Assembly (NCBI GenBank): GCA_963920525.1
Contig: OY986438.1
Location: forward strand, 79,641,177 to 79,705,176
Origin: Dichetophora obliterata
Lineage: Eukaryota > Arthropoda > Insecta > Diptera > Sciomyzidae
Direction: 5' to 3'
Length of the DNA stretch: 64,000 bases
Shown: one piece after another, positions 1 through 64,000 of the stretch
How the letters are laid out: each line of letters starts with the position of its first letter
How positions within the stretch are numbered: position 1 is the first letter of the stretch
Program-made: the position numbers and the translations under genes
Notes under the pieces: generated by a model
The model's database searches: none
The model's input: only the letters and a program-made list of their open reading frames with translations
Told to the model about the DNA's origin: nothing

Positions 1-504
1 CAATGAGAGTTTAAATGCTTGGGTCTATTCTTCTTTAAACTTGTTTGGGTAAGGTTGTGTATAAGTTTATCTGCTTAACTGCTGAAAATAAATTGAACAT
101 TGACAAATAAAGTTTAATATCTTTAATTAAATAGAAGTTGCTAACTTTTTTCTTTTTTTTTAAGTAACAACCCTAGTGTTAATATTATTCGAGATACAGT
201 GGTTTTACAATATTGACACGCCCCTTTGTCGAATAACTCCCACTTAATTGGCCGTAATTTGTAATAATTTTTCCCACCCTTTTTTTAAATAGTTTTAGTT
301 AGAAATCAAAACTTAAAATTAACTGTAACATAGTTAAATATGACGAGTAGTAATCAATGAGAAATTTATCACAGTTAACGAATGTTATTGTTTCAGACTA
401 GCTTCAATTAACATAGTGTTAAAAATTTTTAATTTATCGTTTATAATAAGACTTCCAGCGTTATGCTGATCAAATAAACTTGGCATGCAACTATAAGTTT
501 GGCT
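1..504. other. AT-rich stretch, nothing recognised
   Basis: I see no gene, RNA or clear repeat in this stretch. It is AT-rich with short homopolymer runs and has no long reading frame on either strand. Confidence 0.5.
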
Positions 505-788
505 AAAAACAAATGTGCGAAAGGGCCGCAAAACGATCAATCCTCATACAGTCAGAGGTATTATAATTTGAGATATACGAACATGTTTAAAAGAGCCCCA
601 ATTTCATTTAATGTTGGCAGTAGATCTGAGACATCCTCTCTTAAATACTCTTAATAATTCCATCTGGTGACTAGAAACCTGTGGTTGCCGACACCAAACA
701 AGAAAAGCGTACATAAGGTTTGGTCGAATATACAGCTTATACATGTTTGTTTTCATTTTAAAATTTTTTAATTTATTTTTATTTAATA
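505..788 (-). pseudogene. Non-LTR reverse transcriptase C-terminal fragment (Jockey-like)
   Basis: Reading the minus strand from about 760, the frame carries a motif of the type YKLYIRPNLMYA...VW, which matches the region downstream of the reverse transcriptase core in Jockey/CR1-type retrotransposons (thumb region, consensus IRP-LTYA-VW). A conserved-looking tail (FKHVRIS, then CMRIDRFA) follows after an in-frame stop. Only about 80 residues survive, and no catalytic YADD box is left. On its upstream side the fragment ends where a Helitron terminus begins at 789, so that insertion probably cut it. The clade is inferred from motif style only. Confidence 0.6.
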
Positions 789-1500
789 CTAGCAAATACC
801 CGCTGCCTCGCCTGAGATAAAAATATTAAATACCATGTAAAAATTCTAAATCTTAAAATGAAAGTATTTAGTTGTATTAAAACAAATTCAAAATATAAAA
901 TTTATTGTGTTCGTTTTGCTTAATTATGAAAAAATGGTATATATATTAAGTAATTACTTTATTTAATTTGAAGAACTTATTTAAACGGTAATTGTTATGA
1001 TGACATAAATTTACCTGGCTTTCTTTTTTTTACTTTTGAAAAAGTCCTGCATAACAGCGTTATAAAAAAATTTGGGTAAAAATTTTGAAAATTTGGAATC
1101 AAACATGTCATTTTTTACATATATTCTGAAAAAAAATATCTTTTTCTTAAATTGTTGTACTTAATCGGCCTTCTTCAGTTATTAATTGTTGTTATTGGGC
1201 TTCGGCCAAACAACAATTCTTCTTAAATTAAAAAAACCTGTTATAATGACATCAAACTTTTGGCGATATCTCAAAAACTATAGACTTTCTCAATGCATAA
1301 CAATACATTTTTGTATGGACAGTCGTTTATTAATAAAATTAAAGGTAATTTTCTTTTCGGAAATATTTTGTACGGATATTAGGTATGTTTTAAAAAAAAA
1401 ACCAGTTATTATGACATTAAAATTCTTGCGATATCTCAAAACTATAGATTTTCTCAGCATAACTCATAAGCCTCAGAATGAGAAAAAAAACTATTGAAAT
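789..1500 (-). mobile_element. Helitron copy, 3' end at 789 (family B)
   Basis: On the minus strand the copy ends in GCAGCGGGTATTTGCTAG followed by host T. The 3' CTAG preceded by a short GC-rich hairpin is the hallmark of Helitrons, which insert between A and T. The body (about 1,000-1,480) is an inverted, diverged copy of 30,830-31,389 near the other family B element. Both contain two units with a shared ATGACAT...CGATATCTCAAAA core. No Rep/helicase coding sequence is visible, so it is non-autonomous. The 5' end is not defined and may lie further right. Confidence 0.7.
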
Positions 1501-1989
1501 TTCATGTTTTGACTTAGCAATCAAACATTTCCTCACTTTTAACATCGATTTTCATCCAATTTTCTTTGTTTGAAAGTTCAATTAAGTAAATTGGGGAAAA
1601 ATTGGGATTTTTTTGATGAAAACTTATTTGCTTAAAATGTTGTTATATTTTTGCAATGTGTTACAGCTTAAAAATTAATTTATGTGAAAAACGTTTCAAT
1701 TATAGCTTAAACAATAATTCTGTGAAAAATATTTCAAATATTTCAAACTATTCCAAAGTTATGTACATAAATATATGTTTTAATCTCTTTCCTTATCTAT
1801 ATATTCATAGTTAGCGTTATAGTTATAGTAGAATTTGTTCTGACCCAATTCAATGAATTTTTTATGATTGTTTTGTGAATTTGTAAAAGTGTAAATTGAC
1901 CTTTGAACAAAACACATGCTAGACTTTTCCGTTTGAAACATCAATGCATGACGATCAGAATTTTCTGATATATACAGCATTCTTATTGA
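1500..1989. other. AT-rich sequence between Helitron-type repeats
   Basis: There is no convincing gene. The frame of about 80 codons on the minus strand (1,780-2,031) runs into the Helitron-type repeat to its right and has no recognisable domain. Confidence 0.4.
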
Positions 1990-2521
1990 TTTATAGTAAT
2001 GCCTAGCAGACGTTGTCCTGCCGCAGACCACCTTACTGCTACATACGAATTTTCATGCTGTTCGGAAAATATATTTATATATTCGCCATTTTTAGTACAG
2101 TTGCCGAAAGTAGCCGTATGAACTAAAATTACAAATTTTAGCCTAATACGACCAAAACCATTCGAAGTATGACATTTTTGATTAATTCTGGGAGGTAACG
2201 GGGGTGTGGCAAAATTTTTTCAATTAAACCCTCTCATACTCGAAACAATAGAATGCCAGAATTTCAGCTCAATTGAGCTTAAACCCAGTGCGCTTTGCTT
2301 TGCTCCAAACTTATCTCCCGAAAGTGGACTTAACTAAAGTGGGTCATGCCCATTTTTAGTCAAGTTAGCGAAAGTAACCATACAACGTAGATTACCAAAT
2401 TCTAGTCGCATACGACCAAAATCGTCTGAAATATAGCATTTTTTGCAAAAAGTGAGCATTTAAATTAGACGTGGCAAATCGAACATAACATATTACCACT
2501 GAGCATATAATATATAGGGGA
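1990..2521 (-). repeat. DINE-type Helitron repeat
   Basis: The segment shares phrases with 55,650-56,540 and 63,670-63,840. Examples are TTTTTAGTACAGTTGCCGA, a run reading TACGACCAAAACCGT, and a GGTAA...GTGTGGCAAAATTTTT block followed by a TTTCAGCTCAATTG phrase. These are the repeated body blocks of non-autonomous Helitrons as seen in flies. Two successive units are present (about 2,080-2,330 and 2,350-2,520). The 5' terminus is uncertain. Confidence 0.6.
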
Positions 2522-2700
2522 CTCAAACCGCATAAAAATGTGTTCCTATGGAAATTGTACGCAGTGGCTCCCACACTCTCACTTACTCTCACTTGCTCTT
2601 GCTTTCAAACGAACATAACTTCGTATTTTCATTGCCGTAGCTACCACGATAGGTAGCATTAATTTTGTAATTGTAAGCAATGAGCGCATTGTTTTTGCAT
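2522..2700 (-). repeat. Interspersed repeat, inverted copy at 14,780-14,935
   Basis: The sequence around AAAAATGTGTTCCTATG, then CACACTCTCACTTACTCTC and CATTGCCGTAGCTACC, recurs as its reverse complement at 14,780-14,935. I do not recognise the family and see no coding frame. Confidence 0.6.
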
Positions 2701-3171
2701 GAAGCCTGTCTTGCTGTGTTGTTGTTGATCGCAAATAAATGGAAAATGAATAAAGACAAAGTGTTTTGAATATTGTGGATTCAGCATTTTATGGCTTTGT
2801 GATTATGCATATTTTCCATTTTGTATGTTGTGAAGGACAAAATCAGTTTAATTTTGACCACACATGTGGGCCGCTACAACTTGCATTTATTTTTTTATTA
2901 ACATTGAATAAATTCATTAGTTTTGTATTTATTACCACTTGAAGTTTTTCACCATAATAATTAAATTAATTAATTAAATTAATTTTGTATTGATTAAGGT
3001 TTAAGATAATATTTTTAATATAAGTTAAAAGAGTTTATGTTACTCTAATGTAGTCATAAGCACACGATCAGCTGGAGCTGACATGCAGCTGCATAGCACA
3101 CAAAAGCTGTTGATGTCAACCGATGGAAGAATAGAGAAAAGAGCTTACAGTGAAAAGCTCTTTCGCTAGCA

Positions 3172-3206
3172 TATAAATAGCGGCGCTCTGTTAGAATTAG
3201 TCAGTT
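3172..3206 (+). promoter_or_regulatory. LTR core promoter: TATA box and TCAGTT initiator
   Basis: TATAAATAG at 3,172-3,180 is followed by TCAGTT at 3,201-3,206. The spacing of about 31 bases from the TATA start to the initiator A is the arthropod norm. GAGCAGCCGTCGTGG shortly downstream is also conserved in all the right-LTR copies. Confidence 0.85.
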
Positions 3207-3261
3207 CTTTTTGAGCAGCCGTCGTGGTAAGTCATACTGTAGGCAATATAGACAGTAGTTA

Positions 3262-3960
3262 GTGACCTAAGGAAATATGTGTTCCACTGGTCGTAGATTG
3301 TAGTATACTAGAATAGGAAAATGAGAGGGGGAAGACCTAAGGAAATATGTGTTCCACTGGTCGCAGATTGTAGTATACTATAATAGGAAAGCAACAAGCG
3401 GGAAGACCTAAGGAAATATGTGTTCCACTGGTCATATATTGCAGTAGAGTGAGCGAGACTATTTAAGAGAGCAAGAGTTGCCTTAGTCAAGCGAGAGGGG
3501 GAAGACCTAAGGAAATATGTGTTCCACTGGTCATATATTGCAGTCGAGTAAGCGAGACTAATTGTGAGAGCAAGAGTTGCCTTAGTCAAGCGAGAGGGGG
3601 AATACCTAAGGAAATATGTGTTCCACTGGTCATATATTGCAGTAGAAGGAGCGAGACTATTTAAGAGAGCAAGAGTTGCCTTAGTCAAGCGAGAGGGGGA
3701 AGACTTAAGGAAATATGTGTTCCACTGGTCATATATTGTATTAGAGTAAGTGAGACTATGTTAAGAGAGTAAGAGTTGTCTTAGTCAAAAGAGAGGGGGA
3801 AGACCTAAAGAAATATATGTTCCACTGGTCATCTATTGTAATAGAGTGAGATTATTTTCGAGAGAGTAAGAATTGGTTCATTCTATTTCTCACTAGAAAG
3901 ACATAAGGAAATATGTAAAGGGAAAGACATAAGGAAATATGTGTTCCACTGGTCAGAGAG
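3262..3960 (+). repeat. Tandem units in the 5' LTR (CTAAGGAAATATGTGTTCC)
   Basis: About nine copies of a core reading CTAAGGAAATATGTGTTCC, followed by ACTGGTC, are spaced about 70-100 bases apart. The spacers carry related phrases (AAGAGAGCAAGAGTTGCC, TCAAGCGAGAGGGGGAAGAC). The apparent protein frame on the minus strand (3,308-3,688) only reflects the repeat period. Units differ by single changes and small indels, and one near 3,903 is truncated. Confidence 0.9.
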
Positions 3961-4269
3961 AGGGAACCGAGTAAGCAATCTCGCAAGGTAGAAGAGAGGA
4001 TTCCTCTTGCTAGTGATGGAAAAGACAGTTACGGAGTCTGGAAGTTATGTATGAACGGATGGAAATATAAGTACGGTAGCAAATAGAGTAAGGAACAACC
4101 GTTGTGAATCATAAGAAACGGAATGTAATAAATATATTTAATTAAAAAACTACTTGTCGGCTTTTTATTTACCGTAAACCATTCGCGCGGTCCGTGAACA
4201 AATATATGTTTGCAACGAACCCTGGAACCGATGAGAAATACATCGGCTATGGAAAACGGTTCGTTAGAA

Positions 4270-4287
4270 TGGCGCCCGAACATGGAC
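4270..4287 (+). other. Primer-binding site, tRNA-Lys type
   Basis: TGGCGCCCGAACATGGAC directly follows the 5' LTR. Its first part matches the complement of the 3' end of tRNA-Lys as used by retroviruses and several gypsy elements. One base departs from the GAACAGGGAC form. An A-rich untranslated leader of about 410 bases follows, up to the first gag ATG at 4,700. Confidence 0.85.
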
Positions 4288-4699
4288 CTGAGCGCGAAAA
4301 TTTACACAGATAATAGTGCGGCAAAAACGGAAATCGGAAAAAAACGATATGAAGTTAGAAAATAAGTGAAAGAAAAAAATGAACAAAGTGCAAAGTGAAA
4401 AGAGACTGAACTATAGAAAAACAAACTTTGAACTAAAAATATAAAAATTGTTTAACGTGTGCTAAGTGAAAAACAATTAAGTGAAGAAAAAAAGGGGGCC
4501 TTGAACAAAGTGCAAGGCGAAAAGACTGAATTTAGAAAACAAAAAGGATTGAACTCAAGGAAAAAAATGTAGAAATAGTTTGCAGAAAAGTGCAAAGTAA
4601 AAGCAAATAATAAAAGAAAAAAATATATATAGAACAGTGAATAATAAAATTGTGTGGGTAAAATAACAGAAACTTTGATTTTTGAAAACAAATTCACTA

Positions 4700-5480
4700 A
4701 TGACAATGAGTAAAGTGATAAGTGTAACCTGGGCATACTCCCTGAAACGGGACGATCTTGAGAACTACCACATCGAGTTCGGACTCGAAAAGTTGGGGAC
4801 CGTCGAGGAGTTACGAAAGCGCTTGGCAGCATTCGTTGGTGAGAAGGCATACACACCGGAGGTACTCCAGTGCCTTCTAGAGCTACAAGCTAAACATCGT
4901 CGAGATGCTTCTCCTACACCAGCGGCACCAGTCACATAAGAGATCCCTGCAGCAAATGATCACAACTCGGACTGGACCTTTCCACAACAGGTAAGGAAAT
5001 GGTCAACGAAGTATGATGGGATTCAGGATCCATTAAATTTTGTTGAAAGGCTGGAAGAGCTGGCAGAGGCATATGGTATCGAGAAAAATTTCTTGCCTCG
5101 GCGATGCCAGAATTATTGAAAGATAGAGCAATCGTATGGTACCGCAACAATAACCAGCACTGGGTTACTTGGGATTTTTTTAAACGAGACTTCTTAAAAT
5201 TCTTTCTACCAGCTAGATATTTCGAGGACGTCGAAGACGAAATAAGACGAAGGTACCAGCATCCCAAGGAGAAGATGAAGGACTACGTACTTACGATGCA
5301 AAATGTGATGCGTCATGTTACGTGAGAGCCGCTTGTAAAAATTTCGGTGAAGATGGCCATATTGCAAAAATATGCCAGAGGAAAACTGCTGAAATTTGCC
5401 GCAAGTGTGGACGCCGTGGTTTGAGTTCCCGAGATTGCTGTCCATTTCAGCCGGGAAACGGTCGCGAGGTTCGCCTAAGT
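4700..5480 (+). pseudogene. gag polyprotein, broken (capsid and CCHC zinc knuckle)
   Basis: Gag would form the retrotransposon particle and bind its RNA. The first usable ATG is at 4,700, with a second at 4,706. The frame is stopped at 4,937-4,939 (TAA) and reopens in the same frame. It then shifts near 5,100 into the frame holding a capsid-like helix-rich stretch (WYRNNN, RDFLKFFLP, RRYQHPKE). This ends at 5,325, and zinc-knuckle-like cysteine/histidine sequence follows in another frame (C..FGEDGHIAKIC, then CRKCGRRG). Little separates capsid and knuckle, so an internal deletion of the late capsid is likely. Family placement is by motif and order. Confidence 0.75.
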
Positions 5481-5529
5481 CAAGAGGTGGGAGGACCTGG
5501 ACAAGAGACCCCTCACCACCAAAAAGACA

Positions 5530-5930
5530 CTTACATTTTAACGATCACCACCTCTTTGCTACTATCATCGTTGGAAACATAACCACCTCTGCCACCATCG
5601 ATACAGGGGTCACAAGGAGTTTCATAAGTAAAGGATTTTCGCAACAATTAGGACAACATTGTCGCATGATAAAAGTGGACGCTGACGACACCCTAGCTGA
5701 CGGCTCTGTGAGAGTACTTAACCATGCCAAAGAAACTAATATACGCCTAGGAAACATCAACCGTATTTTGAATTTCTTGTCATGCCCGACGCCACTGAAG
5801 ACGTTCTGCATGGATTAGACTTTTGCATTGAAACCGGAGTCCGATTTAGTTGTGGCGGGGAGACAATTCAGCTTGGATCAGGAGAAAGCAAAGCTGTATC
5901 AGTTAAAAATAGACTGTTTCCGGTAAACAT
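5530..5930 (+). pseudogene. pol: aspartic protease domain, broken
   Basis: A frame following the zinc knuckle contains ATIDTGVTRSFIS, the D-T-G active site and flanking pattern of retroviral-type aspartic proteases that mature Gag-Pol. It continues with a hydrophobic-glycine strand, ends at 5,818, and a second frame from 5,782 continues with sequence expected of the protease C-terminal part (VLHGLDF...). The two frames imply a frameshift near 5,790. Confidence 0.72.
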
Positions 5931-5967
5931 GATAGTGACAAGTGACATTAGTGAGAGGTGCAATGAC

Positions 5968-6118
5968 TTCGCAGCAGCATCTGCACAAACAACTGCCGTC
6001 GCAGCAGCATCTGCACAAACAACTGCCGTCGCAGCAGCATCTGCGCAAACAACTGCCGTCGCAGCAGCATCTGCACAAACAACTGTCGTCGCAGCAGCAT
6101 CTGCACAAACAACTACAA
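5968..6118 (+). repeat. 30-bp minisatellite in pol, five units
   Basis: Five head-to-tail copies of a 30-base unit starting GCAGCAGCATCTGC, with near-identical sequence, read as a repeated AAASAQTTAV in one frame and as QQHLHKQLPS in another. They lie between protease and reverse transcriptase. Because 30 is a multiple of three, expansion keeps the frame. The cysteine-rich frame on the opposite strand is a by-product. Confidence 0.9.
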
Positions 6119-6289
6119 AGAAGCGGCGCTACCGTCGCCGCAGACAAAAACCATATGCAAACAACAGGAAGCAAGTCATGAATTGTGTGGCATCCGTAGG
6201 TGATTCACAATCACAAGGAGAAGCGACGTCTAGGTCAACGCCAACCACGCGACAAAGACAGCGTCATCATAACCCAACACGGCGTAACC

Positions 6290-7216
6290 GATGTCGCAGA
6301 GCACGCAATCGTCATGACCGACGATCGACCCATTAAGCAGAGATATTTTCCACGCAACCCGGCAATGCAGAGTATTATCGATGAGAAGGTTAACAAGCTG
6401 TTATCAAAAGGATGCATCGAACCATCGCATAGCCCGTATAGTGCACCAATTGTCATCGTACGGAAAAAGACCGGAGCATGGCGACTATGCATCGATTATC
6501 GACAGCTCAATAGTAGGTCCATACCCAACGCATACCCTCTTCCGCGTATTACGCACATTCTTGATCGTCTTAGGAATGCTTAATACATAAGTAGTTCGGA
6601 TTTAAAGGATAGCTATTGGCAGATCCCGATGGCAGTTGAGAGCAAGAAGTTTACCGCATTTACCATACCAGGCCGTGGTCTATACCAATGGTGCGTCATG
6701 CCATTTGGCTTACACTCTGCGCCAGCAACGTTTCAGAGAGCCCTTGACAGAGTAATTGGTCCGGAGTTGGAACCTTTTGCTTTTGCTTACCTAGACGATA
6801 TAGTTGTCACTGGAGCAACATTCGACGAACACCTGCGAAATCTGCAAGAAGTATTTCGACGTCTAAGAGAAGCAAAGTTAAAGATAAATGTAGAAAAATG
6901 TGAGTTTTTCAAAGCAGAGATTAAGTACCTAGGACACATAGAGAGCAGCGCGGGTATCCATACAGACCCCGATAAGGTCGCCGCTATCAGAGAATTGTAA
7001 CCCCCTCAGAATGTGCGAAGAGTGCGACGCTATCTAGGAATTGCGTCTTGGTACAGATGGTTCATCCCTGACTTTGCGACCATAGCTCAACCTCTGACGC
7101 CACTTTTAAAAAAGGGAAAGCACTGGAAGTGGACAGTATCCCAACAAAAGGCGTTCGAGGAATTGAAGACGAAGCTCACCGAGGCACCAGTATTAGCCTG
7201 TCCTGATTTCAACCAA
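6290..7216 (+). pseudogene. pol: reverse transcriptase, broken by two stops
   Basis: One frame carries the ordered motifs of a gypsy reverse transcriptase: a KGCIEPSHSPYSAPIV entry, WRLCIDYRQLN, DLKDSYWQIPM, MPFGLHSAPATFQR, the catalytic YLDDIVV box near 6,790, and KCEFF...YLGH. In-frame stops lie at 6,581-6,583 (TAA, where a lysine is expected) and 6,998-7,000 (TAA). A frameshift near 7,217 leads into RNase H. The catalytic aspartates are still present. Codon use is less AT-rich than the surroundings, as expected of a mobile gene. Confidence 0.88.
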
Positions 7217-7220
7217 ACGT

Positions 7221-7600
7221 ACCGATGCCAGTGAAAGTGGTCTGGGCGCAGTTCTTACCCAGGTTATCGAAGGATCGGAGCGGGTTATAGCGTATGCAAG
7301 CCTGCATCTAAACAAGGCGGAGAAGAATTACTTGCCCACCGAAAAGGAGTGCTTGGCCATCGTGTGGGGTATCCGAAAAATGCGACCATATCTGGAGGGA
7401 TACCAGTTTGTAGTTATCACTGACCACCTGTCCCTAAAGTGGTTAAATTCCATTGAGAGTCCGTCAGGTCGGATAGCAAGATGGGCGCTTGAACTACAAC
7501 AGTTCAATTTTACGGTGCAGTATCGCAGACGGAAGCAGAATGTCGTGGCTGATGCTCTTTCGAGACAACCAGTAGAGCTTCAGCGGGTGACCGTGTGTGA
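7221..7600 (+). pseudogene. pol: RNase H domain
   Basis: The frame reads TDASESGLGAVL, then EKECLAIVWGI, and TDHLSLKWL further on, ending in VVADALSRQP. This matches the RNase H of gypsy elements, which removes the RNA strand during reverse transcription. The first aspartate (TDAS), the glutamate (EKEC) and the TDH aspartate are intact. This frame runs on without a stop into the integrase N-terminus (to 7,877). It differs from the reverse-transcriptase frame because of the shift at about 7,217. Confidence 0.85.
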
Positions 7601-7739
7601 CACCAGAAAAGCCGATTGGTTACGTAAGCGATGCATCAAAGTACAGAAGTTTACAGACAAGTATTCAGATTACGCCATCATTGAGGGCCAGCTGTATCGA
7701 CATATTCCCCGAGGTGCGAGTGATGAAGACTGCGCGCCA

Positions 7740-8461
7740 TGGAAACTCTGCGTTGCGACATCGCAACGAGAGCGTGTGTTGAAAGAGAATCACGATAGTC
7801 CTTGTGCCGGACACCTGGGTATCCTACTATTGGCCGGGTATGTTTCGAGACATAAGTCGCTACGTGCAGAGTTGTGATTCATGCCAGCGTTATAAAAATC
7901 GCCAGCAGGCCCCAGCGGGAGAAATGTTATCGAAGATAACTGAAGAACCATGGACCACTGTGTGTGCCGATTTTGTAGGGCCCTTGCCACGGTCGAAGCA
8001 TGGCAACACGATGTTGTTAGTATTTTTGGACAAGTTTTCAAAATGGACGGAACTGATTCCACAAAGCAACAGCAGATAGCTTGATCAAGGCGTTCCGTGA
8101 GCGAATCGTGAGAAGATACGGAGTACCCAAAGTTATCATCACGGATAATGGTACGCAGTTCACAACTAGGATATTTAAACACTATATAGAGGAACTAGGA
8201 GTGCAGCAGCAGTTCACCGTGCCGTACACACCACAAAAGAACATAACAGAGCGAGCAAATAGGACGATAAAAACGATGATCACGCAAATGGCAGACAATC
8301 AACAGAGGATATGGGATGAAAGCCTGCCAGAGATTTCACTTACTATAAATACCAGCGGTTCAGAGACAACTGGATACAGCCCCGCGTTCTTAACACAAGG
8401 AAGGGAGCCTCGACTACCGCGTTCGCTATTTTACGAATTTACGCCAGGCACTGGTACATAG
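7740..8461 (+). pseudogene. pol: integrase with zinc finger and DDE core, broken
   Basis: Integrase inserts the cDNA copy. An H-H-C-C zinc finger is split over two frames: HDSPCAGHLG near 7,790 and CDSCQRYKN near 7,880. The core has VCADFVGPLP (first Asp), ITDNGTQF (second Asp, about 8,138) and TPQKNITERANR (Glu, about 8,240), so the DDE triad is present. Frame changes near 7,815 and 8,080 break it. The gene order after RNase H is standard for Ty3/gypsy. Confidence 0.85.
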
Positions 8462-8561
8462 CATTTATAGCCAAACGAAAGAGCTACCCGGCTGAAAACT
8501 TCGGCAAAACTTTTCGCGAGCAGCCACGGATCAGGCGAAACATTACAATCTTCGTCGACGC

Positions 8562-8834
8562 CAATGGAAGCCGAGCATCGGAGAAGAAGTTCTTGCAAAA
8601 CAGCATTCCCTATCAAAAGCAATAGACATCTTTGCCGCCAAGCTAGGACCCAAGAACGCGGGTCCGTACAAAGTATTGAGTTTCATTTCACCGGTAATAG
8701 TACGCCTAAAACGTCAAGACGAGACTCGTATTCGAACAGCGCATCTCAGCGAGATAAAGCGCTACTATCGTTCTCAATGTCCAGACGAAACGGATGTAGG
8801 GTATGTTGAAATTTATTGTGAAAAAAATAGATAG
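8562..8834 (+). pseudogene. pol: integrase C-terminal GPY/F domain
   Basis: A frame ending in TAG at 8,832-8,834 reads NAGPYKVLSF...VIVRLKR..., the GPY/F signature of the integrase C-terminal domain that follows the DDE core in gypsy elements. It is out of frame with the DDE core, which stops at 8,461. No chromodomain is visible after it. Confidence 0.75.
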
Positions 8835-9930
8835 TATTAGAAAGAATTCACTTATCACGAATAAGCCTGTCGTGATGAAAGTGATTGATGTTTAAGCGCA
8901 TCAATCCGCTATTTTTGTTGGCTAGAGAGCCTCGCTTTATTTTCGGCTAAAGAGCCGAGTTAGAGAATTAAATAAAACATGGAGCTGAAGAGCTCAGAAT
9001 TAGTCGTCTTTAAATTCTAATTTTATTACAGAAAAGTCTTGACTTATAAACTAAAAATACAAGTATTTTTCTTAAAAATAATTTTACCACTATTTCCAAG
9101 ACTCCGCCCTTTATTCCAATATTTTTTGAATTTAATTTTTAAAATCGATAATCGACCAATCACTTTCAGTTTGTTAACCTTTTTTTTTATTCCCCTTAAT
9201 TTAATTATTTTCTTCAACATTAATTGGTTCGCTTGAAATTCATAGCCTTGACTTTAAAGTGTCATAGGCACTTGTTCGACTTATCGCCTGTTGTTGTTGT
9301 AGTGTGTTTTTCTGTGCAATGCACTTGTAACACAACACCGCTGACGCGTTTCAACTTGTGCGGTATCTAGCGGCACAAACGCAAAGGGGTGCTAAATGCA
9401 CTTCATAAGAATGCACTTCAAGCTGCAATTAGTTGTGTTTACGTTGAGGTTTTTTTTAGAGTTAAATTTGGGAATTTGTCAACATATTATGTTGATATGT
9501 TTTCTTATTATTGTTGTCGTATGTTAGACAACTGTAGGTCATTAAAGTGAAGGTCTTTTTAGGTGGATATTTGCATGATGTATGTACATGTATGTAAGTA
9601 CACTACACGGATGACCAAGCTGGCCATTAGTAGTATTCAATAATATATCTTGAAGCCAAAAAAGTTTGTAAAGCGACCGTAGAAGAAGTCCAAGCCAGAG
9701 TATCACTGCCTTCAGCCAACGCCTAAACCACGCCAAAACGAAGTCGAAGGGTTCGATTGAAACAATTACAGTGAGGACGTCATGGCGCAGCTACGCGCGA
9801 GAATTGACGATGCTATAACGCGTCGTTCTTCAGAGTCGTTATCCAAGGAGTTAAATTCCAAGTGAGGATTGCCCGTTCCGGACGAGTTACAGTAACCCAA
9901 ATCCTTCACCCCCCGAAGTAGGTGGGATAT
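8835..9930 (+). other. 3' untranslated region of the gypsy element
   Basis: There is no env or other credible coding frame. The stretch is AT-rich up to about 9,250, then more mixed, and ends in a purine-rich tract before the 3' LTR. The short minus-strand frame at 9,542-9,736 has no recognisable feature. Confidence 0.6.
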
Positions 9931-10265
9931 GTGAAGGACAAAATCAGTTTAATTTTGACCACACATGTGGGCCGCTACCACTTGCATTTATATTTTTGTT
10001 AACATTGTATAAATTCATTAGTTTTGTATATATTACCACTTGAAGTATTTCACCATAATAATTAAATTAATTAATTAAATTAATTTTGTATTGATTAAGG
10101 TTTAAGATAATATTTTTAATATAAGTTAAAAGAGTTTATGTTGCTCTAATGTAGTCATAAGCACACGATCAGCTAGAGCTGACATGCAGCTGCATAGCAC
10201 ACAAAAGCTGTTGATATCAACCGATGGGAGAAAAGAGCTAACAGTGAAAAGCTCTTTCGCTAGCA

Positions 10266-10300
10266 TATAAATAGCGGCGCTCTGTTAGAATTAGTCAGTT
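10266..10300 (+). promoter_or_regulatory. 3' LTR promoter copy 1
   Basis: TATAAATAG at 10,266-10,274 and TCAGTT at 10,295-10,300, in the same arrangement as the 5' LTR promoter. Confidence 0.8.
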
Positions 10301-10539
10301 CTTTTTGAGCAGCCGTCGTGGTAAGTCATACTGTAGGCAATATAGACAGTAGTTAGTGACCTAAGGAAATATGTGTTCCACTGGTCGTAGATTGAAGTAT
10401 ACTAGAATAGGAAAGCGAGAGGGGGAAGACCTAAGGAAATATGTGTTCCACTGGTCATATATTGTAGTAAAGCTAGTGAGAATATTTTAATAGAGACAGA
10501 ATTGCCTCAGTTAAGTAGAGTAAAAGGGCGTCGTTAGCA

Positions 10540-10574
10540 TATAAATAGCGGCACTCAGTTAGAATTAGTCAGTT
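10540..10574 (+). promoter_or_regulatory. 3' LTR promoter copy 2
   Basis: TATAAATAG at 10,540-10,548 and TCAGTT at 10,569-10,574. It is followed by GAGCAGCCGTAGTGG, a one-base variant of the other copies. Confidence 0.8.
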
Positions 10575-10884
10575 CTGTTGAGCAGCCGTAGTGGTAAGAC
10601 ATACTGTAGGAAAATATAGACAGTAGTTAGTGACCTAAGGAAATATGTGTTCCACTGGTCGTAGATTGTAGTCAACTAGAATAGGAAAGTAACAAGGGGG
10701 AAGACCTAAGGAAATATGTGTTCCACTGGTCGTAAATTGTAGTATACTAGAATAGGAAAGTAACACGGGAAAGACCTAAGGAAATATGTGTTCCATTGGT
10801 CATAGACCGTAGTAGAGCTAGTAAGAATATTTTAATAGAGAGAGAACGGCCTCAGTTAAGAAGAGTAAAGGGGGGTCGTTAGCA

Positions 10885-10919
10885 TATAAATAGCGGCACT
10901 CAGTTAGAATTAGTCAGTT
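10885..10919 (+). promoter_or_regulatory. 3' LTR promoter copy 3
   Basis: TATAAATAG at 10,885-10,893 and TCAGTT at 10,914-10,919, followed by GAGCAGCCGTCGTGG. Confidence 0.8.
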
Positions 10920-11472
10920 CTGTTTGAGCAGCCGTCGTGGTAAGTCGTACTTTAGGCAATATAGACAGTAGTTAGTGACCTAAGGAAATATGTGTTCCAC
11001 TGGTCGTAGATTGTAGCATACTAGAATAGGAAAGCGCGAGGGGAAAGACCTAAGGAAATATGTGTTCCACTGGTCATATATTGTAATAGAGTGAGATAAT
11101 TTTCGAGAGAGTAAGAATTGGTTCATTCTAGTGAGAGAGGGAACCGAGTAAGCAATCTCGCAAGGTAGAAGAGAGGATTCCCTCTTGCTCGTGATGGAAA
11201 AGACAGTTACGAAGTCTGGAAGTTATGTTTGAACGGATGGAGATATAAGTACGGAACTAATATCTCCATCTAAGGATGCACATAGAGTAAGGAACAACCG
11301 TTGTTAATCATAAGAAACGGAATGTAATAAATATATTTAATTAAAATACTACTTGTCGGCTCTTTATTTACCGTAAACCATTCGCGCGGTCCGTGAACAA
11401 ATAAATGTTTGCAACGAACCCTGGAACCGATGAGAAATACCTCGGCTATGGAAAACGGTTCGTTATAATGTT

Positions 11473-13040
11473 CAAAATAGATGACAATTATACAACAAAA
11501 TTATTGTTTTTTTCATTTAATTCTTAATCCAAATTTTTAAAACTAAGGTAATTTTTAGGCACACAGTTTTATGAAAATAGAATGTGGTTTTTTAATTGAT
11601 TATTGTTGTGCAGCTATTTTAAAATATGTAAAAAAAATTTCAAACAATCCCGCTTATAATGCAGATTCTACAGATTCCTAAAAATAAAAAACTGCATAAT
11701 TTTAAAATACGACACGGTTGCTATGACATAATCTTCAGCAATTTTGTGAAAAAAATTACAAAACCAAAATTCGGATAAATAGTTATAGCTGTTGAAACTT
11801 GTATTTTTTAAAAAATGCTGAAAGTGCCTGTTTTTAGAATTTTTAACACAACAAAAAATAATCAAAAATCGATAAAACTTTATCTCTTGTTTTCAATGGC
11901 TTCATTTATTTGAAAAAGGTTTCTGATTTTAGTAAGAAAACATTTTGAAATTCAAGGGCTGCCAACATATCTTAACCTGGTTTTAGGGTAGAAAATACCA
12001 CAAAAACCAACGGCACTAATTTTCACTACTGCAACTTGTTAATTTTCTTTTTTCACCATTCCATCATTCCAAAAACCCAAAATTCAAAAAGATAAAGAAA
12101 AAAATCGAAAATTCACCTCAAACTAAACAACTTTTCTTGTTTATTATTAAGTGCTGTATTTGTACTACGTATTGATTTAGAAAAAATTTCAACAACATTT
12201 CATTGCAATTTTATCAAATTTGAATTTTTAAGATTTTTTTTACAACAAGAAAATTAAATGTTTCAAAATGTAAAATATTACAACTCTTGTATTTATTTAC
12301 TTTTCCCAGTTTTAATGTTTGATAGCTCAGTTTAAGGAGCAATTAAAGAAAAAACTAAGTAAACACCAGTTTTATGCACAAAATTAGGTTTTATGTGCAA
12401 AGCCAACGAGAAATATGTAAGAGGCCAATAAGTTTTTGAATGGTTTTTCAATTTATATGTTATTTTACAGGCTCAAGGTCCAATCTGTTCGTTAAAAATA
12501 AATGTTTTGTTTAAATTAATTCATTATTAAATATTTATTTATTGTTATTGATTTAGAATTATTTATTATATTATATTATTTTTAAATATTACTTGTTATT
12601 AGAGCATGGATTACTTTGGTCAGGTTAGTTTTTTTCTTTGGTCAACGCATGTTTTTCTGATGACATCTTTAAAACAGAATATCCTTAATGACTTTACTAA
12701 TCAGAATAATAGCCTTAACATGACATTTATATGTAAACTGCATATTTTCATAAATGATTGTTTTGTATATAAAAACATATATTGTTTTACTTATTCAAGT
12801 TGCTTGATTATTTTATATTGATTACATAATATAAAATACATTATTAATTATTTATCATTTATTCAATATTTTTTATTCTATGTTATTTATAACAAATATA
12901 TTTTTTAGCTATATAGTCTTAATTTTAAATTATATATTTTAATATATTATTTTTTAGATATTTGTTTGCTTTATTTATTTATTTAATGTGCTTTATTTTT
13001 TTGTTATCAGCTATATAGGTATTATCTTTATAAAGAACTA
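11473..13040. other. AT-rich gene-free stretch
   Basis: Strongly AT-rich, with many T and A runs. I see no credible coding frame, RNA or bounded repeat. The frames at 11,668-11,865 and 12,606-12,821 are low-complexity and show no domain. Confidence 0.5.
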
Positions 13041-13640
13041 GTAAGGAATTATTTTCGACTGGGTCGAAGTTAAAATACCCCCACGGACAACGATTTTTTC
13101 CAAATTTCATAAATAAAGTTTATATAAATTGTTAAAGGTTTTGTGCAAAATTTGAAGTCATTAGATCAATTTTCGTGGAATTGAAAGAGATTTTACCATT
13201 TTGGTGGACTCACTTTGTATGGGAAGTAGACGTGATTTTTATTCGACTTTTACAAATTTTATACTAAAAATGCATATTAACGGTTTAAGCACATGTGCAA
13301 AATTTTAAGTCATTAGATTGATTTTTGTGGATTTTAAAGAGATTTTACCGTTTTTTTTAAGTCACTTTGTATGGGAGGTCATTTTCGAACTTGACCTTAA
13401 TTTTTTAATAAAAAGCTTATATTGAATTTCGTTACGATAGCTAAAAAATTACGGCTGTTATCGTGACCAAAGACGGACAGACGGGTATACGGACAGACGG
13501 ACATGGCTAAATCAACTCAGGAGGTGATGCTGATCAAGAATATATATATACATTTCTATACCGGCCACGCCTCCTTATCGGCGTTATAAACGGTTTGTCA
13601 CTCCGTTTTAATATACCCCTTTACGTTTTTTTAACGTAGG
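13040..13640. repeat. Interspersed repeat with two internal ~165-bp units
   Basis: Two related units share a phrase around GTCATTAGAT and the string AAAGAGATTTTACC, followed by CACTTTGTATGGGA (about 13,140-13,220 and 13,290-13,375). A CGGACAGACGG cluster and a stretch ending near TATACCCC follow. The layout resembles common non-coding repeats of fly genomes. I cannot name the family or fix its ends. Confidence 0.45.
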
Positions 13641-14779
13641 GTTATTAAAAGGTATTCAATACTTCTTTGAGAAGTACTTAATTAGATATTGTATTTATTA
13701 GGTATTTTTTGTTTCTTGTATTTTATTTGTTTTAAGTTATTTAGTTTTTAAGTTATTTTTATTAATAAATATTTATTTATTATTTTGTATTACTTAAAAA
13801 TCTGTATTTATTATGTGTTCTGTATCTTTTTGTTATCAATTATACATTATTATTATAATAAATTATTCAATATATTTTGCAATGCATTTAATGTTGTAAA
13901 ATTTTAAGTTTGTTCTTGGTGTGATGCTTGTCAGATTTGCAGCAAAGTTTTTCTGCTAGCCAGATACTATTTTTTCTAATACGTATTATTAAAAAATAGT
14001 CGAGGAGATATTTTTTGTGCTCGTAGCACTTATGTTCTTCTGAAAACCAAGACTTAAAATTTTCTGATTGAGTCGTTTTAAAAATGAGCATAACGAATAT
14101 GGGATTTTATGTGTCTTTGATGAGGATGCTTTTAAAATTAATTAAAGCGAAAAATTCGTCAGTAGGAGCAAGCATGTCCAAACAAACAAGAAAAAAGTTT
14201 TCAAATTTTAAAAATATTATTTGCATATAAATCAAATTAATTTTAATCTTAAAAACTTTAAGGAAACTAAAATCGCAATAACTTATAACCAGTGTTGCCA
14301 TGAACAAATTTTTCACATCGTAACTTTTGCCATCAACTCGTCGAATGCACGTCGGATTTATGAAACTCTGAAAAACAACAACAACCTTGATTTTGCTTCG
14401 ACTAAATGAATGAAAAATGTTGTTGTTTTTGCCAAGCAAAAACTACCAAAATACAAGATGTCAGTAAAAAAAAAATTATATATGGGAAAATATTATTTTG
14501 TAAGTCATATATACATTGTTTTATTAAAAAAATATATGTGAAATCAGATATCGGATTTACTTTTCCTGAAATCGTAACATTTTGGTCAAATATCGGGTCA
14601 TCAGATTCAAACTGAAAATCGTAACAAACGGACCATCGTATCGGGCCATATGGCAACACTGATTGCAACACAAAGCAAAAACCACGAACGCAAAATAAAA
14701 ATAAACGATGCTTGCAACAACAAAGCGCATGCGTCGAAGCTGATGGTAGCCACGACAACAAAACACAAAGTGACGATCA
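13641..14779. other. AT-rich stretch without a supported gene
   Basis: Several frames of 60-120 codons overlap on both strands (13,888-14,766), but none shows a recognisable domain and they shadow one another. Nothing else is seen. Confidence 0.4.
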
Positions 14780-14935
14780 TTTAGAAGTTAACTACAGTAT
14801 GGTAGCTACGGCAATGAAAACACGAAATTACGTTAATTTGAACGCTAGAGCATCGGAGAGTAAGTGAGAGTGTGGCAGCCACTGCATACAATTTCAATAG
14901 GAACACATTTTTATACAGTTTGAGCAAAGAGTATA
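14780..14935 (+). repeat. Interspersed repeat, inverted copy of 2,522-2,700
   Basis: This holds the reverse complement of the repeat at 2,522-2,700 (for example GGTAGCTACGGCAATGAAAA and GAGAGTAAGTGAGAGTGTGG). It forms the left flank of the foldback-like element starting at about 14,936. Confidence 0.6.
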
Positions 14936-15008
14936 TATATAAAGAGTTACAGAAACAGAGAAATTGCTCTTTAAAAAATTTTCAAACATGTAAGGATTGG
15001 GTTCTGCC

Positions 15009-16960
15009 CAGGATTGCCACTTGTAAAAAAATTTAGTTACCAAAATTTGATCAAAAAGTTACCAAAATTAAATAAAAATTAAATAATAAACAAACATTTT
15101 TTAAAGTAAGAAAATCAATAAAAGTATAATTTTTGTTAATAAAAAAATGTATTCAACATTAAAATACTTAAAATTAATAAACAGAAATAGTGGTAAAATA
15201 AATTTAGTAATATTATTAAGTATTACATTTTTCTTGTTTAAAATTTCTTATTTTTAATAACTAAAAATCACAAAATATGTAAAATTCATAAACTCATATA
15301 CTTATAAAAATGAGACGTATATCTTTTTTTATTTGAATTAGAATAAAACAGGTATAGAAAAAGTACAACTTTTTTCTTGTTTAAAATTTATTTATTTTAG
15401 TTATAAATAAACACGTAAACGTAATTTTTTTTGTCACAAGACAAAACAAAAAATTGTAAATTAATAGTATAAAAATGAGATCCTTATCTTTTTTATTTGA
15501 AATAAGTAGGAACTAAAAAAATGTACCGCATTCATTGGCAATGAATATTGATTTTAAGAAAGTAAATGAATAAATACAAATATATGGCATTTAATGCTTT
15601 AAAAAATTTAAAGCGGTTTCCTCAAGTTTAAATTTTAATCATTTTTTAACAACTAAAAATCAAAAACTACACAGTTCGTTTGTTTTATAGGATATCAATT
15701 TTAACTACAGGCACTGATTTTAAATAAAAGGAAACTTTTTCACCATCACCTCAAGTTAAGGAGTTATCTCCTAGCGCAAACTCTTGCAAAGTATTTAAAG
15801 CTTTTGCTGATATCTTTTTACGTTTTAGAAAATCATATTTTGAAAGAAACGAACATTTTATTAAATTTATTCAAAGCAATTTTAAGCGGCTGGAAAACCC
15901 CTAATTTTTCATTAAGTTTCTTTACAAATTTTTCCTATAAACTTTACATGTAATCAATTTTCGTTATTTCAAAATATATCTGGAATTATCCACAATATCT
16001 GCAAAGGTCAAATGAATGCTTAAACTTCAAAGACAAAAGATATTTTTATGATTCAGACATTTCACGGTAGCAGATATGTTTATTATGAAAAAATTTTAAA
16101 ATTTATGATTTTCAAGGCCATTATCTTCAAAACAAAAGCTGAAAAAAATTGTTTACAAAAATATTTAGACCTATTCAGCCGTATTATGAATAACTTTTCA
16201 AGTGGAATTGAAAAAGAGGGTTTTCATTATTAAGATAAACCTCAAGAACATTCACTAAACCTAACAAGAAGAAAAATATTCAGGAAAAAATAACTTAAAA
16301 ATGTCCAAAATGTCCAAAATGTGCAAAAATCTTAAAAATAAAAACTATCTTTTCCGATTCCGCTTGAAAAATAAAGCATGATAGGGCTGAATATTTCCTA
16401 ATCAAAGCTGTCAAATACGATCGAAATTGACTGATGCAGTTTAAAGATATTATGCTGTTAGAGCAGAACAGGTTTTTACATTTTTGCCTGTAACTCCTAA
16501 ACTAGAGCTGATGGCGAAAAAATCTCCATTATAAATCTAAAAATCTTCTTCTGGTGATCACACATAATGAGGCTTGTCTCTCATTTCGCAGTGTTCCTTT
16601 GAAATCATTATGCTATTTATTGTATTAAAACCCAACTTTTGTTTGTAGCTTCGTTTTTATAAGATACTTCTTTGTTAACATTAAATTTCAAAATTGGAAT
16701 ATTTTGAAAATATTTTCAGATTATGCGTTCGGAAAACTTATAGAAATTTTCAATAAAAAACATCAAGTTTATGCTGCAGTAAAAAATGTTGAATGTAATA
16801 TTAAATTCAATTTTTTATGTAAATCTTTAAGCTGATTACTTTGAATTTTTTTGGAAAAACTAAAGGAAAAAAGTTACCAAAACTATAAAAAAATTACCAA
16901 ATTACCAAGTCAAAAATTATCTACCAAATTTGGTAATTAATTACCAAACTGGCAACCCTG
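15009..16960. mobile_element. hAT element, 1,952 bp, TSD GTTCTGCC
   Basis: The ends are CAGGATTGCCA on the left and TGGCAACCCTG on the right, an imperfect inverted repeat of hAT type. Further subterminal matches read ACCAAAATTTG and CAAATTTGGT. An exact 8-bp duplication GTTCTGCC flanks it (15,001-15,008 and 16,961-16,968), the TSD length of hAT elements. The interior is AT-rich. The longest frame (16,048-16,233) shows no transposase motif, so the copy is non-autonomous or decayed. It splits the left arm of the foldback-like element. Confidence 0.9.
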
Positions 16961-17247
16961 GTTCTGCCGGCGCGCTGCTACTGTTATGCTGCCGACGTTC
17001 TTGAGGTCTGTTTTGGGCAGAGCTGTTGTTAAATCTATGTGTGCACAAGCGAGCTGGGAACATGTTTGTTCTTTCTGCTATGCTTTGGCCTTTTCCATCC
17101 CATAACTATTGAAATGAAATGAACCAAGGCTACATTTCCTTGAATTTACCAATTTGACTGACTTTTGCTTACATTTTTGTTTTATAGATTCTAATAGGAA
17201 GATTTGTGTGAACAAGCGAGTTGGGAAGATTTTTGTTCTCTTTAGAA

Positions 17248-18205
17248 CAGTGTCGGGCAGCTTTGCACACCTATACTTTCTCATCTTGAGTATGTATTAA
17301 TGAGCGCTTTAAAGCTCACACTGAAAACAAAATAGTGCTAAAGCGCTTTTTGCAGAAATTTTACTAGGCGTTATGGAATATTTTTTTTGCTCGGATTTGT
17401 ATTGCGAAATTAAATTAATAACTAGTGGACGCTATGTCAAAAGGTAACAGACCAACAGACGGATAATGTGAGATACAGATAAGCAGACGGAAATGTAAAA
17501 AGGCCTGCTAATAGTAAAAAACAAATATGTTTTTTTGTGTGCTTAATTTAGCCAAGGCTAAATTGACAGCGTAAGATGCTTTCATTATACGTATTTGGAA
17601 CTGATCACTATATGATATGATATGTGAACATGCCGCATTTAAATAATTAATTAATTTCTCCATTGCATGCCCCACAATTACCTTATATTGACCATGCAAA
17701 TTATCGTAATGCCTTGTTATGCATAATTTTTTAATTTTACCTCTTTGTTGCCGCGCCATGCCGTTTTTTTTTTTTAAAATAAAAAATTTTTCATGCATAC
17801 TTCCAAAAATTTTGCATACATACAATTTTATGCAGTGTAATCTTACGTTATATCTGTGTCGATGCGCAATAAGAGCTTAAGTCTTATTTCAAAGTTTCCA
17901 GAAATCTTGCTTCAAAGTTTTCAATCGCCATATAAGTTATATGAAAGGTTCTTTTGTTTTTGCGTCATATCTTTAGCTAAGGTCATGCTAGAAGTTCTAG
18001 AATTTGTGTGTTCATAATGATATATACGTTGAACACAACTATATCAATAACTCAGTTCTGTCTTAAATCGACTTAAGCTATTATTGCTTATCGACACAGA
18101 TATAATATAATATATTCAAGGAAGCTTTGGTCGTTCTGTAGGTGAGATAAATACATATTTTACTGCACAAACACAATCTCAAGTGTGCAAAGCTGCCCGA
18201 CACTG
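17248..18205. mobile_element. hAT MITE, 958 bp, TSD CTTTAGAA
   Basis: The left end CAGTGTCGGGCAGCTTTGCA and the right end TGCAAAGCTGCCCGACACTG are perfect inverted repeats of at least 20 bases. They are flanked by an exact 8-bp duplication CTTTAGAA (17,240-17,247 and 18,206-18,213). A related diverged copy lies at about 26,405-26,814. The minus-strand frame at 17,508-17,825 has no recognisable domain. Confidence 0.92.
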
Positions 18206-18213
18206 CTTTAGAA

Positions 18214-21200
18214 TGCTTTGGCTTTTTTCTTCCTATTAGAATTGCGATCGTTTTGTATTTGTCAGCTTTGTTTTCGCTGGCTTTTGTTTACATTTTTTTA
18301 TTTAGATTTCTGAAACAAAAGATTTGTGTGCGGAAGCGAGCGGCAATATGTTCTTTTTACTTTTTTCTTCCTATTAGAATTGCGATCATTTGGTATATTT
18401 AAGGAAATATTAATGAAATGAAGCAAAGCAACATTTCCTTAAATAAAGCAATTTGCAGATATTCTAATGTTCTGATTTGATTCTCAACTTTTTTTGGCTG
18501 CATTTTTTTTGCTACATTTCTACCAAGGAAGATTTTTCATGCAATGGCAATTATATTTCATGAATATATTTTGATTTTATTTTATTTCAGAATTTCATCT
18601 TTTCTGTATCGATCATTTGGTAGATTCAAAGAAATATTTATGAAATAAAGCAAAACGGTTTTCTTTCGATTTACCAATATCGAACATATTATTGTATTTT
18701 ATATTTGTCATTTTTTTTTTTTAAATACTAAACTCTAAAATTTTAATTACAAATTCCGAAAATATTAAAGTAAAGTAAATTTTAATTAAAATTCTCTTAT
18801 TCATTAAGAATTAATTTTTTATTTTTAAAATAACACAATTTTTAAAATTGTTTAACAAAATATTTTCACAACATTTCATAGAAATTTTTGCGATTTTTTT
18901 AATACAGCTGATGTCTGATAAAGCATGCGATACTTCAAATTATCGGATGTTAGAAATGCACAATTCTAGATTATCCTGAAATAATTGTGATTTTCTTAAA
19001 AGAAATTTTGCAATTGATGTCTGCAATAAAAATGCAGAAAAGTAACAATTTATTTGAAGTGTTTGCCGGAAGGTATTATAAATTAATTTATAAAAATATT
19101 TTACATTTATGTATTAAGTACATAATTGAATGAAATGAAATATTTTAATTGAATTCAAATTCAATTCAAATACTGGGAGGTAAATACTAATTAATTCTAT
19201 TTCCTCTGAAAATCTTTTTCTTCCACCACTAAATTTAAAACTTCCAAACAAATTAAGTATTTAGCTTATTATTTATTATAATAATTAGGCACTGCATGTA
19301 GACAAGGGGAGGTTTTGGGGGTTTAAACCACCCCGAGAGGTCCGACATATTAATAAAAATTAATTCATTTCAGCAATTATAGCATTGTTTATACTTTAAT
19401 ACGTTATAAAAAACTTATCAAGTTATATACTGAAGTTGCGTTTACGTATAAAATTTTGTGTTATGAGTTGAATCGTCTAAATAACAATAGTGAAAACCGA
19501 TATATCGTTATTATTTATTTATTTAATTAATCAATGGTATGTTAACCTTACTGATTATATGCTTAATATATAAGTATGTACATGCAAAGAAATATATATT
19601 ACACTTTAATAAATTGAGTTTATTTGATTGAACATTATCGTCTTAGTGACTGAAAAATCAATAGAATATACATTTGATAGGTTATTAAATTCTCGCAAAG
19701 TTCTCACGATTGGTGAATTAGAAGCATAATTCGTTCTGTACACTCCAATATTAAATGGGGCACTATTTATTAATTTTTCGGATTGTTAAACGTGATACAT
19801 TAACAATTGTCATCACTTCCCTTAACATCGGCTGTTGTAGATGATGGCAGTGATGATAACAGTAAAGCCAACAAGAATGACATATATATACTGAAAAACT
19901 TCTAATTTGAGAGATTTTAAAGTATACTTCAGCCACCAAATGATTTTAACTTTCCCTTGAGCGGTTCTCAAAAATTCAAATTTCAGCACCCATGGTTTTG
20001 TCGCTGGAGTTTGTTGGATTACTTCAAATATGCAAATGGGTCCTATTCTAAGTTCTGCGTTTTCTTTAGCTCTGCTTATCGTGGCATTGCATCACAGTCT
20101 CTCCGTGATTTTCGGCAAAACAAAAAAGGTTTATATAATAAAATTTTCAGCCCCTTTCCTTGGGACTATTTTGTAGTCAAGAGTTTTTTCCAATTAACTT
20201 TCGAATTAAAGATGTGAGTCTAAAACTAGATTAATTTTTAATAAATGTGTTAAGTTATTCATGAGTTTTTCAAAGTAGATCTTACAATTTTGATTTTTTA
20301 AAGTTGATTTTTCAGAATTCTGACCCGATGAAAAGTTTTAACTCAATCGTTGAAGTAATTTTTTTGTTTTTATGATCTATGAAAATGAAAATATTTAAGA
20401 GAAATAAAATATAGTTCTCATCTCTAAAATTTTTAAAACATACATCCGTAATTCAATGGGCGAGAACCGGATATGCATCGCTTAATATACACAATGATCG
20501 CAGATTTTATTTACAAATAGAAATCTTTGCGTTATTTCTGTAGATTATTTTTAAAAAAAATGTTATAACATGTTCATGTTTTTTATTTATTATTTTTAAT
20601 CAAAATTAAATGTTTCAACTAATTAAATTATTTTTAGTAATTATTAATTATAAATTATAAATTTATAATTAATAATTACTTACTAATTATAAATTTTAAT
20701 TTCTGTGTATTCTTTTATGAATTTGACGTTTTGGAAAACGGGTGTAAAGTTGTAAAATTGTTTAACCAAGTGCGGTAAATTTATTAAAATAAAACTGTTT
20801 TAATCTTATTTTAATAAGCTTATTTTAACTATGTGACTATTTGTTGCATAATGAGCATAAAAATTATAAATACGTTTGGATAACCTATGAAAGAGGTTTT
20901 AATTATCAACACCTCCTGGAGTTTTTTCGTTTATCTATAATGTGTACCCTACAATATACATTTTTTTATCCAATATATGTTAATGTATATTAACTATTTC
21001 AATTTTTTTAAGGATAATACAGAAAAAATTGTCTGTTTGTTTGAAACCAATTACATTCTCATACATTGAAAACTTTCTTAGTACAATGAATTTTTGTATA
21101 TAACCTAAAAAGTCAAAAAAACTATTCCTGTTTTAATATATTTCATTCAATCATCTTCTAAAAGTTCAATTAAAGAACTTGCAAAAAAATTAATGCAACA

Positions 21201-21950
21201 TTTCCGTTACCTAAAGATTTTTATTTTTAATCTTTGTTAAAAAAAGGTCCAAAAAATATATTTTTCTTCCAAAAAATGGTACAAAAGTTTTTTTATTGTA
21301 AAAACAACTAAAATCAAAAATTGCAATTTTATACTCTTTCACATGTCGTATCACTCTAATGCAAAAACTATTTCAGTTTGACATAAAATTTTTTTTTTCT
21401 ATTTCTTTTAAGAAAAATGCAATATTTCCCCCTTTGATTTTTGGGACGAACTAAATTTTTTAATATGTCGTTTTTATAATTTTTAAAAAATGCTTTGCCT
21501 TCAAGAGTAATTTCTTGGGCAATCGCAAACAAAAAAAGGTACCATAAATTAAATCTTATGTCTTTTATTATTCGGCATTTTTAGAAACATTAAAACGAGA
21601 CAATTCATTATAAAATTCTGAAATAAAATATAATTGTAATTGCATTGATATTTTTTTATATTAATTTTTAAAATCTTCTTTTTAAAAATTTAGCAAACAA
21701 ATGTAAACAAAAAAAACCCAAAGCAAAGCTAACCACTTTTCGGCATTCATGAATATATAAATACAAAATAAAGATATCTACAAATCTATATAAATTCTGA
21801 AAATCTAGAAAATAAAATGGAATTGCATCAAAAATCTTCTATTTAGAAATTTTGAAAAAAAGATGTATATGTACAAAAATCAGCCAAAACAAAGCTGAAA
21901 ATTTTTGGGCATACTTGATAATCAAAACTGAACATAAGAATATCTGCATA
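18214..21950. other. AT-rich interior of the foldback-like element
   Basis: There is no supported gene. The stretch contains short palindromes (for example around 20,640-20,695, ATTATAAATTATAAATTTAT), A/T runs and phrases shared with the arms. The frame at 19,957-20,217 has no recognisable domain. A GGGGGTTTAAACCACCCC palindrome at about 19,316 is unexplained. Confidence 0.4.
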
Positions 21951-22381
21951 TTGGTAAATTTAAGGAAAAGTTGCTTTGCTTCATTTCATTCATAATTCCT
22001 TAAATATACCAAATGATAGCAATTCTAATAGGAAGAAAAAGTAAAAAGAACAAACATGTTCCCAGCTCGCTTGTGCACACATAGTTTTAACACAGCTCTG
22101 CCCAAAACAGACCTCAAGAACGTCGGCAGCATAACAGTAGCAGCGCGCCGGCAGAACCCAATCCTTACATGCTTGAAAATATTTTAAAGAGCAATTTCTC
22201 TGTTTCTGTAACCATTTATATATATACTCTTTGTCATTGCTTCATTAAATTGTTAGATACACAAGCAGCATAAAGCTTTATCTCTATTTTCCTCTGCTAT
22301 AGGATTTCTCCAAAATTTTCTAATTTTTCAAAATTTTCTCATTTTTTCTATTGCGGTGCAGAGATGATAAATTCAGTACTT

Positions 22382-25300
22382 ACTTACTTACTTACTTACT
22401 TACTTATTTGGCGCTACAACCGTATGTCGGTCTTGGCCTCATCTAAGAATTTGCGCCAGAAATTTCTGTCTTTCGCTTGCTGGCGCCAGTTGGAAATTCC
22501 AAGCTTCGTCAGGTTGTCCTCTACTCTGTCTTTCCAACGAAGATGCGGTCGTCCTCTTCTGCGTTGACCGCCGCTGGGTACCGAATCGAATGTTTTCTTA
22601 ACTGGAGCATCGTCTTTCATGCGCTGAACATGACCAAGCCTGCGAAGCCGATTTTAATGCGCTTGACTATGTCGATGTCAGCGTACAGCTCATACAGTTC
22701 ATCATTCCACCGTATTCGGTACTCGCCATTGACGCAAATTGTTCCGTAGATCTTGCGAAGAATCTTTCTTTCGAATGCTCTTAAAGTCTTTTCATCTAAA
22801 CTGCTCAGCATCCAGGTTTGTGATGCATAAAGCAGGACGGGCATGATGAGCGATTTATAGAGCTTGATTTTCGTTCGTCGAGAGAGGGCTCTGCTTCTCA
22901 ATTGCCTACTGAGACCAAAGTAACACCTGTTGACAAGAGTTATTCTTCGCTTGATCTCAATTCTGATGTCGTTGGTTGAGTTTATGCTGGATCCCAGATA
23001 AACAAAGTTCTTCACAACCTCGAAGGAAGTATTGTGAACGGTAACGTGGGTCCCAAGACGCTGGAACTGCTTGTTTGTTGACACCAAGTATTTCGTCTTA
23101 TCTGCATTCACTGCCAGACCCATTCGATTTGACTCTCTTTCGAATCTGGAAAATGCTGCACTGACTTCGCGCGTATTTTGGCCAATGATATCTATATCAT
23201 CAGCATACGCAAGCAGCATAACACTCTTGTAGAATATTGTGCCACTACGTCTCAGATCAGCAGCTCGGATGATCTTTTCCATCATTAGGTTGAAAAAGTC
23301 GCACGATAAAGAATCACCTTGTCTGAAACCTCGTTTGGTAATAAATGGTGGGGAGAGGTCCTTCCCGATTTTAACTATGCTACTGGTGTTGCTCAGTGTA
23401 ATCCTGCAAAGTCGTATTAGTTTTGCAGGAATACCAAATTCAGACATGGTGGAGTACAGGTGCTTCTTTATTGGGCTGTCGAAGGCGGCTTTGTAGTAGA
23501 CAAAAAGATAGTGGGTGTCGACTTGGTTTTCTTGAGTCTTCTCCAAGATTTGTCGTAGCGTGAAAATCTGGTCGATGGTGGACTTTCCAGGTCTGAAGCT
23601 ACACTGATAAGGTCCGATCAGTTCGTTTACAATGGGCTTCAATCTTTCACATAAAACGCTTGACAGGACCTTATATGCGATATTAAGAAGGCTTATTCCA
23701 CGGTAATTGGCACAGATAGTGGGATCGCCTTTCTTGTGGATTGGGCAGAGCACACTGAGATTCCAATCGTTCGGAATGCATTCTTTCGACCATATTCTGC
23801 ATAGAATCTCGTGAATGCATTTAAGTAGAGCTTCGCCCCCGTTCTTAAACAGCTCAGCAGGTAAGCCATCAGCTCCCGCGGCTTTGTTATTTTTAAGCCG
23901 AGCTATAGCTGTCAGAACTTCATCACAGTCGGGCAGCGGAACCTCAATGCTGTCATCCAAAATTGGGGTTTCCTGAATATCATCTCTATTGGCGGGATTG
24001 TTGTCAGCGTCGCCATTTAGAAGCTTAGAGAAGTGTTCCCTCCATAACGTCAGTGTACCCTGGACATCTGTCACTAGATTCCCGTTTTCATCCTTGCAGG
24101 AAGAGGCCCCGGTTTTAAAACCATCGGCAAGGCGTCTTATTTTTTCGAAAAATTTTCGGGCCTCATTCCTGTCATCATACATCTCAATCTTATCTTGCTC
24201 GCGCTTTTCCGCCTCTCTTTTTTTCCGCCTGAAAATATGTCTCTCTTCCCTCCTCTTTTCTTTGTATCGCTCCTTAGCAGCGCGCGTTACAACCGACTGC
24301 AGGGTGGCGTTGTAGGCGGCGTCTTTCTCTGCAGTGGCGTCGGGACACTCCTGGTCGTACCACTGGTTTCGGCGAGGGCGTTGGTAGCCAATCACCTCTT
24401 CAGCATCCGCACGCATGGAGTTGGAAATGTGTGTCCACTGCGCGCATATATCATCGATTGGAGGAGTGCTTTGAAGCAGGAGTGAGAGTCGAGTGGCGAA
24501 AGCATCGGCTGTCTGTTTCGATTGCAGCTTGTCGACGTCTAGCTTTCTCTGTGTAGGGTTGCGTGTATTCTTAGCTGCGTACAGACGTGTACGGATCTTG
24601 GCTGCAACAAGATAGTGATACGAGTCAATGTTTGCACCACGGATCGTGCATACATCCAATACACTGGAAGAGTGCCTTCCGTCAATCAAAACGTGATCAA
24701 TTTGATTTTTGGTTTTTTGATCAGGGGACATCCAGGTGGCTTTATGAATATTGAGATGCTTGAATCTAGTGCTACTTACGACCATGTTTCGTGCTGCGGC
24801 GAAGTCAATCAGCCTCATTCCGTTATCGGAGGTGTTGTCGTGGAGGCTGAACTTTCCGACTGTTAGACCAAAAATATTTTCCTTTCCCACCTTAGCGTTG
24901 AAGTCACCTAGCACGATTTTTACGTCGTGATGGGGGCAGCGCTCGTAAGCATTTTTAAGGCGCTCGTAGAAAATTTCCTTGATCTCATCGTCCTTGTCTT
25001 CTGTCGGAGCGTGCGCACATATTAGGCTTATATTGAAAAATCTAACCTTTATGCGGATTAAGGCAAGTCGTTCGTTCACAGGTGTGAATAGCAGGACGTG
25101 GGGCCGTGGTCTCTTGCCAACTACAAATCCGCATCCAAACTTGTGCTTCTCCGCATGGCCGCTGTAGTAGACATCACAAGGTGCATGCCGAATGCAACCC
25201 TGTCCCTTCCATCGCATTTCTTGGATAGCAGTGATATCAGCTTTGTATCTTTCCAAGACATCAGTCAGTTGGATAGAGGCACCTTCCCAATTAAGGGTTC

Positions 25301-25645
25301 GGACATTCCAGGTGCATATCCGTAAATCATTATCAGTTTTTCGTTTGCGGTAGTCGTCATCAGATTTGGGGATCATTTTTCTTCTTTTCTTATTTGTTTT
25401 CATTGAAATTTGTTTTTACGGGTGGGCTTCAAACCCGACGCACGACCTATTTTAAGCCTAGGGAGGCCCGCCGCTCAGATAAGCCGCCAAACTAACGGTT
25501 GTCAGTTTTGACGTTGCCCAGGAAACACCACGTGGAGGTTTGAGTCGACTTGAGGCAATTTCACAAAGATTATGCTGGCCTCGCCAGGTTGAGACAGTCA
25601 GACATGTTACATTGTTACATCGCCCCCAGATTCCCACTATAGTAC
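22382..25645 (-). mobile_element. RTE-clade non-LTR retrotransposon, near full length
   Basis: The element is flanked by a 14-bp duplication TAAATTCAGTACTT (22,368-22,381 and 25,646-25,659). Its 3' end on the minus strand is a TAAG tetranucleotide run, as RTE elements end in short tandem repeats rather than poly(A). A single long ORF with endonuclease and reverse transcriptase fills it, and a GC-richer 5' untranslated region of about 240 bases precedes the ATG. The exact edge between TSD and tail is ambiguous by a few bases. Confidence 0.92.
22414..25403 (-). pseudogene. RTE endonuclease/reverse transcriptase ORF
   Basis: The first frame has 928 codons from the ATG at 25,403. Residues about 27-240 form an apurinic-type endonuclease (CTWNVRTLN, QEMRWKG, HAPTED, LGDFNAKVG, DHVLIDG, and a final SYHYLV where SDHxLV is usual). 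Residues about 480-760 form a reverse transcriptase (PIHKKGD, NYRGISLL, FRPGKST, RQGDSLS, LLAYADDIDI). Motif A reads FVYYKAAFDS where the family has a D at the third position, a probable loss of catalytic activity (GAC to TAC near 23,496). The frame ends at 22,617. The C-terminal segment (RRRGRPHLRW...NWRQQAKDR) continues in another frame to 22,414, so one base is missing near 22,630. It resembles host-annotated 'craniofacial development protein 2-like' copies of this clade. Confidence 0.88.
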
Positions 25646-25659
25646 TAAATTCAGTACTT

Positions 25660-26401
25660 TTTTTTTTAAAGTACCACAGTGCCCCCGCGCTATTTTTTTA
25701 GTACTTTTTACAAATATTGTTTAAAAACAATACTATTATTTAAATTAATTAAAAGTAAAATAATTAAAAAATTTTAAAATGGCAGAGTTTTGGGCTAAAG
25801 TTGGTGCAATTAAAAATAAAAATTATTAACTTATGTTACCGGTCATAAATATAAAACTGTTATGACTTATGGTCATAAATATAAAATTATCAAATGATTA
25901 CTTTACATACCTTATTCGTCAGCTAACGATAAACGTATTTTTTCATTTAGAAATTTAATCAAAACAAAATGTCGAAATAGGCTTCAGGTAAAGACCCTTT
26001 CAAGATTAATACAAACAAAAAATTAAATTCAAATGAAGCGTAATAGCATTACATTAAAAAAAAAATTTTAAAAAAAAATCAAAAACATTGATATTAAAGA
26101 CTTATTAGGTTAAAAAAAGCATACCTGATAAAGTATTCAATTTTATTTATTATCAACTAATTACTTTTCTAATTTAAAGTTCCTTGCATAAAATACAATA
26201 AATAAATAATAAAAAAAAGTTAATTTATGTTTTATATATATGTTTCGTAATTTGTTAATTTTAATTTAGAAACTTAAAACTTTCTTATGTTTGTTTAATT
26301 TTATTTTATGTTGAACTAATAAAAACATGTAAAGGTTCAAATTTTTATTTTTGAAATCCGCTAAGTACCAAACCGAAATTTGGAATTATCTTCCCTATTG
26401 A
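25660..26401. other. AT-rich gene-free stretch
   Basis: There is no supported gene. It continues the sequence into which the RTE element was inserted. Confidence 0.45.
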
Positions 26402-26404
26402 TGT

Positions 26405-26814
26405 GACGGGTAGCTTTGCACGTTTATACTCTCCCATACTGAGTATGTATTAATGAGCGCATAAAAGAGCATACTGAGAACAAGCCAGTGATAAATGAAC
26501 ACATGACGTAATAAAGAACTATTTCTTAAATCCAATGTAGTTGCGAGGCTTCCAACACTTTACACAATTCTGAATTACAATTGTTCAGGCATGGCCGCTA
26601 AACAACTGATGACATCTACCTTACACAGTAAACTGCTTTTTGCAGAATTCTTATAAGACTTTAGGTGATTTTTTTGTGCTCTGGTTTATATTGCAAAATT
26701 AAATAAATGTGTAGTGGACGAGCTGTCAAAAGCAAGCATGCCGACAGACGGATAATGTGGAATACAGGTAAATAGGCGGACATATAAAAATGCAGACGAT
26801 TAGTTTAAAAAACT
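26405..26814 (+). repeat. Diverged copy of the hAT MITE at 17,248
   Basis: The stretch starts CGGGTAGCTTTGCACG, close to the MITE terminus, and shares TGAGTATGTATTAATGAGCG, CTTTTTGCAGAA and GACAGACGGATAATGTG with 17,255-17,500. The left terminal CAGTGT is degraded. The right part is interrupted by the LOA-type element that inserted at 26,814 and continues after 28,628. Confidence 0.65.
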
Positions 26815-28614
26815 CTGGCTCATCGCCATGAATGAATTTCTTAATACACTAAATTGCAATGGGGTCAAAGTGGTGGCTTATGCGGATGACGTGGTTGTTA
26901 TGGTGTCAGGACTGTTCCCCTCTACGCTCAGTGAGCTAATGGAGGTTGCTTTGGGAAAACTCAGTGTCTGGGCTGCCAGGTGCGGCCTAGGAGTTAACCC
27001 TAGCAAGACGGAACTGATGTTATTCACCACAAAAACCAAAGCGCCACAATTTGTCCTTCCAAAGCTCAATAACCAACCTCTTACACTATCCAGTAGCGCA
27101 AAATACCTAGGTGTCATTCTGGATCCTAAGCTAAGCTGGAAAACTAACATCGAACAAAGGGTCAAGAAGGCCTGTATAGCCTTCTACGCCTGCAAAAAAA
27201 CCTTTGGTAGAAAATGGGGTCTTCAACCAAAAATGCTCTTATGGCACAGCAGTAGTGCGACCCATCTTGGCGTATGGTGCACTAGTATGGTGGCCTGCAC
27301 TGAATAAAGCATACAACACAACTAAACTAGCTCGGATCCAGCGATCCGCATGCATAGGTATCACGGGGGGTATCCGCTCATGCCCCACTGATGCACTTAA
27401 TGTCCTGACACATTTACTCCCCATAGATTTACACATTAAGCTTACCGCAACAAACAGTGCAGTCAGACTCAGAGAGTCGTACAACTGGCGAAATAGACCA
27501 TATGGACACAGCAACATTCTTAATCCGCTACCTCGGGAACTGCTTCCTGGAAAAACGGACTACGACACCCCCAAACTCGACTTCACGAAATCCTTTACAA
27601 CCAAGTTTCCCACCAGGGTGGAATGGCGCAATGGGGGAATTGATCTAGCCTTCGATGTGTCCTTTTACACGGATGGCTCCAAGATGGAGTGCGGAGTGGG
27701 AGCGGGCATATACTCTGAGAAACAGGGGGTGGCGGACTCGTTTCGTCTACCAAACTCAGCCAGCGTCTTTCAGGCCGAGCTTTTTGCGATAAGAGAAGCT
27801 TGTCGCACCTTAAGGAGAGCTAATACCAACCACCTTAACGCAGCTATTCTGACGGATAGCCAAGCTGCCGTTAAATCTTTAGCTGCGATCACGACCAACT
27901 CCAAACTGGTAAGGCAGTGTAAGGATGAACTGGCCCGGCTAAGTCACCAACTTAGCATTACCATAATCTGGGTTCCCGGCCATAGGAACATTTATGGTAA
28001 TGAAAAGGCGGATGAATTGGCCAGGCGGGGTTCTTCCCTTGACGTTTCCAGAGCGGAACCAGTCGAAGTTCCACTGAACACAGTCAAGGGAGGAATTCGT
28101 TCTTACTACTTAACCTTAGCCGGTCGTAGATGGAGAGAACTACCAACCTGCAGCACATCAAGAAAAATATGGCCCCTCTACAATATAGGCAGAACTCAAC
28201 AGTTGCTATCAAAGCCCCGGAGCGACATAGCCAGATTAACGGCTATTATTACGGGTCACTGGTGCATCGGAGTTCATGCCGAGAGAATCGGACTACCTTT
28301 CAACACCCACTGTCGCAGCTGCGATGACCCAAATGAAAAAGAAACACTAACACACTTTCTGTGCACCTGCCCGGCCCTGGCCAGGTCCAGACTAGCAACG
28401 CTTGGCAGGCCCTTCCTCAGCAACCTAGAGGAACTCTCAACAACAAAAATCAACAATCTCCTAACGTTCATCAATCGCACCGGATGGTTATAACCTAGCA
28501 GTGCGCTGCCCAGTCAACCAACAGAAACACGAGGTTATGGTATCAAAACGGCTCACTAGAGCTACTTGGATCCTACTTGCATGTAGAATCACCATCTAAA
28601 CCAACCAACCAACC
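26815..28614 (+). mobile_element. 5'-truncated LOA/I-type non-LTR retrotransposon
   Basis: A 13-bp duplication AGTTTAAAAAACT (26,802-26,814 and 28,615-28,627) brackets it. The 3' end is an ACCA-type short repeat (CTAAACCAACCAACC) rather than poly(A). Only the C-terminal half of the polyprotein is present, so target-primed reverse transcription stopped early. Confidence 0.9.
26828..28493 (+). pseudogene. Reverse transcriptase C-terminus plus RNase H
   Basis: The frame opens inside the reverse transcriptase with VAYADDVVVM (catalytic box near 26,875) and KTELMLF, AKYLGV and LDPKLSWK. It loses frame near 27,243, where the true frame (AVVRPILAYGALVWW) takes over and runs to 28,493. A type I RNase H follows: YTDGSK (about 27,666), ELFAIREA, TDSQAAV and GHRNIYGNEKADELA. 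The Asp-Glu-Asp residues and the histidine are present. A C-terminal C..C...H...C finger follows (CRSC...THFLCTCP). An RNase H after reverse transcriptase places it in the I/LOA group. The frameshift and 5' truncation make it non-functional. Confidence 0.88.
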
Positions 28615-28627
28615 AGTTTAAAAAACT

Positions 28628-29019
28628 AATATTTTTAAACTGGAACAAAAACTTATGTATGAATTTACAGTAAGGTGGAGCGAAAACTATTGGTTTTTTG
28701 CAAATTTTATTTTGCCCGGCCGCGGTAAAGTTGAGAATAAATGTAAAACTTATTATAAAGTGTTTGCGCATTATATTTAATAGGTATTGCTAAGAAAGTA
28801 CTGCTAGATTCTTTACTAAAGTACTGTTAGACCCTTTAATCTAAAATTATTGGAACAATGTATAACCCAAAACTACTAATTTTAAAACATGATTTTAGAA
28901 AATTAAAAATCTTTCAAAAACTTGTTATTCGTATTAAATAAAACAAAAAAAAAATGTTGTTTTTTATATGAAACAAAAGTAGATTCCTGAGGGAAAAAAT
29001 ATTATCGGGATATAGTACA
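28628..29019. other. Short AT-rich stretch, no gene seen
   Basis: The beginning continues the repeat interrupted by the LOA-type insertion. The remainder shows nothing recognisable. Confidence 0.4.
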
Positions 29020-29728
29020 TCTATATCTATACTATTATATAAAAGGACACTCACGAAATTTTAAGCCAGACAAGCTCGGTAACCTCTAAACCGATTATTT
29101 TTTGATAATTCTGTATATTAGTTCTTTGATTACAATTTGATAATTTTGATAATTCATTTATTATTCAATTCCTATGATAATTTCCAGTGTCATAGCTTAC
29201 TAAGTTTTTCGAAAAGTCTATTCTTTAATTATTACAAAATTCACGTATTTTATTTGAAGCTTACAACAAACACCATATTACAACAGCAAACAAAGGTTTC
29301 CTCTCCTTGTCGCGAGAGTTTCTCACAATTTAACACGACAGGCATGTTGTGTAGTTGCTTTCAGGGAGATTCTTGCTGTCAAGGTTGATTAATGCAGGTT
29401 AAGTCCTTGAAAGAAGCTCGGTCGAACTGTCAGAATGGATGAAAGGAAATCAAGAAAAAAAACCTGAATCTGTAAAATTTTTAGGTAACAGCTACTTAGA
29501 CAGTTTGAACAAAAGCGAAAAAAGAGAGAAAAACTCTCAAGTGACTTAACCTATATTAATCAACCTTGCTTGCTGTCATACATTGTTGATTAATTTTCTT
29601 TGCAAATGTTTTGAGGGGAGTTGCCAGAACTCAGTTATAAGCATAAATTGTGGTTTGCAGCCTTGCCTGCTAACTTTTCCCGACTTGGGATTGTATTAGT
29701 CTATCTATCTATACTATCTATATATCTA
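29020..29728 (+). mobile_element. Helitron 5' end, truncated copy
   Basis: A TC preceded by A at 29,020 begins TCTATATCTATACTATTATA, followed by AAAAGGAC and, further on, CTCTAAACCGATTATTTTTT. A 5' TCTATA-rich end with a downstream 'ACCGATT' phrase is the usual start of fly Helitrons. No 3' end belonging to this start was found before the next Helitron start, so it appears truncated. It carries a hAT MITE at 29,380-29,568. Confidence 0.5.
29380..29568. mobile_element. hAT MITE, 189 bp, TSD CTTGCTGT
   Basis: The left end CAAGGTTGATTAATGCAGGT and the right end, whose complement reads CAAGGTTGATTAATATAGGT, are inverted repeats. An exact 8-bp duplication CTTGCTGT flanks the copy (29,372-29,379 and 29,569-29,576). 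Confidence 0.85.
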
Positions 29729-31389
29729 TCTATATTGTTAAAAGCGTTGTGACACTGCACGGATGTTTGACAATCACGCGAGAACCACTGAACCGATTTA
29801 GACGATAAGGTACCAAACCATTTGTTATTTCAACGAAATCGTGGTAGGCTATTAAAATTTTCCACTCCTACTTCTCACGTCTACAATATGCTAAAAATGC
29901 TATACATCAGACGGTTTTGGTCGTACAAGACTAAAATTTGGTAATTTTATTTGTATGGTTACTTTCGACAGCTGTTCTATAAATGGATTTCCACGCCCCC
30001 ATTTAAGAACCCAAAAACCAATGAAAATGCTTTATTTCAAACGGTTTTGGTCATATAATACTACATCTAAATTGGGCGAAATGACTCATATTTGCGAAAG
30101 TATCTCATTTCGTTTAACAACTGGTTCTTTGTTTTGTTTTTACTGGTTGATATTAATGATGATACACGTGTACAAAATGATTTGTTGTTTGAAGTTTTCT
30201 TTTGTTTTTAGTGTGTTCGGTGTTTTTTTATACATTCTCCATTGAATGCGTTCAAAATAGTTTGTAATACGTTTTAAGAACGTATCCAATCTAATTAAAT
30301 TGTTTTAATTGCAAATTAATTGCAAATGAGAATTTGTATGGGATATTAAATGGTCTGAATGGCTGAATGGTCTGAAATGAGTCATTGGGTCAATGTAAAC
30401 GTAGTATACGACAAAAATTCGATGAAGTAGTTTGTAATATTTGAATTTTTTTTTTTAAAGAAATTATTTTTTAAGCTGAAGAAATGAAAAAAGCTGAAAA
30501 ATATAATAACATTTTGAAAAAATGAATTTGTATACAAAAAATAATAGGGGGTGGTAGCCCATGATTTTTAATGATAGAAACTGATAGAAAAAAATTTGCA
30601 ACAAAAATCAATTTTAGCCAATTTCTTGAGCACAAATAGAATATTTTAAAGGTTTTGTGAAAACAAAATAAAACATTGAATTGGTGAAGTAACGGTTAAT
30701 CTTTTCTCATTTCTCCAAATTAACTTAGTTGACCTTTCAGACAAAGAAAATTTTATGAACATCGATTTGAAAATGGCCGAGATGCTGGCTTGCAAATTAA
30801 AAAATTGAAATTTTAATCGGGTTTTCCTCATCCTAATTCTCAAAAAATGTCATTCTCTTATATTGAGAAAAATTGTAGTTTTTAAGATATCGCAATAATT
30901 TTGATGTCATAATAACGGAAATTTTCAATATACTAGATATACGAACAAAATATTTTCGAAAAATCTTTCGTTTACTGTTATTTTTATTAATTAACGTCTT
31001 TTCACGAAAACTATAATTTCCGAGATATAGCCAAAAGTTCCATGTCATAATAATGGAAATTTTTGCAAATTTTGGAAGAAAATATTCAGGTTTAGAATCT
31101 AAGTTAAAAAATTAAATGTTTTTATTGCAAATTTAAAAAATTTTTTACCAATATTTTTTATAACCTGTTATGCAGGACTTTTTAAAAATCAAAATACAGA
31201 AAAAGCCAAGCAACTTTATGTCACCATAACAATAACTGTTAGAAGGCAATTCAAATTAAATAAAGTACCTAATTTTTGAATATGTATACCATTTTTTAAT
31301 TATTAAGGAAACACAAATATTTTTATATTTTGCATTTGAAGATAAAAAAATACTCTAAAAAAACCCGCGAAGCAGCGGGTATATGCTAG
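29729..31389 (+). mobile_element. Helitron, family B, with 3' hairpin and CTAG end
   Basis: The likely 5' end is TCTATATTGTTAAAAG at 29,729, after A. The 3' end is clear: CCCGC-GAAGCA-GCGGG, a perfect 5-bp hairpin, then TATATG and CTAG at 31,386-31,389, followed by host T. This is the Helitron 3' signature. The interior has DINE-type blocks (29,880-30,070) and two tandem units around GATATCGCAATAATTTTGAT and GATATAGCCAAAAGTTCC (30,870-31,060). No Rep/helicase gene is seen, so the copy is non-autonomous. Confidence 0.8.
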
Positions 31390-31790
31390 TTATTAATAAG
31401 AGGAGATATGTTTTGATCACAATTTATAACTGAATTTGAATTTTTGAGCAAAAGTATGGAATTTTTAACAATGTTTTTGTGTTTAGAATCGAATCCAGTA
31501 ATTAGTTTGTGATTAGTCGAGAAATTTTCAGGAAGTAAATTTGCAATGTTTAAATCACCAGAGATTGCACAATTTTTTCCGCATTCCGTTTTTTTATGAC
31601 CCGTAAAATTTTTATTGATTTTGTAATCATCAGAATTTGTTTCCACAAAGTTAAAGGCATTTGTAAAGAATTTACTAGTTTCATGACGAACACTATTTAA
31701 AACCATATTTTTCGAAAATTTCAAACGATCTTTTAAGTCATTTAATAGCACGGTGTGACGACTTAAAAAGCACAACCAAACTATACAAAT
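31390..31790 (-). pseudogene. Unidentified ORF cut by a Helitron
   Basis: An open minus-strand frame of about 130 codons runs from an in-frame point near 31,790 to a stop at 31,386-31,388. The stop TAG is contributed by the Helitron's own terminal CTAG, so the original frame ran on and was cut. The frame has no ATG near its start. Just upstream the minus strand reads TTCTTCTTTCAG, a plausible 3' splice site, so it could be an internal exon. Residues include HETSKFF and a GHKKTECGKNC stretch. I do not recognise a family. It could equally be a chance frame. Confidence 0.35.
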
Positions 31791-33597
31791 TCTGAAAGAA
31801 GAACATGTTGAGAGTCCATCGTACCTGTAGCTCGTCCCTGTAACAAAATCGGCAAGTTATCGATTTGTGTGACGTAACGCGTTATCGATCACTAGTAACC
31901 GATTTCGTGAAAACTAATGCTTGTGTACGTTGAAAGCGGTAAAAATTCGGTCCGTGATGAAAAAGAACAGAAATCGAGAAGAAACGTTGCGAAATCGAGT
32001 TAACTGGCAAGCATTTATTTTATGTGCGCTAAAATTTTATAATAAAAAAGTGATGGTCTTGTTATTAAAAAGTGAGTATTTGATTATTTATATGTGTTGT
32101 AATGTTTGCGGAAATAATCAACTATTATGAATGTAAATAATTTGACAATAAGTGATGTGTAATATAAACTTAGCAAATATTTGCAACCGGGTTCTTTTGC
32201 ATTGCTCTAACAAACATTTTGTTTCTTAAACTTCCTTCTTTTATGTACATGGGCATTCTTTTAAAATCGCATTACCTTGAAAGTTAAAACGTTTTAAAAC
32301 AAAAACAGTATTATAATCAGAGTATTACATTAAAAAAATGTAACTTAAGCGAAAGTACCCGTTTTAGAAGAATAATTGCGAATACTTGATATTTAATACA
32401 TACACAACATTACTGTCATTTATACAGATCGGTAGAATTCTCACTTACCCCAGAGTGAGTGAGAAAAACATGAAGTTTTATCGATTCACTTTTCTTACAC
32501 AAACACTTTTTTTAAAGATTCTATTGAAGTGAAATCGGAACATGTGACAACTTATCGATTTGGAACAAACGAATAGAACAGAAATCTATTCAGATTATTA
32601 CACAAACAGTGTAGGTGAGAATTACGTCAGAGTGACGTCGAATCGGTAACATGGATCGGTAACTGCGATCGTTACGATTTACAAGAACTAGCTACTGGTC
32701 TGACCTCTCATTGTCGTCACAATTTTTTTTTAATTATTTTTATAGTTGAAGTGTTCGAATTTTGTCGAAGCGACATTAGATGAATTTTTACAGCCATGTG
32801 CCTTGTTGGAAATGAAAAATAAAATCCACTTTTGTTAAGTAGAATTTTGCGTTAAATAAGGCTATGTAAAAAAATCCGATAAAATACGAAATTAAGCTAG
32901 TAATGAAGCAAATTTTTGTACTTTTCTTTAATTTATGAAAAAAAATTGGTGTTTCCATAATTTTTCTTTAAATAATATTCCATTAATGGCATTTTTTTAT
33001 TTACAAAAACAGTTGTTTTTAGTTGCACGTAAAAATACTTTTCCAATTCGTTTAGTTGCGGCAATTTTAAACGTTTTTTTTTCTTCGTAAAACGATTCAC
33101 ATGTTTTTGTTTGCTACCATACAAAATGCTCCCTTCGTTTTCGACAAATCGATTTCGTTCAAATTTTGCAAAGTAGGGTTTTAAGAGCCGTGAAATTTTT
33201 TTTTGGCATCAGATTTAAAACAACAAACCATTTCCCTAATGAATGTATGTGGCTATAGTACAAAAATGTTAGAAAATTCCAAAAAAGAGAAAATTAGGTG
33301 AGGTAAAAATAATTGCACGTCTGAGGACAAAAATGCGCCCAAAATAAATTGCAAAGGACTTTGTGCTAAATTTTTCCTTCCAATTGTATTGGTTTATAGA
33401 AAAGGAGCCTTAACTACATGCAAGAATATGCAGCAAACTTTTTGTTTTTCTGTGACGAGTGCAGAGTCTGAAAACAAGCAACTTTTTAATAAGGCATCAA
33501 AACAATTGGCTAAATTCGATAACGCGACTCAGATATCTGAAGACATCAGTTCCACTTGGGACGCTTCGACTAACACCACTGAGCACATATAACAAAT
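31791..33597. other. Intergenic stretch with four TATCGAT sites
   Basis: There is no supported gene. TATCGAT occurs near 31,858, 31,881, 32,479 and 32,552; this is the core of the DRE element bound by DREF in Drosophila promoters. A loose inverted similarity joins about 31,829 (GTAGCTCGTCCCTGTAA) and the reverse complement of about 32,680-32,697 (GTAGCTAGTTCTTGTAA), which could be ends of an old transposon. The right half is AT-rich. Confidence 0.35.
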
Positions 33598-34070
33598 ATA
33601 TGGGCATTTCCATCGTAACTCACACGACATGCGTGTAACTTAAAGCTTCGTTTTCTCGGAAGTTTATGTTATTAATGCAATAAAATTTATTATGTTTATA
33701 TGTCTTACAAGAAATAGTAATGGTATGATCTACCAAAATTATCGTTCCTGTAACTAATTATGAATGGCAGTGGTAAATATGGGCGTAACTCACGCGACAA
33801 AAAAAGGAAGTGTGTTTTACAAGCAAGTTTAGATTGTAAAAACTCGGCGAATTTTCCCATATAATTTGTTTTTGTTTTTAATTTATAAATTATGGGAAAA
33901 CAGTTTCCACTTTACACTACAGTGCAGACGATTTGATCATCATAGTTAATGAACTTATATAGAAATTACTTAAATTAATAAAATTAAAATGTTTCTCATA
34001 GATATATAATATCATAAAATAAGAAGTTTGTAATAAGTCACGGTAGACTTTTCTGTGGAAATGCCCATAT
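33598..34070. mobile_element. MITE, 473 bp, TA target type
   Basis: A perfect 15-bp terminal inverted repeat, ATATGGGCATTTCCA at the left and TGGAAATGCCCATAT at the right, bounds an AT-rich interior without a coding frame. If the outermost TA pairs are a duplicated target, the family would be Tc1/mariner-like. CGTAACTCACACGAC near the left end recurs in the interior as CGTAACTCACGCGAC (about 33,784). Confidence 0.7.
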
Positions 34071-34231
34071 TAATACACATAAGACTATTAAAGATACTTG
34101 CAAGCGACAACAACAAAAACTCTTACATCGAGACCGTGATAATTGACATAAAAAATTAAATTAATAAAAACTTAAACATATTGAAAAAATCTGAACCAGT
34201 GAAGATATAAGTGAAAGTATCTAATTTTTCG

Positions 34232-34304
34232 GCCTTTGTAGTCTAGTGGAGAGTGCGCTAGGCTATCAACCCAGAGGTCCCTGGTTCGAATCCGGGTTCG
34301 GGCT
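34232..34304 (+). tRNA. tRNA-like sequence, probably pseudogene or SINE head
   Basis: A 73-base cloverleaf-like block has an A-box-like TAGTCTAGTGG and a perfect B-box GGTTCGAATCC with a paired T stem (CCTGG/CCGGG). The anticodon arm CTAGG-CTATCAA-CCCAG has one mismatch and would give anticodon ATC (Asp codon family), an unusual choice. The acceptor stem has at least two mismatches. These defects argue for a pseudogene or a tRNA-derived SINE rather than a working tRNA. Confidence 0.5.
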
Positions 34305-34559
34305 TGGTTCTTTTCACTTTCTTTGTTCTTTCCTACATTTAAGGGTTATTTAAAACTAAAAATCGACAGCTAAAATTGTGGAAAATGTGGAATTAAAGGA
34401 CAGAAACAACTAAGGGCTTGAAATGCTTGCCGAGGTTAAGGCATAACACTAGAATCGGTTAAAAGCAATTCAAATTGTCTTTTACGGTTGTTTCACCTAA
34501 TTAATAATTCACTTATGGTTCCAATCAATTCCTCTAAATAAATCTATCCCTTTCCTTTC
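34305..34559. other. Short stretch between tRNA-like block and non-LTR remnant
   Basis: No gene seen. It begins with a T/C-rich run and leads into the open frame starting near 34,560. Confidence 0.4.
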
Positions 34560-36402
34560 AGGTCAAAGAACAAAGCAGCTACACATTCTTCCTCGACTCT
34601 TTCTTTTTCTCCACCTCCAGCTTCTCTCTCCGTTAAAACAAACGAGCTACCAGCTGCTACTCATGTCACTGCACCTCGCAAATTGATCCATCAGTTCGGA
34701 ACCTCATGGACATCATCCGAATGGGATAGCAGGATCAAAAAATTAGAGAGCGTGAACAAAAGTTTTAAAACTACATTGTTTATTAAAGGCGTAGCAGTAA
34801 AAACAAGCGTATCCTGGATGCAAAATTACTTTGGAAGGAAATTCGGTATCGCAATTTCTAACTACTGGAAGTCGTCTTCCAAGGCCAGGAAATTATGCAA
34901 TTTTAAACTTAATATTCCAACTGAATATTCCTGAAATCCTCTGGTGACAGTGTGTTGCATGGCCAGTGGATAATTTCCGAATGGATGGATAAGCCTGGAA
35001 ATAAGCCGATGACACGTATATCTAGCAGCGAGAACAACAGATTTTCTTATTCTAATTCTAATAACAAGTCTAATAACTACACAAAAAACTACCAGTAAGC
35101 CTAGAAATAATGCTAGCTCTAATTCTACTTCGTATTTTAATTCTGCGTACAACTCTACTTTTAACTCTAGCATTAAATCCAATTCACACTCAAACTTTAA
35201 CTCTACGTTAAATTTTAAGCCTTTTACCGTCCCTAATTCTAATTCTAACTCTAATAATAATTGTAATAATAATTATTCTCATAGCAATAATTCTAGTTCG
35301 ATTGCTAATACAAATACATATTACCCTTTTTCGAAGTCTTATTCTTATTCAAGAAATACTATACTTAATTAAACATTAATTTGACGTATCATGTCTCCAA
35401 ACCGTCCTTAAAAAGATTACCTAATTCCCGTCCTAGCGCTGACCCCAATTGGAATCTTAAAACCAATATCTTTCCTATTTTTACTCCTCAAATATATGCT
35501 TATTCGAATCGAATAATTTATTCTCTTCAGCTCTCTCACCCCAAACGAGTCTCATTCAATCTTAATACTAACTTAGACACACCAGCAAAAAAAATGAGAG
35601 TAACATACTCCATCCTAACTTTGTCCATTCCCATACTCTAAAACCATCTCCTTCTGTTCCAGTCACAAGTGGAGCCTCTAATCAAGCTGGTAGCCTCACA
35701 TCTTTCATAGACCCTCTTCTCTTTCTCGCCTAAGAGAGACTAGTGTCTACAACAATGTGCATCTGTATCTTGCTTACTTGCATAAAGCACCGGTCTCTTC
35801 CTGTATAGAAGGCAAGACCAAGACAAACCTCAAAGCCTTGATTCAGCAAGAAGGTCTACCTACTGATGTCGATGAATTGAGCCAATTATTTACCAGATTC
35901 CACGTGCAACTTGGCTTGACGAGCCATCAAGTCAAAGAAGATCTTGACACATATGCTACTCACATATGCCTGTGAGGTCAAAACATATATATTATCTTTA
36001 AAAGTCCCGTAAAGAGCAGCAACAATATTATGCCCAATCAAAACCCCATTCCATTTTTTGTCACTCTTTACTACCAAAATGTAAGAATATCATGCACCAA
36101 AATCTCTACAGTGTTCCTTAATTCACTTAAGCTTCCCTACGACATATTTGCCCTTACCGAGACCAATCTTACGCCCGACTTCAAGGATATTGAGGTTTTT
36201 GCATCCGATTTCGTGGTTTTCAGAGACGATGGTCTCGACAAAGATGATCTCTCCTCAGGTCGTGGCGTCCTTCTTGCTATTCACAATCGCTTCGATCCAA
36301 CCTTTATAAAAAATTCCACACTGCTAACGTTGAATTTATATGCGCCAAAGTTTGCATCGCAAAACGAAATATATTCATTATCTGCTATTATATTCACCCG
36401 TC
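34560..36402 (+). pseudogene. Non-LTR retrotransposon, ORF1-like and endonuclease N-terminal part
   Basis: A frame from about 34,563 to 34,934 (serine/proline-rich, then WTSSEWDSRI...) and scattered later frames (35,381-35,641, 35,757-35,975) look like a decayed ORF1. From 36,030 a second frame reads YYQNVR, then DIFALTETNLTPD, DFVVFRDD and GRGVLLAIHNRF. This is the start of an apurinic-type endonuclease as in Jockey/I-type elements. The frame is cut at 36,402 by the Polinton-like insertion and resumes at 40,697. Asn/Ser-rich coding-like repeats lie between 35,040 and 35,370. Confidence 0.7.
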
Positions 36403-37395
36403 AATAGAGTAGCTATGACAGTTCTAATCCAAAAACGCGTGTATTTCCTTATGGGCCTCCAAATTCACAAAATTGTGAGGTGCAGCGCAGTCGGCGTCGT
36501 ACGATCGGTCAAGTTGGCCGATAGTAGGGTGGCTGAAGCGTGTTGTTGTTGTTGCAAATTGGCGATAAGCATGCAAGATGTACGGACGGAGGGATAGCTA
36601 GGGGGGTATGATTGGTCAAGCTAGCTGAAGTAGGATAGCTGGAGCGTGTTGTTGTCGTTATGAATTGGAGATAAGCATGCAATACAGGCAGATGGACGGA
36701 CGGACGGATAGATGTTGTTGCTATAAATCAAAACCGCAAGTTTAAGCTATGGAAACAGTGCAGAAGTAAAATATTTTTTATTTTTCCCATGCTTGTTTAA
36801 TATGTTTATGAATTTAAGTATTCACAAAAATTTCAAGTTAAATGTGATAAGCCTTCGGCTTCATAGTAAGCATAATAAGCGGACCCAAACCGCAAGTTTA
36901 AGATAAGGCAGCAAGGTAGTTGTTAAGCATTTTAATAAATTTAATATGAGTTGGTTGACTAATGTAAAGACAAAGTATGGAAGCAGCAAAGGCGGCTGCG
37001 ACGGCTGCGGGGGTTAATGATAAAATTAAGCTAGAGAGTCAAAACGTCATCATAAGCATGACCATACTCAACTGTGCCGTTATAAATAAAGCAAAACGAG
37101 CTGATTTATATATGAATCATTATTGTTCTTTTATTGATTTGTTATATATAAATTGTGAAAAAAATTGATTTTGTATTTAAATTATTCTTATGATTTTATT
37201 TGTTAGAGGAGTGTATGGACTACCAAACAGTAAGCTGACGTTTTGTCTGGAATCGGTTTGTTTGCTTCGGTGTAAAACTCAATTCGTACATCAATAGGTC
37301 CTGTTTTAACTGCGTTATTTTGATGTGTTACATCAACAACAATAAGCGGTGCTGTTGCCTTATATTCATCAACATTGAGCGGATGTTGTGGAATT
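36403..37395 (+). repeat. Left terminal inverted repeat of the Polinton-like element
   Basis: The outer 300 bases (for example CAGTTCTAATCCAAAAACGC and GGTGCAGCGCAGTCGGCGTC) match the reverse complement of the right end closely. The inner part matches with gaps (GCATTTTAATAAATTTAATA, TGACTAATGTAAAGACAAAG) and reaches into a copy of the capsid gene's 3' end. The outer part also holds imperfect direct repeats (TAGCTGAAG...GCGTGTTGTTG and GATAAGCATGCAA, twice each). Confidence 0.85.
37180..37395 (-). pseudogene. Duplicated 3' end of the capsid gene in the left arm
   Basis: The minus strand reads EYKATAPLIVVDVTHQN, then KTGPIDVRIEFYTE, nearly identical to residues about 345-395 of the 406-codon ORF. 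A 16-base deletion after the VVH codons shifts the frame and stops it. It lies next to the 3' end of the 269-codon ORF and exists because the terminal repeat extends into the coding region. Confidence 0.85.
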
Positions 37396-37418
37396 TATAG
37401 CGTAAATGATCATTATTT

Positions 37419-38228
37419 TTACTCTGGCTTAAAGTGAAGTCTTATAGAAAATTTTTCCCCTCGAAAATTAATAAGGTCACCGTCTTGATTTAAGACTTTT
37501 ATCATTATGCTGTTTATTTGTTGACAGTTGACGGGTAAGTAAATGACATTTCGAGGTTTTTCATTTATTTTATATCCTGGTGAGACATCGAGAGGAAATT
37601 CGTGAATTGTATGAACTGATGTGTTGTTAATATATGATCCGGTTGTCAAGTTGCATTCAATTCGTATTGTGTTAATATTTGTAATATTTAAAGGTAAATC
37701 AGATTCAAACTTTTTTCTAGTTTTATCTGACTGACCTATATGTATATATTCCGTTTTTTCTATCTCTTGTAACGGATCTATAGGAACAACTTCTATAAAT
37801 TCCTCATACGCCAACTCATTTACTATCAACTTTCTTATACTGAATCCCAGCACCTGTCCTATACTGTTTGGTTTTGAAAAATCTATGTCCACGGAGGATA
37901 CAATTTCAATTTTAAGAGTGTTGTTTTTTGATTTAATTTCCAGGAAAATTGAATCATCAAGGTCTCTTACGGCTGATTTCAAGAAAAACCCAATATCCTC
38001 AAATTCATATGAACCAACTGGTATTGTAATAGTATGCGGCCCAATATGAAATAAATTGTTGTGGACATCTACATTGGGTATAGAATTAAATGTTACAAAG
38101 TCTACAAGTCCGCAAACATATTTTGTTGACAATTCAATTGGTGGAAAATATTTTCCAATAAGAGTTGACGTGGTTCCGCTTAAAGAGATTGTTATAGACA
38201 TTATGAGTAGTCGTAATGAACTGAGCAT
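37419..38228 (-). CDS. Penton/minor-capsid-like protein (inferred)
   Basis: An intact ORF of 269 codons. ATGs at 38,228 and 38,201 are both possible; the second (MSITISLSG) begins at the more conserved-looking segment. Blocks reading GKYFPPIELS, CGLVDF, SIPNVD, ITIPVGSYEFEDIG and, near the end, VIYLPVN and INFRGE..SIRLHF suggest a beta-sheet-rich protein. I recall these as typical of the partner capsid proteins that accompany the major capsid gene in animal Polintons/adintoviruses, where such a protein would form the capsid vertices. This assignment is from memory and context. It has no signal peptide or membrane segment. It is transcribed away from the 406-codon gene across a shared 564-base spacer. 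Confidence 0.6.
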   Translation of the reverse strand: MLSSLRLLIMSITISLSGTTSTLIGKYFPPIELSTKYVCGLVDFVTFNSIPNVDVHNNLFHIGPHTITIPVGSYEFEDIGFFLKSAVRDLDDSIFLEIKSKNNTLKIEIVSSVDIDFSKPNSIGQVLGFSIRKLIVNELAYEEFIEVVPIDPLQEIEKTEYIHIGQSDKTRKKFESDLPLNITNINTIRIECNLTTGSYINNTSVHTIHEFPLDVSPGYKINEKPRNVIYLPVNCQQINSIMIKVLNQDGDLINFRGEKFSIRLHFKPE

Positions 38229-38792
38229 CTATACATATTTTCCCCCGATTTAGTATTAAATAATTACTAAAATAGTTTACAATTTTCTTTATTCATATTC
38301 AAATTAAATTTTACTCAAAACATGAAGATAATAACTGATACTGATAGTGATATTGATACTTATCTGATATTGATGCTGATACTGATCGGATGCTGATACT
38401 TATCTGATACTGATCTGATACTGATCTGATACTGATCAGATACTGATCTGATACTGATCTGATACTGATCTGATACTGTTCTGATGCTAATCTGTTACTG
38501 TAGTAAACAATTTTACAGTTAGATGTAGCAAGTCGTTAACAATTATTAATAACTAGTTGACATTAACTAATTTGTTCATGTCAACATTTTCGATTATTCT
38601 CATAAAAACGATAAATTGATTCTATTTTCATATGTGTGTTTTATTTGGGCGTTTATTACATAGAATAAAAGCATAATTCAAATAGTATTTCCATTTAGTC
38701 CTAAATCAACTCTCGATCGAGGACATATAAAAAGAATCTGTTATCAACATTAAACATAAAAATTGTAAGTTCTTGGGATTTCAGCTTTAATC
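38229..38792. promoter_or_regulatory. Divergent intergenic region of the capsid pair
   Basis: This spacer separates the two divergent ORFs and must hold both start regions if they are expressed. It contains a tandem array of GATCTGATACT-type units at 38,336-38,495 and AT-rich sequence on both sides. ACATATAAAAAGAATC at about 38,724-38,739 is a TATA-like box about 60 bases before the 406-codon ATG. No further gene is seen. Confidence 0.45.
38336..38495. repeat. Tandem GATCTGATACT repeats
   Basis: About a dozen imperfect units of 6-11 bases built from CTGATACTGAT and CTGATCTGATA lie in the middle of the divergent spacer. Confidence 0.85.
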
Positions 38793-40013
38793 ATGAACGA
38801 AATATTAAATGTCCTTAAAAAACCAATATATGATGAGAGTATTATAAAGAGGGATTACCATAGCTACTCTCCATATTTAAAATCATTCAACAATAATGAT
38901 GAGATTCGTATACCAATTCAAAATCAGGACCTCTTTGTCTTACCAAGTGAGAGTATGATTTACATTCATGGCTTCATAGTAAAACGTGAAGGTGGAAAAG
39001 ATGTGGCAACAACAGGTGTGAAATTTAAAAATAACTTTGTGTCATATTTGTTTGACGAAATTCGATATGAAATTAATGGTTTTGAAGTTGATCGTACACG
39101 CAATCTTGGAATTTCATCCACCATGAAAAATTTTGTATCATTGAATAAAGCTGAAAGCGATACATTAAAAAACGCTGGTTGGTGCCCTGATGAAAGTCTT
39201 ACTTTGGAAAAAAATCACTTTAGTTGCTGTATACCACTAAAAATGTTGATGGGATTTGCTGAAGATTACACTAAAATAATATTAAATTCGAAGCATGAGC
39301 TTATCCTTCAACGTTCTTCATCTAATGATAGCTCATATTATCCTACTAATGCCGCAGATCAATTGAAATTGACAATACTGGATATAACATGCAAAATGCC
39401 TCACATACAACTATCGGACTTTTCGAAATTGGAAATGTACAAGATAATTAATAATGAAAACCCTATTTTAATGGCTTTTCGAAGTTGGGACTGTCATGTA
39501 AATCCTAGGATTTCAGAAAGTAAAAGTACAAAGGTTTTATGGAATGTAAAACTGAGTCAGCAAAATGAAAGACCTAGATTTCTTATTATTGGCCTACAAA
39601 ATGAGAGGAGCAAAGAGGAAGGAAATACATTCGACCATTGTAATATAACTAATTTAAAAGTTCATTTAAACTCTGATTCATATCCCTATGATGATTTAAA
39701 TACGCGCTTTGAAATGGGACAGTATGCTATTTTATATGATATGTATGCAAAATTTCAACAAAGTTATTATTATATGCGGGAACCTCAACCATTGCTCAAT
39801 GTTGCTGAATATAAGGCAACAGCGCCGCTTATTGTTGTTGATGTAACACATCAAAATGAAGCAGTTAAAACAGGACCTATTGATGTACGAATTGAGTTTT
39901 ACACCGAAGCAAACAAACCGATTCCAGACAAAACGTCAGCTTACTGTTTGGTAATCCATGATCGTTTAATTGAATACACTCCTCTAACAAAGGAAATCAT
40001 AAGAATTATTTAA
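38793..40013 (+). CDS. Major-capsid-like protein (double jelly-roll type, inferred)
   Basis: An intact ORF of 406 codons from ATG at 38,793. The N-terminal part reads YSPYLKSFNNNDEIRIPI and QNQDLFVLPSESMIYIHG, followed by YLFDEIRYEINGFEVDRTRN. The C-terminal part reads PLIVVDVTHQNEAVKTGPID and SAYCLVIHDRLIEYTPLT. I recall this architecture from proteins annotated as uncharacterised (F54H12.2-like) in many invertebrates and associated with Polinton/Maverick or adintovirus capsids. The role, an inner or outer shell subunit, is inferred. It has no membrane segment. The 3' fifth lies within the right terminal repeat. The absence of stops in 406 codons, amid otherwise decayed elements, suggests a recent insertion or selection. 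Confidence 0.68.
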   Translation: MNEILNVLKKPIYDESIIKRDYHSYSPYLKSFNNNDEIRIPIQNQDLFVLPSESMIYIHGFIVKREGGKDVATTGVKFKNNFVSYLFDEIRYEINGFEVDRTRNLGISSTMKNFVSLNKAESDTLKNAGWCPDESLTLEKNHFSCCIPLKMLMGFAEDYTKIILNSKHELILQRSSSNDSSYYPTNAADQLKLTILDITCKMPHIQLSDFSKLEMYKIINNENPILMAFRSWDCHVNPRISESKSTKVLWNVKLSQQNERPRFLIIGLQNERSKEEGNTFDHCNITNLKVHLNSDSYPYDDLNTRFEMGQYAILYDMYAKFQQSYYYMREPQPLLNVAEYKATAPLIVVDVTHQNEAVKTGPIDVRIEFYTEANKPIPDKTSAYCLVIHDRLIEYTPLTKEIIRII

Positions 40014-40696
40014 ATATAGCAAATCAATAAAAGAACAATAATGATTCATATATAAATCAACTCGTTTTGTTTTATTTATATCAGCATAGTTGCGTATGGT
40101 CATGGTTATGATATCGCTTTCAATCGTTAGCTTAATTTATTCTGCTGCTTTCATACTTTGTTTTTACATTAGTCAGCCAACTTATATTAAATTTATTAAA
40201 ATGCATAACAACTACACTCTTTACTTCTGTACTGTTTCCTTATCTTCAGCTTGCGGTTATGGGTCTGGACTTATCACCTTAATCTTGAAATGCTGATTTA
40301 TAACAACAACAACACCACCGAAGTTTATGTAGCGACTTAAATCTATAAACATTATGCTCGCTTTGAAGCTTGGGCTTATCACCTTCTAGCTATCTCCCCG
40401 TCCGTCCATCCATCTGACTATCTGTCCGACTGTCTGCCCATACGTCTTCTATGCTTGCTTATCTCCCACTTTAGCTAGCTTGACCAATCGTACCCCCCTA
40501 GCTATCCCTCCGTCCGTACATCTTGCATGCTTATCGCCAATTTGCAACAACAACAACACGCTTCAGCCACCCTACTATCGGCCAACTTGACCGATCGTAC
40601 GACGCCGACTGCGCTGCACCTCACAATTTTGTGAATTTGGAGGCGCATAAGGAAATACACGCGTTTTTGGATTAGAACTGTCATAGCTACTCTACT
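39800..40696 (-). repeat. Right terminal inverted repeat of the Polinton-like element
   Basis: Inverted partner of 36,403-37,395. It includes the 3' end of the capsid ORF, a spacer with ATTCATATATAAATCAACTC (shared in inverted form with about 37,098-37,120) and the outer 300-base segment ending at 40,696. Confidence 0.85.
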
Positions 40697-41380
40697 CCCG
40701 TCTCAACCAGTGGTTGTCAGTTTTCAGTAGACGCAATAAATTCACTTTTGGATCTTATGAAAAAATTTGACACCGTTAAATTTCTGGGTGACCTTAATCT
40801 TCCCAACCTTCAATGGGTCTTCTCTGATGACGAATCCTACTATTTTTCTTCAAATCCTACCTCTGAAAAAGAAATTCTGTTCACTAGCTGTATTTCAGAC
40901 TACGGCCTTAGTCGACCGAAGTTACTGACAATTTAGGTAGGCTTCTTCGGATTCAGATAACTGTATAGTATCCGCAAATAACATCATTTTCAACTGATTC
41001 ACACAATGTGTCCCTTTCATCAGACAGAAAAACTTTTCGTCATGTCCTCCCTGGTACAATTAGGAACTACGTGTACTCCGTTACAAAAGAAGCAAACTTT
41101 GGTGCGCATATTTAATTTCTCGTTCTTCTCTGGATCTTCATGCCTATAACCTTTTTTCCGCACTCTGTGAAACGCTATACGAGTCTTATCTTGCTCATAT
41201 TCAAACTTAATTGTTGTCGGATACTAAAAGCTTCTACAAGTTCATCAATATCAAAAGAAAATCTGACATCTACTCTTACTTTTTCCGACACCTCCTCAGA
41301 CAACCTGGAAATAATTGCAAACCTATTTGAAAATTTTTTCAGTCAGTCATGCACAAATCATAACGATGACTAGATTACGA
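40697..41380 (+). pseudogene. Non-LTR endonuclease, continuation after the insertion
   Basis: After the duplicated CCCGTC the endonuclease resumes: LLDLMKKFDTVKFLGDLNLP (GDxN motif, about 40,745-40,810), LQWVFSDDE and a CISDYGLSRP tail, stopped at 40,936. Later phrases (41,180-41,360: TLYESYLAHIQT in one frame, SSDNLEIIANLFENFFSQ in another) look like the linker before the reverse transcriptase. No reverse-transcriptase core follows, so the element ends or is cut by about 41,380. Confidence 0.68.
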
Positions 41381-42225
41381 ATATCTTTTTTTCTTTAGGA
41401 ACTACCCTCAAACGTCGCGGACTTCTGTTGATATGTGCTAGGACTAGCTGATGTGCTAGGACTAGCTGATGTGCTAGGAAAGATAAATAATCTAAAGGAT
41501 GATTATTCTGCTGGACCTAGGGTTGCCAGATTTGGAAAGTACAATATCGGGACATTTATAGAAAATTCCGGGATTTTACAGACTTCGCCGGGACATTTTT
41601 TGCTTAAGAAATACTTCAAAACTAAAGATAGGTCTTTATGTAAATATTTATTAAAGGATGAACATTTAATATATGTACATAAGGGCGTAAACTTTTTTTT
41701 TTTAATTTTAGGGGGCTGAAGCGGCATCCGGAAGTTCATCACGAAAAACAATTTTGAGAATTTTTTCAGATTTTTTGAAATAATTTTTCAAAACAACACT
41801 TGTTATTTTTACCCAGAAAGGGAGCCTAACTGAAAAAAAATCTGTTTCAAAGATCTTATTTGGAAAGAAAAATGTTAAAATTTTACTTTCGTGAGCTTGA
41901 AAGAGGAGTTTCGATTTTTTTCTGCACAGTACAGACACACAAAGGATTTTTTTTTAAAAATAATTTGATTTTTTTTATTTCCACTTTAAATTTCTCAAAA
42001 TTTTCGCTTATAATAAAAAATTCAAGCATGCAGTTTCAAACAACCCTTAATTTTAAGTAATTTAAAGAAAAAAAATCAATAATTTATCTATCCTTTTACT
42101 AAAGTAATGCGCATTTAAAGTTTGGAAAAAAAATCATTTTTAAGTAAATTTATTAGTGTGAGCAAAGGTTTTACAAATAACAGTTATAAGGGCTTTGGTA
42201 TGAGGGTTACCATGTATCACGAGGT
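41381..42225. other. AT-rich stretch with a small tandem repeat
   Basis: GTGCTAGGACTAGCTGAT occurs in two full copies plus a partial third at about 41,436-41,480. From about 41,515 (CTAGGGTTGCCAGATTTGG) the sequence resembles the end of a hAT element, but I found no matching second end or TSD. No supported gene. Confidence 0.4.
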
Positions 42226-42722
42226 AACAAATTAAAGTTTAGCCAAAAACCATTTAGAATTGATAATTTTTATAGAAATTTTTGTTCTGTTTTAAATATT
42301 TCTTGCGGCCGTTCTCAACCACTTGGAACAAATCTTGAAAGCTCTACTCAGATTTGGTAAGATGTCGGTAACCATTTGCAGCAGCAACACCACGTTCATT
42401 TATATCATTCACAACGAAGAAGCATTTGATAGTGTCCAAGGCTTGCAAATAAGAGGGGTTTTTTTTTCTAAGTATCTGGGTCGCTTTCCAAAAAATCAGT
42501 GCCAATATTAGTGGAGTCAAAGAACTTTATGCTATTTGTGGTGATATAGCTGAACGTGGTGTTGCTGCTGCAAATGGGTACCGACATCTAACCAAATCTA
42601 AGGAGAGCTTCCAAGATTTGCTCCAAGTGGTTGAGAACGGTCGCAAAAAATATTTAAAACAGAATAAAAATTTCTAAAAATAATATCAATTCTAAATGGT
42701 TTTTGGCTAAACTTTAATTTAA
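42226..42722. repeat. Long inverted repeat (palindromic arms of ~190 bp)
   Basis: The left arm (about 42,226-42,400) and right arm (about 42,545-42,722) are reverse complements: AAAGTTTAGCCAAAAACCAT against ATGGTTTTTGGCTAAACTTT, and CATTTGCAGCAGCAACACCA against TGGTGTTGCTGCTGCAAATG. On the + strand the right arm reads KELYAICGDIAERGVAA, then KSKESFQDLLQVVENGRKK. This recalls a short motif (..AERG...LLQVVE.HRK) of invertebrate repeat-associated proteins. I cannot name it with confidence. Confidence 0.7.
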
Positions 42723-43474
42723 TATGTACATTATACATATGTAAAGTATAAGATTAAGAGAAGTCATTTTATCGCATTTGGTATTTAAATTTAAATTTCA
42801 CAAAATAAGATAACAACTTATTGCCACATATGTTTCATGTTTCAATTGGCGGCATTAATTAATGGACAAGCCTTTGGCGAATCTCAAAATAATTTTAAGC
42901 TAAAACATTGTTCTTAATCAAATCAAAAGACATTCGGTTCCTATCTTTTAAACACAAATTATTTAGAAGACAAAAACTTTTTCACAATAAGCATTGCTAA
43001 CAGGCATTAAAAATTAAAATTTTTTAAATAAAATGGATGAATATTTTACTTATAAGTAAATCGGCTAAGTAGCTATGTCGTAGCTAATAAATGGTGTTTT
43101 AAATAATTCACTACATTTTATAAAAATTTATCAGCATCAAAAAGTAATTTTATTTGTTTCTCATAGCTCATATATTTTAAAAGGCGTCTTACCTTATGTT
43201 AGGTTAGGTTAAGGTGGCGGCAGGTCTTTAGACCAGCCCACTTATGCCATATTATTCATCCGTTATGATACCACAGAATGGTAATCAAGTGAAACTTTTG
43301 TGTAGGTTGTTCTTAATGTGGCAGAAGCTATAGAAACATGTGTTATTAAATCCAAAGCAAGTGCTATAGTTACTTAGTTACAGTAATTTACCTACCACCA
43401 CCAACTGCAAATTGTCGTCGTAAATTGATGTGTTTTAAAGTTCATTTGATTAGAAATAAGGAAAGAAAGTTATA
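42723..43474. other. AT-rich stretch; non-LTR-tail-like block at 43,196-43,310
   Basis: No supported gene. TTAGGTTAGGTTAAGGTGGC followed by CGTTATGATACCACAGAATG resembles the 3' tail of a dipteran non-LTR or SINE family that I recall but cannot name. Confidence 0.4.
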
Positions 43475-43538
43475 GCGTAGGATCAACCCGGGACCCCTGA
43501 GTGACAGTCAAGCGCGCTACCATTAGATTACCAAGGCC
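43475..43538 (-). tRNA. tRNA-Asp-like fragment, probable pseudogene or SINE head
   Basis: The minus strand reads GGCCTTGGTAATCTAATGG (A-box region), TTGACTGTCACTCAG (anticodon-arm-like, GTC) and a B-box-like GGTTGATCC lacking one base. The defects exclude a normal tRNA. A tRNA-derived SINE or old tRNA copy is more likely. Confidence 0.4.
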
Positions 43539-44458
43539 GATGCCTTGTTACCATTAAGTTTTATTTTTGTCTAGTTTTTAAACTATTAAATAACTTCCGC
43601 ATTCCAATCCAGCATGATATTCAGGCATAACATTGTGAATAAAGTATAAGTAGCCTTCTTAAATGTCTTCTTTATTTATTCTTCATCTTCATGAATTCAC
43701 ATAGCTCTATTAAATCGAATTTTTTTTTAACAAGGGAAAATTACATATATGACACATAATTATATATGTTATAATTATGGCGGCTCCAGTCGAATACCTC
43801 AGATGCTAGTACTGCCTAATTTCTGTATTTATATAGTAATTTTTTATTGTATAAATCTCATAAAATAAATAAATAAATGCATTCGCATGGATATCGCAGT
43901 AGCTTGCACTGGTTTATACTTTTCTTATTGGATTTTTTTAAGTGTTTCAGAGGGGCCCGTATGTTGTAATCCCCTGGGCCAGAACTTTTCGCCTTTGAAT
44001 TTTCCATTTAAAATTGCTGCTTCTATTACATTTCTCAATATTTTTTTGACGGAAAGCCTGGTGCCATTACAAAGTTTTGGTTGGTTGATGTTACGAAGCA
44101 TAATAACCAGAACTCCCCAATTTTCAGCTGCAATACGTGTGGTGGTATTCCTGCCAAATCAAGTTAGTTTAAAAATTTTGTGGGATAATTCATCACCTCA
44201 TCCTGATTCATGATGGCATCCACAGATTTGAATGTGAATAATGGACCTGGTATTTTCAACAATTGTTTGTAATATTCAATTGATGATGGATCGTTTTGCA
44301 ATTGAGCGCATACGCTTGATTTAAGTGTGAGTGTTCTTACATTTTTCCTCAGAATTGAAGATTTTAAGCACGCGTTTATTTCATCGGCAGCAGTAGATTT
44401 AGGAATGACTAGAAACGTTTGTCTATAGAAAATGAATAAGGAAACCTGACAAAAATCC
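43539..44458. other. Gene-free stretch
   Basis: No supported gene. The frames at 43,887-44,213 (+) and 44,164-44,460 (-) overlap each other and show no domain I recognise. Confidence 0.35.
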
Positions 44459-44595
44459 ACGCATCAATCACGCTTTTGCCCTTACGAAAACCAAATTGAT
44501 TCTCGCAAAGGCTCGCATTCACACATCCAAGAAGCCGTTCCACCATAACCCTCTCCAGCACTTTTCAAAGCACCGGAAGTAGGCTAATCTGCTTC
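44459..44595 (-). pseudogene. Inverted fragment of an R1-type reverse transcriptase
   Basis: The minus strand of this segment is nearly identical to 46,575-46,705 of the R1-type element (TTTGAAAAGTGCTGGAGAGG, GGTTATGGTGGAACGGCTTC, CAAAAGCGTGATTGATGCGT). It covers the start of the reverse transcriptase only. It is a second copy of the same family lying outside the Jockey/CR1-type element. Confidence 0.8.
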
Positions 44596-44986
44596 AATGT
44601 AGAAAACGCTTCCGCTTCGAAAAAGATTTTTTTTTAGATTTAACTAACGCCATCCCCTGAGCACTATCCCCTATAAATATATAAGCATTGTGTTGATTCG
44701 GATGATGGTTGATAGTTAGTTGAAGGTTGAATAGATGAAGTAGTGTCGGTGAAGATTTGTTTTAAATTTGCACAGCTCTAGGAAGACTATTAAACAACTT
44801 AACTGTGCGACTAAAGAACGAATTATCATGGTAATGCGAAGTTCTATTGAGCAGCGATGCAATGGTTAAGGGGTGGGCTTGGACTGCCGCCCGAGTGGAC
44901 CTGGGAAACCCACGAACACTTCCTTGAACACTTCCCAACCAACATTACGTCGATGGCCAAGAGAGTTGAGAGAGAATAACATACTT

Positions 44987-45622
44987 TCAGCCCCTATCAA
45001 GTATATCGCACGAGGTTGAATTCGATCCAGAAGTTCCAAATAAGACCTTGAAGCCCCTGCCCAAATGTGTGAATTGCACTCTATTTTCGGCCGAATATAT
45101 GAGGTGTTTGCACCGTTTTAAAAAACCTAGGCACTTTCCCGCTTCTTTCGACACATCGAAAATATGATCATTCCAACGAAGATCAGATTGGATCGATATG
45201 CCCAGAACATCAAGAGCGGCTGAATCCATAAGATCCACACCATTCATATTGAGGGGAGCTAAGGGGAAATCCATCCGCTTGTGGGTTAACAGACAGCACT
45301 GGGTCTTACTTGCATTGAACTCTACTCTATTATCTATTAGCAAGACCCCACTCGGAGATTTTTTGTAGACCATTAAGGAGTGTGTCATTCATATTTTGCC
45401 TTTTTCTCTCAATCTCCGTAGAGATTGGGCGTTTTTTGAATGAATATGAATGACAAATGCTGCTGTCGTCCGCAAATGAATGTATTGGGCTATGCGTCAA
45501 CGACAGAAGGTCGTTGATAAAAACCAGAAACAAGGTTGGCGATAGAAATGAACCTTGCGGTACTCCTGCGTTGATGGCATGTTTCCTCAGACGAAATACC
45601 GTTAACTACGACACGAATCGAT
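44987..45622 (-). pseudogene. Jockey/CR1-type reverse transcriptase, C-terminal half
   Basis: Frames on the minus strand read RVVVNGISSE, FLVFINDLL, HSFADDSSI (F-A-D-D catalytic box near 45,460), VEFNASKTQC, LDVLGISIQSDLRW and DVSKEAGKCLGFLKR, in reverse-transcriptase order. Frame changes occur near 45,480 and 45,350. It joins the half at 48,750-49,260 once the R1 insertion is removed. Confidence 0.75.
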
Positions 45623-45644
45623 CTGTCCTTAAGGAAAGAATGAG

Positions 45645-46418
45645 CCAAGCCAGTGGTATACGTTTGCTGGGCCAAGAGGAGTCAGTGACATCGATGTTAC
45701 TATCGGAAACAGCTTAGCCTTCAGTATGTATGCGTTTGAGTGGAGAGTGCGATGTGATTGTGGTGTCAGTGATCACAATTTAATTGAAGTTGTGGTCACT
45801 TATGAGCGTATGTTTCGTGATTGTGTTAATGTTAAGCGATGGCGCACACGTGGTGTCAATTGGGACGTGTATGGGGTATTTCTGTATGAAATGGCCATGA
45901 GTGTTCCAATTGAACAGTTCAGGTGTTTGAATGTTGATGTGCAAGTTGCTCTTTTGTGTGAATGGGTTGAGGGTGTAAACGGCGCTTTGCTTTCGAAATG
46001 TCAATTGACAAATCGTAGTAAGGTGAAGTGGTGGACGCGGGAGTTGGGGGTTAAGAGGAGGCTGCTCAGACGTCTGAGGAAGAAATTCCAAAGGGCTAGA
46101 GCGGTTGGGGATCCTGAGGTACTCCAGCATAGACAGCGATATAGAGACTGTAGAAATGAGTACAAGCATATGCTTGTAACTGTAAAAGAGGCGGAGTGGA
46201 GGGACTTTGTGTACCACTCTAGAGATGACCCTTGGTGCATGGCATATAAAATATGTCGTGGTCAGGGCAAATCTACAGATGTAAATTGTATTCGTCTTGG
46301 CGATACCATTCTGTCAGAATGGGGTGATTGTGTCCGTGCTTTGTTGAACTCTTTCTTTCCGAGATCGGAGGATGTTATCTCTTCTCAATCCAGGGAAGAG
46401 GTGGATTGTCCATCTTAG
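45645..46418 (+). pseudogene. R1-type: endonuclease C-terminus and linker
   Basis: The frame reads WYTFAGPRGVSDIDVTIGN (endonuclease end), then the SDHNLI box near 45,772. A basic linker with RRLLRRLRKKFQRAR and WRDFVYHSRDDPW follows, the region before the reverse transcriptase. It stops at 46,416-46,418. The N-terminal two-thirds of the endonuclease is missing. Base composition is richer in G than the surroundings. Confidence 0.8.
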
Positions 46419-47765
46419 GGGGAGGGCGAGATTGAGTATGGTAACAGTCTTTTGCGAAGTCGAAAGTCTCCTGGTATGGATGGTATGACTCGAGAGATGG
46501 GTAAAGCCATCTGGAAGGTTATTCCTGAGTATCTTGAGGCTGAGAAGCAATCCCCGCTCCTATCTGGGTATTAGCCTACTTCCGGTGCTTTGAAAAGTGC
46601 TGGAGAGGGTTATGGTGGAACGGCTTCTTGGTTGTGTGAATGCCAGCCTTTGCGAGAATCAATTTGGTTTTCGTAAGGGCAAAAGCGTGATTGATGCGTG
46701 GATTTTTGTCAAGAATGTTGTTGCAGTAAGTACCTCCAAGTATGTCTTGGGGTTATTTATTGACTTCAAAGGGGCTTTCGACTATTTATGCTGGGAGAGG
46801 GTTTTAGATAGGTTAAGTGTGATAGGCTGCCAGGAAATTAAGATCTGGAGGAGTTATTTTTCTCGCAGACGTGCATGTGTTATTAGTGTTAGTCAATGTG
46901 TGTATGTAGATGTTGTTCGGGGCTGTCCGCAGGGGTCTATCTGTGGTCCATTTATTTGGAACCTTATTATGGATCCTTTGTTAAGACGGCTTCGTCATTT
47001 GTTTGAATGTTGTGCGTATGCTGATGATCTTCTTGTGTTGGTTGAAGGCCGGTCTCGTGCTGAGCTGGAGGCTAGAGCAAGTGAGGCCATTAGCATTGTG
47101 TGTGAATGGGGGATGGGTGTTGGTGTGAGTGTGGCCATGGACAAGACCGTGATGATGTTGCTAAAGGGCAAGTTGGGTCGGCATCCATGTGTAAGAGTGA
47201 ATGGGGTTAGCCTTAAATATGCGACTGAAGTCAAGTATTTGGGGATAACCTTGTGTGAAAGAATGAATTTTGTTGCTCATTTAGTGGCACTGAAGAGCCG
47301 ATTACTGTCGGTTGTAGGGTGTGTACGGCGATTACTCAGATCTGAATGGGGACTCAGTAGGCGGGCTGTACGGCTTATGTATGGGGGCCTATTTGTTGCT
47401 TGCGCAACTTTTGGTGCACCTGTATGGGGTCACGTGATCAGGTCTGCTGTGGGATATCGAAAGATACTCTCTTGTCAGAAGGCCATTCTAATTGGATGTA
47501 TGCCTGTGTGTCGTACGGTATCTACAGATGCCTTACAAGTGTTGCTGGAGGTACCCCCTCTTGATCTGGTAGTAATACAACTCTGTGTTACTTATGGGAT
47601 TAAGAAATATGTGCCCTCCTTATTGTTTGATTGGGTCATGCACTCGGATGTAGCGCATATGGGTGAGGGTGAAAGGAATGCTTTGCTGTGTGAATGTGTT
47701 AGGTCTAGATTTAGTTTGTTGAGTAACCACCCTGTCAAGCCAGGATTTCACCGGCTTCAGGGAGA
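46419..47765 (+). pseudogene. R1-type: reverse transcriptase
   Basis: The region starts with RSRKSPGMDGMTREM in one frame. A deletion near 46,540-46,560 removes part of the finger region, and the main frame from 46,597 then carries ENQFGFRKGKSVIDAW, LFIDFKGAFDYLCWERV (motif A Asp intact), RGCPQGSICGPFIWN, CAYADDLLVLV (about 47,010) and VKYLGITL, ending with AAPVWG-like GAPVWGH. The frame then runs into an AT-rich insertion at about 47,770. The order and the GCPQGS/YADD forms fit the R1 clade. Confidence 0.85.
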
Positions 47766-48135
47766 CAGAACGATATATATTATATATATACCTATTGGAG
47801 TGGTGTTTTATTGGGTATGAGACCTTGTTTATCACACGACTCCGCCGTATACAAAAATTGTTGCTGACTTGACCTTGTTTGTCTTGAAAACGCAACCCTG
47901 CTATGCTGTCTGATTTTATCGATTTTTACTTAACTTTTTTTCTAATATTTTTTATACTTTAATAAAATTATGTACTTTAAGCAATTTACTAAACCTTTTT
48001 AGTTTGTTAATAATACATTATTTCATTCAAAATCATACTTTATATTTTTGAATTGTATTAAATATCTTATTTTATAATTTTAAATTTGCTATAAAACCTG
48101 TTAAGGTTTAGCAATCAAGTAAATAAATAAATAGA
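47766..48135. other. AT-rich insertion inside the R1-type element
   Basis: R1 coding sequence stops near 47,765 and resumes at about 48,136. The 370 bases between are AT-rich, begin with a TATATATTATATATATA run and have no coding frame. It is likely a small transposon. No TSD or inverted repeat was resolved. Confidence 0.5.
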
Positions 48136-48580
48136 TGGCAGTCTAGATGGGACGAATGTGTGCATGGATTTTCGCTTTAGCTTAAGTCTTGGTTTTATGT
48201 TGACTGGGCATGGATCTTTCAATGCTTTCTTGCATGAAAGAAACCTTTGTGAGAATGCTGAGTGTGATTGTGGTGCAGTCCGTGAGGACTGGTTGCATGT
48301 ACTTCGTGAGTGTCCTTTTTATGATGACATTCGTGATTTACGTGCAATGGGGGTGTTGCGTGCAAATGGAGATTTCGACTTGGAAAACGTGCTAGCTTGT
48401 AGCGAACACGTTTCTAGGTTGGACCAGTTTGCATGTGAGGTTTTTGAGAGGCGGTGGGCTAGGCTATGTGGTGGCTATGTGTTTATCACCTATATCGCGG
48501 GTAGAGCTGCTCAACTCGGTGTAGGTTTGCATTCTCAAACCAGGTGCCGTACCCCAGAGTACGGAAGAGGTTTTAGATAG
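48136..48580 (+). pseudogene. R1-type: C-terminal domain with zinc finger
   Basis: The frame reads WQSRWDECVHG, then after a frame change FMLTGHGSFNAFLHERNLC, followed by CDCGAVREDWLHVLRECPFY, the C..C...H...C finger typical of the R1-type ORF2 C-terminus. It ends in a stop at 48,578-48,580, followed by a 3' untranslated region up to 48,749. Confidence 0.8.
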
Positions 48581-48749
48581 GCCTCCACCCCTACCAAGGG
48601 TTGCGACATGTCATCACAACATTTAGCTAATTTGGTACCTTTGAACCCTCAAAGGGGCGTTGGCCGACGCAATATTTCGGTCCCACGCTATGGAGCACCG
48701 TAGAATTAAGCCTACACGGCAGGTGTCTACGTAAAACACTTTGGATTTT

Positions 48750-49440
48750 CTGTCCTTAAGGAAACACGTGATCCATCGAGCAAAGCTCCAACCAAAACCA
48801 TATGCAATAAGTTTCGACACGAGCTCTTTATGCCACACTCGGTCAAACGCTTTTGAAATATCTAGAGCAACAAACCTGCTCTCGCCGAAAAAATGAACGC
48901 ATAGATTTCATCCTCCGGCTAAGAACGCCATAAGATTACCAGTAGAGAGATCCTTACGGAAATCATATTGACGGTCACTGATCCGTTGGTTTTGCTCCAA
49001 AAAATTCATTACGTTGAAGTTTATTACGCTCCATAACTTTATAAAGCATAAAGCATATCGCAATGAGTCGGTAGTTTGCAGGGTTCGTGGCATCGCCCTT
49101 TTTAGGTACCAGCCGGACATTTGCCACCTTCCAACAAGATGAAAATACTCCTGTTATGTAGGAGATGTTGAAAAGGTTGCGCAAAAAATGAGCCAGCGAA
49201 GAAGCACACATTTTAAGCACAATTGGCGGTATGCCATCAGGGCCAGAGGCTTTGTTTACGTAAAGATTTGTAAGGACTCTTTTAACTGCTCTCGTTCGAA
49301 AGTAAATCTCCTACATTGCAGAAGACTCACCCCCAATAAAGAACAGTGGCTGATTGCTATCCGAGAGAGTGGAATTTCGTGCAAACAATCTAACCAATAG
49401 GTTAGCTTTATCAGAAGATTCAGTGAAGATTTGGTCATCT
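48750..49440 (-). pseudogene. Jockey/CR1-type reverse transcriptase, N-terminal half
   Basis: On the minus strand, frames read GPDGIPPIVLK-like sequence near 49,230, FNISYITGVFSSCWKVANV, VPKKGDATNPANYRLIAI, QYDFRKDLSTGNLM, then motif-A-like FDRVWHKELVSKL and GFGWSFARWITCFLKDR. These are the ordered finger and palm motifs, in three frames. It is cut at 48,750 by the R1-type insertion. Confidence 0.75.
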
Positions 49441-49477
49441 TTTAAAAGAGTTGGAATCGATGATGATGTCTAATTCT

Positions 49478-50680
49478 TCACTCATTTAACAAATGACCAA
49501 CAATTTTTGCTTCATTTGGGACCTGTTTTCGAATGCGAGCTTCATGCAGAAACTTTTTGTATTTTAAAATTGCATTACAGCGATTCCTTGTCTCAATACG
49601 AAGTCTTTTTGTTTTAGTATTCTTGTATTCTTTAGTATTCTGAAAGGCTTCCTCTTTGGACCTGACTGAAATCCTGCAAGTCCCATTAAACTTTTCTTTA
49701 ATGCTCTTAGATTTACTGCTTCTCATCTTATTGGGAATGAAAGACCTCATACCAAATAAAATAATTTCTTGTACCACGACAGCCGCGGCATTCACATTTC
49801 TATCAGCGAAACATAATTTCCAATTGAATTTGCGATAAAAATTATTTAACGCAGTCCAATTTGCCTTTCCATAAAAACATGCAGTCCTCTTCGGGGCTTT
49901 AGACGAAGAGGTGCAGAGGTTAGAATATGGAAAAACAGCGGAGATGGTGCAATGGTCCGAGTTACCAAGAGGTGCGTTGACACTCATATCATATTTTTCA
50001 TAATGCGAAGTAAGAAAAAGGTCAAGGATATTATGGCTATCCATATTACTTTGAGGGAAAAAAGTGGGCTCCTTCACTAGCTCCTCCTTCGCCCAACAGG
50101 TGTCAATGAACCCGAGTGACGTAACCAAGCCGGGTTGTGGACATTGAAATCGCTTGCTGCAAAGATCTTACTGCCAGGAACAACCCCAAACTATGCGTAA
50201 TCAAATCAGAGAGAGAGTCCAGTTTCTTAAAAGTGGGCTCCTTCCTTAGATTCGGGTTTCTATAAATAAAGCAGAAATGTAGCAAGTGCGAGTGAAGCCT
50301 GAACCTAACCCACATTTAGCTAAACTCTGGATCGGTCACGAACAGACTCTTTTCACATTGGTACGCTACGTCCGTTCTTATAAAAAGGGCTATGCCCCTA
50401 TGCAAGAAAACAATGGCAGTAATCGATACCCAGGAATGTGAAAGTCCAGTGGATCTGCATCCTCGGCTACCTGGGTCTCGCTCAGTGCCATTATTTGAGG
50501 CCTATGTAGAGTACAATGTACATAGACCGAGAAAAAATTTGCTCTCAGTCCACGAATTATGCAGAAATCTATGCGAAAATTACCCGACATTTCCGCACCA
50601 TGCAAAAATCAAACAAATAAGGGCATATAAAGTAGTTAGTTACGACTGCAAGAGAATTGCACAACATGAGCAATACAAAA
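49478..50680 (-). pseudogene. Jockey/CR1-type endonuclease
   Basis: The minus strand reads IIRGLRANFFSV, PQIMALSETQV, then DFNVHNPAWLRHS (about 50,115-50,155, part of the GDFN-type motif) and NILDLFLTSHYEKYDMSV plus GNSDHCTI (the SDH motif). A linker with basic and asparagine-rich residues follows. The frame is broken near 50,390 and 50,128. These motifs match apurinic-type endonucleases of this group. Confidence 0.8.
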
Positions 50681-50740
50681 GTACTAAAGCAAGTTTTATG
50701 CCTATACTTCAGCACAATTTAGCTGAATTTGCATAATTTC

Positions 50741-51090
50741 AGCACTTTGCAACCCTACTAACAAACGTAACTAATGGGAGTGGATAGTGAAGAAAACGGA
50801 CCGAAAATACAACAAATAACTTACACAGTGAGGATTATAGAAAAGCCCCTCGCGTGGTCAGCAAAAAAACTCAAATGCTGTCCAGCGATGTTGATGCTGC
50901 AGCCGGCGGCTCTCTGCAAAACAGGTTTTGCTGCTGAGTTACTGTTGATGTGGTCGCTAGATTCACGGTGTTGTTGTTGTTGTTGCTTAAGTTTATTTCT
51001 TTTTGTGTGTTTACTTTTTTTATTCTTTCTTTTGAATATGCTTTATTTTTTATTGCAATTTATTTTTTTAATTTTTATTAAATTTAGTTT
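50741..51090. other. Gene-free gap
   Basis: No supported gene. The + strand frame at 50,774-51,163 is mainly a T-rich hydrophobic run and crosses into the next transposon. Confidence 0.4.
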
Positions 51091-52113
51091 GGGGTCGTCC
51101 ATAAACTACGTTACTGATTTTCCGGTTTGTTTACTCCCCCCTCCCCTGCGTTACTTTTCGTAGTGCTTTTCAAAACCCCTCCCCCCCCCCCATAAAGTAA
51201 CGTGACCTATGAAATTAATTCATTCGAATGATTATATATTTTGACTATCTCTGACAATTTTCACTAGTATTAGTGTCTAGTATGACTAGATACATTAAAG
51301 GAACAATTGGAAAAAAATCTATAATTATTATCATCTCTAAAAGCTATTCCATCTGCGATCCAAGATTCGATGCTCTCAATCACTGGGATAGAAGAAGCTG
51401 GTAGCTTTGTTGAGGATTCTTTAAAATAGAATTTTTCATCGGATTCTATATCGACCCATTCATGTGAATCCTCATTTCTAACGCAAAGAAACTCACCTGG
51501 TCTTTGACAGAGTACCATAAAGGCTGCACCCGAGCTGCACCAAGTTCTGTGTTTTTGTGTAAATGCTTTCTGAAAATTAATTTATTTAAATAGTATGTTT
51601 TATTCCGATTTATTGTAAACGATATAATACAAACTTATGACAATTTATAGAAGTCTTAAAAACGAAAAACAAGCCGCAGGTAGGACACGACCTTGAACCG
51701 ATTTCTTCTTTCTGAGGAGGACAGTATCTCCAGTCATACGGTATCTCCTTTGATCAAGAACATTCAGGCCTTAACGTCAAAGCCTGTCGCAAAAGCAAAG
51801 ACCCAAATTTTTCAGACGTGTGCTGAGATGGTGAAGGAATACCAGAAGGTTCCTGTGTCGAGGGAAAAGGCGGTGGAATAAATCGTTGAAACAAAAGTTA
51901 ACCATCAATTTAGACGATCAAACATAAACATGTAAGGTTAAAAATTTTTGGAATGATTGTGTTATTAATTAGAGGTTTTCGTCGATTTTTTAATTTTTGG
52001 TTACGTTATAATATCTAAACACCTCCCCCCCCTACGGTTACTTATCATAGTGCATTTCGAAACCCCTTCCCCCCCCCCCCTCTAAATTGGTAACGTAGTT
52101 TATGGACGACCCC
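51091..52113. mobile_element. DNA transposon with GGGGTCGTCC ends, 1,023 bp
   Basis: The left end GGGGTCGTCCATAAACTACG and the right end CGTAGTTTATGGACGACCCC are perfect inverted repeats. Poly-C/T tracts lie inside both ends (51,125-51,195 and 52,022-52,085). This end sequence is widespread in insects; I recall it from IS3EU-type elements but am unsure. No TSD was resolved. The short frames at 51,270-51,518 (-) and 51,693-51,881 (+) show no transposase motif. Confidence 0.75.
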
Positions 52114-52544
52114 TTATTTAAGTGAGTTAGTATATAGTTTAGAGACAAAAAACATTTTGAGCACTTGACGGAGATTGAAACAAATATCACACGACAGAAC
52201 ATGTAATCGAAACAATAATAATGAACTGCAACATTAAAATTAAAATTACAATTATAGTCGGGGACGCACGTCTACGCCCTTTAAAATCACGAACTCAACT
52301 CCTTCTCTCGCATAAATGTGTTAGACATAGTTTTGTACATGTTTGCCCAGTAGCAGTAGAAGTAGTCGTTGTTATAAGTCTACTAATGATGTTTTGCTTC
52401 TATTTAGAAAGCAACTAAACAACCAACCAACAATAACATGCAAGCTAACAAGCAATAAATCAATACACTGTATAGTCTAGCAGCTCTGGTAGGGAATGGT
52501 CCAACGACGACGAAGATACAGTGTTTCGTAGATTTGAGTAGGGT
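52114..52544. other. Gap without a recognised gene
   Basis: No gene seen. The final 60 bases may already belong to the protease copy that follows. Confidence 0.4.
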
Positions 52545-53050
52545 GCTGGACGCAGGAGACGGCCTTAAAAGATCGTTATTTACGTATCCCCTAGGGTTTA
52601 GAGGCATCACGATTTGATGCAGGGACTACGCACGACGGACGGAAGAGGTGTTTCTCAATGACGCCTTAATTGAGTTTTATATGAGGTGGATATGCTGAAA
52701 ATGCGTACTAGAAAAGCAGAGGGCTCAGACGTACATGTTCAGTACGCATTTCTACAGCCAGCTAGCGAAGGGTGAGATGGCAGAGGAGCGTCACTAGCGT
52801 ATCAGGTGGTGGACCAAAGGCGTGGACGTTTTCGAGATGGACCACATTTTCATCCCATCTGATGGTAGTGTGTTACCCGAACCTCAAAGGAGAAAGGATG
52901 TTGGATCACCAGGTCGAGGATAGATGCTATGGGCTGGTGCTGCAATTTGACTCATTAGCACCAAAAGAACCAAGAGAGGGCATTGCTGGCGTTATCAGAG
53001 GCTATCTTGAAGTGGAACATGAACCCAGACGACCACACGGGAAACAAAGC
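52545..53050 (+). pseudogene. SENP6/7-like SUMO protease copy, intronless and broken
   Basis: SENP6/7-type enzymes (Velo in Drosophila) are C48 cysteine proteases that trim SUMO chains. Here one frame reads TYPLGFRGIT, RDYARRTEEVFLNDALIEFY and VFEMDHIFIP. After a frameshift near 52,850 another reads SHLMVVCYPNLKGE and then LQFDSLAPKEPREGI and VIRGYLEVEH. These match, in order, the conserved blocks of the catalytic domain. The His of the usual S-H-W is kept but the Trp is Leu, and the Asp of FDSL is present. The catalytic Cys region is not visible. Stops occur near 52,612 and 52,695. No introns interrupt it, so a retrocopy or transposon-captured copy is likely. Confidence 0.62.
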
Positions 53051-54195
53051 TGGAAACAGATCTGTCACTGGAAACAACACAGAAAACAGAACCGACACTG
53101 ACAACGAAAACGTCAATAAAACTTGCACATGCAACAACACCAGAAAAACAAATGGCAACGAACTTAGCAAACAAATGGTTTATGAGTACGACGACATTTT
53201 AAGAGGCAACCACGACGACAACGGATACGGATTATACAACGAGACTAAACTCAACGACTTGGAAAAGAAAGATGGAATGAACTTGACGAAAGTAATGGAT
53301 TACAAAACTGAGGTGACGAAATTGAAACTGGTCCGGGCCAGTCATGAAAAATCATAATTCTTCTTTTATTCCTTCAAGAAATAGTAAAAGTCTATTTTTC
53401 GGATCTTTTTTTACATATTTTATTTATTTCATGCGTTTTCAACCACATACACACAAATTCAGTGAATAATAACAAAAACAAAGAAAATATAACAAAATTC
53501 ATCCGAAAAGGTGACTGTCAAGTAATTGTTTACACTTACTGTTTTTCCTCGAATTTTGCGATGCGTATTTAATTTTCCGTTACCGACTTCGATGATTTTT
53601 TGTGCAACGTGCAATTATTTGTCATACATATATCAACAATAATTGAAGGGCTTATTGCAGAAACATGATATGCCACACAAAAAATATTTTGAAATAATCG
53701 GCTCTAAAGTTTTGAAAAATTGTATTTTTGTATCAAGAATTGGAATTGAACACGTAAACTTTTACAAATAGATTAGAAAATTAATAAGAAATAGCCAAAA
53801 TTTCTTCAGTGGTTGTTGACAATGCATTGAGTCATGTATTCTGCCTAAAAAATTGATTTTTTAGATCATGTGTCTTATCACGTTATTGCAATAAGCCCTT
53901 CAATTGTACTCTAGTCTTCGTTAATTATTCAAATTGAACAGTTGTGTAGTTACTGAAAAATCCTTATGGCTCGTAAAATTACATCATTTGATGTTATGCA
54001 GTTGGTTAACTATAACCACTCAATAGGGAAAACGGTTACAGAATTGGTAGACATTCCTTGACTAAAAACAGTATATAACATTTTCAGCCGTGTGAAAAAT
54101 GAAAATAGACTGAAGATAAAGTTTTCGAATGTACGACCATGGAAAATATCAAAGCAAACAGAACATTTTATACAATATCGCAAATTTAAGATGTA
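53051..54195. other. Asn/Lys-rich frame and AT-rich flank
   Basis: The protease copy is followed in frame by a low-complexity stretch rich in N, K, T and D codons up to 53,357. I see no domain in it. The remainder to 54,195 is AT-rich with no supported gene. Confidence 0.4.
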
Positions 54196-54890
54196 TGGGA
54201 GGTGCCACTCTCTTTTGTCCAACGCCCAAAAAATGTTACCAATAAAAGTGGATGTGTCAATTTGGATCGATTACTGAATTCCGACGCTGTGCGATCTATA
54301 ATTCTAAAGCTATTCGATAGCACAAATCCTGGTTGTATTGAAGGTGCCTTTTTCTACGCCCATAAAATGTCATTAATGAAACTGCGTGTATAAATTGAGG
54401 TTGAATACTGAATTCTGATGCCATGTGACCTATAACTTCAAAGCTATTTGATATCGCAAATTTTTGTTAAATGGGAGGTGCCACTCTCCCTTGAAAAACG
54501 CTCGTAAAATGTAATCAGTGAAAGCGCATGTGTACGTTGAGGTCGAATACTGAATTCCGACGCTGTTATACCTATAATTCTAAAGCTATTCTATAGCACA
54601 AACCTGGGTTTATGGGATATGCCACTCCCCCCTTTCCAACGCCCATAAAATGTTATTAATAAAACTGCATGTATAAATTGAGGTCGAATACTAAATTCTG
54701 ACGCTTTGTGCTCATAAAGCTATTCTATATATCATGTTTGGGTTGTATGGGAGGTGCAACTCCTCCTTGTCCAACGCCCATAAAATGTTACCAATGAAAC
54801 TGCATGTGTAAATATAGGTCAAATACTGAATTCCAAAGCTGAATTCCTATAACTTCAAAGTTATTACTTAGAAATACCGAATTTCTAAGC
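54196..54890 (-). repeat. Tandem ~138-bp array, five units
   Basis: The phrase GGTGCCACTC...CGCCCATAAAATGT recurs at 54,201, 54,343, 54,477, 54,618 and 54,752 (spacings 142, 134, 141, 134). Each unit also holds TACTGAATTCCGACGCTG-like and CTAAAGCTATTCGATA-like phrases. The units resemble the body repeats of Helitrons, and the array runs into the Helitron cluster to its right. Confidence 0.85.
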
Positions 54891-54899
54891 TGTTCGACC

Positions 54900-57049
54900 C
54901 ATAACTCTAAAGTTATTCGATAACAAAAATTTTTTATATATTTGCGGGAGATAAATTTTTTATATATTTGTGGGTGTGGAACTTCCTCTTAAACCATCTC
55001 GTACTCAAAGCAAAGCCACTTACAAAATTTGAGCTCAATCGGACCAATAGTTTCGAAGTATTTCGATATTTTCTTAAAAGTAGGAGTAGATGAAGTGTGA
55101 CCACGCCCGTTTTTATTAATCTTAATGATAGTTATCATACGAACTTATTTACCAAATTTTAATTTAATACGACCAAAACCGTCTTAAATACAGCACTTTT
55201 ATTGATTTGTGGGCGATAAAAGGCGGTGTGGCATTATTTTTTCCCTAAACCTTTGCGTAGCAGTTACGAACAAACCCGTAGAAGGAAGTATCCAATTTCG
55301 TCCAGTCGTTTTCAAGTTTTGAGCATCCGAGCAAATCACGATTCATTTTTATATATACAGATATTGATTTGTGGGCGGTAAAAGTGGACGTGAAAACATT
55401 TATGTATCGTGACTGCCTCTTGGAGCACCTACACAGCAAGTTTCACTATAAAAATGTGTAGAACTCCGGAATTGCCATGATTTCGAAAAAGTGGGAACAA
55501 AATTACTAAATCTTAGTTTTTTACGATCGAAACCGTCTGATATATATCCTTTATATGGTTTGTGGTCGATAGTGCAAATTTGGCTTGTATGGGAGGTACC
55601 ACGCCCCCTCGTCCAAACGTCACCAAACCTCACAGGAACACTCACTCTCCTCGGCAGACGTTGTTCTGCCACAGACCGCCTTACTGCCATATACGAAAAT
55701 GTCAAGATATGGCAAATATATTCACCATTTTCAATATAGCTGCCGAAAGTAACAATATGAACTAAAAACCAAATTTTAGTCTAATACGATCAAAACCGTG
55801 CGAAATATAGCATTTTTTTTTTTGTTTTGCAAGCGGTAAAAAGGGGTGCGGCAAAATATTTCCCTTGAGCCTAAAATTTTTGTCTAATACGACCCAAACC
55901 GTTGAAATAAAACGTTTTCATTGGCTTGTGGGCGGTAAAAGGGGGGCGTGGAAACCAATTTTTAGTACAGTTGCTGACAGTAACCGTACAAACTAAGCCA
56001 ACATTTTAGATCAATCGACCCAGTAATCAATTTTAATGATTTTTCAAAAAGTGGGTGTGGCTATATAGCCATGACGCCCTTTTTTAGTACAGTTTCCGAA
56101 AGTAACCATACAAACTTAGGTATCACATGTTAGTCTCATACGGCCAAAACTGCTTGCAATATAGAATTTTCACTGATTTGTGGGCGCAAAAAGGGGGGCG
56201 TGGAAACCAATTTTTCGTGCAGTTACTGTCAGCAACTACACAAACCAAAGTACCAAATTTAAGTCTTATACGACCAAAACCGTCTGAAATAAACCATTTT
56301 CATTTATTTGTGGGCGATAAAAGGAGGCGTGGATATCCATTTTTAGTACAGTTGTTGACAGTAACCGTACATACTAAATTACAAAATTTTAGCATTATTC
56401 GACCCAAACCGACTGAAGTATAACATTTTTATTGATTTGGAGGCGGTAAAAAGGGGTGTGGCAAATTTTCCTCAACCATCTCGTACCTGAAATAAATTGA
56501 CTGCCAAAATTTCAGGTCAATCGGTTCAGTAGTTTTGGAGTCTATAGACATCACACAGCCAGACACACATCGTTTTGCTTTTTATGTATATAGATACTGA
56601 TTTGTGGGTGGTAAAAGTGGGCGTGAAAGCATTTATATATAGTGACCGCCTCTTGGAGCACCTACACAGCAAGTTTCACTGTAAAAATGTGTTGAACTCC
56701 GGAATTGCCATGATTTCGAAAAAGTGGGCGCATTTATAATACGACCATGCCCATTTTTTATACAGTTACCGATAGTAGCCATTTGAACAAAAATACCAAA
56801 TCTTAGTTTTTACGATTGAAACCGTCTGATATATATCCTTTTTTTGGTTTGTGATCGACAGCGCAAATTTGGCTTGTATGGGAGTTACAACGCCCCCTCG
56901 TCCAATAGTTACCAAACCTCACAGGAACACTCTCCAGATGTGACTTCAGTTTCCCTGACAATTTCATAAAGATCGGTTCAGCGGTTTTGGAGTCTATACG
57001 TGATATAGCCACATACCCATATACATACATCCATTTTTATATATATAGA
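54900..57049 (-). mobile_element. Cluster of DINE-type Helitron copies with three 5' ends
   Basis: On the minus strand, Helitron 5' ends TC-TGTATATATAAAAA (55,361), TC-TATATACATAAAAA (56,594) and TC-TATATATATAAAAA (57,049) each follow A and precede a phrase on two-part 'CTCCAAAAC(C/T)(G/A)CTGAACCGAT' sequence (the last two copies). Between them the body blocks repeat (TTTGTGGGCGGTAAAA, TACGACCAAAACCGTC, TAGTACAGTTGCCGA). The copies are nested or tandem. The copy at 57,049 sits in an LTR of the neighbouring errantivirus-like element. No Rep/helicase is seen. Confidence 0.75.
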
Positions 57050-57270
57050 TATCTCACTAGAAACTGAAACTTAACATTTTCTATAACTTCTGACTATACC
57101 TAAAACTGCTCTGCTGCTGCTGCTATTGTTGTTTTTGTTTATTGTGGTGGTTGTTGAATTAGCGCTGACGTTGGCATTCCCACGGTTTGGCGAATGCAGC
57201 GGATGCGCGTTCACACGTAGACATAGTGTCAGCATATTTTATTAATTTGAATGTTTTTGTTGTCTTAACT
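57050..57270 (-). repeat. 3' LTR of the errantivirus-like element, cut by a Helitron
   Basis: It matches 63,446-63,666 almost base for base (ATATCTCACTAGAAACTGAA, CTGCTGCTGCTATTGTTG, GACGTTGGCA, GTTGTCTTAACT). It is cut at 57,050, the A/T junction of the Helitron; the rest of the LTR was not found on the far side of the Helitron cluster. The purine tract on the minus strand (GAGAAGGGAGG, 57,271-57,281) directly precedes the LTR, as a polypurine tract should. Confidence 0.85.
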
Positions 57271-57312
57271 CCTCCCTTCTCAAAAATTTGAACGTCCTTG
57301 AACGTTTGAATC

Positions 57313-57722
57313 CTAAAAAAAGGGAATCTGGCTAATCCTGGAGACTTTGGGTGCTATTGGATTTTCTGCTAAGTTAATAGAGGTATCTTTTCCTTGTTGT
57401 GGTTCTTTGCTGGTATTAGTAATTTCTTTCCCTATTTTCGTTATGACTTTTATTGCCTGTGATTTTTTTGCTAGCAGACATCTTAGTATTATTGTGCTTA
57501 TAAGTGTAACTATTATAATTGCGAAGCTTCCGTTTGTCCATAAATGGATTCCATTGATTGATTCGAATGATTTGATGTATTCTGTGTTATTGATGTGGAG
57601 TTTCTTTAGCATTTGGAGTGATAGTATTTCGGTGAGTTCCGTATTTTGTGCAGATGGTTGAACTATTGCAGGAAGTGGTTTGACTTGAATTACTTCATTG
57701 GAGGTGTAGTTTGTGTTGTTAA
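57313..57722 (-). pseudogene. env remnant, transmembrane end
   Basis: The minus-strand frame (57,612-57,313) contains LHINNTEYIKSF, GIHLWTN and a hydrophobic run FAIIIVTLISTIIL, followed by basic residues and a hydrophilic tail. This is the layout of the membrane-anchor end of insect errantivirus envelope proteins. Upstream of the frame an open stretch to about 57,722 continues without ATG. Everything before this (the surface part and cleavage site) is deleted. The fragment cannot be a working envelope. Confidence 0.72.
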
Positions 57723-58280
57723 TTGAGCAGTTTTTTCTCTATCAGATTCTTATAATGCAATCTGGTTGAGTCCGCTTTTTAGGTCGATTATTGTGAAATA
57801 AGAGTTTTTTCCGAGGTTGTAGAGGACTTCGTTTATTTCAGAGATTGGGTATTTATCTGCTATTGAAACTGAGTTGAGCTTTCTGTAGCTATGACCATTC
57901 TGTATTTTTTCACCTGATGCATCTTCTTTCTTTGTAACTATCCATACAGGGGAATTGTATGGGGATCTTGAAGGTCTAATGATGTTTTGTTCAAGCAGCT
58001 CATGAATCTGTTCTTCAACTTCTTCCTTGAGGGCCTTTGGATATGGATATAATTTAAAAAATACTGGTGTATCCGTGGTGGTGCGTATTTCACCATGAAC
58101 TATTGTTGGGAATGTTAACTTTTTGTCGGGATCAGAAAAAAGTTGAGAAAAATTTTTTGTAATTGAATAAAGTGATCGAGTTTGTTCTTGTGTCAGATGA
58201 GCAGTTCTGATATTTATATTATTCACGTTTTCGGAGTTAAGTTGTTTGAGTGAAATTTTTATATTTGAGTGGATCATCAT
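57723..58280 (-). pseudogene. Reverse transcriptase, N-terminal part
   Basis: The minus-strand frame reads LTFPTIVHGEIRTTTDTPVF, then IRPSRSPYNSPVWIVTKKED, HSYRKLNSVSI and FTIIDLKSGLNQIAL, the start of an errantivirus reverse transcriptase (motif A region DLKSG). An in-frame stop follows IAL. A few residues later (ESDREKTA) the sequence jumps to env, so the deletion joint is near 57,722. The catalytic YLDD box is lost. Confidence 0.82.
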
Positions 58281-58344
58281 GAGTCCACTGTCGGTATGGA
58301 TGAAAGCTTTTAATTCTCGTAAACTGTCGTTGCCTAAAATTCCG

Positions 58345-58557
58345 TCAAATGATACTAAACTTGGAAGAATACAGAATGTGTGTTTTTTCCTGGTCCGAAT
58401 ATGACTTGCCTATAAGGGCATGATGAGTTATTTTAATACTACCTACTACAGAGTTCGCGAAAAATGGTTTATTGTTTGGAATTTGATTTTTAATATGTCT
58501 TGCTTGTACGTAGTTTTTATTAGAGCCCGTGTCAACGAGAAACTTTACGATTTCCAC
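58345..58557 (-). pseudogene. Aspartic protease fragment
   Basis: The minus-strand frame reads VKFLVDTGSNKNYV, the D-T-G active site of the retroviral-type protease, followed by a hydrophobic-glycine pattern (VVGSIKITHHALIG). A frame change separates it from the reverse transcriptase at about 58,345. Confidence 0.75.
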
Positions 58558-58775
58558 GCTTTTTTTTTTTGTATACTGGAAGTATGGAAGCGAGGATTGG
58601 TTTAGTCTAAAAAATAAATATCATCGAGTTCTTGTGGTTGATCTAGAGTTTCGGTTTCTACAGTATTTTCGTTATTCGTAGTGAATTGTTCGCTCAGATC
58701 ATTTTGGATGAATTGGTCTTGATTTTCTTCAATCGGGTAAGTTAAATCGGTTATTATTATTATTGGATTTGAGAT

Positions 58776-59662
58776 TTATCCGTTTATTCGTTGATATTTG
58801 TTTAGCTGCCGGAATTGAGTACTAGGGAACGGTCGTTTTGTTTGTTGAATTTGTGGCCTGTTAGCGTAATTTATTTGTCTTGATTGAATAGTACTGGTGT
58901 CCATTGGTTCTGGATCTGTGTTAGATTTTAATGGTAAAAGGTTAGAATTTAATGGTTGATTATTAAATTGTCTTTGCGTCCATGGGGTAAATAATTGGTT
59001 ATTTAATGGCCTTTGCATTGGTGGGGTAAGGGGTAGATTATTGAATGGTCTTTGTATTGGTAGATATTGTTGATGATTGTGAAAATGAGAATTTGGTTGT
59101 CTAAATTTGTGGTCGTGACGTCGTGGAATGTGAGTTAGTTCTAGATAAAAATTATTTCCAGGAAATTGTTAATTAGTTCGTATTGGTCTTGGTGGTGGGA
59201 TAGGATGGGTCTTCTAAATGTTGGCTGAATATTCTGTGCGTAGTTCATTCTATAGGTCATATTGTCTAGCTTAAGACAAATATGAAGTGCTTGTGGAAGC
59301 GGGCTTGGTTCTCTTACACTAAGCAATCTCGTCAAGTCGCCTTTTAGGCCGCGTAAAAATCTATCTAAGGCCTTTTCTCTATATGCCTTTGTCATGGTAT
59401 AGGTGACTCTTCGGTAAGGTCTAAGCATGAAATTTTATCTAATATCAGAGACAAGTGTTGATATACTTGTTGATAAAAATCAGAAATTGAATTATTGCGC
59501 TGAGAAAGAATTAATTGATATTCGAGGATACCGATATCCCTCTTGTCTGAGTAATGCATCATCAGAAATTTTTAGATTTTTTCCCAGTCGAGTGGAGTCC
59601 GATACGACTCCAAAGCAGTATCCGCATCTCTGATAATTTTATATCGCACCATATGCAGTATT
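58776..59662 (-). pseudogene. gag, C-terminal two-thirds
   Basis: The minus strand reads ILHMVRYKIIRDADTAL (about 59,640), [43 protein letters not shown] and, after a frame change, EPMDTSTIQSRQINYANRP, the order and wording of 17.6/297-type Gag capsid and C-terminal regions. The frame is broken near 59,430 and 59,140. The N-terminal part lies at 61,202-61,545, separated by the hAT element. Confidence 0.78.
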
Positions 59663-59670
59663 GCATAGTA

Positions 59671-61193
59671 CACGGTTGCCACCTTTAGTAGAAAAATATC
59701 ATATTTGGGAATTTTTAATTCCCATGGCAATTGGCAATTAAAAATTCCCATGGTATTTTTTAATTCAGCATGGTATTTTTTAATTCACGTGGGATTTTTT
59801 TGGGAATTTTTAATTGCCGTGGGAATTAAAATTTCTCATGGTATTTTTCCTTCCTTTAATAAGCAGTTTTAAAATGTTATTTTTGCACAAATATCTCTGC
59901 ACGTTTTTTTACATATTTTTACATATCATTTTACATATTTTTACATATTTTACTTATTTTATATATTGAATGTGTTATAAACGCATCCAAATTAAAAAAA
60001 GCGCCCGCAGCAACACATTGAACGTATTAAATTTAAATAAAACTACACTTAGAAACATAGCTTCGACGGATTTGGTCGCCGCTATTATTCACACAAAACG
60101 CTTATCACAAACAAAAAAATTTACAAGGTTGTATTTAACAAAAATCATTATAATTTGTTTAAAAATAATATGTACGACTTTAACTTATTCTAACAAAATG
60201 AACAAAATTAAGAAATCGACAGCTAAATGTAAATACAACTGCAGTCAAAATAATAGCAGTGAGTAAAACTAATTCATAAAGATTAAAATCAGACACAAAT
60301 ACAATTATCAGACATGTTCTGCATTCCACTTCCGAGTGAAAGTGAAAATAAATCATAGTTGAATTTGATATTTGGTGTTCTACATATTGTTTTCTTTTTA
60401 TATTTTATTTAATTTATTAATATAATCAATTGTATTACGAAAAAAGTTATATACATCATCACAGAACACCAAATATCGAATTCAATTATGATTTATTTTA
60501 ACTTCCACTCGGAAGTGGAATGCAGAACATTTTTTCTTATGTATTCTTTTATTATTATTTATTTATATCTTTGCTGCTAAGCACGGTTAATTGAGAAATG
60601 CTACTTGAGTCGCACAATTTTGAATAAAATAACGGTTCTGTTCTGTTAAACCTTTGAATTCAATCAGTCAGAATAATAGTTTTGTTTTAAGAACTCTATT
60701 TTGAATAAAATGTGGCATATTTTAAAAATAATAAAAACATGTACGGACTTTCTTTAATTTGTTTGTCTTACGCTTTAATTTTAATTTGTTTGTCTTACTG
60801 TAATTTTTGAGCAAAATTGTACATGTTTTATTTATTTAACGTGTAATATTTGTTTGCGTTTCAATGTAAAAAAGTATGCAATATTTACGTTTTAATAAAT
60901 TAAATTTTAATAAATTTTGTGGTATTTTTTAATGCGTGGTATTTTTGTGGTAATTTTAAATACTTGTGGTATTTTTTGTGGTATTTTTTAATTCGTATGG
61001 TATTTTCTGTGGTATTTTTTAATGCGTGGTATTTGTATGGTAATTTTAAATACTTGTGGTATTTTTTGTGGTATTTTTTTAATAGCCGTGGGATTTTTTT
61101 TAGTATTTTGGTATGGGAATTGTTGTGGTAATTTTTTTTTTTGTTCTCGTGGGAAAAAGGTGTTTTTTATGGGAATTTGAGGTGGCAACCGTG
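59671..61193. mobile_element. hAT element, 1,523 bp, TSD GCATAGTA
   Basis: The left end CACGGTTGCCACCT and right end AGGTGGCAACCGTG are perfect 14-bp inverted repeats. The exact 8-bp duplication GCATAGTA lies at 59,663-59,670 and 61,194-61,201. Both ends contain repeated short motifs: GGGAATTTTTAATT and CCATGGTATTTTTTAATTC near the left, and GTGGTATTTTTTAATGCG several times near the right. A 60,300-60,530 inverted repeat (GAACACCAAATATCGAATTC against AATTTGATATTTGGTGTTCT, with CACTTCCGAGTG phrases) lies inside. No transposase was recognised. Confidence 0.92.
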
Positions 61194-61201
61194 GCATAGT
61201 A

Positions 61202-61545
61202 TCTAGGTGTTCCTCTTAGACTGTCGTAAATGGTAAAAATTCTATATACAGTATTAAGCCATGAATTAAATTCTGCAGTTGGCACTGCTGGCACTTTATC
61301 TATTTCTTTAATATTTCTTGCAAAATCGGTTGATTCGTCCATCTCTTCGTTTTCGTAGAAAGGATTTGCATGATTTCTTATCGTCTGCGTAATTAGGTGC
61401 TGATTTAGAATGGTTGGTGGATTCGAGGTTGGGGGTGTGTTTAGAAGGGTGCCGGTTGCAAGGGATATATTCGTTAGACGCTCTGCTAAATTATTTTCTT
61501 CACTAAATTTGTTTAAGATTGCAGTATCGTAACAAATGGATTTGA
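61202..61545 (-). pseudogene. gag, N-terminal part
   Basis: The minus-strand frame reads YDTAILNKFSEENN, then NPPTILNQHLITQTIRNHAN, NPFYENEEMDEST, and AEFNSWLNTVYRIF up to the hAT element. It continues in phase into 59,662 when the element and one TSD copy are left out. No ATG is visible at the expected start near 61,545. Confidence 0.7.
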
Positions 61546-62274
61546 AAATTAAATTTTTAACTGTTTACAATTCTACTTATTTAAGATTTGTATTCATTTT
61601 TGTGTTATAGATTTATTTTCGAGCAAATCAATTTTTTTTATTCTATAATTTATTTTATTAAAACCTAAGGTTCATTCCAAATTTCACTTACAAAAAATTT
61701 TATTTTCTTTCTTTTTATCTCTCTTTAAATTTTCATCGAGAATTATCTTAAGCGTTTGCTTTCTTTTATTAAATTTTCAAATTAAATTTTCTTTTATTAA
61801 ATTTTTTTCTTAGTTATTAATTTAAGTGTTTTTGTTTTCAATATAATTGTTAATTAAATTTTTCAATTAATTTTTCAATTTTGTTTTTTCTGCAATAAAG
61901 TTTAGTAATTTAATATCACTTTTAAATTTTCATCGAGAAATTATCTTAACATTTGCTTAGATTTTTTTGTTAATAATTTTTTTATTAGCAATTAACTTAA
62001 TGCTTTTGCTTTCAATATAATTGGTAAATTTTTCAATTAATTTATCAATATTGTTTTTTCTTCAATAAAGTTTAGTTAATAATTCAATAAAAAATTCTTA
62101 CAGTACTATGCTAGAAGTTACCATCTTTCGAGAGTGGCTGTTAGAACGCTAACTCCCTTTCCTCTGGTGTCCTCAGCTACTCGGGGGCCTTATTTCCTCT
62201 CCGGATGAACTATTCTTTTGTTTCACTATGCTTGGCTGCTACTTCAGGAACCTTTTAGTTTATTGTATCTGCTG
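61546..62274. other. AT-rich leader of the errantivirus-like element
   Basis: No gene seen. It is the untranslated leader upstream of gag on the minus strand. It contains repeated TTTCAATTAATTTTTCAATTTT-like phrases at about 61,855-61,885 and 62,030-62,055. Confidence 0.5.
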
Positions 62275-62600
62275 CTAATTTTTAGGAGCGTTTTGTTTTA
62301 ATTTTTTATAAAGTTCGGCTTTAAGTTAATGTCACTGTTTCTAATTTTTAGAGGCTTTTTGTTTTAATTTGTCGCTAAATTTAACTTTTAGTGTCACTTA
62401 ACTGTTGCTAATTTTTAGAAGCGTTTTGTTTTAATTTTGCACTGAGTTCGGCTTTAAGTAAATGTCACCATTACTAATTTTTAGAGATTTTTTGTTTTAA
62501 TTTTTCACTAGATTTGACTTTTAGTTATATCACTGTTAATAATTTTTTAGAGGCTTTCTGTTTTAATTTTCCACCAGTTTTCTACTTCAGGAAGCTTTAT
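62275..62600 (-). repeat. ~66-bp tandem array in the leader, five units
   Basis: CTAATTTTTAGAGGCTTTTT-type units start at 62,275, 62,341, 62,408, 62,474 and about 62,540 (period 66-67), with about 80% agreement by eye. The array lies in the leader between the primer site and gag. Confidence 0.85.
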
Positions 62601-62858
62601 TTATTTAATGGTCACTACAACTGTTTTGATGGGTTTATTGTTTCACTTTTTCATTAAATTTAGCTACTATTTCCAGGAGCTAAATTGTTGTTAACTGCTA
62701 CTACTTGAGGAGCTTTTGTTTTTTTTTAAACCACAACGCGTTTTAAGAGCTCTGGTACTTCTTAAGGACTCTGGCTTCTTATTTGGATTTTTGTTAAAAA
62801 AACTGTGACTGTAGTATACTTTAGGGCACTGGTTTTATTTTTTATCCTCACACACGTG

Positions 62859-62876
62859 GTCCCTGCTCGGGCGCCA
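62859..62876 (-). other. Primer-binding site, tRNA-Lys type
   Basis: The minus strand reads TGGCGCCCGAGCAGGGAC immediately after the LTR end, an 18-base match to the complement of tRNA-Lys-type 3' ends. It shares its first 10 bases with the primer site of the other gypsy element at 4,270. Confidence 0.85.
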
Positions 62877-63666
62877 GTTAATTTATTTTGTGTTTATTAT
62901 CTTTATTTATATATATAAAATAGGATGTGTGTATGTATGTAACGTATGGACTCCAAAACGGCTGGGCCGATTTTGATGAAATTTTCAGGTAATGTTCATC
63001 TTGGTACGGTGGGTAACATGGGCTATATTTGGACCCGATAGGTGGCGCTGGGGTGGTTTTATATCGAAAATTTGAATTTATGGACCAATTTAACTGAAAT
63101 TCAGAATGTATGTTTGTTTGATCATAATAAAATAATTTGTGTATAAATGGACCCGATAGGTGGCGCTGGGGTGGACTTATATCGAAAATTTGAATTTATG
63201 GACCAATTTAACTGAAATTCAGAATGTATGTTTGTTTGATCATAAGAAAATAATTTGTGTATAAATGGACACGGTAGGTGGCGCTGGGGTGGACTTATTT
63301 CGAAAATTCGATGGCGTGAAAAATATATAAATACTTTTAATTTTATTTTATAACGAGGGGAGTAGCGAAGCACACCGGGTTCAGCTAGTATTTTTTAAAA
63401 ATGAGACATTAGAGCAAACCCTGATGTCATCAACTTTATTATTTTATATCTCACTAGAAACTGAAACTTAACATTTTCTATAACTTCTTACTATACCTAA
63501 AACTGCTCTGCTGCTGCTGCTATTGTTGTTTTTGTTTATTGTAGTGGTTGTTGAATTAGCGCTGACGTTGGCACTCCCACGGTTTGGCGAATGCAGAGGA
63601 TTCGCGTGCACACGTAAACATAGTGTCAGCATATTTTATTTATTTGAATGTTTGTTGTCTTAACTT
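62877..63666 (-). repeat. 5' LTR of the errantivirus-like element, split by a Helitron
   Basis: The LTR consists of 62,877-62,899 and 63,389-63,666, joined when the Helitron is left out. It matches the 3' LTR over its last 221 bases and ends GTTGTCTTAACT on the + strand (AGTTAAGACAAC on the minus strand). Confidence 0.85.
62900..63388 (+). mobile_element. Non-autonomous Helitron, 489 bp, complete
   Basis: The 5' end TCTTTATTTATATATATAAA follows A. The 3' end reads GAAGCACACCGGGTTCAGCTAG followed by T. A GTAACGTATGGACTCCAAAA phrase leads in, the conserved subterminal block of this kind of Helitron in insects. The interior has a 118-bp tandem unit (starts at 63,031, 63,149 and 63,267) of which about 2.7 copies are present. 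No coding capacity. Confidence 0.88.
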
Positions 63667-64000
63667 ATCTGAACTGATATAACTGTAGTGCGACCACGCC
63701 CATTTTTAGGTAAGTTTCCGAAAGTAAGCATATGAACTAAATTACCAAATTTTCGTTTACTATGACTCAAACCGTCTGTACTATAGCATTTTTATTGATT
63801 TGTGGGCGGTAAAAAGAGGTGTGGTATTTTGTTACACCGAGATATTAACCTTAATAACAGATATTGTAAATTTGGTGGCCTTAGGTATTGGCGTAATTGA
63901 GATCATAAGTGATACCGCAGGAACGATTGTGTATATATATAAGGGCAGTAAAAGTAGGCGTGGCATCATTAATATATGGGCTATTCTTTTACAAACCGAA
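63667..64000. repeat. DINE-type Helitron repeat at the window edge
   Basis: The stretch has the same blocks as 55,900-56,450: CCATTTTTAGGTAAGTTTCCG, GACTCAAACCGTCTGTA and TTGATTTGTGGGCGGTAAAA, then GTGTGGTATTTTGTTACACC. It runs off the window, so orientation and ends are not fixed. Confidence 0.6.

What the first reader, a model, noticed from the sequence alone, without database searches (positions are those of the whole stretch)
36403..40696. A 4.3-kb Polinton-like element carrying only a divergent pair of capsid-type genes
Two intact ORFs, 406 codons (+) and 269 codons (-), are transcribed away from each other inside inverted repeats of about 0.9-1 kb, flanked by an exact 6-bp duplication (CCCGTC). 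Known Polintons/Mavericks are 15-20 kb and carry polymerase B, integrase, ATPase and protease. Here only the capsid-type genes remain. The element therefore looks like a mobile unit that could build particles but depends on helpers for replication and integration, or a domesticable capsid cassette. The seen parts are the TSD, repeats and ORFs; the capsid identity is inferred from recalled protein families.
Basis: partly seen in the sequence, partly recalled or inferred. Interest (0 to 1): 0.93.

Follow-up and report, generated by a model that had tools for sequence, protein, structure and literature searches.

The report
Capsid-only satellite Polintons in a fly
A small jumping DNA element, present in many copies in what looks like a fly genome, carries only the two genes for a virus shell, appears to keep them intact, and probably borrows its copying and insertion machinery from larger virus-like relatives in the same genome.

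The parts
36397..36402 (.). target-site duplication, left copy (CCCGTC)
36403..36635 (+). left terminal inverted repeat (outer 231 nt 98% identical to the right one); begins AATAGAG here, AGTAGA in eight other copies
36636..37391 (-). inner left arm: inverted, gapped copy of the right end of the element
37206..37394 (-). dead remnant of the 3' end of the capsid gene inside the left arm (Pfam DJR 1.8e-16, profile 259-313 of 316; 16-nt deletion)
37419..38228 (-). penton gene (single jelly-roll minor capsid protein), 269 aa; by comparison with relatives the start is probably the internal ATG at 38201
38334..38500 (.). 11-bp tandem array (consensus ACTGATCTGAT, 15.4 copies) between the two genes; no such array in the class C pieces scanned
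38664..38792 (+). capsid-gene upstream region, homologous to that of the full-length Polintons
38793..40013 (+). double-jelly-roll major capsid protein gene, 406 aa (PF21738)
40464..40696 (-). right terminal inverted repeat
40697..40702 (.). target-site duplication, right copy (CCCGTC)

Best explanation
The element is a helper-dependent (non-autonomous) Polinton that carries and preserves only the shell-building genes: a capsid-encoding satellite. It most likely arose once from the right end of a full-length Polinton by a copy-back (snap-back) event during strand-displacing replication: the nascent strand copied the right end inward, skipped the body of the capsid gene, copied the penton gene, then switched to the other strand and ran back out through the capsid gene to the same end. 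Both ends are then the same Polinton end, which a helper's replication protein and integrase can recognise, and each capsid gene survives once, now divergent. It multiplies when a full-length Polinton supplies polymerase and integrase in trans (integration leaves the 6-bp duplication), and makes its own major capsid protein and penton. Purifying selection on those genes among capsid-only copies suggests that its spread depends on the shell, i.e. on particles. Shown: anatomy, folds, copies, duplications, coexisting full-length elements, dN/dS. Inferred: copy-back origin, trans-supply, particle formation.
For: Folds; Pfam. Many dispersed copies: 102 of 102 scored matches (1525 first-look candidates), 87 at 92-100% and 15 at 87-88% identity; 73 of the 87 without an internal stop. 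Own duplications: window plus 8 further window-type copies, 9 of 12 examined, and 2 of 2 class B copies read. No other Polinton gene in the window element: outside the two genes no frame there exceeds 87 codons and four pieces of it gave no Polinton family but the capsid remnant. A polymerase match lies within 18 kb of 1 of 87 close copies but of 9 of the 15 at 87-88% (Fisher p 2e-8). Full-length element: about 17.1 kb, duplication CTTCAC, 321-nt ends at 97.8%, A32-like ATPase, rve integrase, weakly protease-like and 1255-aa polymerase-like proteins; 11 stop-free polymerase copies at 100% rounded identity. Mosaic order against the right end of another full-length element: left arm = reverse of its 3550-3295, then reverse of 2162-1312 (penton), array, then forward 2168-3512 (capsid gene). 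Selection: capsid dN/dS 0.20, 0.16, 0.17 (A-A 66, B-B 45, A-B 120 pairs); penton 0.32 (A-A 15 pairs) and 0.35 (A-B 18 pairs).
Against: No transcript, protein, particle or transposition data. The name 'polymerase' rests on recalled motifs (Pfam gave only Endonuclease_7; no solved relative) and 'protease' on a sub-threshold Peptidase_C48 match. A full-length Polinton with window-type (A) ends was neither found nor excluded, because that search did not complete. Match counts come from ranked lists, and only 22 of the 87 close copies were looked at in context, 11 of them from end to end. Four of ten class A pentons are broken and two of twelve class A capsid genes have a stop. The window's capsid protein departs at 2 of 67 conserved columns and its penton at 2 of 50. 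The array is not more self-complementary than shuffles, so its role as a fold-back point has no support there. Sequence pairs in dN/dS are not independent, and selection could in part have acted in unseen full-length relatives.
Confidence: 0.7

Rival explanations
1. Ordinary deletion derivatives: capsid genes are passengers between two good ends. Copies multiply by helper enzymes alone, and the genes look intact only because the copies are young.
For: Non-autonomous elements with intact ends are common among DNA transposons (established knowledge). Class B copies are very similar to each other (MCP dS 0.007). Four of ten class A pentons are broken.
Against: MCP dN/dS 0.16-0.20 within and between A and B, although A and B share the divergent gene order and the central array, so their common ancestor was probably already capsid-only. 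With 0.87% divergence per arm the chance that both ORFs of the window copy stay open by neutral drift is about 5%, assuming 0.15 indels per substitution.
Confidence: 0.22
2. The divergent arrangement comes from an inversion of the penton segment in a full-length Polinton plus conversion of the left end by the right end, followed by loss of the rest, rather than from a copy-back event. (A rival on origin only; it can be true together with the satellite reading.)
For: The two inner junctions use nearly the same point of the full-length relatives (2162 and 2168 in class D; 8839 and 8869 in class C), as an inversion would.
Against: Needs three events and does not explain why the left arm ends in a piece of the capsid gene. 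Near-perfect palindromes of a polymerase end, with CTGAT/ATCAG repeats at their centre, occur in this genome, so end-palindromes do seem to form.
Confidence: 0.27
3. A host-domesticated capsid cassette.
For: Intact genes under purifying selection.
Against: Dispersed copies; 11 of 11 read at both ends have transposon ends and their own target duplication, and broken copies are among them.
Confidence: 0.03

Closest known systems
Polintons/Mavericks (Polintoviricetes), animal branch
   Same: 6-bp target duplication and AG-type inverted ends (recalled as family traits), PY-type double-jelly-roll MCP and PX-type penton (Krupovic 2014, PMC4028283, part 1 of 4 of the text read)
   Different: 4.3 kb instead of 15-20 kb; no polymerase, integrase, ATPase or protease; penton inverted relative to MCP; both arms derive from one end
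Drosophila-associated adintoviruses 1-3 (PMC8363768, passages read)
   Same: fly-associated; encode capsid proteins
   Different: 13.3-14.6 kb; number 1, and with nearly the same proteins number 2, encodes PolB, integrase, protease and FtsK; not compared here by sequence
Defective or copy-back genomes of linear protein-primed viruses such as adenovirus (recalled)
   Same: one end duplicated in inverted orientation, helper needed for replication
   Different: inherited in the genome in many copies, with a capsid gene pair under selection
Satellite viruses and virophages (recalled; mavirus structures)
   Same: dependence on a helper; MCP and penton fold relatives
   Different: mavirus has its own polymerase and integrase (recalled); here only the shell is encoded and the candidate helper is a Polinton relative in the same genome
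Bidna-like segmented Vesanto virus (PMC8363768, passages read)
   Same: pieces of a few kb (size recalled) with similar inverted ends that divide functions
   Different: ssDNA, bidnavirus-related; no shared genes shown here

Membership tests
Autonomous Polinton/Maverick | 6-bp target-site duplication | tested here: met
   window and 8 of 8 further window-type copies with both ends read
Autonomous Polinton/Maverick | terminal inverted repeats beginning AG | tested here: met
   AGTAGA at both ends of 8 copies; AATAGA left and AGTAGA right in the window; 231 nt at 98%
Autonomous Polinton/Maverick | length 15-20 kb | tested here: not met
   3879-4322 bp in 8 copies, 4294 in the window
Autonomous Polinton/Maverick | protein-primed DNA polymerase B | tested here: not met
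   no room and no ORF for it in the window element
Autonomous Polinton/Maverick | RVE integrase, packaging ATPase, cysteine protease | tested here: not met
   no such ORF or Pfam match in the window element
Autonomous Polinton/Maverick | double-jelly-roll MCP | tested here: met
Autonomous Polinton/Maverick | single-jelly-roll penton | tested here: met
Non-autonomous Polinton (helper-dependent) | ends shared with an autonomous relative | tested here: inconclusive
   class B ends are 97% identical over 344 nt to those of a 17.5-kb element whose polymerase match has stops; class A shares only a short terminal motif with B and C; the genome search with A ends did not complete
Non-autonomous Polinton (helper-dependent) | mobilised in trans | not testable with these tools
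   needs experiment
Polinton-like viruses (PLV) | own non-PolB replication proteins | tested here: not met
   only two genes present; definition from PMC11071308, passages
Satellite virus | forms particles | not testable with these tools
   inferred only

The most novel reading that the evidence does not exclude
A divided virus living in an animal genome: the capsid-only elements are the shell-building part of a two-part polintovirus system, replicated and integrated by full-length Polintons. They are kept intact because they must be packaged to spread, and they change helper by exchanging their ends (class B = class A capsid core with the ends of another Polinton lineage).
Probability: 0.33. 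Interest if true: 0.93.

Novelty: new variant of a known kind. Interest (0 to 1): 0.83.

Why it matters
Whether Polintons really make virus particles is an open question, because transposition alone does not need a shell. An element that has lost everything except the shell genes, still exists in many dispersed copies and still shows purifying selection on those genes is a strong natural argument that the shell matters for spread. It can be tested directly in one insect. The different ends of classes A and B around one core would also show how such satellites might switch helpers.

Tried and rejected
Relatives in viral contigs: four scans and two scans of prokaryote genome contigs gave nothing, as expected for an insect element. 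PHROGs gave one weak match, E 0.22. Sequence searches of solved structures with both profiles gave nothing convincing (best for the penton profile E 0.014 to a viral VP2). The idea that the central array is strongly self-complementary failed (3 of 83 8-mers shared with its own reverse complement, shuffled mean 2.0, maximum 14). The A-C and B-C rows (0.51) were wrong because of an indel and were replaced by a codon alignment (0.14). The penton B-B comparison is uninformative (3 pairs, no synonymous difference, 2 non-synonymous on average). Pfam did not confirm the two flanks as a LINE endonuclease; that label is recalled from motifs, and the two halves read in different frames after joining. 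Foldseek against BFVD gave mixed DJR viruses, no closer family.

Rows dropped: copy L040 was left out (3-nt insertion) and put back. From the penton dN/dS the broken pentons L032, L033, L029 and L038 were left out, and of class B only the three copies read in full (L021, L023, L039) were used. Capsid genes of class C entered with codons 1-333 only. In some searches the numbers of earlier tables were copied by hand into the script. The spans 17.5, 18.9, 20.7, 27.4 and 36.7 kb and the lengths 17.1 kb (class C) and 4.3 kb (class B) are my arithmetic on the coordinates.
Full report
What is in the window. The element runs from 36403 to 40696 (4294 bp) between two copies of CCCGTC. Its outer 231 nt are 98% identical inverted repeats. 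Inside are two open genes transcribed apart: 38793-40013 (+, 406 aa) and 37419-38228 (-, 269 aa). Between them lies an 11-bp tandem array (38334-38500, 15.4 copies). Outside the two genes no frame exceeds 87 codons. The inner left arm carries an inverted, damaged copy of the last part of the 406-aa gene: Pfam still recognises it (PF21738, E 1.8e-16, profile 259-313), but it has a 16-nt deletion and changes a conserved glutamate (E in 32 of 33 relatives).

Copies in the genome. The genome holding the window has 1.31 Gb in 76 contigs. The capsid protein gave 1525 first-look candidates, of which 102 were scored and all matched: 87 at 92-100% identity (73 without an internal stop) and 15 at 87-88% (15 without). 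I read surroundings of 22 of the 87: twelve window-type (class A) and ten class B; for most of the class B copies this was only 1.5 kb on each side. In class A, the window and eight others show both ends, each with a perfect and different 6-bp duplication and a length of 3879-4322 bp; the other three are interrupted or lack the left part in the stretch read. Capsid genes have no stop in 10 of 12 class A and 10 of 10 class B copies. The penton was found divergent in 10 of 12 class A and 10 of 10 class B copies; it is open in 6 of those 10 class A copies and in 3 of 3 class B copies read in full.

Class B. It has the same divergent pair and the same kind of array, and is 98.9% identical to class A for 189 nt beyond the capsid stop. 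Then it is unrelated and ends in a different inverted repeat, with 6-bp duplications in 2 of 2 copies read. A search with that end gave 51 matches (40 of 116 candidates scored). Of the 102 capsid matches, 17 have such an end within 4 kb and 11 have one on both sides, spanning 4041-4592 bp. Three further pairs lie 17.5, 18.9 and 20.7 kb apart and two lie 27.4 and 36.7 kb apart. The 17.5-kb one (class D) contains a polymerase match at 80% identity with three stops. Its right end, read in L046, has penton and capsid genes in tandem and an end 96.8% identical to class B. Its capsid gene is only 84% identical to that of the window, so class B looks like a class A core carrying the ends of lineage D.

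Class C, the helper candidate. L041, L025 and L026 are adjacent pieces of one element of about 17.1 kb with the duplication CTTCAC and 321-nt ends at 97.8%. It encodes an rve integrase (E 1.6e-14) with a sub-threshold chromodomain match, an A32-like ATPase (E 2e-7), a protein with a sub-threshold Peptidase_C48 match, and a 1255-aa protein that I call protein-primed DNA polymerase B from recalled motifs (Pfam found only Endonuclease_7). Its penton and capsid genes run in tandem. Pieces of a second copy (L027, L028) are 99% identical. Eleven full-length polymerase matches at 100% rounded identity have no stop. A polymerase match lies within 18 kb of 9 of the 15 capsid genes at 87-88% but of only 1 of the 87 closer ones (Fisher p 2e-8); the polymerase search scored 37 of 1587 candidates, so this compares two ranked lists. 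The one exception is a 94%-identical capsid copy with three stops (row 82). Six of the 15 have no polymerase match nearby and were not looked at.

Origin. Against the class D right end, the window element reads: reverse of 3550-3295 (capsid 3' end), reverse of 2162-1847 and 1808-1312 (penton and about 0.1 kb upstream), the array, then forward 2168-3512 (capsid gene with 127 nt upstream). Each gene is kept once and both arms are the same end. A copy-back event during strand-displacing replication gives this in one stroke; inversion plus end conversion is the rival, and the near-coincidence of 2162 and 2168 speaks for it. That symmetric end products form here is suggested by polymerase-end palindromes: two loci read have arms 99.95% and 99.99% identical over 8574 and 8737 nt, with CTGAT/ATCAG repeats at their centre. 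Such arrays are present in the seven class A and B stretches scanned (window, L021, L030, L032, L034, L038, L040) and absent from the class C pieces L025-L028 and L041; the 4-kb class D piece has 7 CTGAT/ATCAG words in all. The outer ends of the palindromes were not reached, and an assembly artefact is not excluded, although two inverted pairs on different contigs share the same gap of 4981 bp.

Selection. Codon-aligned capsid genes give dN/dS 0.20 (A-A, 66 pairs), 0.16 (B-B, 45), 0.17 (A-B, 120), 0.14 (A-C, 24 pairs, first 333 codons) and 0.14 (B-C, 20). Pentons give 0.32 (A-A, 15), 0.35 (A-B, 18) and 0.27 (A-C, 12), with broken pentons left out, which favours low values. Pairs are not independent. 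Because A and B share the divergent core and array, the simplest reading is that selection acted while the lineage was already capsid-only. The window's capsid protein departs at 2 of 67 conserved columns (other rows 0-8) and its penton at 2 of 50 (other rows 0-7).

How it probably works. A full-length Polinton supplies polymerase and integrase; the short terminal motif shared by A, B and C (seen by eye in the ends printed) makes that plausible. The satellite supplies its own MCP and penton. Selection on a shell in an element that cannot copy itself suggests that being packaged, or helping packaging, is what keeps it spreading. Replication in trans and particles are inferred.

Literature. Krupovic and others 2014 (PMC4028283, part 1 of 4 read) describe Polintons without capsid genes but, in the part read, none with capsid genes alone; a term search of its whole text showed one passage with 'non-autonomous', about Tlr. 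Mayetiola Mavericks are fragments with polymerase or integrase only (PMC8504770, passages). Drosophila adintoviruses are 13.3-14.6 kb (PMC8363768, passages). A review of giant transposons (PMC6431247, passages) speaks of nonautonomous elements in general; in the passages shown none is a capsid-only Polinton. Nine searches listed no paper whose title or abstract start describes capsid-only Polintons; the phrases 'nonautonomous Polinton', 'non-autonomous Maverick' and 'mini-polinton' had no occurrence in the 15 papers listed. Papers outside this library, and Repbase entries, were not seen.

Noticed in passing
L042/L043 (G000:C1:85000670-85017974), L044/L045 (G000:C1:273678511-273696150): Near-perfect palindromes of a Polinton polymerase end (54% identical to the class C polymerase; exactly 4 TAA in 10 of 13 rows of that identity), centre made of CTGAT/ATCAG repeats; two more inverted pairs at C6:113221231 and C1:253665128. 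Possibly a second kind of end-derived satellite; outer ends not read.
   Followed up: partly
G000: six of the 15 capsid matches at 87-88% identity (C6:72404406, C6:80076681, C1:293696510, C2:35895445, C4:169499398, C3:151628582): No polymerase match within 18 kb; may be capsid-only or truncated class C derivatives.
   Followed up: no
P0120 (Glossina fuscipes gene model): A predicted protein that fuses an integrase-core piece (residues 6-74) with the capsid protein (residues 102-410), as if an internal deletion had joined the two genes.
   Followed up: partly
L046 (G000:C2:124083861-124087890) and C2:124071215: Full-length Polinton class D with decayed polymerase but with the ends used by the class B capsid-only copies.
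   Followed up: partly
window 36030-36402 and 40703-40936: Flanks look like two halves of an old non-LTR retrotransposon endonuclease frame (recalled motifs; Pfam found nothing).
   Followed up: partly
window 34232-34304: tRNA family match (Rfam RF00005, 35.4 bits).
   Followed up: no
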